Source: Methanobacteriota archaeon
GTDB lineage: Archaea; Thermoplasmatota; Thermoplasmata; Methanomassiliicoccales; UBA472
Direction: 5' to 3'
DNA: 47,862 nt
Assembly: GCA_021372335.1 (NCBI GenBank)
Contig: JAJFUR010000002.1
Location: 1-47,862 of the forward strand
Shown: piece after piece, positions 1 to 47,862 of the stretch
Layout: each line of letters opens with the position of its first letter
Numbering within the stretch: the stretch's first letter is position 1
Notes under the pieces: generated by a model
The model's input: the letters and a program-made list of their open reading frames with translations, nothing else
Database searches by the model: none
What the model was told of the DNA's origin: nothing
Position numbers and translations under genes: made by a program

Positions 1-560
1 TTCACGAAGACCATGCGCCCGGAGACATCGTGGCTGGCTCCGGTGATCGACTCGATGTCCTCCACTACCTGGACTATGCCGTCATATGAGTCGGGATAGA
101 AGGTGACCACATGGAAGCCGAGGCCCTCCAAGGCATTCCAGACTGGCAAGAGGTATGAGTAGCCATACCCGATGACGACGTCGGTGCTCTTGTTCCATCG
201 ACCTTCATCGACCAGGTGCATCATCCTCTGAACCACCATGTCCTTGTTGGCGGAGCTGACCGTGACGAAGCTGTCGGCGCTGACGCCCCTCATCTCAGGG
301 ATTTCGCTCTTATTGAACTCCGAGCCAGCATCGAAGATCACTGCCTTGTGCACCATCCCGATGTCCACAAGGGTGTTGGTGGCGAACGCGCCGAACGAGG
401 CGACATGGACCGCCGGTCCGGTCAGGTTGGTGACCTTCCCCCTGGAATCGGTCACGGAGATGGGGCTGTCGAATGCGCCGTCCCCTTGGACGGGGACGGA
501 GGGAACGATGGTCAGCAAGGCCAGGACCAGTAGCGCGGCCAGGATTCTCTGGGACCTCAT
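1..560 (-). CDS. Periplasmic-binding-type substrate-binding protein (BtuF/FhuD-like), partial
   Basis: The reading frame starts at an ATG whose complement is at 558-560 and runs off the left edge without a stop, giving about 186 residues. Residues 1-26 form a signal peptide: a short basic N-terminus, a leucine/alanine-rich core and a polar cut region. After it come a stretch resembling VTDSRGKVTNLTGPA and a VASFGAFATNTLVDIG segment. These resemble the N-lobe of helical-backbone metal or cobalamin binding proteins of ABC importers (BtuF/FepB family). A likely role is surface capture of iron chelate or corrinoid for an importer whose other genes would lie left of the window. The ligand cannot be read from the sequence. 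It is transcribed away from the gene at 783. Confidence 0.72.
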   Translation of the reverse strand, partial: MRSQRILAALLVLALLTIVPSVPVQGDGAFDSPISVTDSRGKVTNLTGPAVHVASFGAFATNTLVDIGMVHKAVIFDAGSEFNKSEIPEMRGVSADSFVTVSSANKDMVVQRMMHLVDEGRWNKSTDVVIGYGYSYLLPVWNALEGLGFHVVTFYPDSYDGIVQVVEDIESITGASHDVSGRMVFV

Positions 561-600
561 GGTGCATTCCTCTTGTGAGCGGTTTTGATAATATTATTAC

Positions 601-609
601 AGTATAAAG
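601..609 (-). promoter_or_regulatory. TATA box for the substrate-binding protein gene
   Basis: On the minus strand this reads CTTTATACT inside a strongly AT-rich patch (583-630). It is about 45 bases before the ATG at 560, which would leave a leader of roughly 20 bases. The assignment rests on position and composition only. Confidence 0.45.
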
Positions 610-753
610 TATTATCTTATTCGTAATATCGTTCTTCGTTCCATCTGAACGGGCGGCCCACTTCCTTGTAAGGAGCGCATGAGCGGAGACCGCATAGAGA
701 TTCCGAACTTGGTTTATCAAGGTTGATCGATGCGGAATCGGTGTGAAAGGGAG

Positions 754-760
754 TTATACC
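754..760 (+). promoter_or_regulatory. TATA box for the three-cysteine protein at 783
   Basis: TTATACC is centred about 26 bases before the ATG at 783, the spacing expected for a leaderless archaeal transcript. No Shine-Dalgarno sequence precedes that ATG, which fits. Confidence 0.5.
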
Positions 761-782
761 AAATCGTACTTTCGCAATAATC

Positions 783-1112
783 ATGGCGTCGCGGGTGAAG
801 GTGGTCACGCCCATATGCTCGCACGAGACCTGGGTGACCGCGGAGATGGATGGGGATGACAGGCTCAGGGTGCGCATCGAGTCCGATTGCGCCAATGTGA
901 GGAACTACGCCGAGCGGCTGCGGAGCGTCACGATGGACGACATCAACGAGCAGCGCGGTTCCCGCATCCTGACCGAGGCCCAGGATGGTATACTGACCCC
1001 CACCTGTCTCGTCCCCACCGCGGTCTTCAACGCGTGTTGGGTGGAGGCAGGGATGATCTCCAAGCGGTTGGCGGTGAAGGAGGGGTCGGTGGCCATCCAA
1101 TTTGTCGATTGA
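783..1112 (+). CDS. Small three-cysteine protein, DUF6951-like, copy 1
   Basis: This encodes 109 residues with no signal peptide or membrane segment. The N-terminus (MASRVKV) is followed by Cys12, Cys36 and Cys75, and Cys75 sits in CLVPTAVFNACWVEAGMI. The protein aligns without gaps over residues 1-90 to the protein starting at 47567, with all three cysteines and the WVEAGMI block at identical positions. I recall similar short proteins in methanogens under the name DUF6951, but that match is from memory. The conserved cysteines suggest metal or Fe-S binding or a redox role; this is inference. The gene has its own TATA box, probably gives a leaderless mRNA, and stands alone between divergent and downstream neighbours. 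Confidence 0.75.
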   Translation: MASRVKVVTPICSHETWVTAEMDGDDRLRVRIESDCANVRNYAERLRSVTMDDINEQRGSRILTEAQDGILTPTCLVPTAVFNACWVEAGMISKRLAVKEGSVAIQFVD

Positions 1113-1120
1113 GCCGACAA

Positions 1121-1130
1121 AAAATATATT
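1121..1130 (+). promoter_or_regulatory. TATA box for the deacetylase-like gene
   Basis: AAAATATATT lies about 50 bases before the ATG at 1176, implying a leader of about 20-25 bases. It is the only AT-rich block between the two genes. Confidence 0.5.
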
Positions 1131-1175
1131 GCTTCAATCGTCCCTTAAAAAAAGGCCAACGGATAGGTCTTCCTG

Positions 1176-2255
1176 ATGTGTGGTACCACTGCCTTCTTCT
1201 ATAACGATGGTCTGCTTCGGTATCAGTTCGGTCCGGAGCATCCCTACCAGCCCATTCGGTTCCAGTTGATAAGGGATACCTTGCGGGACATGGACGTGTT
1301 CAACGACCGCCTCGTGTACGTGGAGCCCCCAGCGGCAACGGAGGAGGACCTGAGGGAGGTCCATGACCCCGCGCTCATCGCGTACGTGAAGGAGCTGAGC
1401 GCCATAGGAAGCGGGTACCTTGACCTGGGGGACACCCCAGTGTGCCAAGGGCTGTACGAGGGGGCCTTGGCGGTGGTCGGCGCCACCCTGCACGGCGCAG
1501 AGAGCATCGCCCGGGGGGAGTATGACCATGTCATGACCCCGGGCGGTGGGCTACATCATGCCCGCAGGGACAAGGCAGCTGGCTTCAGCGTGTTCAATGA
1601 CCTTGCCATCGCCGCGAGGCGTCTGCAGCGGAGGTATGGGTATGAGAGGATCGCCATCATTGACATCGACGGCCATCACGGGGATGGTACCCAGTCGATC
1701 TTCAATGGGGAGCGGGTCCTGACCATTTCCTTCCATCGCTATGGCGCCGGGTTCTACCCGGGCACGGGAGCGGTCACCGACATTGGGGAGGGGGAGGGGG
1801 AGGGATACGCCATAAACGTCCCGCTCCCCCGCTGCACTCCCGACGACGTCTACGTTCCCACGTACGAGAGGGTGGTCACGGAGGCCTTGGACGCCTATCG
1901 CCCTGAGATCATCATCCACCAGTTCGGCACGGACGCGCACTACAGCGATCAGCTTGTGGGGATGGGGCTCACCACCAGGGCGTACGAGAAGGTGGCGGAG
2001 ATAACCCATCGCCTGGCGCATGAGCATTGCGACGGCCGGTACCTGGTGACCGGCGGAGGTGGGTATTCGATCGACGCCGCCCGGCGGATATGGAGCATCG
2101 CCGTGTGCACCGTCTCTGGCTCCTTCCCCTTGAACCCGGAGGGCCTGCACCTGCTACGCGACTCCGGGCTGAACCGTAAATGGAAGGTGCAGCAGGAGGA
2201 GTTCCACAAACGCCTTGACTATCTATTCGAAGAGGTCATTCCCAAGATCTGCTGA
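1176..2255 (+). CDS. Histone deacetylase-superfamily hydrolase (AcuC-like)
   Basis: This 359-residue protein has the full arginase/deacetylase-fold signature. It opens with FFYNDGLLRYQFGPEHPYQP, has the paired-histidine motif GGGLHHA, the zinc-binding DIDGHHGDGTQ, then FHRYGAGFYPGTG, a second zinc aspartate in FGTDAHYSDQL, and the tyrosine-bearing TGGGGY. All ligand residues expected for a Zn-dependent amidohydrolase are present, so it should be active. Family members remove acetyl or acyl groups from lysines of proteins (for example acyl-CoA synthetase in the acu system), from polyamines, or from other amines. The substrate here is unknown. The 3' end overlaps the convergent CARF gene by 20 bases. 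Confidence 0.9.
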   Translation: MCGTTAFFYNDGLLRYQFGPEHPYQPIRFQLIRDTLRDMDVFNDRLVYVEPPAATEEDLREVHDPALIAYVKELSAIGSGYLDLGDTPVCQGLYEGALAVVGATLHGAESIARGEYDHVMTPGGGLHHARRDKAAGFSVFNDLAIAARRLQRRYGYERIAIIDIDGHHGDGTQSIFNGERVLTISFHRYGAGFYPGTGAVTDIGEGEGEGYAINVPLPRCTPDDVYVPTYERVVTEALDAYRPEIIIHQFGTDAHYSDQLVGMGLTTRAYEKVAEITHRLAHEHCDGRYLVTGGGGYSIDAARRIWSIAVCTVSGSFPLNPEGLHLLRDSGLNRKWKVQQEEFHKRLDYLFEEVIPKIC

Positions 2256-2871
2256 TGCCCTCCATCCTCTGAAGCCAATCCAGGCAGGCCCTTCCCCTGC
2301 CCGTCAAGGCCAGTGCCGGGGCTTTTCCAGCCACCGTGGGCTCTATGAGGTCCATCTCCCTCATCCTGCGCATCAGAATGGCGAGGGGGTGACGACCGTC
2401 GAGCTCCTGCACCGTCGCCAGGGGGAAAGGCCATTTGGTTCGGAGCAGGGCATCGGCGATCTCTCTGGGAAGGGCTTCCTCGACCCCCCTGGCCGCCAGC
2501 AACGGGAATCTACACGCCTTCGTTTCGTAGCAGCACACCTCGGCCCCGATCGCCAGGGCCGCCAGCATGGCCGTGTCGCTCAACAGCTTCCTCCCTCCGG
2601 TGATATCGAAGCACACGCTCCATCCCTTCCAGCACTGGCCCTGCACCCGCTGCACGATGCGCATTGCGGCCGCTGCCAGGTCCTGAGGGTCCACCGTAAG
2701 CGCCTCATACCTCACCCCCAGCCTATCCAGGAAAGCCGTGGCTGCGCTCTCGTCCGCTGTTGTTTCCACCACCAGGATGAGATGGTCGTGGGGAAGGGAC
2801 CGCAGGCCGGGAACGATCTCGCTGACGTTCGCGCCGAAGGTGCTGACCAGCAGGCCTTGTTGCCGGGCCAT
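2236..2871 (-). CDS. CARF-domain plus winged-helix protein, distal gene of the pair
   Basis: The protein has 211 residues from the ATG at 2871, whose A is shared with the upstream gene's stop (TGATG). A TTG one codon earlier is also possible. Residues 1-130 look like a Rossmann-type CARF domain, with the ligand-loop motif CFDITGGRKLLSD at 88-100. The C-terminal ~75 residues (HPLAILMRRMREMDLIEP...LTGRGRACL) look like a degenerate winged helix. Csa3/DUF6293-type regulators share this plan and bind cyclic oligoadenylate or related nucleotides. The first strand (GLLVSTFG) is the usual CARF start. No cas gene or repeat array is in the window, so the ligand and target are open. Confidence 0.65.
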   Translation of the reverse strand: MARQQGLLVSTFGANVSEIVPGLRSLPHDHLILVVETTADESAATAFLDRLGVRYEALTVDPQDLAAAAMRIVQRVQGQCWKGWSVCFDITGGRKLLSDTAMLAALAIGAEVCCYETKACRFPLLAARGVEEALPREIADALLRTKWPFPLATVQELDGRHPLAILMRRMREMDLIEPTVAGKAPALALTGRGRACLDWLQRMEGISRSWE

Positions 2872-3515
2872 CAATCCAGCTCCATCATCAGCTCGAGGGC
2901 GTCATCGACCGTGACGACCTTCCTGCGGCGGTCGGCGGCGTCCTCCGTGAGATGCAGGATGCCCTTCCCCTCGAGGACCTGGATGTGGTGATTGACGGTC
3001 GCCTTGTGCTTCCCTATGCCCTTAGCGATCTCCATCTGAGTCATCGGGCGCGAGCGGTTCTGCCATATGAAGGCGAGGACCTCCTTTTGAGCGGGGGTGA
3101 GCAGGTTTGAGTAATCCACCCTCAGGAGGGGCAACGGGATCTCCTGGTAAGTCTCATCGTGCACATAGACGGAGTTGAGCCCCTCCATGGCGCAGATCAA
3201 GAGGGCGGCCGCGCTCATCATCTTCGTCCCTCCAGCGATATTGAATACCGCGATCTCCTCGCCCTTCCTTCTGAGCGCGCGGACCTCCGTGCGCATCGCC
3301 CTCGCGGCCTGAAGGAGGTCGAAGGCGTCCGGTATGGCGACCCGCCTCAGCTCTATGCCCATGACGGTGCACACCGAGTCGACCTCGGCCAGGGCCTCCA
3401 ATGCGCGCGGGTGGTCGTTGCAGAAGACCACCGCCCTCTCCAGAGAGGGCGTCGACTCTACGGTAGGAAGCAGGGACCTAGCCCTGAAGCCCAATGTGCC
3501 TAGGATGGCGACCAT
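2871..3515 (-). CDS. CARF-domain plus winged-helix transcription regulator, proximal gene (Csa3/DUF6293-like)
   Basis: This 214-residue protein has an N-terminal CARF-like domain (about 1-133) with the loop motif FNIAGGTKMMSAAAL at 91-105. A clear winged helix-turn-helix follows (about 138-205): LLTPAQKEVLAFIW, then MTQMEIAKGIGKHKATVNHH as the recognition helix region, and a basic wing (DRRRKVVTV). The start is the ATG at 3515. It heads a two-gene operon translationally coupled to the second CARF gene. The 84-base gap to the protease gene at 3599 is AT-rich and could carry promoters for both directions. I infer a nucleotide-sensing DNA-binding regulator, probably acting with its partner and perhaps on this divergent promoter. 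Confidence 0.72.
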   Translation of the reverse strand: MVAILGTLGFRARSLLPTVESTPSLERAVVFCNDHPRALEALAEVDSVCTVMGIELRRVAIPDAFDLLQAARAMRTEVRALRRKGEEIAVFNIAGGTKMMSAAALLICAMEGLNSVYVHDETYQEIPLPLLRVDYSNLLTPAQKEVLAFIWQNRSRPMTQMEIAKGIGKHKATVNHHIQVLEGKGILHLTEDAADRRRKVVTVDDALELMMELD

Positions 3516-3573
3516 GATATCATCTCATCATCAGTGGAATGCTTTAATTCAATTTCCTAAGACGGTATTATTA

Positions 3574-3581
3574 TTTATGAT
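3574..3581 (+). promoter_or_regulatory. TATA box for the surface protease gene
   Basis: TTTATGAT sits in a run of A/T (3566-3589), centred about 22 bases before the GTG at 3599. This favours a very short or absent leader and supports the GTG start over the ATGs at 3650 and 3674. Confidence 0.4.
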
Positions 3582-3598
3582 ACTAATTTGAAGGTCCT

Positions 3599-6500
3599 GT
3601 GGTAAATCGAAATAGGTACGGACCCCTTACCTCTTCATCGAATAGAACGATGCGCCCCCCTCATCGCGCCCGCATGGTCGTAACGGCCTTTCTACTGACC
3701 CTGGCCCTTCTCCCCCTCGTCCACGTTCCTTCCTTCGAGGCCACCGCGCCCACCTTCATGACCTCCTCCATGAGCTATGAGTATCATTTTTCAGAGCCTT
3801 TCGTCGACCTGACGAGCGCGGACCGCCTCTTTCGGATCGAGGGCTCGGACCTTGACCCCCGGGGAGGGGTCCCGGCCCTGCCGGTATTCCCCGTGTCCCT
3901 GGCGGTCCCCCCCGGGCAAAGGCTCGTGGACCTGGTCATGAGCCATTCCGCCCCCCGGACGATCGAGCTGATGACCGCCTATCCGACCAATCCGGTCGAG
4001 ATGGCGGTGGATGGGGAAATGGCCTATTGCCATGAATATGCCGCGGAGCCGTGGGAGGCGACGGGAAGCCAGGTCCTTGAGGGGGTGGAGGTCGTAGGGC
4101 TTACCCTCCGGCCGTTGTATTGGAACGTGAGCACGGGGGCGCTGTCGTTCGTTGAGGATTTCACGCTCACCCTGACCCTGGAGGATGTCCGGCCCGATTA
4201 CGTCGGGGACATGGGGAGGGTGAGGGAGATGGTCGACAATCCGGAGGCGGTGCCGGACCTACTGCCCTTCGCAAGCTCGAACGTCCTCCCGCAGGGGGAG
4301 TACGACCATCTCATCATCACCAGCGAGGCCCTTTCCTCCCCGTTCGAGGAATTGGCGAGGTGGAAGGGGGAGAGGGAGGAACGGGGGGCCGTGTACGAGG
4401 GCGTTCGGAGCAAGGTCGTGACCTTGGAGGACATCCTCGCCACCAAGGCCCTTTGGGGCTCGCCATCCTCGCATCACGGCACCGGGAACGACACGCAGAC
4501 GGTGGTCCGCAACATGATCGTCGCCGCCCACAGAGAGTGGGGGGTGGACTACGTCCTCATTGGAGGGGACGATGACGTCGTCCCCGTCCGAATGGTCGCC
4601 GCGCCGATATTCGACACGGAATACCGGGAGCTGCCGGCCGACATCTACTACTCCGGTCTGGATGGGGACTGGGACGCGGACGGGGACGGGGTGTACGGGG
4701 AGCTGCTCAGCACCTTCCCGACGGTGCGGGACGAGGCGGACCTGCTTGCCGAGGTGTTCGTGGGCAGGGCCACGGTATCGACCGCCGAGGGCGCCTGGAA
4801 CTTCGTGAACAAGACGATGGCGTACGAGAGGGGGTACGTGAACCAATACGCGGACGACATTCTGCTGATAGGGGAGCGGCTCGACTCGGCCCCTACCTAC
4901 GGCGATGATTACAAGCAGGAGATCTTCGACGAGGTGCTTGCCGATGAGGGGCTGATATCCTCGACCCTTTACGCGAGGGACGGAACGTTCTCCGGCCCCG
5001 CCGTGCTGGCGGCGATGCGGTCGGGTGTGCATGTGATCAACCACATGGGCCATGGGAACTTCGGGTCCTTCGCCGGCGTAACCAGTCAGGACGTCCAGGG
5101 ATTGGACAATGCCCTTCCCTTCCTGCTCTACACCCAGGCCTGCATGGTCGCTGGCTTCGACGAGAGGGCGGATGACCCGGGGGACTGCATTGCGGAGGAG
5201 ATGGTGCAGGGCGAGGGGGGCGCGGTGGCCTTCATCGGCAACTCCCGCTATGGGTGGTATGCCAGGGGCAGCACGTACGGCTCCTCGCAGCGGTTCGACA
5301 AGGCCTTCTTCAGCCAGGTCTATGACGGGGACGTTCCCGAGCTTGGACGCGCCCTCGCCTATTCGAAGGAATCGCTGTACACGTCCGCCCTCTCCGCAGG
5401 CACCATGCGCTGGGTGTACCTGGAGCTGAACCTCCTTGGGGACCCGGAGACAAGCGTCCATCTGTCCGAACGGGCGACCCATGACCTGGAGGTGCGGGGG
5501 ATCGAGGTGGGGCGGTGCATAGCGGGCGAGCGATGCCAGGTCACCGTCGAGGTGCGGAACGTGGGCCAGTCCATAGACGAGGGGGCGCTGCGCCTCTTGG
5601 TCGATGGGGAGACCCTGGGGAACGCGCCCGTGTCCCTTGCGCCCGGCGAGGGCATGACGGTGATGATGGGATGGACGCCCTCCGGCGCCGGGCGCCACGA
5701 GCTGGTGGCGGTTGTGGCGTGCGAGGGGGACGAGAGCCCGGAGAACGATCGCAGCGACCTTGAGGTGATGGTGGACCGCCGGGTCACGTCGGATGAGCAC
5801 TGGAGCGGGGAGGTGGTCCTCTCGAGCGGCCTATTGATAGCTGAGGGCGTGACCGTGACCGCCCGGGACTGCTACATTCTGTTGCGGTCCTCCCCGATGT
5901 TGTACAGGCTGACCGTGGACGGGGCCTTCCTCATGGACAACTGCACCTATGGCGGATCGCCGTCGGTCCTGGATTCCGCAGGGGGCAAGCTGGCAATGAC
6001 CGAGTGCCTGATGGAGGGGGCATCGCTGTCCCTTGCCCAAGGAGCCCGCTTTGGCTCGCTCTCCCTTCGGAACACCAGCATGGTCGGCGGCAGCGGGTGG
6101 CAGATCGAAGGTGCCAACGTGGTGATGACCAACTCATCGGCAGTGGCCCAGGAAGGGGAATGGCTCATCTCCGATTCCACGGTGGCCATCGACCTCGTGG
6201 ATGGGGCCGGGGGGCACGGCCTCCACCTCGTGAATGCGAGCGGGACCGTTTCACGGCTCTCGTGGACCGGGGGGTCCTCCGGGCTGATAGTGGAGCGCTG
6301 CAGCGGGATGACCCTCCACGATCTGAGCTTCGTCGGCAACGCTATGGATATGGACATAGAGGGGGATGTGACGGCCCATTTCATCCATGACCTGAGGAAC
6401 GTGACGCTGACCGCGGGCCCGTTGGCCGTCCTGCATGGACTGGATGGAACAACGTTAACGGGAGCGTTCGCCTCCCTGTACCTCGTGGAATGCCACGCCG

Positions 6501-8776
6501 TCGTGGTGAGGGGGCAGCGATTCCAAGGGGCCGGGACCGGGCTGGCGCTGATCGAGAGCCATGGGATAGAGGTCATAGGGAATGCCATTGAGAACTGCAC
6601 GACGGGGATCCTTGCGATCGGGTCGCAGGGCACCGTCTGGGCGAACGACCTCCTCGACAACGACGCGCAGGTCCATCAGGCCCGGTCCGACCTGACCTTC
6701 GATCGGGGGTATCCCAGAGGCGGCAACCATTGGTCGGACATGCGCGGTCTCGATCAAATGTCGGGGGACGGGCAGGATGCCATGGGATGCGACGGCATCT
6801 TCGATTCGCCTTACGAAGGGGGCGCCTATGACCGGTATCCGAAGGTCGGAAGGTGCAGCTATCTCTATGACAGCCCGAACGCTTCGTTCATCATCAATGC
6901 CGTCCCGGCCAACAGGGTGGACCCTGTGGTCCTGACCCATTGCGGGGGGAGCGGCATCGGCATAGCGAACTGGACCTGGGACCTGGGCGACGGAAACACG
7001 GCCTACGGGGACCGAGCGGTCCATACCTACCTCTCCCTGGGAACGGCCCCTGTTCTCCTGACGGTCACCGACCACAAGGGATCGACGGCCACGGCCACGG
7101 GGGAGGTCCTGGTCGTCAACCTGCTTCCCGATTGCGGCTTCATCGTCTCCCCCTCCCGGCCGGCGCCAGGGGAAGCTGTCCGCTTCGAGGACCGTTCCTC
7201 GGACCGGGACGGGAGCATATCCGCCTGGCGATGGGATTTCGGGGATGGGGGGACCTCCCTCGAACCGGAGCCCGAGCATACGTACCAGGAAGAGGGGGAA
7301 TACCTGGTGTCCTTGACCGTGATGGATGCTGAGGGTGGAAGCGCCAGCACTACCCAGGCGTTGGCGGTGGGCAACGACCCCCCGGTGGCGACCTTCGTCT
7401 CGGCCCCCAGCCTTATCACCGTCCTCACGGACGTCCGCTTCACCTCCCAGAGCCATGATCCGGACGGAGAGGTCGTTTCATGGGCCTGGAGCTTCGGGGA
7501 CGGCGCCACCGGCACCGGCAGCTCGGTCGTGCACTGCTATTCCTCGCTGGGCACGTTCCAGGTGACCCTCGAGGTCTGGGACGAGCACGGCGCTTCGTCC
7601 TCCGTTACTGCTTCCCTCACAGTGCGGAACTCAAGGCCGGTGGCTGACTTCGAGGCGCCGGGCTCGGTGCTGAGCCTGGAGGAGGTACATTTCATGGACC
7701 TCTCCTACGACCTTGACGGCCGGGTCCTAGGCTGGAGCTGGGATTTCGGGGATGGTGGGACGTCCACCCTCGCCTCGCCTGCACATATATACAAGGCCCC
7801 GGGGGACTACGCGGTCACCCTGACGGTCATGGATGACCGGCGGGCATCCTCCGTCAAGATGGCGCCAGTGAAGGTACTCAACCGCCTCCCGCAGGTCGCC
7901 ATCGAAGGGCCGTCCGGGGAGCATTGGTCCCTGGAGGAGATGGAGTTCCATGCGATGGCCTCGGACATGGATGGGACGGTCGCCTCCTTCCACTGGGACA
8001 TGGGGGACGGCAGGGAACTGGAAGGGCAGACGGTGTGCCATGCGTACCTATGCCCGGGCGAGTACGTGGTGACCCTCACCTGTGAGGATGACGCAGGGGG
8101 CGTGGCCAACGCCACCATCGTCGTCCAGGTCCAGAACCTGATCCCCCTGGTGGGAGCGACGTACGAGCGATCGTTGGACCATCCATTGGAACTGATGTTC
8201 CAGAGCGGCGCGGAGGATCTTGATGGAAGCATCGCTTCCTATGACTGGCGCTTTGGGGACGGGGGATCCTCGGCGGAGGCTGCCCCCGCGCATCGCTACC
8301 GTCGGGCTGGGGATTACACCGTCGTGCTCAACGTGACCGACGACCGTGGGGCCTGGGCCGTGGCATTCGCCAACGTGACAGTGGTGGAAGGGAGCCTATT
8401 CCTGACAGGAATGACCTGCGAGAAGGCCGACGGGGAATGGGTGCTCGAGGGAACGATGGTGAACGAAGGCCCGTCCCTTGCCTACGTGACTTTCTACGTC
8501 AACGTCACCGATGGACGCGCCCCCCTCCTTTTGAGAATAGAATATCGATTGGAACCTGGCGAACGGAGGGCGGTCGAGGTCGGGCTGGGAGCGCATGGCG
8601 AGGCCACCGTGAACGCCACGCTAGGTTGCGAGGAAGGGTTCGATTCGGATATCCGTGATAACATCTGGGGAGCGCGGATCTCCGACCCTGGGCTGAACGT
8701 CCCGATGGGCTATGTCGTCGTGCCCCTGATCGGCGCGATCATCGCCGCGGCGGTGGTCATCGTCAGAAGGAGATGA
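3599..8776 (+). CDS. Giant secreted C25-type (gingipain-like) protease with beta-helix and six PKD domains
   Basis: The protein has 1725 residues from the GTG; an ATG at 3650 would give 1708. A signal peptide core lies at about 26-48. Residues ~230-620 resemble peptidase family C25: DYVLIGGDDDVVPVR, the catalytic-type histidine in NHMGHGN (His485) and a cysteine in YTQACMVAGF (Cys515), followed by a GGAVAFIGNSRYGWY strand. Next come a CARDB-like domain (~626-720), a right-handed beta-helix/NosD-type region (~725-1080) ending in a GGNHWSD segment, and six PKD domains (~1093-1598), each with WxxGDG or WDFGDG signatures. The C-terminus has a membrane helix (about 1700-1722) and basic RRR, so it is anchored in the cytoplasmic membrane and faces outward. 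A role in surface protein processing or nutrition is inferred. Confidence 0.85.
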   Translation: MVNRNRYGPLTSSSNRTMRPPHRARMVVTAFLLTLALLPLVHVPSFEATAPTFMTSSMSYEYHFSEPFVDLTSADRLFRIEGSDLDPRGGVPALPVFPVSLAVPPGQRLVDLVMSHSAPRTIELMTAYPTNPVEMAVDGEMAYCHEYAAEPWEATGSQVLEGVEVVGLTLRPLYWNVSTGALSFVEDFTLTLTLEDVRPDYVGDMGRVREMVDNPEAVPDLLPFASSNVLPQGEYDHLIITSEALSSPFEELARWKGEREERGAVYEGVRSKVVTLEDILATKALWGSPSSHHGTGNDTQTVVRNMIVAAHREWGVDYVLIGGDDDVVPVRMVAAPIFDTEYRELPADIYYSGLDGDWDADGDGVYGELLSTFPTVRDEADLLAEVFVGRATVSTAEGAWNFVNKTMAYERGYVNQYADDILLIGERLDSAPTYGDDYKQEIFDEVLADEGLISSTLYARDGTFSGPAVLAAMRSGVHVINHMGHGNFGSFAGVTSQDVQGLDNALPFLLYTQACMVAGFDERADDPGDCIAEEMVQGEGGAVAFIGNSRYGWYARGSTYGSSQRFDKAFFSQVYDGDVPELGRALAYSKESLYTSALSAGTMRWVYLELNLLGDPETSVHLSERATHDLEVRGIEVGRCIAGERCQVTVEVRNVGQSIDEGALRLLVDGETLGNAPVSLAPGEGMTVMMGWTPSGAGRHELVAVVACEGDESPENDRSDLEVMVDRRVTSDEHWSGEVVLSSGLLIAEGVTVTARDCYILLRSSPMLYRLTVDGAFLMDNCTYGGSPSVLDSAGGKLAMTECLMEGASLSLAQGARFGSLSLRNTSMVGGSGWQIEGANVVMTNSSAVAQEGEWLISDSTVAIDLVDGAGGHGLHLVNASGTVSRLSWTGGSSGLIVERCSGMTLHDLSFVGNAMDMDIEGDVTAHFIHDLRNVTLTAGPLAVLHGLDGTTLTGAFASLYLVECHAVVVRGQRFQGAGTGLALIESHGIEVIGNAIENCTTGILAIGSQGTVWANDLLDNDAQVHQARSDLTFDRGYPRGGNHWSDMRGLDQMSGDGQDAMGCDGIFDSPYEGGAYDRYPKVGRCSYLYDSPNASFIINAVPANRVDPVVLTHCGGSGIGIANWTWDLGDGNTAYGDRAVHTYLSLGTAPVLLTVTDHKGSTATATGEVLVVNLLPDCGFIVSPSRPAPGEAVRFEDRSSDRDGSISAWRWDFGDGGTSLEPEPEHTYQEEGEYLVSLTVMDAEGGSASTTQALAVGNDPPVATFVSAPSLITVLTDVRFTSQSHDPDGEVVSWAWSFGDGATGTGSSVVHCYSSLGTFQVTLEVWDEHGASSSVTASLTVRNSRPVADFEAPGSVLSLEEVHFMDLSYDLDGRVLGWSWDFGDGGTSTLASPAHIYKAPGDYAVTLTVMDDRRASSVKMAPVKVLNRLPQVAIEGPSGEHWSLEEMEFHAMASDMDGTVASFHWDMGDGRELEGQTVCHAYLCPGEYVVTLTCEDDAGGVANATIVVQVQNLIPLVGATYERSLDHPLELMFQSGAEDLDGSIASYDWRFGDGGSSAEAAPAHRYRRAGDYTVVLNVTDDRGAWAVAFANVTVVEGSLFLTGMTCEKADGEWVLEGTMVNEGPSLAYVTFYVNVTDGRAPLLLRIEYRLEPGERRAVEVGLGAHGEATVNATLGCEEGFDSDIRDNIWGARISDPGLNVPMGYVVVPLIGAIIAAAVVIVRRR

Positions 8777-8782
8777 GGGGAG

Positions 8783-8855
8783 CGCCCTGGTCGGGATTTG
8801 AACCCGAGTCGAAGCCTCGACAGGGCTTCATGATAGGCCGCTACACTACCAGGGC
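8783..8855 (-). tRNA. tRNA-Asp (anticodon GTC)
   Basis: On the minus strand the acceptor GCCCTGG (from 8855) pairs with CCAGGGC (8784-8790), with discriminator G at 8783. The anticodon stem AAGCC/GGCTT encloses the loop CTGTCGA, giving anticodon GTC. The T stem TCGGG/CCCGA encloses TTTGAAT. There is no intron, and CCA is not encoded. The gene is tail-to-tail with the protease gene, 6 bases past its stop. An AspRS gene lies 12 kb away. Confidence 0.95.
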
Positions 8856-8883
8856 CTCAACGACCTTTCCCCCTATCGAATCA

Positions 8884-8893
8884 TAATATTTAA
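8884..8893 (-). promoter_or_regulatory. TATA box for tRNA-Asp
   Basis: The minus strand reads TTAAATATTA about 33 bases before the tRNA 5' end, suitable for a short precursor leader. Confidence 0.55.
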
Positions 8894-9003
8894 CCCTTAG
8901 GAGATGGGCGCGCTGGCCCTGGAGCCCTCGGAGGACGGAGGCGCCCCCGGCAGCCCATTGTGCCCGGGGCAGGCACGGTGGTCCTCGGATGTCTCCCTCC
9001 CAA

Positions 9004-9011
9004 AGTATTAA
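9004..9011 (+). promoter_or_regulatory. TATA box for the CBS-ParB gene
   Basis: AGTATTAA would start transcription near 9033. That lies after the upstream GTG at 9021 but before GGGGGATC and the ATG at 9042, so it supports 9042 as the start. Confidence 0.5.
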
Positions 9012-9041
9012 TCGGAGCCGGTGGTTAGATCGGGGGATCAG

Positions 9042-9842
9042 ATGGCCGAACGGAAGCCGAGGGTGGAGGACTATATGATTCGCGAGGTGGTCCACGTGCC
9101 CGTCACCTACACCGTCAAGCAGGCTGTGGACGCCCTCATAGCCAGTGAGTTCCATGGGATGCCTGTGACCGAGGATGGGCGGCTCGTGGGGTTCATCACC
9201 GCCAAGGAGCTGCTGCGCCATTACGGCACCCCCGACAGGCCGATCTCCGAGATCATCCGTAAGGGAACGGTGACGGTCAATCCCAAGATGGACCTTGACG
9301 ACGTGGCCCGCATCCTCTTCCGGTACGGCCTCAGGAACGTCCCGGTAATAGACGAGAACGGCATGCTGCTGGGCATCATTTCCAATCTTGACATCGTCCG
9401 CTCCCACATCGAGAGGGCCACGCCCAACAAGGTGGCCATGATCAAGAACTTCCTGGAAGCGAAGCACGGCATCTCCATCATGGTGCGCCGCCGCATCGTG
9501 CCGGTGGAGGCCCTCCGGCCGACCCAGAAGGAGGTGTACGCAGACGAGCTCCTGGGGCGGAAGGAGGAGATCAAGCGCGGCCTGGTCGAACCGATCATAG
9601 TCATCCAGAAGAACGACCATTACCTCCTGGTCGATGGGCATCACCGGGCGCTGGCCTCCAAGCAGATGGGGGTCAAGCAGTTCTCGGCCTTCGTCCTGGA
9701 GCCGTCCAGGGACGTGGAGCTGGGTATGGAGCGCAGTGCCGAGGAGATGGGATTGCGCACCTTGGACGACGTGAAGATCATCGAGGGGGCGCACCATCCC
9801 CTGGTGGAGATCACCACCAGGCTGCTTAAGAGCGAGCAGTGA
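9042..9842 (+). CDS. CBS-domain pair fused to ParB/Srx-fold domain
   Basis: The protein has 266 residues from the ATG at 9042, chosen because GGGGGATC precedes it and the predicted transcript begins after the alternative GTG at 9021. Two CBS motifs occupy about 10-125: MIREVVHVPVTYTVKQAVDAL...GMPVTEDGRLVGFIT, and a second with VPVIDENGMLLGII. The C-terminal ~110 residues carry a ParB/sulfiredoxin-type fold with IVPVEALRPTQ and the signature VDGHHRALA. CBS pairs sense adenosyl nucleotides. The DGHHR-type domain occurs in ParB partition proteins and in archaeal ADP-dependent free-serine kinase, so either DNA binding or a small-molecule kinase is possible. It is convergent with ppsA, 7 bases apart. 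Confidence 0.78.
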   Translation: MAERKPRVEDYMIREVVHVPVTYTVKQAVDALIASEFHGMPVTEDGRLVGFITAKELLRHYGTPDRPISEIIRKGTVTVNPKMDLDDVARILFRYGLRNVPVIDENGMLLGIISNLDIVRSHIERATPNKVAMIKNFLEAKHGISIMVRRRIVPVEALRPTQKEVYADELLGRKEEIKRGLVEPIIVIQKNDHYLLVDGHHRALASKQMGVKQFSAFVLEPSRDVELGMERSAEEMGLRTLDDVKIIEGAHHPLVEITTRLLKSEQ

Positions 9843-9849
9843 GGATGGC

Positions 9850-12159
9850 CTACCTCAACGTCTTGCGCGCCGCCTCGAGCAGGATGCGCTGCTCGGCGGA
9901 GGCGATTATGCCCAGGGTGCTGATCACGGTGTCCGGGTTGAGGCTGATGGAGTCTATGCCGGCCTTCACCAGGAACTCGGTGAACTCCGGATAGACCGAT
10001 GGGGCTTGCCCGCATATGCCGACGGTACAGCCCTTGCGGTGGGCCGCCTCGATGAGCATGTTGATGGCCCGCTTGATCGCCTCGTTCCTCTCATCGAAGT
10101 AGCCCATCTTTCCCAGGATATCCGAGTCGCGGTCCGCGCCCATGGTCAGTTGGGTGAGGTCGTTCGAGCCGATGCTGAACCCGTCGCACCACTCCGCGAA
10201 CTCCTCGGCCATGAAGATGTTGCATGGGATCTCGGCCATGAGGTACAGCCTGAAGTCACGGTTGCGCTCCAGACCCACCTCCCTCATCATCTCCGTGATC
10301 CTGCGGACCTCGTCGATGGTGCGGACGAAGGGGAGCATCACGTGCAGGTTCTTCAGTCCCATCTCCTCGCGCACCTTCTTAATGGCCTTCAGCTCCAGCT
10401 TGAACGCCTCCCGGTAGGAATCGGAGACGTAGCGCGAGCACCCCCTCCACCCGATCATAGGGTTCTCCTCGTGGGGCTCGAACTTCTCCCCGCCCTCCAT
10501 GTCCCGGTACTCGTTGGTCTTGAAGTCCGAGGTGCGCAGGATGACCGGGCGCGGATAGAACGCCTTGGCCACCATGGCGATGCCCTCGGAGAGCTTGTCC
10601 ACCAGGAACTTGGACTCACCCTTTTCGATGAGCGCGCATGGATGCTCCTGGATGTAGGAGGTGAACAGGAACTCGATGCGCATGAGGCCCACTCCCTGCA
10701 CTGGCAGCTTTGCGACCTCCTCGGCCTTCTGCGGGATCGCAAGGTTGACGTATACCTTCGTCCCGGTGACCTGGGCGGGCGCCACTATCGGCACAGCGAG
10801 CTTCGCCTCCTCCTTCTTGGGCTCGGCGGTCCCCTCATAGACCACGCCCATGCTGCCATCCACGGTCACCATGTCCCCGTCCTTCAGCACCTGGGTGGCA
10901 TGCGTGGCGCCCACGATGCATGGGATCCCGAGCTCGCGGGCCACGATGGCCGCGTGGCAGGTCATGCCGCCCTCGTCGGTGACGATGGCCGCGGCCCTGG
11001 TCATGGCAGGGACCATGTCCGGGGAGGTCATCGTGGTGACGAGGACGTCCCCCTTCTTCACAATGTCCAGGTTCATCTCCTCGGAGACGGTGCGGACAGG
11101 GCCCCCCGCGACGCCGGGGGAGGCCCCCAACCCTTTGACGAGGACCTTGGCGCTCTTGGCAAGGCCCTGATCGGTCGGCCTCCCATTGCCCTTCCCACCG
11201 GGGGAGGACAATGTGGTCACCGGCCTGGCCTGGACCACATAGATGACCCGGTCCTCGATGCACCACTCAATGTCCATTGGGCGGTTGTAATGGGCCTCGA
11301 TGTTGCGTCCGATCTCCGCCAGGGCCAATATCTGCTCGTCCGTCATCTTCTGGACGCTGCTGAGCTCGTCGGGCACGTCGGCCCTTACGCATTCGCCGCC
11401 CTTTCCCCTGACCAGCTTCCAGGTCTGCTTGGCTATGCGCTTGCTCAGGATCTTGCTGTGGAACTTGTCCACGACATACGTGTCTGGCGTGACCTTGCCT
11501 CCGACCAGGGCCTCGCCGAGGCCGTAGCCGGCCTCGATTATGATGTGGGGCATCTCCGAGTTGGGGTCTACCGTGAACATGATACCCGATATCTCGGAAT
11601 TGATCATCTTCTGGACGACGACCGCCAGCTTTACCTTGGAGTGCTCGAAGCCCTTGGTAATGCGATAGTAGATGGCGCGGGGGGTGAACAGCGAGGACCA
11701 GCACCGGCGGACCTTATCCAACAGGTCCTCTGGGCTCTCGACGTTCAGATAGGTGTCCTGCTGTCCGGCAAAGCTTGCGGTAGGCAGGTCCTCCGCGGTG
11801 GCGCTAGAGCGGACGGCCACCAGGCCGGGTCGCTTACCCTTGAAGAGGGCCTTGTAGGAGGCCAGGATCTCCTCCTTGAGATCCGAGGGGATCTCAACGG
11901 TGTCGAAGAGGTCCCTGATCCTCTGGGAGGTGTCCTGCAGGGACGCCTCGGAGCTCGCATCCACCTTGGCCAGCAGCTCAAATATGGTGTCCTTGATCCC
12001 ACTGTTCTCCAAAAAGTAATCGTATGCCGCGGTGGTCAGAACGAATCCGGGAGGGACATTGAAGCCGGCCGCCACCAGCTCTCCGAGGTTTGCTCCCTTG
12101 CCACCGGCGATGTCGATGTCGTTCTTGCCTAGGTCAGATATGTTCACTATCCTTTTCAT
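9850..12159 (-). CDS. ppsA: Phosphoenolpyruvate synthase
   Basis: PEP synthase (pyruvate, water dikinase) converts pyruvate, ATP and water to PEP, AMP and phosphate for gluconeogenesis in the cytoplasm. From the ATG at 12159 the protein has 769 residues and begins MKRIVNISDLGKNDIDIAGG, the usual family start. A GTG at 12204 would add 15 residues. The N-terminal ATP-grasp domain has VRSSATAEDLPTASFAGQQ. The central swivelling domain has the phosphohistidine in TDEGGMTCHAAIVARELG. The C-terminal TIM barrel has NDLTQLTMGADRD and a CGQAPS loop holding the catalytic cysteine. It is divergent from porGDAB, which makes the pyruvate it uses. Confidence 0.96.
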   Translation of the reverse strand: MKRIVNISDLGKNDIDIAGGKGANLGELVAAGFNVPPGFVLTTAAYDYFLENSGIKDTIFELLAKVDASSEASLQDTSQRIRDLFDTVEIPSDLKEEILASYKALFKGKRPGLVAVRSSATAEDLPTASFAGQQDTYLNVESPEDLLDKVRRCWSSLFTPRAIYYRITKGFEHSKVKLAVVVQKMINSEISGIMFTVDPNSEMPHIIIEAGYGLGEALVGGKVTPDTYVVDKFHSKILSKRIAKQTWKLVRGKGGECVRADVPDELSSVQKMTDEQILALAEIGRNIEAHYNRPMDIEWCIEDRVIYVVQARPVTTLSSPGGKGNGRPTDQGLAKSAKVLVKGLGASPGVAGGPVRTVSEEMNLDIVKKGDVLVTTMTSPDMVPAMTRAAAIVTDEGGMTCHAAIVARELGIPCIVGATHATQVLKDGDMVTVDGSMGVVYEGTAEPKKEEAKLAVPIVAPAQVTGTKVYVNLAIPQKAEEVAKLPVQGVGLMRIEFLFTSYIQEHPCALIEKGESKFLVDKLSEGIAMVAKAFYPRPVILRTSDFKTNEYRDMEGGEKFEPHEENPMIGWRGCSRYVSDSYREAFKLELKAIKKVREEMGLKNLHVMLPFVRTIDEVRRITEMMREVGLERNRDFRLYLMAEIPCNIFMAEEFAEWCDGFSIGSNDLTQLTMGADRDSDILGKMGYFDERNEAIKRAINMLIEAAHRKGCTVGICGQAPSVYPEFTEFLVKAGIDSISLNPDTVISTLGIIASAEQRILLEAARKTLR

Positions 12160-12257
12160 GGGCCGCTTCACCACTTTATGAACGTTCGATGCAGGCAAGT
12201 TCACGGGGCCGATGGCCCTTCAATGCCCTAACCCAGGTGGAAGATAGGTAAGGAGCG

Positions 12258-12268
12258 TATTAATTTTT
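12258..12268 (-). promoter_or_regulatory. TATA box for ppsA
   Basis: On the minus strand AAAATTAATAC would start transcription near 12236, leaving about 75 bases of leader before the ATG at 12159. Confidence 0.45.
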
Positions 12269-12275
12269 CTAAACC

Positions 12276-12308
12276 ATGATAGGGCGTGATCGTTCGGACG
12301 CCTATCAT
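12276..12308. repeat. Inverted repeat abutting the ppsA promoter
   Basis: ATGATAGGGCGT (12276-12287) pairs with ACGCCTATCAT (12298-12308) with one bulged G. It lies just upstream of the ppsA TATA element, where an archaeal activator would bind. No known operator consensus is recognised. Confidence 0.5.
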
Positions 12309-12590
12309 TTTCGTGGATCGGGACGGAGATGGGCCAGCGGTCACTGGGACCGTGTGGATCAAGAGAAATGGAATGTCGAACGCGCCGAGGGGACGTCGAA
12401 AGGGTATGGTTCCTGTGATTCCTATTGGAATTTAATTCGAAGCGGAAAGGGGTAGCAGGATGGTTATATTATAGCCCTTGATGAGATTGAATTTGCAATT
12501 GATGTTACCGCAAGTATCATGCGCAGCTCGTATTTTCGAAGAATTTACCCTGTATATTCATGGGTTTCGTAAACAATTTTCTGAAATTAT

Positions 12591-12600
12591 TTTATATTAT
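12591..12600 (+). promoter_or_regulatory. TATA box and ribosome site fixing the porG start
   Basis: TTTATATTAT predicts initiation near 12621. GAGGAG at 12625-12630 is then 5 bases before GTG 12636, which decides that start over GTG 12621. Confidence 0.55.
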
Positions 12601-12635
12601 GACAATTTAAAGGGTTTACCGTGCGAGGAGATGCT

Positions 12636-13196
12636 GTGAGCACCATTGAGATAAGATGGCATGGAAGAGGTGGCCAAGGGGTCGTCACGGCGAACGAGAT
12701 CTTAGCTGGTGCTGCCCTCAGGGAGGGCAAGTTCATCAAGGCCTTCCCGGAGTTCGGGCCAGAGCGTATGGGCGCGCCCATCCGCGCTTTCGCCCGGATC
12801 TCGGACAGGCCCATCACTGTGCACAGCCAGGTGTATTTCCCTGACGTCGTGTTGATCATCGACCCCACGCTCCTTAAGGCTGGCAAGGTGACGGATGGCC
12901 TCAAGGAGGGAGGGGGCGTCATCGCCAACTATCCGGATGACAACGCCAAGCTGATGCGCGCTGTGGGGCGGAGCGAGAACGTTCATGCGGTGAACGCGAC
13001 CAAGATCGCCGTCGAGGAGATCGGCCGACCGATGACGAACACCGCCATGCTTGGAGCGTTGGTCAAGGTCACCAACGTGGTCAACCTAGATACGATCATC
13101 GAGGAGATGAGGGACAAGATGTCCGGAAAGCTTGGCAAGGACGCGGTGGAGAGGAACATCAAGGCCATAAGGCGGGCCTATGAGGAGGTGCAGTGA
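12636..13196 (+). CDS. porG: Pyruvate:ferredoxin oxidoreductase, gamma subunit
   Basis: From GTG 12636 the protein has 186 residues and begins MSTIEIRWHGRGGQGVVTAN. The glycine-rich GRGGQGVVTA motif and the EFGPERMGAPIRAFARIS segment mark the gamma domain of 2-oxoacid:ferredoxin oxidoreductases, which contributes the CoA-binding region. It is the first gene of a tightly packed G-D-A-B set, the same order as archaeal por operons. The complex interconverts pyruvate plus CoA with acetyl-CoA plus CO2, using ferredoxin. A 2-oxoisovalerate-type specificity cannot be excluded. It ends directly against the delta subunit start. Confidence 0.92.
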   Translation: MSTIEIRWHGRGGQGVVTANEILAGAALREGKFIKAFPEFGPERMGAPIRAFARISDRPITVHSQVYFPDVVLIIDPTLLKAGKVTDGLKEGGGVIANYPDDNAKLMRAVGRSENVHAVNATKIAVEEIGRPMTNTAMLGALVKVTNVVNLDTIIEEMRDKMSGKLGKDAVERNIKAIRRAYEEVQ

Positions 13197-13481
13197 ATGG
13201 CGGACGAGGGATCGAGCTCATTACCCTTAGGCGGGATGATAATCGAGCCTGGCAATTCCAGGAGGTACAGGACGGGGGAGTGGCGCTCGCAGCGGCCCGA
13301 GGTGGACAAGGAAAAATGCACCAATTGCCTGACGTGCTGGATCTACTGCCCGGATAACAGCGTTCTGGTGGAGAATGAGAAGATGATGGGGTTCAAGTAT
13401 TCGCATTGCAAAGGATGCGGCATCTGCGCCAACCAGTGCCCGGCCAAGGCCATAACGATGAGGGAGGAGGGAGTGGAATGA
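13197..13481 (+). CDS. porD: Pyruvate:ferredoxin oxidoreductase, delta subunit (2x[4Fe-4S])
   Basis: The 94-residue ferredoxin-like subunit has two CxxCxxCxxxCP-type clusters: CTNCLTCWIYCP and CKGCGICANQCP. Each supplies ligands for one of two [4Fe-4S] clusters that pass electrons to external ferredoxin. The ATG follows the porG stop without a gap, with GGAGGTG just upstream (13185-13191). The N-terminal ~35 residues (GGMIIEPGNSRRYRTGEWRS) are the typical delta-subunit lead that packs on the other chains. It overlaps the alpha start by ATGA. Confidence 0.94.
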   Translation: MADEGSSSLPLGGMIIEPGNSRRYRTGEWRSQRPEVDKEKCTNCLTCWIYCPDNSVLVENEKMMGFKYSHCKGCGICANQCPAKAITMREEGVE

Positions 13482-14641
13482 GCAAGCCCATCGCCGTTAA
13501 CGGGGACACGGCCATTGCCATGGCCTGGAAACAGATCAACCCGGACGTGGTGGCCGCCTACCCAATCACCCCTCAGACCATCATCGTGGAGGCGTACTCG
13601 GACTACGTGGCCGACGGCCTGGTGGACACGGAGTACATATGCGCGGAGTCGGAGCACAGCGCCCTGAGCATCTGCGTCGGCTCGTCCGCGGCCGGGGCCC
13701 GCGTGGCCACGGCCACGGCCTCCGCCGGGCTCGCGTTCATGTGGGAGATGCTGTATGTCTCCGCCTCCATGAGGACCCCGATCGTCATGGCGGTGGCCAA
13801 TCGAACCCTGAGCGGCCCCATCAACATCCACTGCGACCACAGCGATGCCATGGGAGCCCGGGACTCCGGATGGCTACAGATCTTCGGGGAGAACGTGCAG
13901 GAGGCCTATGACAATACCCTGATGGCCTTCCGCATAGCGGAGAACATGAAGGTCCGTCTGCCCATAATGACCTGCCTCGATGGGTTCATCATCACCCACG
14001 CCTTGGAACGGTTCGAGCCCCTTGAGGACGAGAAGGCGAAGGCCTTCGTCGGGCCATACCAACCGGTGAGGCCACTGCTGGACGTCAAGAGTCCCACGAC
14101 CTATGGGCCCATAGCCATGCCCGAGTACTACTATGAGATAAAGTACCAGCTGGTGACCGCCATGGCGAACGCCATGGATGTCGCTCGCCAGGTGATGGCC
14201 GAGTACGGAGAGCTCACCGGCCGCAGGTATGATCTGGTCGAGGGCTATCGCACCGAGGACGCCGAGTATCTGATGGTGGCCATGGGCTCCACCGCGGGCA
14301 CCGTCCGCTTTGTGGTGGACCAGCTCAGGGCGGAGGGGAAGAAGGTGGGGGCGGTGAAGGTCCGCCTGTTCCGCCCGTTCCCTACCGAGGACCTGGTCGC
14401 GCTCTTGAGGGGAAAGAAGGCTGTGGCGGTGCTGGACAGGGCCATGAGCCCCGGGACAGGCGCCCCGCTTTACATGGACGTCGTGGAGGCGGCGTCCCAG
14501 ATCGGGAGTCCGCCGCGCATAAGCAACTATATCTATGGACTTGGAGGAAGGGACATCATGCCAGAGCAGTTGAGCTCGGTGTTCGGGGAGATCATCGAGG
14601 GCAGGGGAGAGCGCGTCAACTACCTGGGGGTGAGGAAATGA
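13478..14641 (+). CDS. porA: Pyruvate:ferredoxin oxidoreductase, alpha subunit
   Basis: The protein has 387 residues from the ATG at 13478, which overlaps the porD stop (ATGA). It begins MSKPIAVNGDTAIAMAWKQI, then AYPITPQT and ICAESEHSALSICVGSSAAGARV, the typical alpha-chain pyrimidine-binding fold for thiamine diphosphate. ALSGPI-like NRTLSGPINIHCDHSD and ENVQEAYD also match the family. A C-terminal transketolase-like domain (from about 260) has VAMGSTAGTVR and VKVRLFRPFP. An open frame continues upstream of this ATG, but those residues repeat the porD region in another frame and lack family similarity. Confidence 0.94.
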   Translation: MSKPIAVNGDTAIAMAWKQINPDVVAAYPITPQTIIVEAYSDYVADGLVDTEYICAESEHSALSICVGSSAAGARVATATASAGLAFMWEMLYVSASMRTPIVMAVANRTLSGPINIHCDHSDAMGARDSGWLQIFGENVQEAYDNTLMAFRIAENMKVRLPIMTCLDGFIITHALERFEPLEDEKAKAFVGPYQPVRPLLDVKSPTTYGPIAMPEYYYEIKYQLVTAMANAMDVARQVMAEYGELTGRRYDLVEGYRTEDAEYLMVAMGSTAGTVRFVVDQLRAEGKKVGAVKVRLFRPFPTEDLVALLRGKKAVAVLDRAMSPGTGAPLYMDVVEAASQIGSPPRISNYIYGLGGRDIMPEQLSSVFGEIIEGRGERVNYLGVRK

Positions 14642-15576
14642 ACCTACGCGAACTCACCCATACCGAGGAGAGGCTGTGCGAGGGGCATCGCCTCTGCGCC
14701 GGGTGCGCGGAGCCTATCATCGCCCGCCAGGTGCTGATGGCGACCGACAAGCCCGTGGTGGTCGCCAACGCCACCGGGTGCTTCGAGGTGTCCACCACCA
14801 TCTATCCGTTCACCGCTTGGAACGTGCCATGGATCCATACCGCCTTTGAGAACGCCCCGGCCACGATCAGTGGGGTGGAGGCTGCCTACAACTCCCTGAA
14901 GCGCCAGGGCAAGCTCGAGGGAGAGATCAAGTTCGTGGCCTTCGGCGGGGACGGGGCGACCTATGACATTGGCCTGCAGTCCTTGTCCGGCGCCATAGAG
15001 CGCGGGCATGATTTCCTGTATGTCTGCTTCAACAACGAAGCGTACATGAACACCGGGATCCAGAGGAGCGGGGCCACCCAGAAGGGCGCGTCGACCACCA
15101 CCTGTCCGGCCGGGAGCTGCATTCCGGGCAAGCGGGAGTTCCCTAAGGACCTCACCCGCATCATAATCGCCCATGACATACCCTATGCCGCTCAGGCATC
15201 GCCGCACAACTGGAAGGACCTCATCGAAAAGTCCCGCAAGGGCATCGAGACCCATGGACCGGCCTTCATCAACGTGGTCTCCCCCTGCCCCCGGGGATGG
15301 AGGCATGACAGCTCCCAGACCATCGCCATCTCCAAGCTGGCGGTGGAAACGTGCGTCTGGCCCCTCTACGAGTACGAGAACGGCGAATGGAGGCTGACCG
15401 GGGAGTCGCTGCGCATCGCCGAAGGGTCTAAGGAGAAGCGGCCGGTGTCGGAATGGTTGAGTTCCCAGGGCCGCTTCAAGCACCTGACCAAGGGCAAGTT
15501 CACCTCCGTGGCGGACGAGATCCAGGCCAATGTGGACAAGAAGTGGGGCGAACTGCTCAAGCTCAGCAAGATGTGA
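14638..15576 (+). CDS. porB: Pyruvate:ferredoxin oxidoreductase, beta subunit
   Basis: The 312-residue thiamine-diphosphate and [4Fe-4S] subunit has the cysteine pair in CAGCAEP, ATGCFEVSTTIYPFTAW, the Mg-TPP loop GGDGATYDIG followed by NNEAYMNTG, and a later cysteine in VSPCPRGW. ATGCxEV and TIYPxTAW are typical of pyruvate-type beta chains. Translation is coupled to porA by an ATGA overlap. It ends the operon; T-rich runs follow within 40 bases. It should work with the divergent PEP synthase in carbon assimilation from acetyl-CoA. Confidence 0.94.
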   Translation: MNLRELTHTEERLCEGHRLCAGCAEPIIARQVLMATDKPVVVANATGCFEVSTTIYPFTAWNVPWIHTAFENAPATISGVEAAYNSLKRQGKLEGEIKFVAFGGDGATYDIGLQSLSGAIERGHDFLYVCFNNEAYMNTGIQRSGATQKGASTTTCPAGSCIPGKREFPKDLTRIIIAHDIPYAAQASPHNWKDLIEKSRKGIETHGPAFINVVSPCPRGWRHDSSQTIAISKLAVETCVWPLYEYENGEWRLTGESLRIAEGSKEKRPVSEWLSSQGRFKHLTKGKFTSVADEIQANVDKKWGELLKLSKM

Positions 15577-15585
15577 GCAAAACCC

Positions 15586-15613
15586 TTCCCCTTCTTTTTA
15601 CCCTCTTTTTTAC
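15586..15613 (+). terminator. Poly-T terminator after porGDAB
   Basis: Two thymine runs (15595-15599 and 15606-15611) in a pyrimidine-rich stretch follow the porB stop, the usual form of intrinsic archaeal termination. They lie before the convergent radical SAM gene ends. Confidence 0.6.
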
Positions 15614-15620
15614 CTTCAAC

Positions 15621-16328
15621 TCATTCCTTGGCATTGGAGCTTACGCACCTTATCCCGAAGAACCGGTCCATGGCCGCCTGCATGTCCTTCCTGCTCACCA
15701 TGTGGAAGGGGTCGCAGCCCTCGGGACAGTTCAGATAGACGTAGTCGGGACAGATCTCCCTGCACAGCTGGGAAAGATCATCCACCTCGGAGAGGTTCTC
15801 CCGGACCAGCGTGATCTGGATGCGGAACGAGCCATCGAACCGCTCGCGGGCGCTCCGTATGCCCTCCAGCACGTCCTGGAACCTCAGGGATGGATGCGGG
15901 CGGTTCACCGCCTGGAACGTCTCCTCGCTCGCCGCATCCAGCTTGGCGATGATGATGTCGAAGGCGTCCAGCTGTCCCAGGACCTGCGGGTCCTTCAGAA
16001 GGGTGCAGTTGGTGAGCAGGGCCACCTTCTTGTCGGAGCCGTCCCGGAGCCTTCTGGCCATGTCGAAGATGTTGCTGGCCAGCAGGGGCTCCCCCGTCCC
16101 CTTGAACATGACCGTCTCGCACTCCTCCCGGTACAGGCACTCCCCGACCTGGTCCATCAGGGAGGAGCAGTCGATGAAGGCCGTCCGATCGAGCAACATC
16201 ATCCCGCCCCGCCCCAAACGGCAGTACACACAATTGAGGGTACACACCTTGGGAGAACGGCTGATCGGGTCCACCGCCACCACCTTTCCCAAGCCCAGGG
16301 ACTTGATCGGCCCGTATACGATCCTCAT
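15621..16328 (-). CDS. Radical SAM protein (COG0731-like)
   Basis: The protein has 235 residues. The N-terminus (MRIVYGPIKSLGLGKVVAVD) resembles the YGPxxSxRLGxSLGVD start of a radical SAM group found in archaea. Cys29, Cys33 and Cys36 (CTLNCVYC) bind the [4Fe-4S] cluster that cleaves S-adenosylmethionine. FKGTGEPLLA is the SAM-binding GGE-like motif, and LLTNCTLL and IIAKLDA are typical barrel strands. There are no auxiliary cluster motifs, apart from a C-terminal NCPEGCDPF that might hold extra ligands. The substrate is unknown. It is convergent with porB and close upstream of nothing that fixes its role. Confidence 0.85.
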   Translation of the reverse strand: MRIVYGPIKSLGLGKVVAVDPISRSPKVCTLNCVYCRLGRGGMMLLDRTAFIDCSSLMDQVGECLYREECETVMFKGTGEPLLASNIFDMARRLRDGSDKKVALLTNCTLLKDPQVLGQLDAFDIIIAKLDAASEETFQAVNRPHPSLRFQDVLEGIRSARERFDGSFRIQITLVRENLSEVDDLSQLCREICPDYVYLNCPEGCDPFHMVSRKDMQAAMDRFFGIRCVSSNAKE

Positions 16329-16380
16329 TTGCCTTCTCGGTCCTCATAAGGGAAGGGGGTAGGGCATAAATGTTTGGTGC

Positions 16381-16605
16381 CTAGGCCTCCTCGGACCCGC
16401 CCAAGAGCTCGCTCCACAGCTGTAGGGTCTCGAGAGCCTCCTCCTCGTCCACCTTCTGGATGGCGAACCCTGCATGGATGATGACATACTCGCCGACCTT
16501 GGCATCCACCATGGACACGTTCGTCCTCCTGATCGCTCCCCCGAAGTCCACCTCGGCCTCGTCGCCGTCGATGGACAATACCTTGGCTGGCATCGCTAGG
16601 CACAT
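16381..16605 (-). CDS. hypC: Hydrogenase maturation chaperone HypC/HupF
   Basis: This 74-residue protein starts MCLAMPAKVLSIDGDEAEVD. Cys2, exposed after methionine removal, is the conserved residue that carries the Fe(CN)2CO precursor with HypD during [NiFe]-hydrogenase assembly. The start at 16605 follows from that motif. VGEYVIIHAGFAIQKVDEEEA matches the usual C-terminal half. It is the second gene of a two-gene unit, 5 bases after the alpha-NAC stop. No other hyp genes or hydrogenase subunits are in the window. Confidence 0.93.
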   Translation of the reverse strand: MCLAMPAKVLSIDGDEAEVDFGGAIRRTNVSMVDAKVGEYVIIHAGFAIQKVDEEEALETLQLWSELLGGSEEA

Positions 16606-16610
16606 GACGC

Positions 16611-16979
16611 TCACTCCGACATCAGCTTGAGGATGGCCTCCGCAGGCTGGCCATCGCATTCCTTCAGGGCGTGCAGCGCCCTTTCCTTCGACGCCCCGGT
16701 CTGGGACATCACCAGCTGCACATCCTCCTCCGGGATGTCCGGGGCCTCCTGCACGGCCTTCTGACGGGGCCGGACCTCCATCTCCCCCGCCACCTGGTAC
16801 GTCTTCTGGCCCTGCATTGTGATGCATGTCACCGCGGCCTCCTTGATGACATAGTCCTTGTCCGCGGTCCTGATCACGACCTCCTCCACGCCCTGCATCT
16901 CCTCCTGGGAGATGCCCATGCGCTTCATGGCCTGCTTCATCTGGCGCGGATTGACGCCCCTGCCCATTCCTGGCATCAT
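16611..16979 (-). CDS. nac: Nascent polypeptide-associated complex protein (archaeal alpha-NAC)
   Basis: The protein has 122 residues from the ATG at 16979; the next codon is also ATG (16976). The start MMPGMGRGVNPRQMKQAMKR is typical of archaeal NAC. The central NAC domain (VVIRTADKDYVIKEAAVTCI) forms a homodimeric barrel, and the last ~40 residues (EEDVQLVMSQTGASKERALHAL...AEAILKLMSE) form a UBA domain. It binds emerging chains at the ribosome. It leads a short operon with hypC. Confidence 0.94.
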   Translation of the reverse strand: MMPGMGRGVNPRQMKQAMKRMGISQEEMQGVEEVVIRTADKDYVIKEAAVTCITMQGQKTYQVAGEMEVRPRQKAVQEAPDIPEEDVQLVMSQTGASKERALHALKECDGQPAEAILKLMSE

Positions 16980-17008
16980 GAGATCGCTCGACGGATTAAT
17001 CCTACCGG

Positions 17009-17016
17009 TATAAAAA
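17009..17016 (-). promoter_or_regulatory. TATA box for nac-hypC
   Basis: The minus strand reads TTTTATAC, about 33 bases before the ATG at 16979, giving a leader of under 10 bases. Confidence 0.55.
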
Positions 17017-17040
17017 CAGTTGGGATTTATCCAACGCCGT

Positions 17041-17718
17041 TCAGAACAGGGTGGCCTGCTGCATCCGTTGCGGCACAACCATGTCCGGGTGGTCGAGGTG
17101 CGAATCGTTGACCATGTCGGAAACAGGATAGGCGTCCATGCTGGCGGCGGGCAGCGGTTCGAACATCTCCGAGAGCGTGTCCGCGGAGAGCACCTCCTTG
17201 GAAACCCATTCCGCCTCCCTTTCCGGACGCAGTATCACCGGCATCCGGTCGTGGATCGGCGCTATCGTCGCGTTCGCCGCTGTGGTGAGGATGGAAAAGG
17301 TGACCAGGTCCTTCCCCTCCTTGGACCAGGTGTCGTAGATCCCGGCCATGGCGAAGTACTCCTGCTCCTTTACTCTGACATGATAGGGGCGTTTCCGTGG
17401 TCCTTGCCTCTGCCACTCATAAAAACCGGTGGCCGGGACCAGGCACCTCTGGCGGTTGAGCAGGGGCTTGAACATCGGCTTCTCCATGACCGATTCCGAG
17501 CGGACGTTTATGAGCTTGAGGCCGAACTCCTCGCCCTTGGCCCAGTGCGGCACCAGCCCCCATCTCATCATCTTAACGCTCTTGGCCTCCCCACCCACGA
17601 TGATCGGCACCTGCTGGAAGGGCGCGATGTTGTACCGCGGCCTCAGCTCCGGGACCTCGGGCACCCCGAACCGGGTGGAAAAGCCGTACACCAGGCCGAG
17701 GGAGAAGCGACCGCACAT
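17041..17718 (-). CDS. SRAP-domain abasic-site protein (YedK/HMCES family)
   Basis: This 225-residue protein begins MCGRFSLG. Cys2 becomes the N-terminal residue that cross-links abasic sites in single-stranded DNA through a thiazolidine. Other family residues are present: Asn in RYNIAP, WGLVPHWA, the glutamate in NVRSES, GFYEW, and the catalytic histidine in IHDRMPVIL. It should protect single-stranded DNA at stalled forks. It is a single gene with a possible minus-strand TATA element (TTACTAAACC, 17748-17757) about 35 bases upstream. The older name is SOS response-associated peptidase, but the DNA cross-link role is better supported for the family. Confidence 0.93.
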   Translation of the reverse strand: MCGRFSLGLVYGFSTRFGVPEVPELRPRYNIAPFQQVPIIVGGEAKSVKMMRWGLVPHWAKGEEFGLKLINVRSESVMEKPMFKPLLNRQRCLVPATGFYEWQRQGPRKRPYHVRVKEQEYFAMAGIYDTWSKEGKDLVTFSILTTAANATIAPIHDRMPVILRPEREAEWVSKEVLSADTLSEMFEPLPAASMDAYPVSDMVNDSHLDHPDMVVPQRMQQATLF

Positions 17719-17787
17719 GCGAATACGATTGAATACAGAACGGAAAAAGGTTTAGTAAGGCGTTCGGAAGGGGGTTGCGAGATCGCA

Positions 17788-19131
17788 TCATAGTACGCGG
17801 AGGTACCGCTGTATCTCCCAGTCGGTGACATGCTTCCGGTACTCGTCCCATTCCAAGCCCTTGATGTGCAGGTAGTGGTTGAAGATGTGCTCCCCCAGCG
17901 CCTCCTTCATCACCTTGCTCTCCGCCAGCACGTCCAATGCGTCCCCCAGGTTCATCGGGAGGTCCTCGATCCTGTGCCTGCGGCGATCTTCCGGGGACAT
18001 GTGGTAGATGTCCTTCTCGATCGGCTCTCCGGGGCTGAGCCTGTTCTTGATGCCGTCCAGACCAGCCGCGAGCATGACGGCGAACTGCAGGTAGGGGTTC
18101 CCGGCCGGGTCAGGGTTCCTCTGCTCCACCCGGGTGCGCATCCCGCGCCCCGCAGGCACCCTCAGCAGGGCGCTGCGGTTCATGTTGGCCCATGAAATGT
18201 AGCAGGGGGCCTCATACCCGGGGACCAGGCGCTTGTAGGAGTTGACGTAGGAGGCCAGGATGGCACAGTTCTCCTTGGCGTGGGCCAATAGTCCGCCCAT
18301 GAAGTTCATGGCCATCTCGCTCAGCCCCCACTTTCCTTCCGGGTCGTAGAACGCGTTCCTGTCCTTGTTGGACAGGGACATGTGCACATGCATGCCCGAG
18401 CCGTTCTCGCCGTACAGCGGCTTGGGCATGAAGCTGGCGTACAGGCCGTACTTCTGGGCGATGCACTTCACCCCGTACTTGAGGGTGAGCATGCGGTCGG
18501 CCATGGTGAGGGCGCTCTGGTAGCGCAGGTCGATCTCAACCTGGCCGGGGGCGACCTCGTGGTGGGAAGCCTCCATATCGTACCCGAGCGTATCGAAGGC
18601 GAGGACCATCTCCTTCCTGGCGACCTCGCCCTTGTCCTGGGGCATCAGGTCGAAATAGCCTCCGGCATCCGCGGGGACAAGGACGGGGACGCCGTTCTGC
18701 ATCGGGAACATGAAGAACTCGAACTCCGGGCCCACGTTGAACTCGTAGCCCATCTCCTTCACCCTGTCCACCATCTTCTCCAGCGCCCAGCGGGGGTCCC
18801 CCTTGAATCGGTTGCCGCTGTGGTCGGAGATGGTGCACATGAAGCGGGCGGTTTTGACCCCTGAGTCCATCCAGGGATAGATCTGGAAGGAGTCGAGGAT
18901 GGGGTTGGCCCTCATGTCGGACTCCTCGATGGTCGCATAACCGAGGATGGAGGAGCCGTCGAGGTACACGCCATCGTCGATCACGCTCTCCACCCTGGTG
19001 GTCGGGATGGACACGCTCTTCACGGTCCCTAGTATGTCCGAGAACTGCATCTCGATGAACTTGACGTTCTCCTTCCTCACCCTCTTCAAGATGTCCTCTT
19101 TCATCTCGGCGTAGTCCTTGTCGGTGGCCAT
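17788..19131 (-). CDS. glnA: Glutamine synthetase, type I (GSI-alpha size)
   Basis: The protein has 447 residues from the ATG at 19131 (MATDKDYAEMKEDILKRVRK). The frame is open further upstream, but the TATA element at 19155-19165 would exclude that. It makes glutamine from glutamate, ammonia and ATP in a cytoplasmic dodecamer. Landmarks are the beta-grasp DGSSILGYATIEESDM, the metal-binding EFEFFMFP, NGSGMHVHMS, NSYKRLVPGYEAP, and the RVEQRNPDPAGNPYL active-site segment. The region equivalent to the adenylylated tyrosine loop of GSI-beta reads EKDIYHMSPEDRR; with the short length this points to GSI-alpha without adenylylation. Palindromes upstream may serve nitrogen control. Confidence 0.95.
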   Translation of the reverse strand: MATDKDYAEMKEDILKRVRKENVKFIEMQFSDILGTVKSVSIPTTRVESVIDDGVYLDGSSILGYATIEESDMRANPILDSFQIYPWMDSGVKTARFMCTISDHSGNRFKGDPRWALEKMVDRVKEMGYEFNVGPEFEFFMFPMQNGVPVLVPADAGGYFDLMPQDKGEVARKEMVLAFDTLGYDMEASHHEVAPGQVEIDLRYQSALTMADRMLTLKYGVKCIAQKYGLYASFMPKPLYGENGSGMHVHMSLSNKDRNAFYDPEGKWGLSEMAMNFMGGLLAHAKENCAILASYVNSYKRLVPGYEAPCYISWANMNRSALLRVPAGRGMRTRVEQRNPDPAGNPYLQFAVMLAAGLDGIKNRLSPGEPIEKDIYHMSPEDRRRHRIEDLPMNLGDALDVLAESKVMKEALGEHIFNHYLHIKGLEWDEYRKHVTDWEIQRYLRVL

Positions 19132-19154
19132 TGGGAAGGGGTTACAGTGAGGTA

Positions 19155-19165
19155 CATTAAATATC
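19155..19165 (-). promoter_or_regulatory. TATA box for glnA
   Basis: The minus strand reads GATATTTAATG, centred about 29 bases before ATG 19131, so the mRNA is nearly leaderless. Confidence 0.55.
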
Positions 19166-19203
19166 TTTCTAAGCAACAAATGTGCATCGTTAAGCCTATA
19201 GAC

Positions 19204-19245
19204 TATGCATTTGCATATTCTATATCACATATAATGTACATGTGA
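19204..19245. promoter_or_regulatory. Palindromic operator candidates upstream of glnA
   Basis: TATGCA-TT-TGCATA (19204-19217) is a perfect 14-base palindrome. TCACAT-N9-ATGTGA (19225-19230 with 19240-19245) encloses ATGTACAT (19234-19241). Both lie 40-85 bases upstream of the glnA TATA element. They do not match the GGAA-N6-TTCC pattern of NrpR. An Lrp-family regulator encoded at 20579 is a candidate binder; this is inference. Confidence 0.45.
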
Positions 19246-19268
19246 ATGTTTTTTTGATGATATTTGCT

Positions 19269-20435
19269 CTATTTGAGCAAACGCAATACCCCATCGATCA
19301 GCGCCCCTGGGTCCACCTGGTCGGACGTCCCTCCGCTGGCGAACGCCGGTTTGCCGCCTCCCCTTCCCCCGTAGGGAGCGAGCGCTTCCCTCAGGATGGT
19401 CACGCAATCGATGTCCACGTCCGGGGACCGGGCGAGCACCAGGAACGTCCTCTCATCCTGACAGACCAGAACGGCCACCGAGCCCCCTCCGGCGACCAGT
19501 TCGTTCGCCCATTCCATCACTAGCCTCCTGTCCAAGGCCAGGAACGAGCCGGTGAACACCTTCCAGGGGCCGAGTTCCCGCGGACGCAGGGATGCCAGCG
19601 CCGTCCTGCCGTACACCTTCAACGCCTCCCTGGCCCTGTTCAGTTCCCTCTCCCGGTTGTCGAAGGCGGTCAGGCTGTCCTGCGGAAGCGCCCCCATCCT
19701 CTCGCCTAGCATGAGCGCGCTTATGGAGAGGTCGACGGCCGCCCTCACCGCCTCCGGCCCCACCAGGAACTCGATCTCCCAGTCCCCCGCGGGCTTGGCG
19801 GACGTGAACTTGTTGACGAGCAGCATGCCGATCTCGCGGGCGTCCCCCAAGTGCACACCAGCGCAGGCGGCGTGATCGTGCTCCCCGATGCTGACCACCC
19901 TGACCATCCTTTCGGATATACGGTCCAGCTTGGCCCTCGGTCCGCCCTCCCCTATGCTCTCCCGGTCCACGAGATGGCTGCTGACCTTCGCTCCCTGGGC
20001 GATGATGGAGTTGACCTCCTGCACCGCCTCCCGCACGATCCCCCAGTCCAGATGGCCCTTGACGACCAGGACCTTCCTTTCCCGGGCCAGGGAGATCTTG
20101 ACCAACTCCATGTCGGTGCGTCTGGAGAGGGAGGAGAAGAGCAGGTGCTCGCCGGTGTGGGCCCTCATCAGGGCGTAGCGGTTCTCCCAGTCCAAGGTCC
20201 CGTGGACCTTGTCCCCGACGGTGAAGGCGTGCCCTGGTACGCGGTGCGCTATCTCGTCCTTCCCCCTCATTCCGAGGACGGGAAGCCCTGCCAACGTTCC
20301 CTGGTCCCTTTCCTGCCCCCCGCCCCCCGGGTAGAAGGCGGTGCGATCGAGCACGACCCATTCCCCCTCCACCTTGGTCACTGTGGCATCGAACTCCTTC
20401 AGGTAGGGGTCGCTCTCGTACAGCCTCAGGGTCAT
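19269..20435 (-). CDS. alaX: Alanyl-tRNA editing protein AlaX-L (AlaRS editing domain with DHHA1)
   Basis: The protein has 388 residues from the ATG at 20435 (MTLRLYESDPYLKEFDATVT). It hydrolyses Ser- or Gly-tRNA(Ala) made in error by AlaRS. The zinc-binding editing core is present: AHTGEHLL (HxxxH) and CAGVHLGD (CxxxH), plus the DRTAFYPGGGGQ strand shared with AlaRS. Residues ~260-388 form the DHHA1 domain with the glycine-rich GGRGGGKPAFASGG. Residue length fits the long AlaX form. It is divergent from the Lrp gene at 20579 and reads toward glnA, with a perfect 7-base stem (TTTGCTC/GAGCAAA, 19263-19281) across its stop codon. Confidence 0.93.
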   Translation of the reverse strand: MTLRLYESDPYLKEFDATVTKVEGEWVVLDRTAFYPGGGGQERDQGTLAGLPVLGMRGKDEIAHRVPGHAFTVGDKVHGTLDWENRYALMRAHTGEHLLFSSLSRRTDMELVKISLARERKVLVVKGHLDWGIVREAVQEVNSIIAQGAKVSSHLVDRESIGEGGPRAKLDRISERMVRVVSIGEHDHAACAGVHLGDAREIGMLLVNKFTSAKPAGDWEIEFLVGPEAVRAAVDLSISALMLGERMGALPQDSLTAFDNRERELNRAREALKVYGRTALASLRPRELGPWKVFTGSFLALDRRLVMEWANELVAGGGSVAVLVCQDERTFLVLARSPDVDIDCVTILREALAPYGGRGGGKPAFASGGTSDQVDPGALIDGVLRLLK

Positions 20436-20458
20436 GGGCGGCTGATTGGTGTTCCCTA

Positions 20459-20468
20459 TGCATAAAGT
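20459..20468 (-). promoter_or_regulatory. TATA box for alaX
   Basis: The minus strand reads CTTTATGCAT-like sequence, centred about 28 bases before ATG 20435, supporting that start over more distal in-frame codons. Confidence 0.5.
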
Positions 20469-20518
20469 CCTCGTTAAGTCTTGGAAGGAAGTGTTAGACA
20501 ATTGCGCACTCTATTCCC

Positions 20519-20540
20519 GTCTTAAAAGACATATATCTAA
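20519..20540 (+). promoter_or_regulatory. Promoter of the Lrp gene with adjoining palindrome
   Basis: The perfect palindrome GTCTT-AA-AAGAC (20519-20530) directly abuts the TATA element ATATATCTAA (20531-20540), where BRE would lie. A protein bound there would block TFB/TBP, the usual arrangement for Lrp autoregulation in archaea. Confidence 0.5.
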
Positions 20541-20578
20541 GGAAGGCATTGTAGAGGCGGGACCACGGGGCGTTCATC

Positions 20579-21043
20579 ATGCTTGACGAATTGGACAAGA
20601 GGATAATCGAGGAGCTGTGCAGGTCCAGCCAGGGGTCCTCCAGGGCCATTGCCAAGAGGCTGGGCATCCATCCCACCACCCTGATCCAAAGGGTGCGCAA
20701 CCTGGAGAGCCGCAATATCATCCGCGGCTACCGGGCCAACGTCGACTATATGAAGCTGGGCTATGAGTTCATGGCCATAGTGCATATCTATGTCGAGGGG
20801 GACCTCATGGAGGTGCAGCGGAGGATCACGGAGCTGAAGAACGTCATGGCCGTCCTGGACGTCACGGGCGAGTGCGACTCCATCGCCTGGGTGGCCTGCC
20901 GCTCCCGCGAGGAGTTCAGCCAGGTGGTGAAGTCCATGCTCACCATAAAGGGGGTCAAGAAGACCAATACCTATGTCATCCTGAATGTGATCAAGGACCC
21001 CTTCAACTTTCTGCCGGACTTCAGCCCGATCGAGCAGAAATGA
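20579..21043 (+). CDS. Lrp/AsnC-family transcription regulator
   Basis: The 154-residue protein has an N-terminal helix-turn-helix (about 1-50: LDELDKRIIEELC, then SSRAIAKRLGIHPTTLIQRV as the recognition part) followed by IIRGYRANVDYMKLGY. It then has an RAM-type ligand domain (about 60-140) with VLDVTGECDSIAWVACRSRE, which usually binds an amino acid at the dimer interface. A palindrome sits on its own TATA element, suggesting autoregulation. Nearby genes are glnA and aminoacyl-tRNA functions, so an amino-acid or nitrogen signal is plausible, but the ligand is not readable. Confidence 0.92.
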   Translation: MLDELDKRIIEELCRSSQGSSRAIAKRLGIHPTTLIQRVRNLESRNIIRGYRANVDYMKLGYEFMAIVHIYVEGDLMEVQRRITELKNVMAVLDVTGECDSIAWVACRSREEFSQVVKSMLTIKGVKKTNTYVILNVIKDPFNFLPDFSPIEQK

Positions 21044-21156
21044 GGGCTGCAGAGGAGCGTTCCGTCCATAGCGCCTCTCATCCCTTGGCAGTTTGGACCT
21101 GTTGAACCGATTACATTGCCATTCGGGAGGCTCGGCCAGGTCAGTAGTGGATAAGG

Positions 21157-21166
21157 GTTTAATAGG
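21157..21166 (+). promoter_or_regulatory. TATA box for aspS
   Basis: GTTTAATAGG implies a start near 21187 and a leader of about 24 bases before ATG 21211. Confidence 0.5.
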
Positions 21167-21210
21167 GCGTCCACGTTACTCCGGCCTACCGACCATATCC
21201 AACCAGAGGA

Positions 21211-23037
21211 ATGGAGATGTTGAGGACACACCATTGCGGACAACTGACGAAGGGGGACCTTGGCAAGAGAGTGACCCTCGCTGGTTGGGTAAGGTTCTAC
21301 AGGGACCATGGGGGGGTGCTGTTCTACGATATAGCGGACTCCCACGGGAGCACCCAAGCGGTGTTCGACCCTGAGGCCACCACCAGCGGGGACTTGGACC
21401 GGTTGGAGGGTGTCCTCAATAGCATCGGCCGCGAGTACGTCGTCGCCGTCACCGGCACCGTGCGGGACAGGGTGGAGGGGACGACCGATCCCAGGAACCC
21501 GACGGGGGAGATCGAGGTGCTCATCGAGGACGCGGAGGTCCTCAACCGCTCGAAGCCCATCCCGTTTGAGGTGGCCGAGCAGAAGAACTCCATGCTGCCC
21601 GGCGAGGACCTCAGGATGCGGTATCGCTACCTGGACCTCAGGCGCAAGGAGATGAACGCCAACCTGAGGTTCCGTTCGAGGCTCATCTCCTCCGCCCGCC
21701 GCTTCCTGGAGTCCGAGGGATTCATGGAGGTGGAGACCCCGATGTTGACCCGCAGCAGCCGGGAGGGCGCCAGGGACTTCCTGGTCCCCTCCCGGACCAT
21801 GCCAGGGCATTTCTACGCTCTCCCCCAGTCCCCCCAGCTCTACAAGCAGATGCTGATGGTCGGCGGCGTCGAGCGCTACTTCCAGATCGCCCGATGCTTC
21901 CGCGACGAGGACAGCAGGGCGGACCGTCAACCCGAGTTCACGCAGCTCGACCTGGAGATGTCCTTCGTGGATATGGACGACATCCTGAGCATGGTCGAGC
22001 GCATGTACGCCTTCGTCTGGAAGGAGCTTTTCAACGAGCCGTTGCCTATCCCGTTCCCGCGCATCGAGCTGAAGGACGCGCTGTCCAAGTACGGGACGGA
22101 CGCCCCCGATGTCCGGTTCGGGTTGGAGATGGAGGAGGTGACCGACCTGGTGAGGGCCGCTCCCTACGAGATATTCCAGAAGGTCCTTTCCAAGGGAGGC
22201 ATGGTCACCTGCATAAACCTGAAAGCCTCGATGCTGAGGGAGCAGGACGCCGACGGCGCCGTCGGCAGGAAGCAGGTCGACCGCCTGATCGAATGGGCCA
22301 AGGGTCAGGGCATGGGCGGGCTCACCTGGATGCGGATGACCCCGGAGGGGTTGAGTTCCAACATCGTGAAGTACTTTCCTGTGGAGGTGCGGAAGGCCAT
22401 CGCCGCCCGCACCGCCGCCGAGCCCGGGGACCTGCTGCTGTTCCTGGCCGGCCCTAGGGAGGGCACGCTCAAGGCCGGGGGGCAGCTCCGCTTGAAGCTG
22501 GCCAGGGATCTGGGGCTCCTCGAGGGGAAGGGACACCAGTTCGTCTGGGTCGTTTCCTGCCCCCTGTTCCAGAGGGACCCTGCGACGGGAGGCCTCACCT
22601 CCTTCCACCACCCCTTCGTGAGACCGGTCGGGGATGTCATCCCGGAGGGCAAGGAGTGCGCCACCGCCATGGGGCGCTCGTACGACCTGGTGCTGGATGG
22701 CAGCGAGATAGGCTCGGGCTCGCTGAGGAACCACGACCCGGCCATGCAGCGCAGGGTGTTCAGCATCCTTGGGATGGATGAGGCCACAATGCAGAGGGAG
22801 TTCGACTTCTTCTTGGAGGCGTTGGAGTACGGCGCGCCCCCGCACGGGGGGATAGGCATGGGCATCGACCGCTTGTGCGCCATGCTCCTCGGCTGCGAGA
22901 GCATCCGGGACGTGATCGCCTTCCCGAAGAACAAGAAGTTCCAGTCCCTCGTGGACGGCGCGCCCACGAAGGTGGAGGAGGCCAAGCTCTCCGAGCTGCA
23001 GCTCCTTTCCCTGGCCGAGGATGACGATGGGGCCTAG
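21211..23037 (+). CDS. aspS: Aspartyl-tRNA synthetase, bacterial type with GAD domain, probably non-discriminating
   Basis: The protein has 608 residues; archaeal AspRS is about 430. It matches the bacterial form: N-terminal anticodon domain (RTHHCGQL...VTLAGWV), motif 1 region ETPMLTRSSREGARDFLVPS, motif 2 RCFRDEDSRADRQPEFTQLD, a GAD insertion (about 290-415), WVVSCPLFQRD, and motif 3 GIGMGIDRLCAMLLG. His33 in RDHGGV and Gly90 in VEGTTD align with His31 and Gly82 of Pseudomonas aeruginosa AspRS, reported to allow tRNA-Asn charging; E. coli has Leu and Lys there. It probably charges both tRNA-Asp and tRNA-Asn, with GatCAB converting Asp-tRNA-Asn. Horizontal gain from bacteria is inferred. Confidence 0.93.
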   Translation: MEMLRTHHCGQLTKGDLGKRVTLAGWVRFYRDHGGVLFYDIADSHGSTQAVFDPEATTSGDLDRLEGVLNSIGREYVVAVTGTVRDRVEGTTDPRNPTGEIEVLIEDAEVLNRSKPIPFEVAEQKNSMLPGEDLRMRYRYLDLRRKEMNANLRFRSRLISSARRFLESEGFMEVETPMLTRSSREGARDFLVPSRTMPGHFYALPQSPQLYKQMLMVGGVERYFQIARCFRDEDSRADRQPEFTQLDLEMSFVDMDDILSMVERMYAFVWKELFNEPLPIPFPRIELKDALSKYGTDAPDVRFGLEMEEVTDLVRAAPYEIFQKVLSKGGMVTCINLKASMLREQDADGAVGRKQVDRLIEWAKGQGMGGLTWMRMTPEGLSSNIVKYFPVEVRKAIAARTAAEPGDLLLFLAGPREGTLKAGGQLRLKLARDLGLLEGKGHQFVWVVSCPLFQRDPATGGLTSFHHPFVRPVGDVIPEGKECATAMGRSYDLVLDGSEIGSGSLRNHDPAMQRRVFSILGMDEATMQREFDFFLEALEYGAPPHGGIGMGIDRLCAMLLGCESIRDVIAFPKNKKFQSLVDGAPTKVEEAKLSELQLLSLAEDDDGA

Positions 23038-23051
23038 GGTCCGCTAGGCCC
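23030..23051. terminator. Perfect hairpin spanning both convergent stop codons
   Basis: GGGCCTAG (23030-23037) and CTAGGCCC (23044-23051) pair fully around the loop GGTCCG. The TAG stop of aspS is in one arm and the TAG stop of gatB, on the other strand, is in the other. The two genes are six bases apart. No T-run follows on either side, so a terminator role is a guess; transcript-end protection is an alternative. Confidence 0.5.
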
Positions 23052-24378
23052 TCCGTTCCATCTGCCTTTTGACCTCTTCGACCACCTCTTTGGAGGAGTG
23101 CCGCCCCCTGCTCTCCTTCATCGCGTGCCCGATGACGGTGTTGGCGGCCTTGGGGTTCCTCCGATAGTCGGCCAGGACCTCCGGGTGGGCGTCGATGTAG
23201 TCGGAGATCAGCTTGGAGAGGTCATCCTCCGTGCCGGAGGCCTCCTCCTGCCGCACCCCTGCCAGGGCCAGGATGCGGCGCTTGGCCTCGATGTCGTTGA
23301 TGTGCCCCTCCGCGTCGGCCTTCACTATCTGGACCAGCTCCGGCCAAATGGCCTGGTCCTGCAGGGTCGACCAGTTCCCCGAGATCGGCCCGGTGGTCCA
23401 TGCGACCGCCCTTTCCGCGGGAACGTGATGGCAGAGCTCCTCGAACAGGTCCGTTAGCCGGGACGACGTCAGGACGAGCTGCTTGGCCGTGACCTCCGCT
23501 ATCCCATAGGAGGCGACAAGGCGCCTGGCCCTTGCCAGCGGCGTCTCCTTCAGGTCCAGGGCCCGGAGCATGTTCCCGGTCCGGAACTCGCCCAGGTCCG
23601 GTTCCCCTATGTACCCGTAGTCCTCCTCGGTCTCCTTCTCCCGGGCGGAGGTGGTCACCTTGCGCTCCTCGTCGAAGCGGCGGGTCTCCCTCACCACCCT
23701 CTTGCCGGCCGCGATGAGCTTGTACTGCCGGCCCGCCTCGAATCTCAGGGCCCTTTCCAGGTTCCGCAGGCCCTGCACGTTCTTGACCTCCACCCTCTCC
23801 TCCCCGACGGAGATGTTGGCGTCCACCCGGACCGTCTGCTCGTCCTGGGCCTCCAGCCCGCAGAGGGCGCGCAGCTCGATCACCAGCTGGTCGATGAACG
23901 TCCTTGCCTCCTCGGGGGAGGTGAGGTCGGGAGCGGTGACGATCTCCACCAGCGGTATGCCGGAGCGGTTGTAGTCCACGAAGGCAATCTCCTCCCCGGG
24001 GCGGCCCACCCTCCTTATCCGGCCGGGGTCCTCCTCGAGGTGCACGCGCCAGATGCCGATGCTCCGGCCGTTCAGCTCGAAGCGCCCGTCCGTGCCCAAC
24101 GGTGTTTCGTACTGCGTGATCTGGAAGTTCTTCGGCAGGTCGGGATAGAAGTAGGTCTTGCGGGAGAACCACACCCTCTCCTCTATCCTGCAATCCAGGA
24201 ACTGGGCTATGCCCAGCCCTATCTCCAGGGCCTTGCGGTTCAGCGAAGGCCTGGAGCCCGGGTACCCGAGACAGACCGGGCAGATGTTGTGGTTCGGCTC
24301 GGCGGGGGCGGTCGGGCAGGGGCAGAAGAGCTTGGAGCGGGTGGGAAGCTGGAAGTGCATTTCCAAGCCTATTTTCAT
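23044..24378 (-). CDS. gatB: Asp/Glu-tRNA amidotransferase subunit B
   Basis: The protein has 444 residues from ATG 24378, which overlaps the gatA stop (ATGA). It starts MKIGLEMHFQLPTRSKLFCP, matching GatB. The zinc-type cysteines in FCPCPTAP and NICPVCLGYPGSRP are followed by the kinase-like core (SRKTYFYPDLPKNFQITQ, RVHLEEDPGR, DYNRSGIPLVEIVT), which binds ATP and activates the carboxylate. The C-terminal helical YqeY-like tail (about 300-444) binds tRNA. With GatA and GatC it amidates misacylated tRNA using glutamine. Its end is convergent with aspS. Confidence 0.95.
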   Translation of the reverse strand: MKIGLEMHFQLPTRSKLFCPCPTAPAEPNHNICPVCLGYPGSRPSLNRKALEIGLGIAQFLDCRIEERVWFSRKTYFYPDLPKNFQITQYETPLGTDGRFELNGRSIGIWRVHLEEDPGRIRRVGRPGEEIAFVDYNRSGIPLVEIVTAPDLTSPEEARTFIDQLVIELRALCGLEAQDEQTVRVDANISVGEERVEVKNVQGLRNLERALRFEAGRQYKLIAAGKRVVRETRRFDEERKVTTSAREKETEEDYGYIGEPDLGEFRTGNMLRALDLKETPLARARRLVASYGIAEVTAKQLVLTSSRLTDLFEELCHHVPAERAVAWTTGPISGNWSTLQDQAIWPELVQIVKADAEGHINDIEAKRRILALAGVRQEEASGTEDDLSKLISDYIDAHPEVLADYRRNPKAANTVIGHAMKESRGRHSSKEVVEEVKRQMERRA

Positions 24379-25694
24379 GGCCGCACCTCCGGGAAGGTGT
24401 ACAGGAACGCGCCTTCCCATCCCTTGGCCAGCTCCAGAAGGTCCATTTCCTTCCAGTGGTCGGCGACCACCTGCATCCCGACCGGAAGGCCGTCGACGTA
24501 GCCGCAGGGGACGGACACGTGCGGCATCCCGACCAGGTTCGGGGGGATGGTGAGGAAGTCGGCCAGGTACATCTCCAACGGCGTCATGCGCCTGATGTCC
24601 TCGAAGCGGGGCGGGAGGAAGGGCATGGTCGGCGTGAGGACGGCGTCATGCTCCTGGAACACCCTGCGGTACTCGCCGATCAGCATCTGGCGCACGGCCA
24701 ACGATTTCAGGTAGTACCGGGAGCGGAAGCCGACCATGCGGCAGAAGGTGCCGAGCAGGATGCGCCTCTTGGCCTCGTCGCCAAAGCCCTCGGAGCGGAC
24801 GCCGGTGAAGAAATCGTTGAAATGCTGGTTGAACTCCTCCTCCCTGCGCCCGAAGCGCATGCCGCAGTAGCGGGCAAGGTTCGTGGAGGCCTCCGAGGTC
24901 GCCAGGACGTAGTAGGCCGGAAGGGCGAAGCGCAGGGAGGGCATGGAGACCTCCTCTACGGCCACGCCCATCCCCCTTAGGACGGGGAGCGCCCCCTGGA
25001 AGGCCTTGCGCACCGCGGGGTCGAGGTTCTCCATGGCCTCCCTTGGGAGGGCGAGGGAGCTTGGCATCCTCCCCTTCCCGGCAAGGGGCGGTTGAGCGCA
25101 GGACGTAGGGTCCTTGGGGTCGGGGCCTGCGATCGTTCCAAAGTGCTGTGCGATCGATGCGGCCGATCTGGAGAGCAGGCCCACCTTGTCCAACGAGTTG
25201 CCGTAATCAATCAGACCATAGCGGGAGACCCGGCCATACGTGGGAGTCAGCCCTACCACCCCGCAGAAGGAAGCGGGGCCGGAGATGGAGCCTCCAGTGG
25301 AGACACCGAGGGCGATGTGGCCGGGGATCAGGCAGGCGGCCGCGCCGGCACCGCCGGAGGACCCTCCGCAGCTGCGATCCGGATCGAAGGGGTTGAGAGG
25401 CACGCCGTGGGCGGAGTTCGTAGAGAAGGAACCGAAGCCGAACTCGTCCATCGTGGTCTTGCCGACAAGCTGCCCGCCCGCTGCCTTGAGTCGGTGGATG
25501 GGGGTGGCGTCGAACGGGGGGCGGTAGCCCTCGAGCACGGCCGAACCTGCCCGGGCCTGGAAGCCCAGGGCGCACAGGTTGTCCTTGGCGGAGAAGTGGA
25601 AACGGCCCTCGTCCAGCCCATCGACCGTCTCGGTGAAGGCGAGGTGCCTGCGCTGAGCGTACTGGATGAGGGCGTACGTGCTCGGAGCGCTCAC
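24375..25694 (-). CDS. gatA: Asp/Glu-tRNA amidotransferase subunit A
   Basis: The 439-residue protein starts at a GTG (25694) overlapping the gatC stop as GTGA. It is the glutaminase of GatCAB. The amidase-signature catalytic residues are Lys37 (SAKDN), the cis-serine in GGSSGGA (Ser113), and the nucleophile Ser136 in STGGSISGPA. Two usual signature positions differ: the Asp of DTGGS is Ser132 and the Arg of GGSIR is Ser138. ASFCGVVGLTPTYGRVSRYG is typical GatA. The protein is slightly shorter than most. Activity is expected, but the signature changes deserve notice. Confidence 0.93.
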   Translation of the reverse strand: MSAPSTYALIQYAQRRHLAFTETVDGLDEGRFHFSAKDNLCALGFQARAGSAVLEGYRPPFDATPIHRLKAAGGQLVGKTTMDEFGFGSFSTNSAHGVPLNPFDPDRSCGGSSGGAGAAACLIPGHIALGVSTGGSISGPASFCGVVGLTPTYGRVSRYGLIDYGNSLDKVGLLSRSAASIAQHFGTIAGPDPKDPTSCAQPPLAGKGRMPSSLALPREAMENLDPAVRKAFQGALPVLRGMGVAVEEVSMPSLRFALPAYYVLATSEASTNLARYCGMRFGRREEEFNQHFNDFFTGVRSEGFGDEAKRRILLGTFCRMVGFRSRYYLKSLAVRQMLIGEYRRVFQEHDAVLTPTMPFLPPRFEDIRRMTPLEMYLADFLTIPPNLVGMPHVSVPCGYVDGLPVGMQVVADHWKEMDLLELAKGWEGAFLYTFPEVRP

Positions 25695-25963
25695 GACAGC
25701 CTGGGCCCCCTTACGTAGTCCTCGTAGGTGCCCATCTGCCCCCTCAGCAGCTGGGGGTCGATCTCCTGGGCGGGCTCGTCCTCGCGCAGCACGTCCACCA
25801 CCGGGACCGGGTTGAGGGCGTAGGTGTCGCTGGCAGGGGCTTCGTCAAGCACGGCGAAGCTATTCAGGATGGCGTCCAGGTCCTGGGCGTATCGTTCCAT
25901 CTCCTCATCGGTGAGGGCGAGCCTGGCCACCTTGGCCACCTTGGCTATGGTCTCCCTGTCCAT
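25691..25963 (-). CDS. gatC: Asp/Glu-tRNA amidotransferase subunit C
   Basis: The 90-residue subunit starts at ATG 25963 (MDRETIAKVAKVARLALTDE). The helix ARLALTDEEMERYAQDLDAIL and the later LREDEP segment are family hallmarks. It wraps around GatA and joins it to GatB. It is the first gene of gatC-gatA-gatB, with stop/start overlaps through the whole operon. The open frame extends upstream, but the TATA element at 25999-26007 places transcription after those codons. Confidence 0.93.
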   Translation of the reverse strand: MDRETIAKVAKVARLALTDEEMERYAQDLDAILNSFAVLDEAPASDTYALNPVPVVDVLREDEPAQEIDPQLLRGQMGTYEDYVRGPRLS

Positions 25964-25998
25964 GCTTTGCACGTCCCTGCCTTTTTGTGGGCGGAGGA

Positions 25999-26007
25999 GG
26001 TTATACT
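25999..26007 (-). promoter_or_regulatory. TATA box for gatCAB
   Basis: The minus strand reads AAGTATAAC, predicting a start near 25978, about 15 bases before ATG 25963. Confidence 0.5.
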
Positions 26008-26040
26008 TTCGCGGATTGTGAAGGTTTCGCATGCCATTTG

Positions 26041-26050
26041 GAATAAATAG
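26041..26050 (+). promoter_or_regulatory. TATA box for RNase HI
   Basis: GAATAAATAG is centred 26 bases before ATG 26071, the spacing for a leaderless mRNA. Confidence 0.5.
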
Positions 26051-26070
26051 GAAAGGAGATACGCCTGCCG

Positions 26071-26499
26071 ATGAAGCTCCGACTGTATACGGATGGAGGG
26101 TCCAGAGGGAACCCTGGCGCCTCCGCGTACGCATATATCATCTGCGATGAGGAGGGAAGGGAGATCGCCTCCGGCTCCAACTACCTGGGCGTGATGACCA
26201 ACAACGAGGCGGAGTACCACGGCCTGCTGGCTGGATTGAAGGAGGTTCAGCGGAGAGGGGCGACGGAGGTGGAGGTCTTCATGGACTCGGAGCTGGCGGT
26301 CAAGCAGCTGAAGGGGCAGTACCGGGTCAAGGCGGCGAACCTCGCCCCCCTGCACCGGGAGGCGGTGGCCATCCTCGCTGGCATGGCGCATGCCAAGGTC
26401 GCCCATGTCCCCCGCGAGAACGCGCTCATCGCCAAGGCGGACGCCATGGTCAACTGGACGTTGGACCAGCACGCTATGGCCCGGCGGCTGAGGCAATGA
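26071..26499 (+). CDS. rnhA: Ribonuclease HI
   Basis: The 142-residue protein cuts RNA in RNA-DNA hybrids. The catalytic acidic set is visible: Asp in LYTDGGSRGNPG, Glu in NNEAEYHGL, Asp in FMDSELAVKQLKG, and a final Asp in IAKADAMVN. No N-terminal hybrid-binding domain is present, and the size fits archaeal and YpdQ-like type 1 enzymes. The start is ATG 26071, with the TATA element 26 bases upstream. It is divergent from gatCAB and monocistronic. Confidence 0.94.
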   Translation: MKLRLYTDGGSRGNPGASAYAYIICDEEGREIASGSNYLGVMTNNEAEYHGLLAGLKEVQRRGATEVEVFMDSELAVKQLKGQYRVKAANLAPLHREAVAILAGMAHAKVAHVPRENALIAKADAMVNWTLDQHAMARRLRQ

Positions 26500-26533
26500 A
26501 AGCATCGATATAATATCATTGCAGCAAGCAAAT

Positions 26534-26640
26534 CATTATATATAGGACGCTAAGTGCGCCATCTGAGGCTAAGGGGCCGGAGGCGTTTTCCTCCTACAGC
26601 AATTCCCTTGTGATCCCCCATTCTTCCGGCCCCGAAGCCC
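26534..26640 (+). ncRNA. Candidate structured RNA between rnhA and hisS
   Basis: A strong TATA element (CATTATATATAGG, 26534-26546) has no gene after it on this strand. About 25 bases on begins a region with an 11-base stem: 26573-26583 (GGGGCCGGAGG) with 26623-26633 (CTTCCGGCCCC), one G-T pair. GGAGG (26579-26583) can instead pair with CCTCC (26590-26594) around CGTTTT, so two folds compete. No tRNA, C/D box or known riboswitch pattern fits. It could be a small RNA or a terminator structure for the convergent genes. Confidence 0.35.
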
Positions 26641-27888
26641 TTATTCCTTCAGCCTCTTCGGGAGTTCCTCGGCCCTTACCAAGGACTGCTCCCCGCTGGC
26701 CATGTCCCGGAGGGTGACCGAGTCGCTCTCCAGCTCCTTCTCACCAACGATGACCGCATACTTGGCGTTGATGGACGAGGCGTATCTCAGGCTCTTCCCC
26801 ACCCCCCTGCGCATGATGTCAACGTCCGCCGATACGCCGGCGCGGCGCAGCATCCCGACCACCTGGAAGGCCCTCATCCTGGCGCTGTCGGTGACGGGGA
26901 CCACGTAGGCGGTGATGCCCGGGCGTACGAACTCAACGCCCTCGGCCTGAATGGCCAGAAGGGTGCGGTCGAAGCCGATCGCGAATCCGGTGGAGAAGAC
27001 CTTCTCTCCCCCGAAGAGCTCCGAGAGCGAGTAGGAGCCGCCGCCGCAGATCTGCTTCTCCGCCCCCAGCTTGGGCGCGTCGACCTCGAAGACCATGCCG
27101 GTGTAGTAGGCGAGCCCCCGGACCACGCCCAGGTCCACGCTCAGGTTGCTGAAGCCCATCGCTTGGAGGATATCATACACCTCCCGGATGTACGCGCCCG
27201 CGGGGCCCTGGACCCCATCCAGCACCGTGATTGGCCCGGTGACCTGCGTGGTGGCGATGACCCCGTCGATGGCCTCCCTCCCCATCCCCGCCTGGGCCAT
27301 CAGCGCCTCCGCCTCTGGATACTCCTTCTTGTCCAGCCTCTGCAGGATGGGCAGCGCCGCGTCCCCGGAGACGCCGGCACGGGCGAGCATCTCCCTCAGG
27401 ATGCCGATGTGCCCTATGCGGATGCGGTAGTCCCTCAGCCCCGTGCGCTCCAATATGGCGGCCGCCAGCCCTATGGCCTCGGCGTCCGTCTCCGGGGTCG
27501 GGCTCCCGATGATCTCCGCCCCGAACTGGAAGAACTCGCGGTAGCGGCCTGCCTGGGGCCTCTCGTACCGGAAGCACTGCCCGAAGTAGAACAGCTTCAG
27601 CGGGCGCGGAAGGTTCGTGAGGTCGCTGATGAAGAAGCGCATCACCGAGGCGGTGAGCTCCGGCCTCAGGCAGATCTCCCTGCCCCCCTTGTCCTGGAAG
27701 GCGTAGATCTCCTCCACCACCCCCGGGCCGGACTTTAGGGTGAACAGCTCGGTATGCTCGAAGATGGGCGTGGCGACCTCCCGGAAGCCGTGCAGCGCGG
27801 CCTCCTTTCGCATCATGTCCTCGAAGTGGCGCCGCACCTCCATCTCCTCCGGGCCGAAATCTCTGGTCCCCCGGGGCCGTTGGATCAT
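26641..27888 (-). CDS. hisS: Histidyl-tRNA synthetase
   Basis: The protein has 415 residues from ATG 27888 (MIQRPRGTRDFGPEEMEV). It is a class II synthetase charging tRNA-His. Motif 2 region FRYERPQAGRYREFFQFG, the histidine-binding GLAYYTGMVFEV, and motif 3 GFAIGFDRTLL are present, with an anticodon-binding C-terminal domain (from about 320: ITAYVVPVTDSARMRAF). Upstream in-frame codons exist, but the TATA element at 27939-27948 predicts transcription from about 27917, below them. Confidence 0.95.
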   Translation of the reverse strand: MIQRPRGTRDFGPEEMEVRRHFEDMMRKEAALHGFREVATPIFEHTELFTLKSGPGVVEEIYAFQDKGGREICLRPELTASVMRFFISDLTNLPRPLKLFYFGQCFRYERPQAGRYREFFQFGAEIIGSPTPETDAEAIGLAAAILERTGLRDYRIRIGHIGILREMLARAGVSGDAALPILQRLDKKEYPEAEALMAQAGMGREAIDGVIATTQVTGPITVLDGVQGPAGAYIREVYDILQAMGFSNLSVDLGVVRGLAYYTGMVFEVDAPKLGAEKQICGGGSYSLSELFGGEKVFSTGFAIGFDRTLLAIQAEGVEFVRPGITAYVVPVTDSARMRAFQVVGMLRRAGVSADVDIMRRGVGKSLRYASSINAKYAVIVGEKELESDSVTLRDMASGEQSLVRAEELPKRLKE

Positions 27889-27938
27889 GGGGCTTGAGAT
27901 GGAGCGGCCGATAATAAACATTGCGCGCCGGGACCCAG

Positions 27939-27948
27939 CATAAAAAAG
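27939..27948. promoter_or_regulatory. Shared AT element between hisS and the gene at 27976
   Basis: CATAAAAAAG on plus and CTTTTTTATG on minus. It is centred about 55 bases from hisS ATG 27888 and about 32 bases before ATG 27976, so it could serve either direction. Confidence 0.4.
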
Positions 27949-27975
27949 ATTAGAGGAGCGGGGCATAGCCCCCGC

Positions 27976-28344
27976 ATGGCCTTGGACGAGGAGGGGCAGC
28001 GCCGCAGGGCGAGGCTGCTGCAGGCATGGGCGGACGACCTGGACCGCAAGGGGTTCGTCGACATCCGTGTGAACCTCGATCGGTTCCCTGCCCGGCCGGA
28101 GGGGTTCGGGGAGTATGTCCCGGACATAGTGGCCATGAGGAAGGACGGCCGACGGCTGGTCGGAGAGATATGGCTGTGCGAGTCCCTGGGCTCGGAGGGC
28201 ATGCTCCCCCGGGCCCTGAGCTACTCCTACCGCGGCGATGTGGTCATGCTCCTCGTGCCCTTCGACTGCCTGGAGGAGGCGGAGGGGCTAGTCCGCGAGT
28301 GGGGCCTGGAATCGGAGGTCTATGTCCAGGGGATCATTGACTAG
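27976..28344 (+). CDS. Unknown 122-residue protein, possible PD-(D/E)xK-like fold
   Basis: I do not recognise this protein. It is soluble, with a charged helical start (DEEGQRRRARLLQAWADDLD). It then has IRVNLDRFP, YVPDIVAMRKDGRRLVGEIWL, and a predicted alternating strand-helix pattern ending VYVQGIID. PD followed about 13 residues later by VGEI resembles the metal-binding PD...ExK arrangement of nuclease-fold proteins, but the lysine position is tryptophan. It could be an inactive nuclease-fold member or unrelated. It is divergent from hisS and its last four bases (CTAG) are shared with the stop of the convergent PLP enzyme gene. Confidence 0.7.
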   Translation: MALDEEGQRRRARLLQAWADDLDRKGFVDIRVNLDRFPARPEGFGEYVPDIVAMRKDGRRLVGEIWLCESLGSEGMLPRALSYSYRGDVVMLLVPFDCLEEAEGLVREWGLESEVYVQGIID

Positions 28345-29510
28345 CGCAGTGCCTGGTCCAGGTCCTGGCAGAGGTCCTCGGGGTCCTCTATGCCCACGGA
28401 CAGGCGGACCATGCCATCGGTGATCCCGAGCATGACCCGCTCCTCCCTGCTGTACGAGGTGTGGGAGGTGTTCAACGGCATGCTCGCCAGCGATTCGACC
28501 CCGCCCAGGCTGGAGGCCCTGGCGATCAGCTGGAGGCGCTTGATAGCCCCTTCAGCCGCATGGCGGCCGCCTCGGACCTCGAAGGTCACCATCCCGCCGA
28601 AACCGTCCATCTGCCTCTTGGCCAGCTCATGGTCGGGATGGGAGCGCAGGCCCGGATAGATGCACCTGGAGACCTTGGGATGGGCCTCCAGGTGCTCGGC
28701 CACCGCCCGCGCGTTCGCCTCATGCCTGCGCACTCGGAGGTCCAAGGTCCTCATTCCCCTGGCCAGTAGATACGCCGGGAGCGGGTCCAGGACGCCCCCG
28801 AAGAGCCTCCGCCTTTGATGCACCAGGCCCATGTCCTCCCGCCGTCCGGCCACGAAGCCGGCGATGACGTCCGAATGGCCGTTCAGGTACTTCGTGGCGC
28901 TGTGCAGCACCACGTCCACGCCCTGCTCCAGGGGGCGCTGCAGCACCGGGGTGGCGAAGGTGTTGTCGATCAGCACCCTGCACCCCTTCTCATGGGCCAG
29001 CCTGCATGTCTCTTTGATGTCGATCAGCTTGAGCAGCGGGTTGGTCGGGCTCTCCAGGTACAGGACCTTCGTCCGGCCGTCGATGGCCGCGCAAAGCTCC
29101 TCGGGGTCCGTGGTGGGGACGAAGGCGACGTCCACGCCCAGCCGGGGCATCTCGTTCCTCAGGAGCCCGTACGTCCCCCCGTACAGGTCCTGCATCGCGA
29201 CGACCCTGTCCCCCTTCCCAACGAAGGCGAGGAGGGCGGTGGAGATCGCCGCCATGCCTGATGAGAATGCCAATGACGCCTCGGCCCCCTCGAGCGAGGC
29301 CAGCTTTTCCTCCACCGCCTCGACCGTGGGGTTGCTGTTCCTGGAATAGATATAGGTCCCCCTCGGAACCTCCCCCTCCCACGTCCTCGGATCGTCGGTG
29401 GGGAAGGAGAACGTGCTGCTTTGGAAGATGGGGGTGTTGATGGCGCCCTCGTAGCGCAGGGACCTGTCCCCGTCATGCACCGCACGGGTGGCCATGCCTT
29501 TCTTGGACAT
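28341..29510 (-). CDS. Cys/Met metabolism PLP-dependent enzyme (cystathionine gamma-synthase/lyase family)
   Basis: The 389-residue protein belongs to the gamma family of PLP enzymes that handle homoserine esters, cystathionine or methionine. Features are YSRNSNPTVEAVEEKLASLE, FSSGMAAIST, a tyrosine in the DLYGGTYGL stacking segment, LESPTNPLL, DNTFATPVLQRPL, and the PLP lysine in HSATKYLNGHSD. The later NTSHTSYSREER motif near the carboxylate-binding arginine is also typical. The exact reaction (cystathionine gamma-synthase, gamma-lyase or methionine gamma-lyase) cannot be separated by eye. A GATTAAGG element lies about 28 bases before ATG 29510; ATG 29495 is an alternative. Confidence 0.9.
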   Translation of the reverse strand: MSKKGMATRAVHDGDRSLRYEGAINTPIFQSSTFSFPTDDPRTWEGEVPRGTYIYSRNSNPTVEAVEEKLASLEGAEASLAFSSGMAAISTALLAFVGKGDRVVAMQDLYGGTYGLLRNEMPRLGVDVAFVPTTDPEELCAAIDGRTKVLYLESPTNPLLKLIDIKETCRLAHEKGCRVLIDNTFATPVLQRPLEQGVDVVLHSATKYLNGHSDVIAGFVAGRREDMGLVHQRRRLFGGVLDPLPAYLLARGMRTLDLRVRRHEANARAVAEHLEAHPKVSRCIYPGLRSHPDHELAKRQMDGFGGMVTFEVRGGRHAAEGAIKRLQLIARASSLGGVESLASMPLNTSHTSYSREERVMLGITDGMVRLSVGIEDPEDLCQDLDQALR

Positions 29511-29549
29511 GGAGAGGTGGATCCCCCGGCAGCGCCTTAATCGTTCCTC

Positions 29550-30665
29550 TCACTCCCCTGTGCGGCGGATTATGATCGAAAGGACGTCACCGTCCGCGAG
29601 CCTGTGCTCCAGCCCCACCATCTGCCCCGGGAATCGGGCGCTGTCTCCCCATACCAGAGCGTACCGAAAGTTCTGCCGGAAGACCCGGTGCAGGGAATCG
29701 CAGACGTCGCCGACGGTGCTGCCCTTCTTGGCGATCAGCGGCACGTCCATGTCGGCCTCCTGCCCCTGCTTCTTCATGTAGATGCGGATGAGTTCCAGTC
29801 GCTCGAAGATCTTCGCCTTCAGCTCGTCTATGCCTATGTTCTTGGCCGCGGAGATGAGGACCGGGTCCCAGTCCTTGAACCTCTCGCGGACCTCCTCCAG
29901 GTACTCATCGTCCACCAGGTCGATCTTGTTGATGGCCAGCACCGCATTGATGTAGATGCGGTTCCCGGAGAGGACGTCCACAAGCTGGTCCTGGTCTATG
30001 TCCTCGCGGATGACCACGTCGGCGTTGACCACCCCGTACTCCATGACCATCGCCTTGGCGAGTTCCAGGTCCAGCTTGGTGAGCTTGACCGTGCTCTTGA
30101 CCTCCACCCCTCCGGTCTCCCGCTGGGAGATCACGACGTCGGGGGGATGGGCATTGATGCGCATCCCGGCGTTCTCCAGCTCGCGCACGAGCACCTGCAG
30201 GTTGGTGTCGTAGAAGTCCAGCACGAAGAGGATGAGGTCGGAGGACCGGACGACCGAGATGACCTCCCGGCCGCGCCCCTTCCCCTTGGAGGCGTCCCTG
30301 ATCAGCCCGGGCATGTCCAGGACCTGGATCTTCGCTCCTTGGTACTCGTACGCCCCCGGGACCACGTCCAGGGTGGTGAAGTCGTAGGCAGCCACCTCGC
30401 TCTTGGCCCCTGTGAGGGTGTTCAGCAGGGTAGACTTCCCAACGCTGGGGAAGCCGACCAGGGCCACGGTGGCATTGCCGCTCTTCTTGACCGAATAGCC
30501 CTTGGCAGAGCCTCCGCTGGAGGCCCTCCTCCGCTCCATATCGTCCTTGAGCTTGGCCATCCTGGCCTTCAGCTTGCCGATGTGGTATTCGGTGGCCTTG
30601 TTCTTCTGCGTCTTGTCGATCTCTTCCTGGATCGCCTTGATCTGCTCCTCGATCGTCGAGGCCAT
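29550..30665 (-). CDS. DRG/Rbg-family GTPase with TGS domain
   Basis: This 371-residue GTPase begins with a helical coiled segment (about 1-45) followed by GTPase motifs GFPSVGKST (G1), FTTLDVVPG (G2 region), DMPGLI (G3) and NKID (G4), with an inserted helical region typical of DRG proteins. The C-terminal ~75 residues form a TGS domain (DVCDSLHRVFRQNFRYALVW). DRG proteins associate with ribosomes and help translation under stress in eukaryotes; archaeal ones are assumed to act similarly. It is cotranscribed with carbamate kinase, 6 bases downstream of it. Confidence 0.94.
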   Translation of the reverse strand: MASTIEEQIKAIQEEIDKTQKNKATEYHIGKLKARMAKLKDDMERRRASSGGSAKGYSVKKSGNATVALVGFPSVGKSTLLNTLTGAKSEVAAYDFTTLDVVPGAYEYQGAKIQVLDMPGLIRDASKGKGRGREVISVVRSSDLILFVLDFYDTNLQVLVRELENAGMRINAHPPDVVISQRETGGVEVKSTVKLTKLDLELAKAMVMEYGVVNADVVIREDIDQDQLVDVLSGNRIYINAVLAINKIDLVDDEYLEEVRERFKDWDPVLISAAKNIGIDELKAKIFERLELIRIYMKKQGQEADMDVPLIAKKGSTVGDVCDSLHRVFRQNFRYALVWGDSARFPGQMVGLEHRLADGDVLSIIIRRTGE

Positions 30666-30671
30666 CTGGTC

Positions 30672-31646
30672 CTACCCTCGCTCCACTGTGGTGCCTGCCC
30701 TCCCTTCAAGGGCCTCCATCAACCGGTCGGCCGAGGCGATGACCGCCCGGCGCCCGGTGGCCTCCACGAACCTGACCGCCGCCTCCGCCTTGGGGCCCAT
30801 CGACCCCGCAGGGAACTGCCCCTCCGCCGCATGGCGCCGCAGCTCGGACGCCGTCGCCCTGAGCAGGGGGCGCGGGCGGTCGCTCGTGAAGTCCAGATAG
30901 ACCGCCTCAACATCGGTCACCATTATTAAAATATCGGCCTCCAGGATGATGGCCAATCGGGCCGAGGTGAGGTCCTTGTCCACGACCGCCTCCACTCCGC
31001 GGTAGCCACTGCCATCCTGGACGACGGGCACCCCTCCGCCCCCGCCACAGAGCACGACAAAGGGAGGGGGGAGGGAGGCGCACAAGGCCTTGAGATGCCC
31101 CTCCTCGGCCACCCAGAGGACGTCCGGCGAGGGCACCACCCTGCGCATGCCCCCGCGCTTCGGGTCCTGCCTGAAGCTCCAGCCCTTCTCCCACTGGAGC
31201 CGCTCCGCCCTCTCCTTGGGATAATAGGGGCCGATCGGCTTGGTGGGGGAGAGGAAGCTCGGATCGTCGGCGGCGACCACGGTTCGGGTTATCATGGGGA
31301 GCATGGGCACCTCCCTGCCCGCCCTCAGGCACTCCTGGTCCCAGGCCTGCAGCGCCAGATACGCTATCTGCCCCTGGGACTCGGCCACGCAGACGTCGAG
31401 GGGCATCGCCGGCACCTCCGCCCGGCACAGCTCGTTGCGCAGCAGGATGTTCCCGACCTGGGGGCCGTTGCCGTGGGTGAGCACCAGGTGGGGATATTGG
31501 TCCAGCAGCGGGAGCGTCCGCCGGAAGACCTCCCGCATGTTGGCTATCTGCACGTCGCCCCTGGCCTCCTGGCCGGACCTAAGTATGGCATTGCCCCCCA
31601 GGGCCACCACGGCCAGCCCCCCGCCGCCCCCTCCCGGCCCTGTCAT
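30672..31646 (-). CDS. arcC: Carbamate kinase
   Basis: The protein has 324 residues from ATG 31646 (MTGPGGGGGGLAVVALGGNA). The amino-acid kinase fold shows VVALGGNAILRSGQ, LTHGNGPQVGN, GGGGGVPVV, and DKDLTSARLA, the set for carbamate phosphate/ADP to ATP plus carbamate. The direction of the reaction here is not known; no arginine deiminase or ornithine carbamoyltransferase is nearby. Upstream in-frame residues belong to the opposite strand gene and were excluded. It leads the arcC-DRG operon and shares its promoter region with the gene at 31692. Confidence 0.92.
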   Translation of the reverse strand: MTGPGGGGGGLAVVALGGNAILRSGQEARGDVQIANMREVFRRTLPLLDQYPHLVLTHGNGPQVGNILLRNELCRAEVPAMPLDVCVAESQGQIAYLALQAWDQECLRAGREVPMLPMITRTVVAADDPSFLSPTKPIGPYYPKERAERLQWEKGWSFRQDPKRGGMRRVVPSPDVLWVAEEGHLKALCASLPPPFVVLCGGGGGVPVVQDGSGYRGVEAVVDKDLTSARLAIILEADILIMVTDVEAVYLDFTSDRPRPLLRATASELRRHAAEGQFPAGSMGPKAEAAVRFVEATGRRAVIASADRLMEALEGRAGTTVERG

Positions 31647-31660
31647 CGCCTCAACGAAAG

Positions 31661-31676
31661 GGTTTAAAGATACAAT
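31661..31676. promoter_or_regulatory. Overlapping divergent promoters of arcC and 31692
   Basis: GTTTAAAGATAC serves as a TATA element about 26 bases before ATG 31692. On the minus strand TTGTATCTTTAAAC spans the -26 region of ATG 31646. Both genes appear nearly leaderless and share one AT block, so binding for one could exclude the other. Confidence 0.45.
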
Positions 31677-31691
31677 AATTATGGCCGGACG

Positions 31692-32675
31692 ATGTCTTTC
31701 ATCGACGATATCAATAAGATGCTGAAGGGGGTCCGCCAATCCAAGATGTCCATCTGGATAGGGATGGGGCTGACCATCCTGGTCACCGTCCTCCTTACCC
31801 TTACTATCCAGCTTTGGCTGTCCCAGGTCGTCTGTCTCCTGCCCATCCTGGTGGCCTTGCTCGCCTATTATCTCCCGACCTATTTCGGCCTGAAGGACCG
31901 CAAGAAGCTCGCCCTCTTCGGTCTGGTGCTGTTCCTGGTCATCGGGCTCTCGCTGGGGGCGGCGCTGTACAAGAGCGTGGAGGGGTACGAGGTCGTCGAG
32001 CTCAGCAGCGATGATGACCTCCTCGTCCAAGGAACGGTATCCCCATCCCAGGGCGTGCCCGGGGACATCTTCGATTTCAGTGTCGTGCTGGTGTCCGGGA
32101 ATGCGACCGCGGACGTGCGGCTGTTGCTCTACAACAATTGGGGCGATCCAGATGATGCGCTGAACATCTCCATGGCCTTCTCCCACAACGTCACCCTGGA
32201 CAATTCCTCCATTGGCGCTCTGTACACGACCAACACCAGCAGCCTGGAGGAGGGGATCTACTACTTCCAGTACGGAGCGTTGGACGGGGGCGTATGGACC
32301 GAGACGGAGCAGGGCTTCGGGCCGGTCAACGCGGAGCTGGGCAAGGTGCTCAGCAACTCCCTGATGTCCGGCGTACTATACTCGTTCTACAGCATGGCCG
32401 TGCTGTTCTACATCCTCATCCTGCTCACCTGGTGGATGGACCGCTCCAAGAAGAAGATGGCCGAGATGGAACAGCAGCGGGCCAAGGTCAAGGAGAAGAA
32501 GGGGGCGGAGGAGAAGTTCGTCTGCTCTGACTGTGGCGCCGAGGTGCCTAGGGACGCGGACAAGTGCCCGGCCTGCGGGGCCAAGTTCGATGACGAAGAG
32601 TTCAAGTGCCCGCAATGCTCCGCAAAGCTCCTGCGGACCGACACCAAGTGCTGGAACTGCGGCAAGAAGCTCTGA
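31692..32675 (+). CDS. Membrane protein with extracytoplasmic domain and two zinc ribbons
   Basis: The 327-residue protein has three N-terminal membrane helices (about 20-42, 45-64, 73-93). An extracytoplasmic domain of about 135 residues follows, rich in NxS/T sites, starting with VQGTVSPSQGVPGDIF. A fourth helix (about 233-253) leads to a basic coiled segment (KKKMAEMEQQRAKVKEKK) and two C-terminal zinc ribbons with four CxxC pairs (CSDC/CPAC and CPQC/CWNC). Ribbons face the cytoplasm. The function is unknown; a protein or nucleic acid docking platform is possible. It is not part of the topoisomerase operon; a TATA element lies between. Confidence 0.8.
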   Translation: MSFIDDINKMLKGVRQSKMSIWIGMGLTILVTVLLTLTIQLWLSQVVCLLPILVALLAYYLPTYFGLKDRKKLALFGLVLFLVIGLSLGAALYKSVEGYEVVELSSDDDLLVQGTVSPSQGVPGDIFDFSVVLVSGNATADVRLLLYNNWGDPDDALNISMAFSHNVTLDNSSIGALYTTNTSSLEEGIYYFQYGALDGGVWTETEQGFGPVNAELGKVLSNSLMSGVLYSFYSMAVLFYILILLTWWMDRSKKKMAEMEQQRAKVKEKKGAEEKFVCSDCGAEVPRDADKCPACGAKFDDEEFKCPQCSAKLLRTDTKCWNCGKKL

Positions 32676-32680
32676 GGGCG

Positions 32681-32694
32681 AAAAACATTTTAGC
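32681..32694 (+). promoter_or_regulatory. TATA element for topoisomerase VI operon
   Basis: AAAAACATTTTAGC lies about 65 bases before ATG 32754, with GAGGAAGGGAAG as ribosome site just before that ATG. Confidence 0.4.
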
Positions 32695-32753
32695 GCCCGG
32701 GGGGATATGCACCCCGGGATGCACCTCGATTTTTCTGAGGAAGGGAAGAAGCG

Positions 32754-34745
32754 ATGGGTTCGATAGCCGATGAGCTGGCGAAAAAGCAGAAGGAGATATC
32801 CGTCTCCGAGTTCTTCGAGCGCAACCGCCACATATTGGGCTTCGACTCCCAATCGAAGGCGCTGATCATGGGCATCAAGGAGGCGGTGGATAACTCCTTG
32901 GACGCCTGCGAGGAGGCGGATGTGCTCCCCGAGATTGTGGTCACGGTGGAGAGGACCGAAAAGGACGAGTTCCGGGTCAGCGTGGAGGACAACGGCCCGG
33001 GAATAGTCAAGAAGGCCATACCGAACGTGTTCGGCCGCCTCCTGTACGGCTCCCGCTTCCATGCGGTACGCCAGTCCCGCGGGCAGCAGGGGATCGGGAT
33101 ATCGGCCACCGTGATGTACGGCCAAATCACCACAGGAAAGCCTGCGGTCGTCATCTCCAAGACGGGGGCGGACGACGTGGCCTGGCGCATGGAGATCATG
33201 GTCAACACCAAAAGGAACCTCCCGGATGTGCTGAAGGAGGACCCCTTCATCTGGGACGGAAAGGAGCACGGGACGAAGATAACGTACCATATGAACGGGC
33301 GGTATGTAGGGGGGAGGCAGTCGGTCCTGGAGTACCTCCGGCAGACCGCGATCGTCAATCCGCACGCCCGGATCACCTTCACGGACCCCGACGGCAGGCG
33401 CACCACCTTCGAAAGGGCCACGGACAGGATGCCCCCGGCGACCAAGGAGATCAAGCCGCACCCTTCCGGACTGGAACTCGGTACCCTCATGAGCATGGCC
33501 AAGGAGACCAAGAACAAGTCCTTGGGCAGATTCCTCCAGCTGGACTTCTCCCGGATAAGCGATCGCCTGGCCAAAGACATCTGCGAAAGGGCGGGGCTGG
33601 ACATGATGGCCGACCCGGCCAAGCTGACATTGGAGGAGCACAAGCGGTTGCTCGCCGCCATAGGCACGGCCAAGATCATGGCCCCGCCGACGGACTGCCT
33701 TTCGCCCATCGGCGCCCAGCTGATAAAGAAGGGGCTGCGCAACGTCCTGGACGAGGTGCGCCCCGAGTTCTATGCCCCGCCGGTCACGAGGGACCCGAAG
33801 GTGCACTCCGGGAACCCGTTCCTGGTCGAGGTGGGGATCGTGTACGGGGGCGATCTGCCCAAGGACGCCCCCGTGCAGATCCTGCGCTTCGCCAACCGCG
33901 TCCCGCTCCTCTACCAGCAGGGCGCGTGCGCCATCACCAAGGCCGTGGAGAGCGTCGACTGGAGGCGGTACGGGCTGGAACAGCGCGGCGGCTCCGGCAT
34001 CCCGTTCGGACCGGCTATTATCCTGGTGCACGTCGCATCCACCAAGGTGCCCTTCACCTCCGAGGCCAAGGAGGCCATAGCCACAATCCCGGAGATCCAG
34101 GCGGAGATCGAGCTGGCGCTCAAGATCTGCGGGCGGTCCCTGAAGACGCACCTCAACAAAAAGGAGACGAAGAGCAAGACCCGGGTGAAGTTTGAGATCG
34201 TCCAGGAGATATTGCCGCTCATCGCCCAGAAGAGCGCCAAGATCGTCGGCAAGCCGGTCCCGAAGCTCAGCGGGAGCATAACCAAGATCATGAACGTGGT
34301 CTGGGTAGACGATGCGGTCTCCTTCGAGAAGGGGCATCATCGCATCCGGGTCTCCATATACAACTATACCCCCCAATCGCAGAAGTTCAATCTGCACATG
34401 GTCCTCCCGCCAGGCGCCTTCGATTACAAGGGGCTGCAGTTCTTCCCCACTGAGGTCAGGGAGGACGGCAAGGTCACCTGGGAGCTGCCGAAGATCGCGT
34501 CCACCGAGAGGCTGGACATCAACTTTTCGCTGAGCGGCCTCAACAAGGAGGACTATGACGAGAACGAGATCTACGCCTCGGGCATCGACCCGGTGGCGAT
34601 CATAGGGGCGGAGCCGCTGCCGGGGGACTGGGACCTGAAGGGACTGGAGGTGACCGAGAGCGTGGAGGCCAAGGGGCCGGCGCCCGAGGAAGAGGAGGAA
34701 GAGGTCGACTACGACGAGGCGAAGGAGGCGCTGAACGATGACTGA
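32754..34745 (+). CDS. top6B: DNA topoisomerase VI subunit B
   Basis: The 663-residue subunit is the ATPase part of the type IIB enzyme that passes one duplex through another. The GHKL motifs are clear: [15 protein letters not shown] (N box), VEDNGPGI (G1), and [10 protein letters not shown] (G2 lid). A helix-two-turns-helix segment (about 230-310) and the transducer ([16 protein letters not shown]...) with the switch lysine region follow. The C-terminus extends into a domain and an acidic tail ([17 protein letters not shown]). It overlaps the A subunit start by eight bases, so the two are translated together. Confidence 0.96.
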
Positions 34746-35832
34746 GGAAGAGAACAGGGCGGTGCGCTCATTGAAAGAGATCGCAGGGTCGATCTACGAC
34801 CAGATAGATTCGGGGAAGGTGCCGAAGATGACCCTGCCCCTGAGGACCAAGAGCAACATCCGGTTCGACCCGAAGCACGGGGTCTTCAAGTACGGCAAGG
34901 CCACGGGCGCCCGCTCTGCCAAGAAAGTCAATGGGGCGCTGATGCTCCTGCGCACCATGTACGTCCTGGAGTTCATAGAGGACATGGTCCAGAACGGCAA
35001 GTCCTCCACCCTCAGGGAGATGTATTACATCTCCGAGGGCTGGGAGAAGGCCAAGTTCTCCTCCCAGGACGAGAGCAACATGCTGGCCGAGGACCTGGAG
35101 ATCGTGACCGCCTGCATGCGGGAGGACTTCAAGCTGCGGGCGGAGGAGAACGGGGCCAGCATCATCGGGGACCTGACGATAAGCGAGATGGACCGCAAGG
35201 GGAAGGTCAAGAGGATAAACTGCCGGGACGATGTGGGCGACTCCGGCTACGGCATCCCGAACAATGTGGAGAGGGAGAAGGTGCAGCTCCTGGGCACCAA
35301 CGCTAAATTCGTGGTCGCCATCGAGACCGGCGGTATGTTCGACCGGCTGGTGGAGAACGGTTTCGACGAGAGGTACAACGCGGTGCTGGTGCACCTGAAG
35401 GGGCAGCCCGCCCGGTCCACCCGGCGCTTCATCAAGCGCTTGAACGAGGAGATGAGGCTGCCGGTGGTGGTGTTCACGGACGGCGACCCCTGGTCCTTCC
35501 GCATCTTCGCCTCCGTGGCCTATGGGGCGATCAAGACCGCGCATATCTCCGAGTATCTGGCCACGCCGACCGCGGAGTTCGTTGGCATCACCGCCTCCGA
35601 CATCACCAACTACGACCTGCCCACGGACAAGCTGACGGACGTGGACGTCCGGGCGCTCAACGCCGAACTGAAGGACCCCCGCTTCGCGGACGAGTACTGG
35701 CGGGGGGAGATCGAGACCATGCTCAAGCTCAACAAGAAGGCCGAGCAGCAGGCCCTGGCGAAGTACGGCCTGGACTTCGTCACCGACAGGTACCTGCCGG
35801 AGAAGCTGAGCAACATGGGCGTTCTGCGCTGA
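34738..35832 (+). CDS. top6A: DNA topoisomerase VI subunit A
   Basis: The 364-residue catalytic subunit is homologous to Spo11. The winged-helix (CAP) part carries [11 protein letters not shown], with the DNA-linking tyrosine at 96 or 97 (by analogy with RDxYY of Spo11, the second). The toprim domain has [14 protein letters not shown] and the acidic [13 protein letters not shown] that hold Mg. The C-terminus is normal. It ends the two-gene operon; ATG 34738 lies inside the end of top6B. Confidence 0.96.
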
Positions 35833-35881
35833 CCACCAGGGCAAGATTGATAGTGCGGCCGTGCCATTGTCCGGGCTGAAG

Positions 35882-36241
35882 ATGAACGATCATATCTCGA
35901 TCACCCTGACAAGCCTGACGGCCTCCTACATCATCATCGCCACCGCTGCGGCCATCCTCATTGCCTGGCTGACGGAGGATTGGACCCTGTTCATCCCATC
36001 CATGCTCCTGCTCGGGGGCGCCTTCGCAACCTACATCGGCCTGAAGCAGCGCACCAGGCCCCTGAGCAGGACCGAAAAGGGCAACGGAAACTTTCTGATG
36101 TTCTGGGGCACGTTCCTTATAGCCATCAGTTTGATCTGGGCCATCAACTACGTGTACCCGGGCAACGGGCTGCTCCTGTTCATCGGGTTGCTGGTGTGGC
36201 TCGGGATCGCCGTGGTCCTCTTCACGATGAAGCGGGGATAG
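35882..36241 (+). CDS. Small four-helix membrane protein
   Basis: From ATG 35882 the protein has 119 residues; a GTG at 35861 would add seven. There are four hydrophobic segments: about 11-30, 35-54, 75-95 and 98-115. Between helix 2 and 3 is a basic-polar loop (LKQRTRPLSRTEKGNG). No family is recognised. It lies 49 bases after top6A and could be cotranscribed with it, though no conserved link is claimed. It is convergent with lysS. Confidence 0.68.
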   Translation: MNDHISITLTSLTASYIIIATAAAILIAWLTEDWTLFIPSMLLLGGAFATYIGLKQRTRPLSRTEKGNGNFLMFWGTFLIAISLIWAINYVYPGNGLLLFIGLLVWLGIAVVLFTMKRG

Positions 36242-36323
36242 GCAGGCACCGAAGGCGGCCGGAAGGCATTGCCCGACGTCCTCGTCCATCGCCAAACGGC
36301 TCCGGTCATCCTTGATGAGGACA

Positions 36324-36354
36324 GGGGCGGACGCTCGGCCGATCCGAGCGCCCC
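36324..36354. repeat. GC-rich hairpin between convergent genes
   Basis: GCTCGG (36333-36338) pairs with CCGAGC (36344-36349). The outer GGGGC (36324-36328) pairs with GCCCC (36350-36354) across a four-base bulge. It lies in a 163-base gap with no gene; no T-run follows on either strand. Confidence 0.45.
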
Positions 36355-36404
36355 GGCGCCCTGGGCCTTAGATCGGTCGAGGGCTGCCTTGGGACCGGAC
36401 GGGC

Positions 36405-37937
36405 TCAGGCCTCTGCGAGGCGTTTGAGCACGAAGCCCCTGTCCAGAGTCGAGAGGAAGAACCCCAGCCGGGGGCCGGAGGTCCGGGCGATGAACAGGCG
36501 GTACAGCGCCTGGAAGCAGGCCTTGGGCTGCATGCCCATCGCCTTCGCCGTCTCGTATATGGCATCGTGGATGCGGTCCCCCGTCCATTCGATGCCTTCA
36601 AGGCGCTCCCTCAGCGCTTGTACGTAAGCCCGCTCCGCCTCGGTGAGTTCCACGTCCGGGCGCTCGGGGCTGACGGTGAACAGGACCTCCTCGGGCGCGA
36701 AAGCGTTGAGCCAGTGGCGCACACAGTTCAGCCTCTGCTTGAGCACCTCCATGTCCTCCTCCGAGATCTCGGGGATGCTCATGGAGCGCTTCAGGACGGC
36801 GACGGCCCCCTCGAACGTGTCCGCTATCTGGGCCACGCTGACCAGATGACGGTAGGGGACCTGGAGGGGGAGCCTCGAGCGCACCCCCGAGGGCTGGGCC
36901 AGCTCGTAGGCCCGAAGGAGGTCCCTCTCCTTCTCGTCCGCTCCCCCGTTGAAGTAGAGGGCCTCGACCTTGTCGTACTCGTCCACGATGTCGAGGATGC
37001 CCATGCCAGGGTCATAATCGATGTGGCGCTCGGGGTTGTAGCGCAGCACGCTGAACGCCAGAACCGGGGCCGGGGTTATGAGGAGGGCGTCGGTCCCGGT
37101 CACCACATTGCCGGTGGACTTGTGCATCTGGCCCCTGCCCTTGAACTGGATGAACTCATAGGGCACGGGATACGGGGGCTCGGCGCCATAGACCTCCCTG
37201 CAGAGCCGGACACCGCTGTCGTACGAGCCTCCGGCGGCCGCGTGGTCCTTGCCGAAGGGCTCGCAGGTCACCCCGAACAGCTTCCACTTGGCCGGCCATT
37301 CCACCCGCCAGGGCATCTTGCCCTGGCCTTTCCTAATGTCCGCATCGCCCTCGTAGCCGCACCGGCACTTGAAGTGAACGTAGGGGAACTCGTAGCTGAC
37401 GATCCTGTCGGAGAACGTCCCGCACTCCGGGCATTCTGCGCTGAAGGGCCAGAAGCCGTCCGGCATCTTCCGCCCGGTGACCTCTCCGAGGATGGCCGCC
37501 ACCTTGGCCCTTTCCCTGAGGACGAGGTCCACGATCTCCGTGAACCTGCCCTCCTCGTACAGCCTGTGGGTCCAGATGATCCGAGGCCTTATGCCCAGCT
37601 CCCCTATGGCGTCCAGGAAGGGCGTGATGTAGTGCTCGGCATAGCTGGCATGGCAGCCGTCCGGGCAGGGGATGTAGCAGATCGGCTTCCCGACCTCCTT
37701 CTCGAAGCGCTCCGGAAGGAAGGGATAGCGCTTGCGCAGGGGATCGTAGGAATCGACGAGATAGATGAAATCGACATCCGCCTTCCGCTCCTTCAGCGCC
37801 TTGTAGACGGCGTTGGCGGTTATGGACTCCCGCAGGCTGCCCACGTGAATGTAGCCAGAGGGGGTGATGCCAGTCGATATCAGGTGCTTCCCTCCCCTTT
37901 CGACGAGGGCGTTCGCGATCACATCTGCCCAATGCAT
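36405..37937 (-). CDS. lysS: Lysyl-tRNA synthetase, class I
   Basis: The protein has 510 residues from ATG 37937 (MHWADVIANALVERGGKHLI). This is the archaeal class I LysRS fold. The HIGH-type motif is in TPSGYIHVGSL and the KMSKS-type in GQMHKSTGNV. CPECG...CRCG ligands form a zinc site (about 195-225). The C-terminal alpha-helical cage (from ~360) binds the tRNA. A minus-strand TATA CCTTATAAC (37965-37973) is about 32 bases upstream and rules out more distal starts. Confidence 0.95.
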   Translation of the reverse strand: MHWADVIANALVERGGKHLISTGITPSGYIHVGSLRESITANAVYKALKERKADVDFIYLVDSYDPLRKRYPFLPERFEKEVGKPICYIPCPDGCHASYAEHYITPFLDAIGELGIRPRIIWTHRLYEEGRFTEIVDLVLRERAKVAAILGEVTGRKMPDGFWPFSAECPECGTFSDRIVSYEFPYVHFKCRCGYEGDADIRKGQGKMPWRVEWPAKWKLFGVTCEPFGKDHAAAGGSYDSGVRLCREVYGAEPPYPVPYEFIQFKGRGQMHKSTGNVVTGTDALLITPAPVLAFSVLRYNPERHIDYDPGMGILDIVDEYDKVEALYFNGGADEKERDLLRAYELAQPSGVRSRLPLQVPYRHLVSVAQIADTFEGAVAVLKRSMSIPEISEEDMEVLKQRLNCVRHWLNAFAPEEVLFTVSPERPDVELTEAERAYVQALRERLEGIEWTGDRIHDAIYETAKAMGMQPKACFQALYRLFIARTSGPRLGFFLSTLDRGFVLKRLAEA

Positions 37938-37964
37938 GCTATCGAGCCGTGAAGCCCCCTGTCC

Positions 37965-37973
37965 GTTATAAGG
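37965..37973 (-). promoter_or_regulatory. TATA box for lysS
   Basis: The minus strand reads CCTTATAAC centred about 32 bases before ATG 37937. Confidence 0.55.
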
Positions 37974-38022
37974 TTTGTCGCGGTTGGACAGGGGCCGTTC
38001 CTTTCCCATCCCTGCAAAATTC

Positions 38023-38030
38023 TTTTATAT
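38023..38030 (+). promoter_or_regulatory. TATA box for Sec61 beta
   Basis: TTTTATAT is centred about 32 bases before ATG 38059; transcription from about 38053 excludes the upstream in-frame codons. Confidence 0.5.
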
Positions 38031-38058
38031 CGTTTCGCGGGTAGCATGTCCGATAGAC

Positions 38059-38226
38059 ATGGCGAAGGAGAACAAGACCGGAGGGTTCCAATCCGCTGCG
38101 GGCCTTATAAGGTATTTCGACAGCGAGGACGAGAAGGCCCTGAAGCTGAGCCCCTATGTGGTCATAGCCCTCTGCGTGATCACCATCGCGCTCGTCGTGG
38201 TGGCCGGCGCCCTGTACCCCACTTGA
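38059..38226 (+). CDS. secG: Preprotein translocase subunit Sec61 beta
   Basis: This 55-residue tail-anchored protein reads MAKENKTGGFQSAAGLIRYF in its first part. SAAGLxRYF is the hallmark of archaeal Sec61 beta. DEKALKLSP leads into a single membrane helix (about 33-51). It forms part of the SecY/E/beta translocon in the cytoplasmic membrane. A longer reading frame begins at 37975 but lacks family support upstream of this ATG. Confidence 0.9.
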   Translation: MAKENKTGGFQSAAGLIRYFDSEDEKALKLSPYVVIALCVITIALVVVAGALYPT

Positions 38227-38288
38227 ACGGAGCTTTCGATCCCGGGCGGGCAGGGAAGACGGGCTTTCATGTGGTCTTCTATGGCCCG

Positions 38289-38341
38289 CTGATCCCATGA
38301 TCAGAATGTCCAACGGCATGCCCTGACGCAGGGGGCAGGGC
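38289..38341. repeat. Two tandem hairpins in a 231-base convergent gap
   Basis: CTGATC-CCAT-GATCAG (38289-38304) and GCCCTG-N10-CAGGGC (38320-38341). The gap between Sec61 beta and the antiporter gene has no other readable content. They may act as transcript ends; no T-run supports a terminator directly. Confidence 0.4.
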
Positions 38342-38457
38342 TTCCTATGTACGATGATCGAGGCCTTGCTCCTACAACGATCCTCATGCACACCCAGAAG
38401 CTGGATAGACCCTCGGTTATGGAAAAAATGTCGAAGGGTAAAGGAATGGAAGGGGGC

Positions 38458-39726
38458 TCAGTTCACGTCAGGCGGCAGTACCTCACACTTCTTGCCCAGC
38501 TTCCTCTGGAAGGTGTAAGTGAGCAGCGGAGGGGCCACCAGGGTGGTCACCAGGGACATGAAGACTATGGCGTTGTAGAGGCCGGGTTCGATGATCGACA
38601 GACCGGTCTCGGGGTCCAACATGCCCAGGCCAATGCTGGCAACGATGAGGCCGACCTCGCCCCTGGGCACCATCCCGACCCCTACGATCGCTGCGGACTT
38701 GCCCCCGAGGCTCCTGGCCCCCAGCCCGCAGCCGATGAACTTCGTGATGATCGCAAAGACGGTTATCGTGGCCGCCATCATGAGCACCCCCAGTTCGCCG
38801 AAGGCCTCTAGGTCGACCGCGATCCCCACGAACACAAAGAAGAATGGGGTGAGGAATTCCACTATCGGCTCCATCTTCTCCTCGCACGGCCACCTGTCCT
38901 TGAACTCGGCGAACGCCATTCCGGCCAGGAAGGCGCCGATGATCGCCGCCAGCCCAAGGAATGAGGATATGGACGAGAGGGCGAAGCACACGATGAGCGC
39001 TAGCGGGAGGGGGCTGATGCCCTTCGGCCTACGTTCGGCCGTGCAGACCTGGGTCACCTTCCTATCGTCCCTCTTCTTGAGCACCTTCGGCAGGACGAGG
39101 GATCCGATGAAGATGATCGCCAGCACAAAGAGCACGGCCTCGATGGCGACCACCGCCACCTGGAAGATGTCCAGGCTGCCGCCTCCAGCGATGCCGACCA
39201 CGATGGCGAGGACTATCATGCCCAATATGTCATCGATGACCGCCGCCCCGATTATGACCCGGGACTCCACGGTGTGCATGAGGTTCATGTCCCTGATGAC
39301 ACGGGCGGTGATGCCCACGCTCGTGGCCACCATGGACGCGCCCACGAACAGGGCCTCGAGCTGCTTCTCCGGACCGAGGGCGCCGATCATCAGGAGATAC
39401 CCGACTATGAACGGGAGGATGACCCCGAACACCGCCACGAACATGGCGGTCTTGCCGACCTTGCGGATGGCGCTGAATGGGGTTTCGAGACCAACGGAAA
39501 AGAGCAGGAATATCACACCTAGCTCCTTGAGGACCTCGAAGACCTCGCGGTCGGAACCGAGGTTGATGAAATCGTAGAGGAAGGTGTTGGCGATGAGCAC
39601 TCCCACCAGGATCTCCCCGATGACCGTGGGGACCTTCACCTTGTTGCAGAGCATCCTGGCCACTTCGACCAGTACGATGATCACGAAGAGCTGGAACAGC
39701 ACGGTCTGGATGAAGTCCTCTCCCAT
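38458..39726 (-). CDS. Cation:proton antiporter, CPA2 family (NapA/KefB-like)
   Basis: This 422-residue membrane protein has about 12-13 helices. Asp165-Asp166 in AAVIDDILG is the paired-acid motif of electrogenic Na+/H+ exchangers in CPA2. VGITARVIRDMN is the unwound-helix region, and VPRGEVGLIVAS is typical of the family. There is no C-terminal TrkA nucleotide domain, unlike Kef proteins. It likely exports Na+ (or exchanges K+) against H+. A minus-strand TTAATATAGG about 30 bases upstream of ATG 39726 gives a nearly leaderless message. Confidence 0.9.
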   Translation of the reverse strand: MGEDFIQTVLFQLFVIIVLVEVARMLCNKVKVPTVIGEILVGVLIANTFLYDFINLGSDREVFEVLKELGVIFLLFSVGLETPFSAIRKVGKTAMFVAVFGVILPFIVGYLLMIGALGPEKQLEALFVGASMVATSVGITARVIRDMNLMHTVESRVIIGAAVIDDILGMIVLAIVVGIAGGGSLDIFQVAVVAIEAVLFVLAIIFIGSLVLPKVLKKRDDRKVTQVCTAERRPKGISPLPLALIVCFALSSISSFLGLAAIIGAFLAGMAFAEFKDRWPCEEKMEPIVEFLTPFFFVFVGIAVDLEAFGELGVLMMAATITVFAIITKFIGCGLGARSLGGKSAAIVGVGMVPRGEVGLIVASIGLGMLDPETGLSIIEPGLYNAIVFMSLVTTLVAPPLLTYTFQRKLGKKCEVLPPDVN

Positions 39727-39904
39727 CGGGGTAACCGTATGGTTTATTTCCTATATTAAGTTCTGAGCGAGCGCCCAGCCAGCCCCGCTGTTCGTTCACC
39801 GGGACGGTCATCATTGCTCCTGGGGGAGGGGAGATGGGTCTTCGTGTTGAACGGAAAAGCATAAGTAAGGCTAGGCGATCGAAGCGCTCGAAGAGGAAAG
39901 TGCT

Positions 39905-40441
39905 ATGTCGCTATGGAAGAAGGTCCCATCTGGACGCAATCCCCCTGAGATCATCAACGTCATAATCGAGACCCCCAAGGGCAGCAAGAACAAGTACGAG
40001 GTCTCCAAGGAGTTCGACTGCATACTCCTGGACCGCGTCCTCCATTCCAGCGTGGTGTTCCCCCTGGCCTATGGCCTGATCCCCCGTACGTTCTACGAGG
40101 ACGGGGACCCCCTCGACGCGCTCGTCCTGATAAGCGAGCCCACCTTCCCCGGGTGCGTCGTGGAGGCCCGGCCCATCGGGGTTCTGGAGATGAGCGATGA
40201 GAAGGGGCAGGACGACAAGATTCTAACCGTAGCCTGCGGAGACCCCAAGAACAGCCAGTACCTCGAACTCGAGGACATTCCACAGCATTATCTGGACGAG
40301 ATATCGGAGTTCTTCAAGACCTACAAGAAACTGGAGGAGAACAAGGGGACGAACGTCATCGGGTGGCAGGGCCGGGTCCGGGCCACGGAGATCGTGACCG
40401 ATTCCCTGGCATTGTTCCGGAACAAGTTCGGGTACAAGTGA
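39905..40441 (+). CDS. ppa: Inorganic pyrophosphatase, family I
   Basis: The 178-residue soluble enzyme hydrolyses pyrophosphate to phosphate. The metal-binding signature EDGDPLDALVL, the preceding FDCILLDRVLHSSVVFPLAYG substrate segment, and GQDDKILTV with YKKLEENKG are family marks. Lysine in SKNKYEV and tyrosine in AYGLIP fit the active site. ATG 39905 is preceded by GAGGAAAG, with a weak AT element near 39857-39868. It is convergent with the DUF2117-like gene. Confidence 0.95.
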   Translation: MSLWKKVPSGRNPPEIINVIIETPKGSKNKYEVSKEFDCILLDRVLHSSVVFPLAYGLIPRTFYEDGDPLDALVLISEPTFPGCVVEARPIGVLEMSDEKGQDDKILTVACGDPKNSQYLELEDIPQHYLDEISEFFKTYKKLEENKGTNVIGWQGRVRATEIVTDSLALFRNKFGYK

Positions 40442-40454
40442 GCCAAGGCCATCC

Positions 40455-41510
40455 CTAGGACCGTTCCTCCCATAGCAGCCATTCCCCGCAGGCCGCACGG
40501 ATTATGGATGCCATTTCCTCTATCTTCGCGGGCGCGCTCGAGCCTCGCCCCTCCTCGAAATAGGAGCTGGCGATCTCCGCCCCCACGAGGTCATCGGTGC
40601 CGGGGACCAGCCGGAAGACGTGGGAGCCCGGGTACAACAGCCTTTCATCGGATATTCCGTCCTCGTCTCCGTCAGTGATCGCCAGGACAGGGATGCCCAG
40701 GCGGTAGAGCAGGGAGGACGCTATCTTGCTGGTGTCATCCCCGACGGTCACAACGTAGGCCGCGTCCCGACAGAGGAAGAGGACGCGCTCGGCGCAATGG
40801 TCGATGAGATAGACGGCCTTCCCCCCGGCGGGCAGGCTACGCGGCTGAGCTCTCGTCCTCCTGATCTGGCCGCTGCGGACGATCGCGGTGCGTAGGTCGA
40901 ACCCTCCCAGGCGTTGGATGCCGGTGGGCTTGAGCCTGACGCCCTTCGCGAGCAGCGTTCCGTCGGGGGCCTGGGAGAGGGAGACCTCGGTCCCTTCCGC
41001 TCGGCCGATCACGTGGCCGTTCACCCATATGTTCTCGCCTGGCCGCACCCCGCTTATCGTCCTTGTCCCCTCGGGGGCGGCGGGCACGGCCATGCCTCGT
41101 TGGTCCAGCACTTCTTCGTCGAGGAAAGGCCCCGCCCTCCGCAGAGCGTCCTCGTCCCCGGACCAGATGATGCTGAGCCCCTCCTCGACCTGGACCACTG
41201 GCACCTGCCCCACGTTCACCTTGGACATCACCAATCGTCCGAACGCCAGGGAGGAGCCGATGTCCTTCCCCTGGTTCACCAGAAGCAACAGGTCCGAACG
41301 GTGTGCCTCTCGGCCTATGGTCTCGGAGGGAAGCGCCCTCTCGCTCATATCGATCCTCCCCTCGAGGCCCGCGTCGATGACCGCGGCCACGGCCGTGGTG
41401 CCGCCCACGACAGCCCTGACATGGCCAAGGGCCGAGGCCTTTTCCAGCACCCTTGCGGCCAGACCGTTGTCCACAGCCTCCGGCCCGTGCACGATGACCG
41501 CGACCCTCAT
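40455..41510 (-). CDS. DUF2117-like archaeal protein
   Basis: The protein has 351 residues from ATG 41510 (MRVAVIVHGPEAVDNGLAAR); ATG 41516 is two codons earlier. The N-terminal half has a Rossmann-like start and VVGGTTAVAAVIDAGLEGRI. I recognise this pattern as DUF2117, a family mainly of methanogens and other archaea, of unknown function. A central segment (VRPGENIWVNGHVIGRAEG) looks like a beta-barrel, and a third part resembles a small nucleotide-type domain (FLCRDAAYVVTVGDDTSKIA...LAITDGDEDGI). No catalytic residues are assigned. It lies 58 bases downstream of the ferritin-like gene on the same strand and may be cotranscribed. Confidence 0.72.
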   Translation of the reverse strand: MRVAVIVHGPEAVDNGLAARVLEKASALGHVRAVVGGTTAVAAVIDAGLEGRIDMSERALPSETIGREAHRSDLLLLVNQGKDIGSSLAFGRLVMSKVNVGQVPVVQVEEGLSIIWSGDEDALRRAGPFLDEEVLDQRGMAVPAAPEGTRTISGVRPGENIWVNGHVIGRAEGTEVSLSQAPDGTLLAKGVRLKPTGIQRLGGFDLRTAIVRSGQIRRTRAQPRSLPAGGKAVYLIDHCAERVLFLCRDAAYVVTVGDDTSKIASSLLYRLGIPVLAITDGDEDGISDERLLYPGSHVFRLVPGTDDLVGAEIASSYFEEGRGSSAPAKIEEMASIIRAACGEWLLWEERS

Positions 41511-41568
41511 CCCCATCCCTTTCTGGTCCACGGTCTCGGCCGAGGGGGCGATCTCCTTCCGGAAGGGC

Positions 41569-41850
41569 TCAGCCAAGCTCTTCCTCGACCTCTTTCCTTC
41601 CCGCTTCCAGCTCCTCGGTCTGCTCGGGGTCGAGGAGGAGTAGCAGGGCCTGGAACTCCCCCACGTGCGTCTTCTCCTCCTTGGCCACGTCGAGGAGCAC
41701 ATGCCGGAGCTTATGGTCTTCGGTCATGGAGGCCAGCTGCTCATACAGGTTGATAGCGTCCAGCTCGGCGATGATCGCCGCCCGGAGGATCTCGCGGTCG
41801 AGGTGGTCGGCATCCACGTTCTCCAGTCCGATGGGTATCTTCGACATCAT
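41569..41850 (-). CDS. Encapsulated-ferritin-like (EncFtn) two-helix protein
   Basis: The 93-residue protein has two long helices and a short third. Glu29 and Tyr36 (AELDAINLY) and Glu59/His62 (EEKTH) have the same spacing as Glu32, Tyr39, Glu62 and His65 of Rhodospirillum rubrum EncFtn, the residues that build the iron centre at the dimer interface. The tail DPEQTEELEAGRKEVEEELG resembles the third helix. No C-terminal cargo-loading peptide of the usual kind is seen, and no encapsulin gene is in the window. Half-rubrerythrin is an alternative name for the same two-helix pattern. An iron-oxidising role is inferred. Confidence 0.75.
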   Translation of the reverse strand: MMSKIPIGLENVDADHLDREILRAAIIAELDAINLYEQLASMTEDHKLRHVLLDVAKEEKTHVGEFQALLLLLDPEQTEELEAGRKEVEEELG

Positions 41851-41922
41851 GGTATCTGAGAACGGTTACGTCCGTCCAGCCAAATAAGTTTAGCGGATCG
41901 TACGTATTGCGCGGCATCAGCC

Positions 41923-41932
41923 ACATATAAAT
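41923..41932 (+). promoter_or_regulatory. TATA box for the gene at 41971
   Basis: ACATATAAAT predicts initiation near 41954. GGAGGGAG then precedes ATG 41971. Confidence 0.5.
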
Positions 41933-41970
41933 CGTCGGGCACCTATGAGGGCGGGAGGAGGGAGAGCGGA

Positions 41971-42348
41971 ATGGAGGATGGGGAAGGGGGGCCTGATGCG
42001 CATCAACCTCCCCGCATGGATGGGGAGGGGGCGGAGGAGGGACGGGGACCAGTCATTCCCGTTTCGGCAGTGATCCTGGTCTCGGTCGGGGGAATGCTCC
42101 TCTTCCTGGGCCTGTCCTTCCTGCTCATCGCGGGCCTCGGGGTCGGAGGGTTCCGCATACCAGCGGCGCTAGTGATCGCCATCGCTGCTGTGATGATGAT
42201 GCTTGGGTGGAATGTTTGGAGGAGGGCCCGTATCGCCCGTTCGGAGCGGGAGATGAGGGAGCGAGACCGGCTGCTCTGCGACTATTGCGGCGGGCAGAAC
42301 GCGGAGGGCGCCGTTCAATGCCAGTTCTGCGGGGCGCCCCTCCGTTGA
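41971..42348 (+). CDS. Two-helix membrane protein with a C-terminal zinc ribbon
   Basis: The 125-residue protein has an acidic, disordered start (about 1-28), two adjacent membrane helices (about 30-52 and 60-80) and a charged helix (RRARIARSEREMRERDR). A single zinc ribbon follows, CDYC...CQFC at the very end. Both ends should be cytoplasmic. It echoes the design of the larger protein at 31692 (membrane helices, charged stalk, ribbon) though I see no direct homology outside the ribbon. The function is unknown. A good ribosome site (GGAGGGAGAG) precedes the ATG. Confidence 0.75.
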   Translation: MEDGEGGPDAHQPPRMDGEGAEEGRGPVIPVSAVILVSVGGMLLFLGLSFLLIAGLGVGGFRIPAALVIAIAAVMMMLGWNVWRRARIARSEREMRERDRLLCDYCGGQNAEGAVQCQFCGAPLR

Positions 42349-42360
42349 ACGGCCGTTGGC

Positions 42361-42762
42361 CTAGATCCCCAGATACCCGCCGTATGTCGCCTTATTGCAG
42401 ATGGGAAGCTTGCCCTTCAGGCACTTCTCCAATGCCTCGGAGACCGTGCCCTCGCACCCGGCGTGCACCTTGATCCCGGCCTCCTCCAGCTGCCTATACG
42501 CTCGCGGGCCTATCGTTCCGGTGATCACGATGTCCACCCGCTGCTTGACCAGTTCGGCGGCGGTCCTGAGCGCGGACTCGCTCCCTCCCTTCCTGATGAG
42601 GTTCTCCATCACCAGATGGTTCTCGGGGGTGCCCTCGAAGATGATGAAGAAGGGGCTTCTCGCCATCGGGGCGATCTCCCCGTCGAGGTCATCGCCCTTG
42701 GACGTCACCGCCATCCTGCAAGGCCTTTCGCCCTCCGCGGCGGGCCTTCTCTTGGCTGCCAT
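42361..42762 (-). CDS. NifX/NifB-type dinitrogenase cofactor-binding domain protein
   Basis: The 133-residue protein has the small NifX/NafY fold: MAVTSKGDDLDGEIAP, then ARSPFFIIFEG, ITGTIGPRAYRQLEEAGIKV and a late glycine-rich segment. Archaeal relatives of the MTH1175 type are often unlinked to nitrogenase. Sixteen residues (MAAKRRPAAEGERPCR) precede the usual start; ATG 42762 fits a minus-strand ACCTTATGG about 35 bases upstream, while ATG 42714 would give a standard-length protein. Binding of an Fe-S or Fe-Mo type cofactor is known for some members; here it is only possible. Confidence 0.8.
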   Translation of the reverse strand: MAAKRRPAAEGERPCRMAVTSKGDDLDGEIAPMARSPFFIIFEGTPENHLVMENLIRKGGSESALRTAAELVKQRVDIVITGTIGPRAYRQLEEAGIKVHAGCEGTVSEALEKCLKGKLPICNKATYGGYLGI

Positions 42763-42926
42763 TTTTTACCACCGGATGCTATCTGCTCTTGCGCCCATAA
42801 GGTTCTTTCGAACTAGCGTTCCTTACCCCTGAAGGTCCTAGGTCTTCAATGACATCCATCCACTTTCGGGCGCTCACGGGAAAGGTTATTACGTCCAATG
42901 GGATCCCCAGCACGGGGGAGAGAGGA

Positions 42927-43910
42927 ATGGATGATCGGGAGATCGTCATCGACGTGCGGGGGTTGGTGAGGAAGTATCATAGCACGACCGGGGTCCTTCA
43001 TCAGAAACGGAGGGAGACGGTGGCCGTGGACCATATAGACCTGCAGGTCCGCCGGGGCGAGCTCTTCGGGCTGCTGGGCCCCAACGGCGCTGGCAAGACG
43101 ACCACGATCAAGGTCCTGACGACCCTCCTGCTGCCCACCGAGGGCAGCGTCCAGGTCCTGGGGTATGATGCGGTCAAGCAGCCCATGGAGGTCCGCAAGC
43201 GCATCGGCCTGATCCTAGGAGGGGAGCGCGGGCTGTATTACCGGATCACCGCCCGGCAGAATCTGCGTTACTTCGCCGATATCTATGGCGTGCCTATCGC
43301 CATCAGGGACAAACGGATCGAGGAGGTGCTGGCCAGGGTAGACCTCCTGGACAAGGCGGACGTCAGGGTGGAGGACTACTCCCGGGGCATGAAGCAGCGG
43401 CTGCACATCGCCAAGGGTATCGTCCATGACCCGGAACTGGTCTTCATGGACGAGCCCACCATCGGGCTGGACCCGGAGGCGGCGAGGGACACGCGGGCAA
43501 TGACCAAGGAGCTGGTGGGAGAGGGGAAGACCATCCTCCTGACCACCCATTACATGTACGAGGCGGACGAGCTCTGCGACCGGGTCGGAGTGATCGCCAG
43601 AGGTAGGATCCTTGCCCTGGACACCCCGAGCGGGCTGAAGGCGCTGGTCAAGGACACCTCGGTCATCGAGGTGGAGGGGTTCGGCCTGACCGAGATGGAC
43701 GTGGAATCGTTGAGGGCCCTGGAGGGCGTGAGGACGGTCGCCGCGAACATGGGCGAGGACAAGCAGACCATGCGGGTGCAGGTGGAGGACCCGGGGGGCA
43801 TGCTCCCGAGGGTCGCCCATATCCTTGAGGACCGCAAGGTCATCGGGATGAAGGTGAAGGAGCCGACATTGGAGGACGCCTACCTCTGGCTGGTGAGAGA
43901 GGATGCCTAG
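42927..43910 (+). CDS. ABC-2 type exporter, ATP-binding subunit
   Basis: The protein has 327 residues from ATG 42927, preceded by GGGGGAGAGAGGA and a TATA element GGTTATTACG (42884-42893); an upstream in-frame ATG at 42849 lies before the promoter. Walker A GPNGAGKTT, signature YSRGMKQR (in place of LSGGQ), Walker B LVFMDEPT and the H-loop TTHYM are present. DrrA/NatA-type C-terminal domain (about 225-327) follows. It powers export by the two permeases encoded just downstream. The start overlaps the first permease gene by 8 bases. Confidence 0.92.
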   Translation: MDDREIVIDVRGLVRKYHSTTGVLHQKRRETVAVDHIDLQVRRGELFGLLGPNGAGKTTTIKVLTTLLLPTEGSVQVLGYDAVKQPMEVRKRIGLILGGERGLYYRITARQNLRYFADIYGVPIAIRDKRIEEVLARVDLLDKADVRVEDYSRGMKQRLHIAKGIVHDPELVFMDEPTIGLDPEAARDTRAMTKELVGEGKTILLTTHYMYEADELCDRVGVIARGRILALDTPSGLKALVKDTSVIEVEGFGLTEMDVESLRALEGVRTVAANMGEDKQTMRVQVEDPGGMLPRVAHILEDRKVIGMKVKEPTLEDAYLWLVREDA

Positions 43911-44691
43911 GCTCCGCGCGGCCACCGCCTCGTTCCGGCATCAGGCGTCGATGTTCCTGGCCGAGCCGCAATGGCTCATCCCCAACATCATCGCCCCGTT
44001 CGTGCTTGCCATGGTGGTGCTCATGCTCTATCGCGAGCCGAGCCCGGAGGCCGTCCTCTATGCGGTCCTAGGCGGGGGGATGATGGGCATGTGGGGGAAC
44101 ACCCTCTACGCCTCGGGGTACTCCATCCAGTCCGACCGATGGTGGGGCACGGTGGACGCCATCTTCTCCGCCCCCAGCCCCCTGATCTGGATCATTGGCG
44201 GACGGACGGTGTGGAACGCGTTCATCGGCATCGTGAACGGGCTGTTCGTTCTAGTGGCGGCCATGCTCATCTTCCGGACCCCGCTGGAGGTGGCCAACTT
44301 CCCCATGTTCCTATTGGCCTTTGTGCTCACATTGCTCTCCCTGGCCGCCCTGGGCATGCTGTTCAGCGCCGCCTTCGTGCTCACCCGGTCCGCGCAGGTG
44401 CTCACCAACGGGCTGGAGTTCCCGATATACGTGGGGACGGGGAGCATGTTCCCGATATTCCTGCTTCCGTATTGGACCCACCCCCTGTCCCTCTCCCTGG
44501 CCCCGACATGGGGCATAGACGCGATCCGGTACTCGGCGCTGGCCGGGTACGCGCAGGGATTCAGGATCGGCTACTGGGGGGACATGCTCGCCATGGCGGC
44601 GCTCTCGTTGCTTTATCTGGTGATCTCCATTTGGCTGTTCAAGGCGGTGGACCGACGGGCCCGGAGGACGGCCGATCTGATGAGGTACTAA
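43903..44691 (+). CDS. ABC-2 type exporter permease 1
   Basis: The 262-residue protein has six membrane helices, the first at about 25-43 after a short basic N-terminus. TVDAIFSAPSP is the coupling-helix region common to ABC-2 permeases. It pairs with the second permease to form the channel. The cargo (drug, lipid, polysaccharide or ion) cannot be told. One base separates its stop from the next start. Confidence 0.88.
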   Translation: MPRLRAATASFRHQASMFLAEPQWLIPNIIAPFVLAMVVLMLYREPSPEAVLYAVLGGGMMGMWGNTLYASGYSIQSDRWWGTVDAIFSAPSPLIWIIGGRTVWNAFIGIVNGLFVLVAAMLIFRTPLEVANFPMFLLAFVLTLLSLAALGMLFSAAFVLTRSAQVLTNGLEFPIYVGTGSMFPIFLLPYWTHPLSLSLAPTWGIDAIRYSALAGYAQGFRIGYWGDMLAMAALSLLYLVISIWLFKAVDRRARRTADLMRY

Positions 44692-44692
44692 C

Positions 44693-45499
44693 ATGTCCGA
44701 ATTCGCACGGGGCTCACTGCGCACCTTCTGGAGCTCGGCGGTGCTTGCCAAGCGGGCGCTGTTCGCATGGCTCAACCCGGTCATGTGGCTGATGCAGCTC
44801 TTCGGCATGTCCCTCTTCCAGATCGCGTTCTTCGTCTACGTGGCGATGTTCGTAAACAACGCCGAGGTGACCATCGAGTACGTGGCCATCGGGAACGCCT
44901 TGCAATCGATGGCCTATGTGAGCGTCTTCGCGGTGTGCAACATCACCGGGGAGGAGAAGAACCAGGGGACCATAGAGGGCCTTCTGGTGTCCCCGGCCAA
45001 CCGCTTCTCGGTGTTCGTCGGGAGGGCTATGTTCCAGATAGTGAACGGGCTGGCCACCGTGACCATCGCCTTCCTCTACGCCGCGCTCGTGTTCAACGTG
45101 GACTTCTCCCAGGCCAACTACCTGGGGCTGGCGGTGGTCGTCCTGGTCACCACCTTCGCCATGACCGGCTTCGGTCTGATGCTCAGTTCCTTGGGCCTCT
45201 TCCTCCGCACCTCCATGATCGTCGCGAACATCTTCCTGTTCGTGGGGCTGCTGGTGTGCGGCGTCAACTTTCCGGTGGCCTACCTGCCGGCATACCTTCG
45301 GCCTTTATCCTACGCCATCCCGATGACCTATGGGACCGAGGCGGCGAGGATGGCCGTGGGGGGCGCCGCCCTCGGGGAGCTGTCCGGTCCGTTGGGGGCG
45401 GAAGCCCTGGTCGGCATAGCGGCGATGCTCGTCGGCTACCTGATGTTCCGCTGGTTCGAACGCCTGGCCAGGAGCCGGGGTACCCTGGACCGCTTTTGA
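44693..45499 (+). CDS. ABC-2 type exporter permease 2
   Basis: The 268-residue protein has six membrane helices. EEKNQGTIEGLLVSPANR is the typical coupling segment, and the fifth-sixth helix region (LRPLSYAIPMTYGTEAARM) matches the ABC-2 family signature. The ATPase gene and two different permeases make a complete heteromeric exporter. It ends the operon, 41 bases before a separately promoted regulator. Confidence 0.88.
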   Translation: MSEFARGSLRTFWSSAVLAKRALFAWLNPVMWLMQLFGMSLFQIAFFVYVAMFVNNAEVTIEYVAIGNALQSMAYVSVFAVCNITGEEKNQGTIEGLLVSPANRFSVFVGRAMFQIVNGLATVTIAFLYAALVFNVDFSQANYLGLAVVVLVTTFAMTGFGLMLSSLGLFLRTSMIVANIFLFVGLLVCGVNFPVAYLPAYLRPLSYAIPMTYGTEAARMAVGGAALGELSGPLGAEALVGIAAMLVGYLMFRWFERLARSRGTLDRF

Positions 45500-45509
45500 G
45501 CAGGCACAT

Positions 45510-45519
45510 CATTATATCC
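45510..45519 (+). promoter_or_regulatory. TATA box for the tandem Lrp-like gene
   Basis: CATTATATCC is centred about 26 bases before ATG 45541, indicating a leaderless message of its own. Confidence 0.55.
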
Positions 45520-45540
45520 GCGCCGTCCCGTAGCGATCCC

Positions 45541-46449
45541 ATGTACGGCAGGGTGCTGGAGAGGGCGGACGTTCTGCTTTTGCAGGTCCTGCTCAGGGAC
45601 TCCCGGGCTTCGGCCGCCCAGATTGCTGAGGTCACCGGTCTTCCCGCTCAGGCCATCCCAGGGATGGTGGCCCGGATGCGGGAGGCCGGGATCATCGGGG
45701 ACATGACCACCAAGCCCAGCCTGCTCTCTCTGAACGCAAGGAGCGTTCTGGTCCTTGGAAGGAGCGGGCTCAGCTCGCTCCAAGGCCTCCGTATGGCATT
45801 GGAGCGGAACGAGAACGTGGCCTGGATGGCCATCGCCACAGGCGGGATGGCGTACGTGGCCTTGCATTTGAGGGAGGGTGCGGACCTGGAGAGGGAGGTC
45901 CGCCGGGTCGCCTCGGAGGCGATGATGGCGCAGCCGAAGGCCATGACACGGGAGCTGTTCGACCATGGGAGGGGCGGGCATGCATACACCAAGGATGACA
46001 TGCGCATCCTTAGAGCGCTGTACCGGGACAGCAACAAGGACCTGGAACAGGTCGCCAAGGAGACAGGGGTCGCGGTCAGGAAGGTCAGGGAGCGGTTCGA
46101 TCTGATGGCCATGAAGGGCGCGCTGGATTTCAGTGTGGATTTTTTCCCGGACAACTGCGACAACCTTCTGGCGATGCTGCGGCTGGAGGTGCTCGACCCT
46201 CGGGGATTGGAGGAGAAGGTGGGCTGGCTGATGGGGGCCAACGCCCCTTACGTCATGTTCTTCAATGCGTTCCCCGACACGCCTGGGACGCTGACGAGCA
46301 TGGTCATCCCGGAGAGCATGGGCGGCCTCAGGGCGGTCCTGCGCTCCTTTGAGGAGTCCGGGGCCTTCGGGCATGTGGCGACCGACCTGCTCCTCGGGTC
46401 GACGATAAGGGATACCTGGAGGGACCGCATGCTGCGCGGTCCTGAATAA
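45541..46449 (+). CDS. Tandem Lrp/AsnC-like regulator
   Basis: The protein has 302 residues and two similar halves. The first helix-turn-helix is at about 1-45 (ADVLLLQVLLRDSRASAAQI...QAIPGMVARMREAGII), and a second at about 155-195 (KDDMRILRALYRDSNKDLEQV...VRKVRERFDLM), each followed by an effector-type alpha/beta stretch. Duplicated Lrp proteins of this size occur in archaea. DNA binding is expected; the ligand is unknown. Its own leaderless promoter separates it from the exporter operon, which it may control. Confidence 0.82.
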   Translation: MYGRVLERADVLLLQVLLRDSRASAAQIAEVTGLPAQAIPGMVARMREAGIIGDMTTKPSLLSLNARSVLVLGRSGLSSLQGLRMALERNENVAWMAIATGGMAYVALHLREGADLEREVRRVASEAMMAQPKAMTRELFDHGRGGHAYTKDDMRILRALYRDSNKDLEQVAKETGVAVRKVRERFDLMAMKGALDFSVDFFPDNCDNLLAMLRLEVLDPRGLEEKVGWLMGANAPYVMFFNAFPDTPGTLTSMVIPESMGGLRAVLRSFEESGAFGHVATDLLLGSTIRDTWRDRMLRGPE

Positions 46450-46627
46450 GCGTGAGGGGCTTGCAACGACAGTGGGCGATGGGCTGCGGTCCGATGGACA
46501 GCATCGATCAGGGCTTGGACGTCGACCCTCTCTCCGGCATTCGAAGCTTTGGGGCTGGAATTGCATGAGGGCCAGCAGGGGACGCCGGGGATGCTTGTCC
46601 CTCCTTATTCCCTGGACCGACCGATGC

Positions 46628-46639
46628 GATTAAAATAGG
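46628..46639 (+). promoter_or_regulatory. TATA box for the PurN-like gene
   Basis: GATTAAAATAGG is centred about 24 bases before ATG 46657 and 30 before ATG 46663, so either start may be used. Confidence 0.5.
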
Positions 46640-46656
46640 TCGGGAGCGGATATGGG

Positions 46657-47412
46657 ATGGGAATGAAGCGTGTAGGTTGGTTCACCACTGGCAGGGGACC
46701 GGGGTCACTGGGGCTCTTCAACGCCGTCCGGTCCAAGGTCCGAGGGGGCGAGCTTGCGGCCGAGCTGTCCTTCGTCTTCCTGAACAGGGACGTCAGGGGC
46801 AACCCCTATCGCGCCCAGCTCATCGCGATGGCCGAGGAGGACGGAATACCGGTCCTTATCCTCCCATCGGACAGCTTCCGGAGCGATCTGAAGGCGAAGG
46901 ACATCGACGCCTGGCGCGCCGCCTATGGGGAGGCGATGCGGGAGATGATGGCCGAGCATCCCATGGACCTGGGGGTGCTGGCCGGCTACATGCTCATCCT
47001 TGATCCGGAGACCTGCGCCCGGTACGACATCATAAACCTGCACCCGGCCCTCCCGAACACCTACCAGGGCACATGGGAGGAGATCGTGCGCCGGGTGGCC
47101 GAGAGCGAGGATAGGACATATGGCTCGATGGTGCACGTGTGCACCCCCGAGCTGGACAGGGGGAGGACCGTGGCCTATGACGAGTTCGGCATCGAGGACC
47201 TCCGGGAACGCTTCCATTCAAAGGAGGAGCTGGCCAAAGCCCTGCGCCAGAGACAGGTGGGCCGCGAGGTGCCCCTGCTGATGGAGACGCTCAAGCTGCT
47301 GACCGATGGGGACCTCACGCTGGTCCGGGGGGAACTCAGGGACCGGATGGGCAGGCCATTGAGCATTGGCCCGAACCTTTCCGCCAGGATCGATCAGCTC
47401 GTACATGGATGA
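46657..47412 (+). CDS. Formyltransferase-fold protein related to PurN
   Basis: The protein has 251 residues (249 from ATG 46663). The catalytic triad of 10-formyl-tetrahydrofolate transferases is kept: Asn127 and His129 in INLHPALP and Asp167 in PELDRG. GWFTTGRGPGSLGLFNAV takes the place of the usual SGxGSNLQ phosphate loop. VFLNRDVRGNPYRAQLIAMA and LAGYMLIL also fit. The C-terminal ~60 residues (LLMETLKLLTDGDLTLVRGE...) extend past standard PurN. A role in purine synthesis (GAR formylation) is plausible, but a different formyl acceptor is possible. Confidence 0.82.
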   Translation: MGMKRVGWFTTGRGPGSLGLFNAVRSKVRGGELAAELSFVFLNRDVRGNPYRAQLIAMAEEDGIPVLILPSDSFRSDLKAKDIDAWRAAYGEAMREMMAEHPMDLGVLAGYMLILDPETCARYDIINLHPALPNTYQGTWEEIVRRVAESEDRTYGSMVHVCTPELDRGRTVAYDEFGIEDLRERFHSKEELAKALRQRQVGREVPLLMETLKLLTDGDLTLVRGELRDRMGRPLSIGPNLSARIDQLVHG

Positions 47413-47566
47413 CCCGGGAGGGATGAAGAGGGACCGATGGACCGAAGATCGGGGGGACCGTCCTAAAGGAGTCTGAAACCGATCGGGCCTGTAGGATTTT
47501 CGAATATTCTTGAGACATCTTAAATCGAGGGGCGGTTGTTACAGTGATAAAACGGAGAGGGTTGAG

Positions 47567-47862
47567 ATGACATCGAAGGTCAGGGTCAGGATGTTCCCTT
47601 GCGACAACGTATCGACCGTCGAGGCGCGGATCACGGACGACTTGGATTTTGAGCTGAAGGTCAGCAGCACCTGTCCCAAGGTGGAGCGGTTCGTGAGCGC
47701 CCTCTCCCCGTTGTCCTTGGCCGACCTCACCGACAAGGCGAGCAGCAAGGTCTTCCAGGAGTTCATGGCCTCGGACATGAGCGCTAACTGCCTCACGCCC
47801 TCGGCGGTGCTGACGGCCGCTTGGGTGGAGGCGGGGATGATCGCTCGGTCCAACGCTAGGAA
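47567..47862 (+). CDS. Small three-cysteine protein, DUF6951-like, copy 2, partial
   Basis: The gene runs off the right edge after 98 residues. Cys12, Cys36 and Cys75 sit at exactly the same positions as in the protein starting at 783, and the CLTPSAVLTAAWVEAGMI block matches CLVPTAVFNACWVEAGMI. No signal peptide is present. A possible TATA element CTTAAATC lies at 47519-47526. The role is unknown, as for copy 1. Confidence 0.75.
   Translation, partial: MTSKVRVRMFPCDNVSTVEARITDDLDFELKVSSTCPKVERFVSALSPLSLADLTDKASSKVFQEFMASDMSANCLTPSAVLTAAWVEAGMIARSNAR

Follow-up and report, generated by a model that had tools for sequence, protein, structure and literature searches.

CARF-winged-helix proteins of the Csa3 type bind cA4 and are tied to the regulation of cas genes in Sulfolobales (PMC8844856, PMC8699464), and the ligand of Csa3 in genomes that are Cas10-less or CRISPR-less is a stated open question (PMC8699464). 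A stretch of 47,862 nt from a Methanomassiliicoccales genome, which was analysed at its whole length and is termed the window, raises a similar question. It carries two overlapping genes, A and B, that encode proteins of this type. What does the pair regulate, and what might it sense? No CRISPR-like repeat family was detected in the window, no cas genes were recognised among the neighbours of A and B, and the sole Cas1 match of the genome is on another contig, in agreement with a preliminary description of the locus as devoid of cas genes and arrays.

Two proteins of the CARF3 clade

The features of the locus are listed in Table 1. The stop codon of A overlaps the start of B in the sequence TGATG, and B has 212 aa if read from a TTG or 211 aa if read from an ATG. 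CARF-type loops are located at aa 91-100 of A (FNIAGGTKMM) and at aa 88-97 of B (CFDITGGRKL). A profile search, proposed earlier as a check, gave similarities far above chance for both proteins. The whole of A is covered by the PADLOC CARF3 model PDLC01853 (E 1.4e-85). B is matched by PDLC01856 (E 7e-17), as are its orthologues (E up to 1.6e-93). Pfam matches to A are MarR_2 (2.7e-9, above the cut-off) and Cas_APE2256 (7e-7); B has a profile match to the SSO2081 ring nuclease (8.7e-5).

Table 1. Positions in the window of genes A and B, the predicted operator and adjacent genes.
Feature	Positions	Strand	Basis
Gene A: CARF3-type CARF (~1-132) and MarR-like winged helix (~139-205), 214 aa	2871..3515	-	PDLC01853, MarR_2, model
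Gene B: CARF3-type CARF and diverged winged helix, 211-212 aa	2236..2874	-	PDLC01856, model
Predicted operator ATTAGTATCATAAATAATAATACCGTCTTA: GTATnA direct repeat with 20-bp period, and inverted half-site	3558..3587	-	Gibbs motif, PWM
Divergent C25-type peptidase with NosD/beta-helix and PKD repeats	3599..8776	+	Peptidase_C25 2.6e-53, PKD
Histone-deacetylase-type (PF00850) gene, convergent, 20-bp 3′ overlap with B	1176..2255	+	PF00850 4e-83

The AlphaFold model of A (pLDDT 89) displays a Rossmann-type CARF domain followed by a winged helix (wHTH), and that of B (pLDDT 78) has CARF strands at aa 7-115 and a wHTH at aa 137-208. In Foldseek searches, Csa3 (2wte) is the PDB structure most like A in fold (E 1.9e-9); for B, matches with E between 1e-6 and 1e-5 are Cam1, a ring nuclease and Csa3. 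Open reading frames, loops, profile matches and models thus all agree with two CARF-winged-helix proteins encoded by overlapping genes, as was first described. With their matches to CARF models and their C-terminal winged helices, both A and B are members of the CARF superfamily and belong to its CARF3 (Csa3-like) clade. The full-length matches of A and B orthologues to the PADLOC-DB CARF3 clusters PDLC01853 and PDLC01856 show that the two families are already in a CARF census, where neither is annotated with a function, an operator, a pairing or a target.

Between families of archaea, the identity of A is 52% in the CARF domain and 42% in the linker and wHTH. The pocket motifs GTLG-aromatic-R, FNIAGGT[RK] and YVHDxT and the recognition helix HKATxNHH are kept in 34 to 37 of 37 A orthologues. 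B keeps the motifs T.G, GG.K and LP. The N-terminal halves of the two proteins had been described as looking diverged; for B, however, divergence is found mostly in the winged helix, with a mean identity of merely 19% across families compared with 36% in the N-terminal half. The invariant helix and pocket of A, set against the fast-changing wHTH of B, suggest that the DNA sequence recognised by A is fixed and that the role of B is a different one.

Distribution of the pair and its predicted operator

About 200 genomes of the archaeal class were surveyed, with the families of archaea labelled f1 and so on. Gene A is present in 40 of these, in seven families (f1, f6, f17, f21, f22, f25 and f29). 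B adjoins A or sits on a matching contig end in 38 of the 40, the remaining two being contig-end cuts, and no genome among the ~200 has B without A. The junctions are mostly 4-bp start-stop overlaps, otherwise short gaps. A and B co-occur strictly and are translationally coupled, and they may form a heterodimer. The pair is dispensable, as it is absent from three of six congeners; viral copies of A were looked for and none were found.

The usual sources of a CARF ligand were searched for in the pair-bearing genomes. Cas10 is absent from all 40, with six of the ~200 genomes of the class having it, and mCpol was likewise found in none of the 40. There is also no convincing CD-NTase in these genomes; SMODS matches are weak, only two are barely over the cut-off, and they lie in frames of 440-475 aa that, from their size, are probably CCA-adding enzymes. 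Several of the 40 genomes are incomplete, such that single absences prove little and it is the absence across all 40 that carries the argument. Cas1 is found in 4 of the 40 genomes (one match is weak), compared with 58 of the 160 without the pair. Thus the pair is conserved mostly without Cas1, and it does not lie in complete type III cas loci, a location that would have spoken against the preliminary description. As Cas10, mCpol and convincing CD-NTases were not detected in the 40 genomes, the pair is a genuine orphan without a detectable usual source of CARF ligand. The lack of detectable Cas10 also makes it very unlikely that the ligand is a Cas10 cyclic oligoadenylate.

Twenty-one regions upstream of A, with family f25 excluded, were used in Gibbs sampling. 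The resulting motif is 30 bp long and has the form GTATnA-N14-GTATnA, with an inverted half-site preceding the second repeat. Its information content is 24.8 bits, compared with 12.4-13.2 bits in local shuffles, and every promoter but one has it at -72 to -79 relative to the A start. When position weight matrices (PWMs) were trained without a given lineage, the same site was the top match in 18 of 18 held-out promoters. The site in the window, at -72 to -43 from the A start and overlapping a TATA-like stretch, was regained by a model trained on the other families, and none of 500 simulated promoters was as good. Its PWM score is 35.7, with no more than 14.6 anywhere else in the window. The f25 promoters do not have this motif; they display another conserved block, GAAgaAacTTCaTATCGTC, ~41-50 bp upstream of A (L076, L078-L083, L090, L106 and L107), which is perhaps a changed operator.

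The gene divergent from A was first described as a large surface protease gene, and it is confirmed as a C25-type peptidase; its start is likely the ATG at 3650, as inferred from the signal peptide. It shares the intergenic region with A and may be co-regulated from there. However, the peptidase neighbours A in this genus alone, where it is found in every congener having A, and it was rejected as a general target of the pair. The operator is present in families with other divergent genes, and thus is older than the peptidase neighbourhood. Recurrent neighbours elsewhere are a HAD hydrolase (f6, f17 and f21), a metallo-beta-lactamase (f6 and f25) and JAB and bPH genes (f25); none is common to all families, and conserved neighbours were set aside as a functional clue. 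The PF00850 gene is a conserved neighbour in f1 alone and is not part of the A/B system. Also conserved as neighbours in f1 are a gene at 9021-9842 (plus strand), which encodes a CBS-domain pair fused to a ParB/Srx-like region as judged by eye, and the adjoining PEP synthase gene at 9850-12204.

An operator-like site before a type I-G cas operon

Contig C12 (L182) of the same genome carries a complete type I-G operon at 4815-14690, in the order Cas3g, Cas8g/Csx17, Cas7g/Csb1, Cas5-6g/Csb2 and Cas4-Cas1g, followed by a CRISPR array of at least seven repeats. Genome-wide scans for the operator were made with consensus patterns. A pattern from the gene A sites alone is found at 14 places in this genome, among them the cas3g promoter. 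The cas3g site, at 4740-4769 of L182, has a PWM score of 21.7. Relative to the cas3g start it spans -75 to -46, and it is oriented like the site at A. With a PWM from other families, the match at the cas promoter has p<0.001 in this genome and p = 0.003 at the homologous promoter of the congener G078, where the cas site is weak and its second repeat degenerate. A consensus search that allows up to three mismatches in six congeneric genomes (~10 Mb) gives exactly three A promoters and two cas promoters; it should be noted that this consensus had been relaxed until it covered the cas site, and the result thus speaks for specificity and is not an independent discovery. The same consensus has no match in three congeners that lack A, one of which has Cas1, and a reversed control also gave none.

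In G156, a third relative with cas genes, there is no full site at the cas promoter, and a partial core, TTGATACCATCTTA, is found between divergent cas genes. In f6 genomes that lack cas genes no second operator was found genome-wide, only own-promoter sites, with the reservation that the pattern missed diverged own sites in 5 of 10 genomes. The term orphan, which the preliminary description had applied to the pair, holds for its position, with no type III or csa locus nearby. It does not hold for function in this genome if the predicted operator that precedes its type I-G cas genes is a genuine link, in trans, to CRISPR.

Two further sites were considered and rejected. One precedes a HAD phosphatase gene by 71 bp (contig C62 (L181), 5284-5309, minus strand); its PWM score is just 13.2, and it is not conserved before orthologues. 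HAD genes are also the divergent neighbours of A in three families, as given above. The other, at C46:2161 with a score of 18.4, is downstream of a CARF_m1-PIN module and has no gene start close downstream. Upstream of the cas operon on C12, at 743-2704, is a gene for a 653-aa protein with weak likeness to the AAA part of RtcR-type proteins, BrxL and CARF-Lon, possibly a Lon/AAA protease.

A proposed Csa3-like switch and its alternatives

The domains, the co-occurrence of A and B, the conservation of the operator, its presence at a cas promoter and the lack of detectable known cyclases are observed features. They are explained best, and in our judgement fairly probably, by a self-regulating Csa3-like switch that is here recruited to type I-G and is fed by a signal that does not come from Cas10. 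A and B would be co-expressed as Csa3-like CARF-wHTH transcription regulators. Sequence-specific binding of DNA and an invariant pocket of the nucleotide type would be provided by A. B would bring another CARF pocket and a winged helix that evolves fast, and would probably act as a partner subunit or a ligand modulator. The pair is predicted to bind the two GTATnA repeats, two helical turns apart, over its own TATA and start-site region. The placement of the operator over this region suggests repression, and autoregulation would most simply be by a repressor that is relieved by ligand; activation should also be considered. In this genus the pair would in addition control the type I-G cas operon in trans, from another contig. 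A small ligand bound across the CARF dimer would alter DNA binding.

A proposal that concerns the ligand and the effector, and that is compatible with the switch, is that A/B provide the transcriptional branch of a CARF stress pathway that does not need Cas10 and has CARF_m1-PIN as effector, and that damaged-RNA ends could be the ligand, as for RtcR. It is tentative and somewhat unlikely. CARF_m1-PIN (PDLC01973) is a CARF module with a nuclease, present in this genome outside the window as a split CARF_m1 and PIN-nuclease gene pair (contig C46 (L141), ~3054-4600, minus strand). In four f21 genomes A, B, CARF_m1 and PIN are consecutive, and in one f22 genome CARF_m1 and PIN follow A-B with one intervening gene. 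The PIN protein is found in 21 of the 40 genomes with A compared with 27 of the 160 without it, but this co-occurrence is confounded by phylogeny. Moreover the pair occurs in f25, where PIN is missing, and PIN occurs in many genomes that lack the pair. Relatives of the PIN protein, found in 48 of the ~200 genomes, are mostly away from A/B. No conserved operator site is found at unlinked CARF_m1-PIN promoters, where there is one isolated match (score 10.5, in L139). RtcR (CARF-AAA-HTH) is similar to A/B as a CARF-controlled transcription regulator and works without Cas10 (PMC7790460, PMC9650030). Its CARF domain binds tRNA fragments with cyclic phosphate ends, and these activate it (PMC7790460). 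However RtcR combines a divergent CARF with a sigma-54 AAA domain; A/B lack an AAA domain and carry winged helices.

A broader form of this proposal, rather doubtful to us, has A/B as an obligate heteromeric CARF factor with a ligand that does not come from Cas10, CD-NTase or mCpol. Together with the split CARF_m1-PIN it would form a class-wide stress or defence pathway free of type III systems, with control of type I-G in this genus as a secondary role.

The cas promoter site falls on an AT-rich stretch that is TATA-like, and its copy in G078 is weak; thus the site might be a mere resemblance to a TATA box, with A/B regulating itself alone. We consider this rather unlikely. The six genomes contain many TATA promoters, and nothing else is found within three mismatches. 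The outer GTAT...CGTTTG positions are unlike a TATA box, and the offset and orientation match those of the gene A site.

It is distinctly unlikely that A/B are ordinary Csa3 whose ligand, a cyclic oligoadenylate or other cyclic nucleotide, comes from an enzyme of a family other than those searched. The fold is Csa3-like, and the TxGFDE loop of Csa3 (PMC8844856) is kept in many B orthologues, which retain more of Csa3 motif 1 than does B of the window. Against this are the lack of Cas10, mCpol and a convincing CD-NTase, and also the sequence of A. The Csa3 motifs for cA4, G9-F10-(N/D)11-x-x-F14 and G96-phi-R98 (PMC8844856), are not found complete in A: G9, an aromatic residue at 10, G96 and [RK]98 are kept, with R at 11, S at 14 and T at 97, and R and mostly P replace D/N11 and E12. 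The NCBIfam Csa3 model TIGR01884 gives 36.3 bits for A, below its cut-off of 60.2, and no match for B.

In domain order and fold A/B are the same as Csa3 of type I-A (e.g., Sso1445, PDB 2wte/6w11). Csa3 regulates cas genes and has a conserved promoter element (PMC8844856, PMC8699464); A/B have a predicted operator at the type I-G cas promoters of two genomes. A/B differ from Csa3 in being an obligate two-gene pair, in loop residues and in the association with type I-G rather than I-A, and the direct-repeat operator differs from the 18-bp CAPPa palindrome of Csa3. The solved Csa3 bound putative sites non-specifically in vitro (PMC8699464). The position in or next to cas loci by which Csa3 is recognised is not that of A/B, 36 of the 40 genomes being without Cas1; Csa3 unlinked to cas loci is allowed in the literature (PMC8699464).

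The least probable reading is that the main target of the pair is the gene divergent from it, which in this genus encodes the C25 surface peptidase, and that the pair is unrelated to CRISPR. It fits the operator inside the shared intergenic region and the divergent peptidase of all congeners with A. Against it, the operator is kept in families whose divergent gene encodes a HAD hydrolase or something else and in G156, without a peptidase gene upstream of A, and the same operator is found at the cas promoter.

The literature search gave no paper that names both Csa3 and Methanomassiliicoccales, and none of the titles and abstracts on Csa3 and type I-G reports that a CARF-type regulator controls type I-G from a distance to the cas genes. 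The locus provides a conserved regulator pair, a defined 30-bp predicted operator and a concrete candidate CRISPR target. If the switch is as proposed, A/B would represent CARF-type control of type I-G CRISPR-Cas from a distant locus. Through A/B, the question of what archaeal CARF regulators sense without Cas10 (PMC8699464) becomes directly testable.
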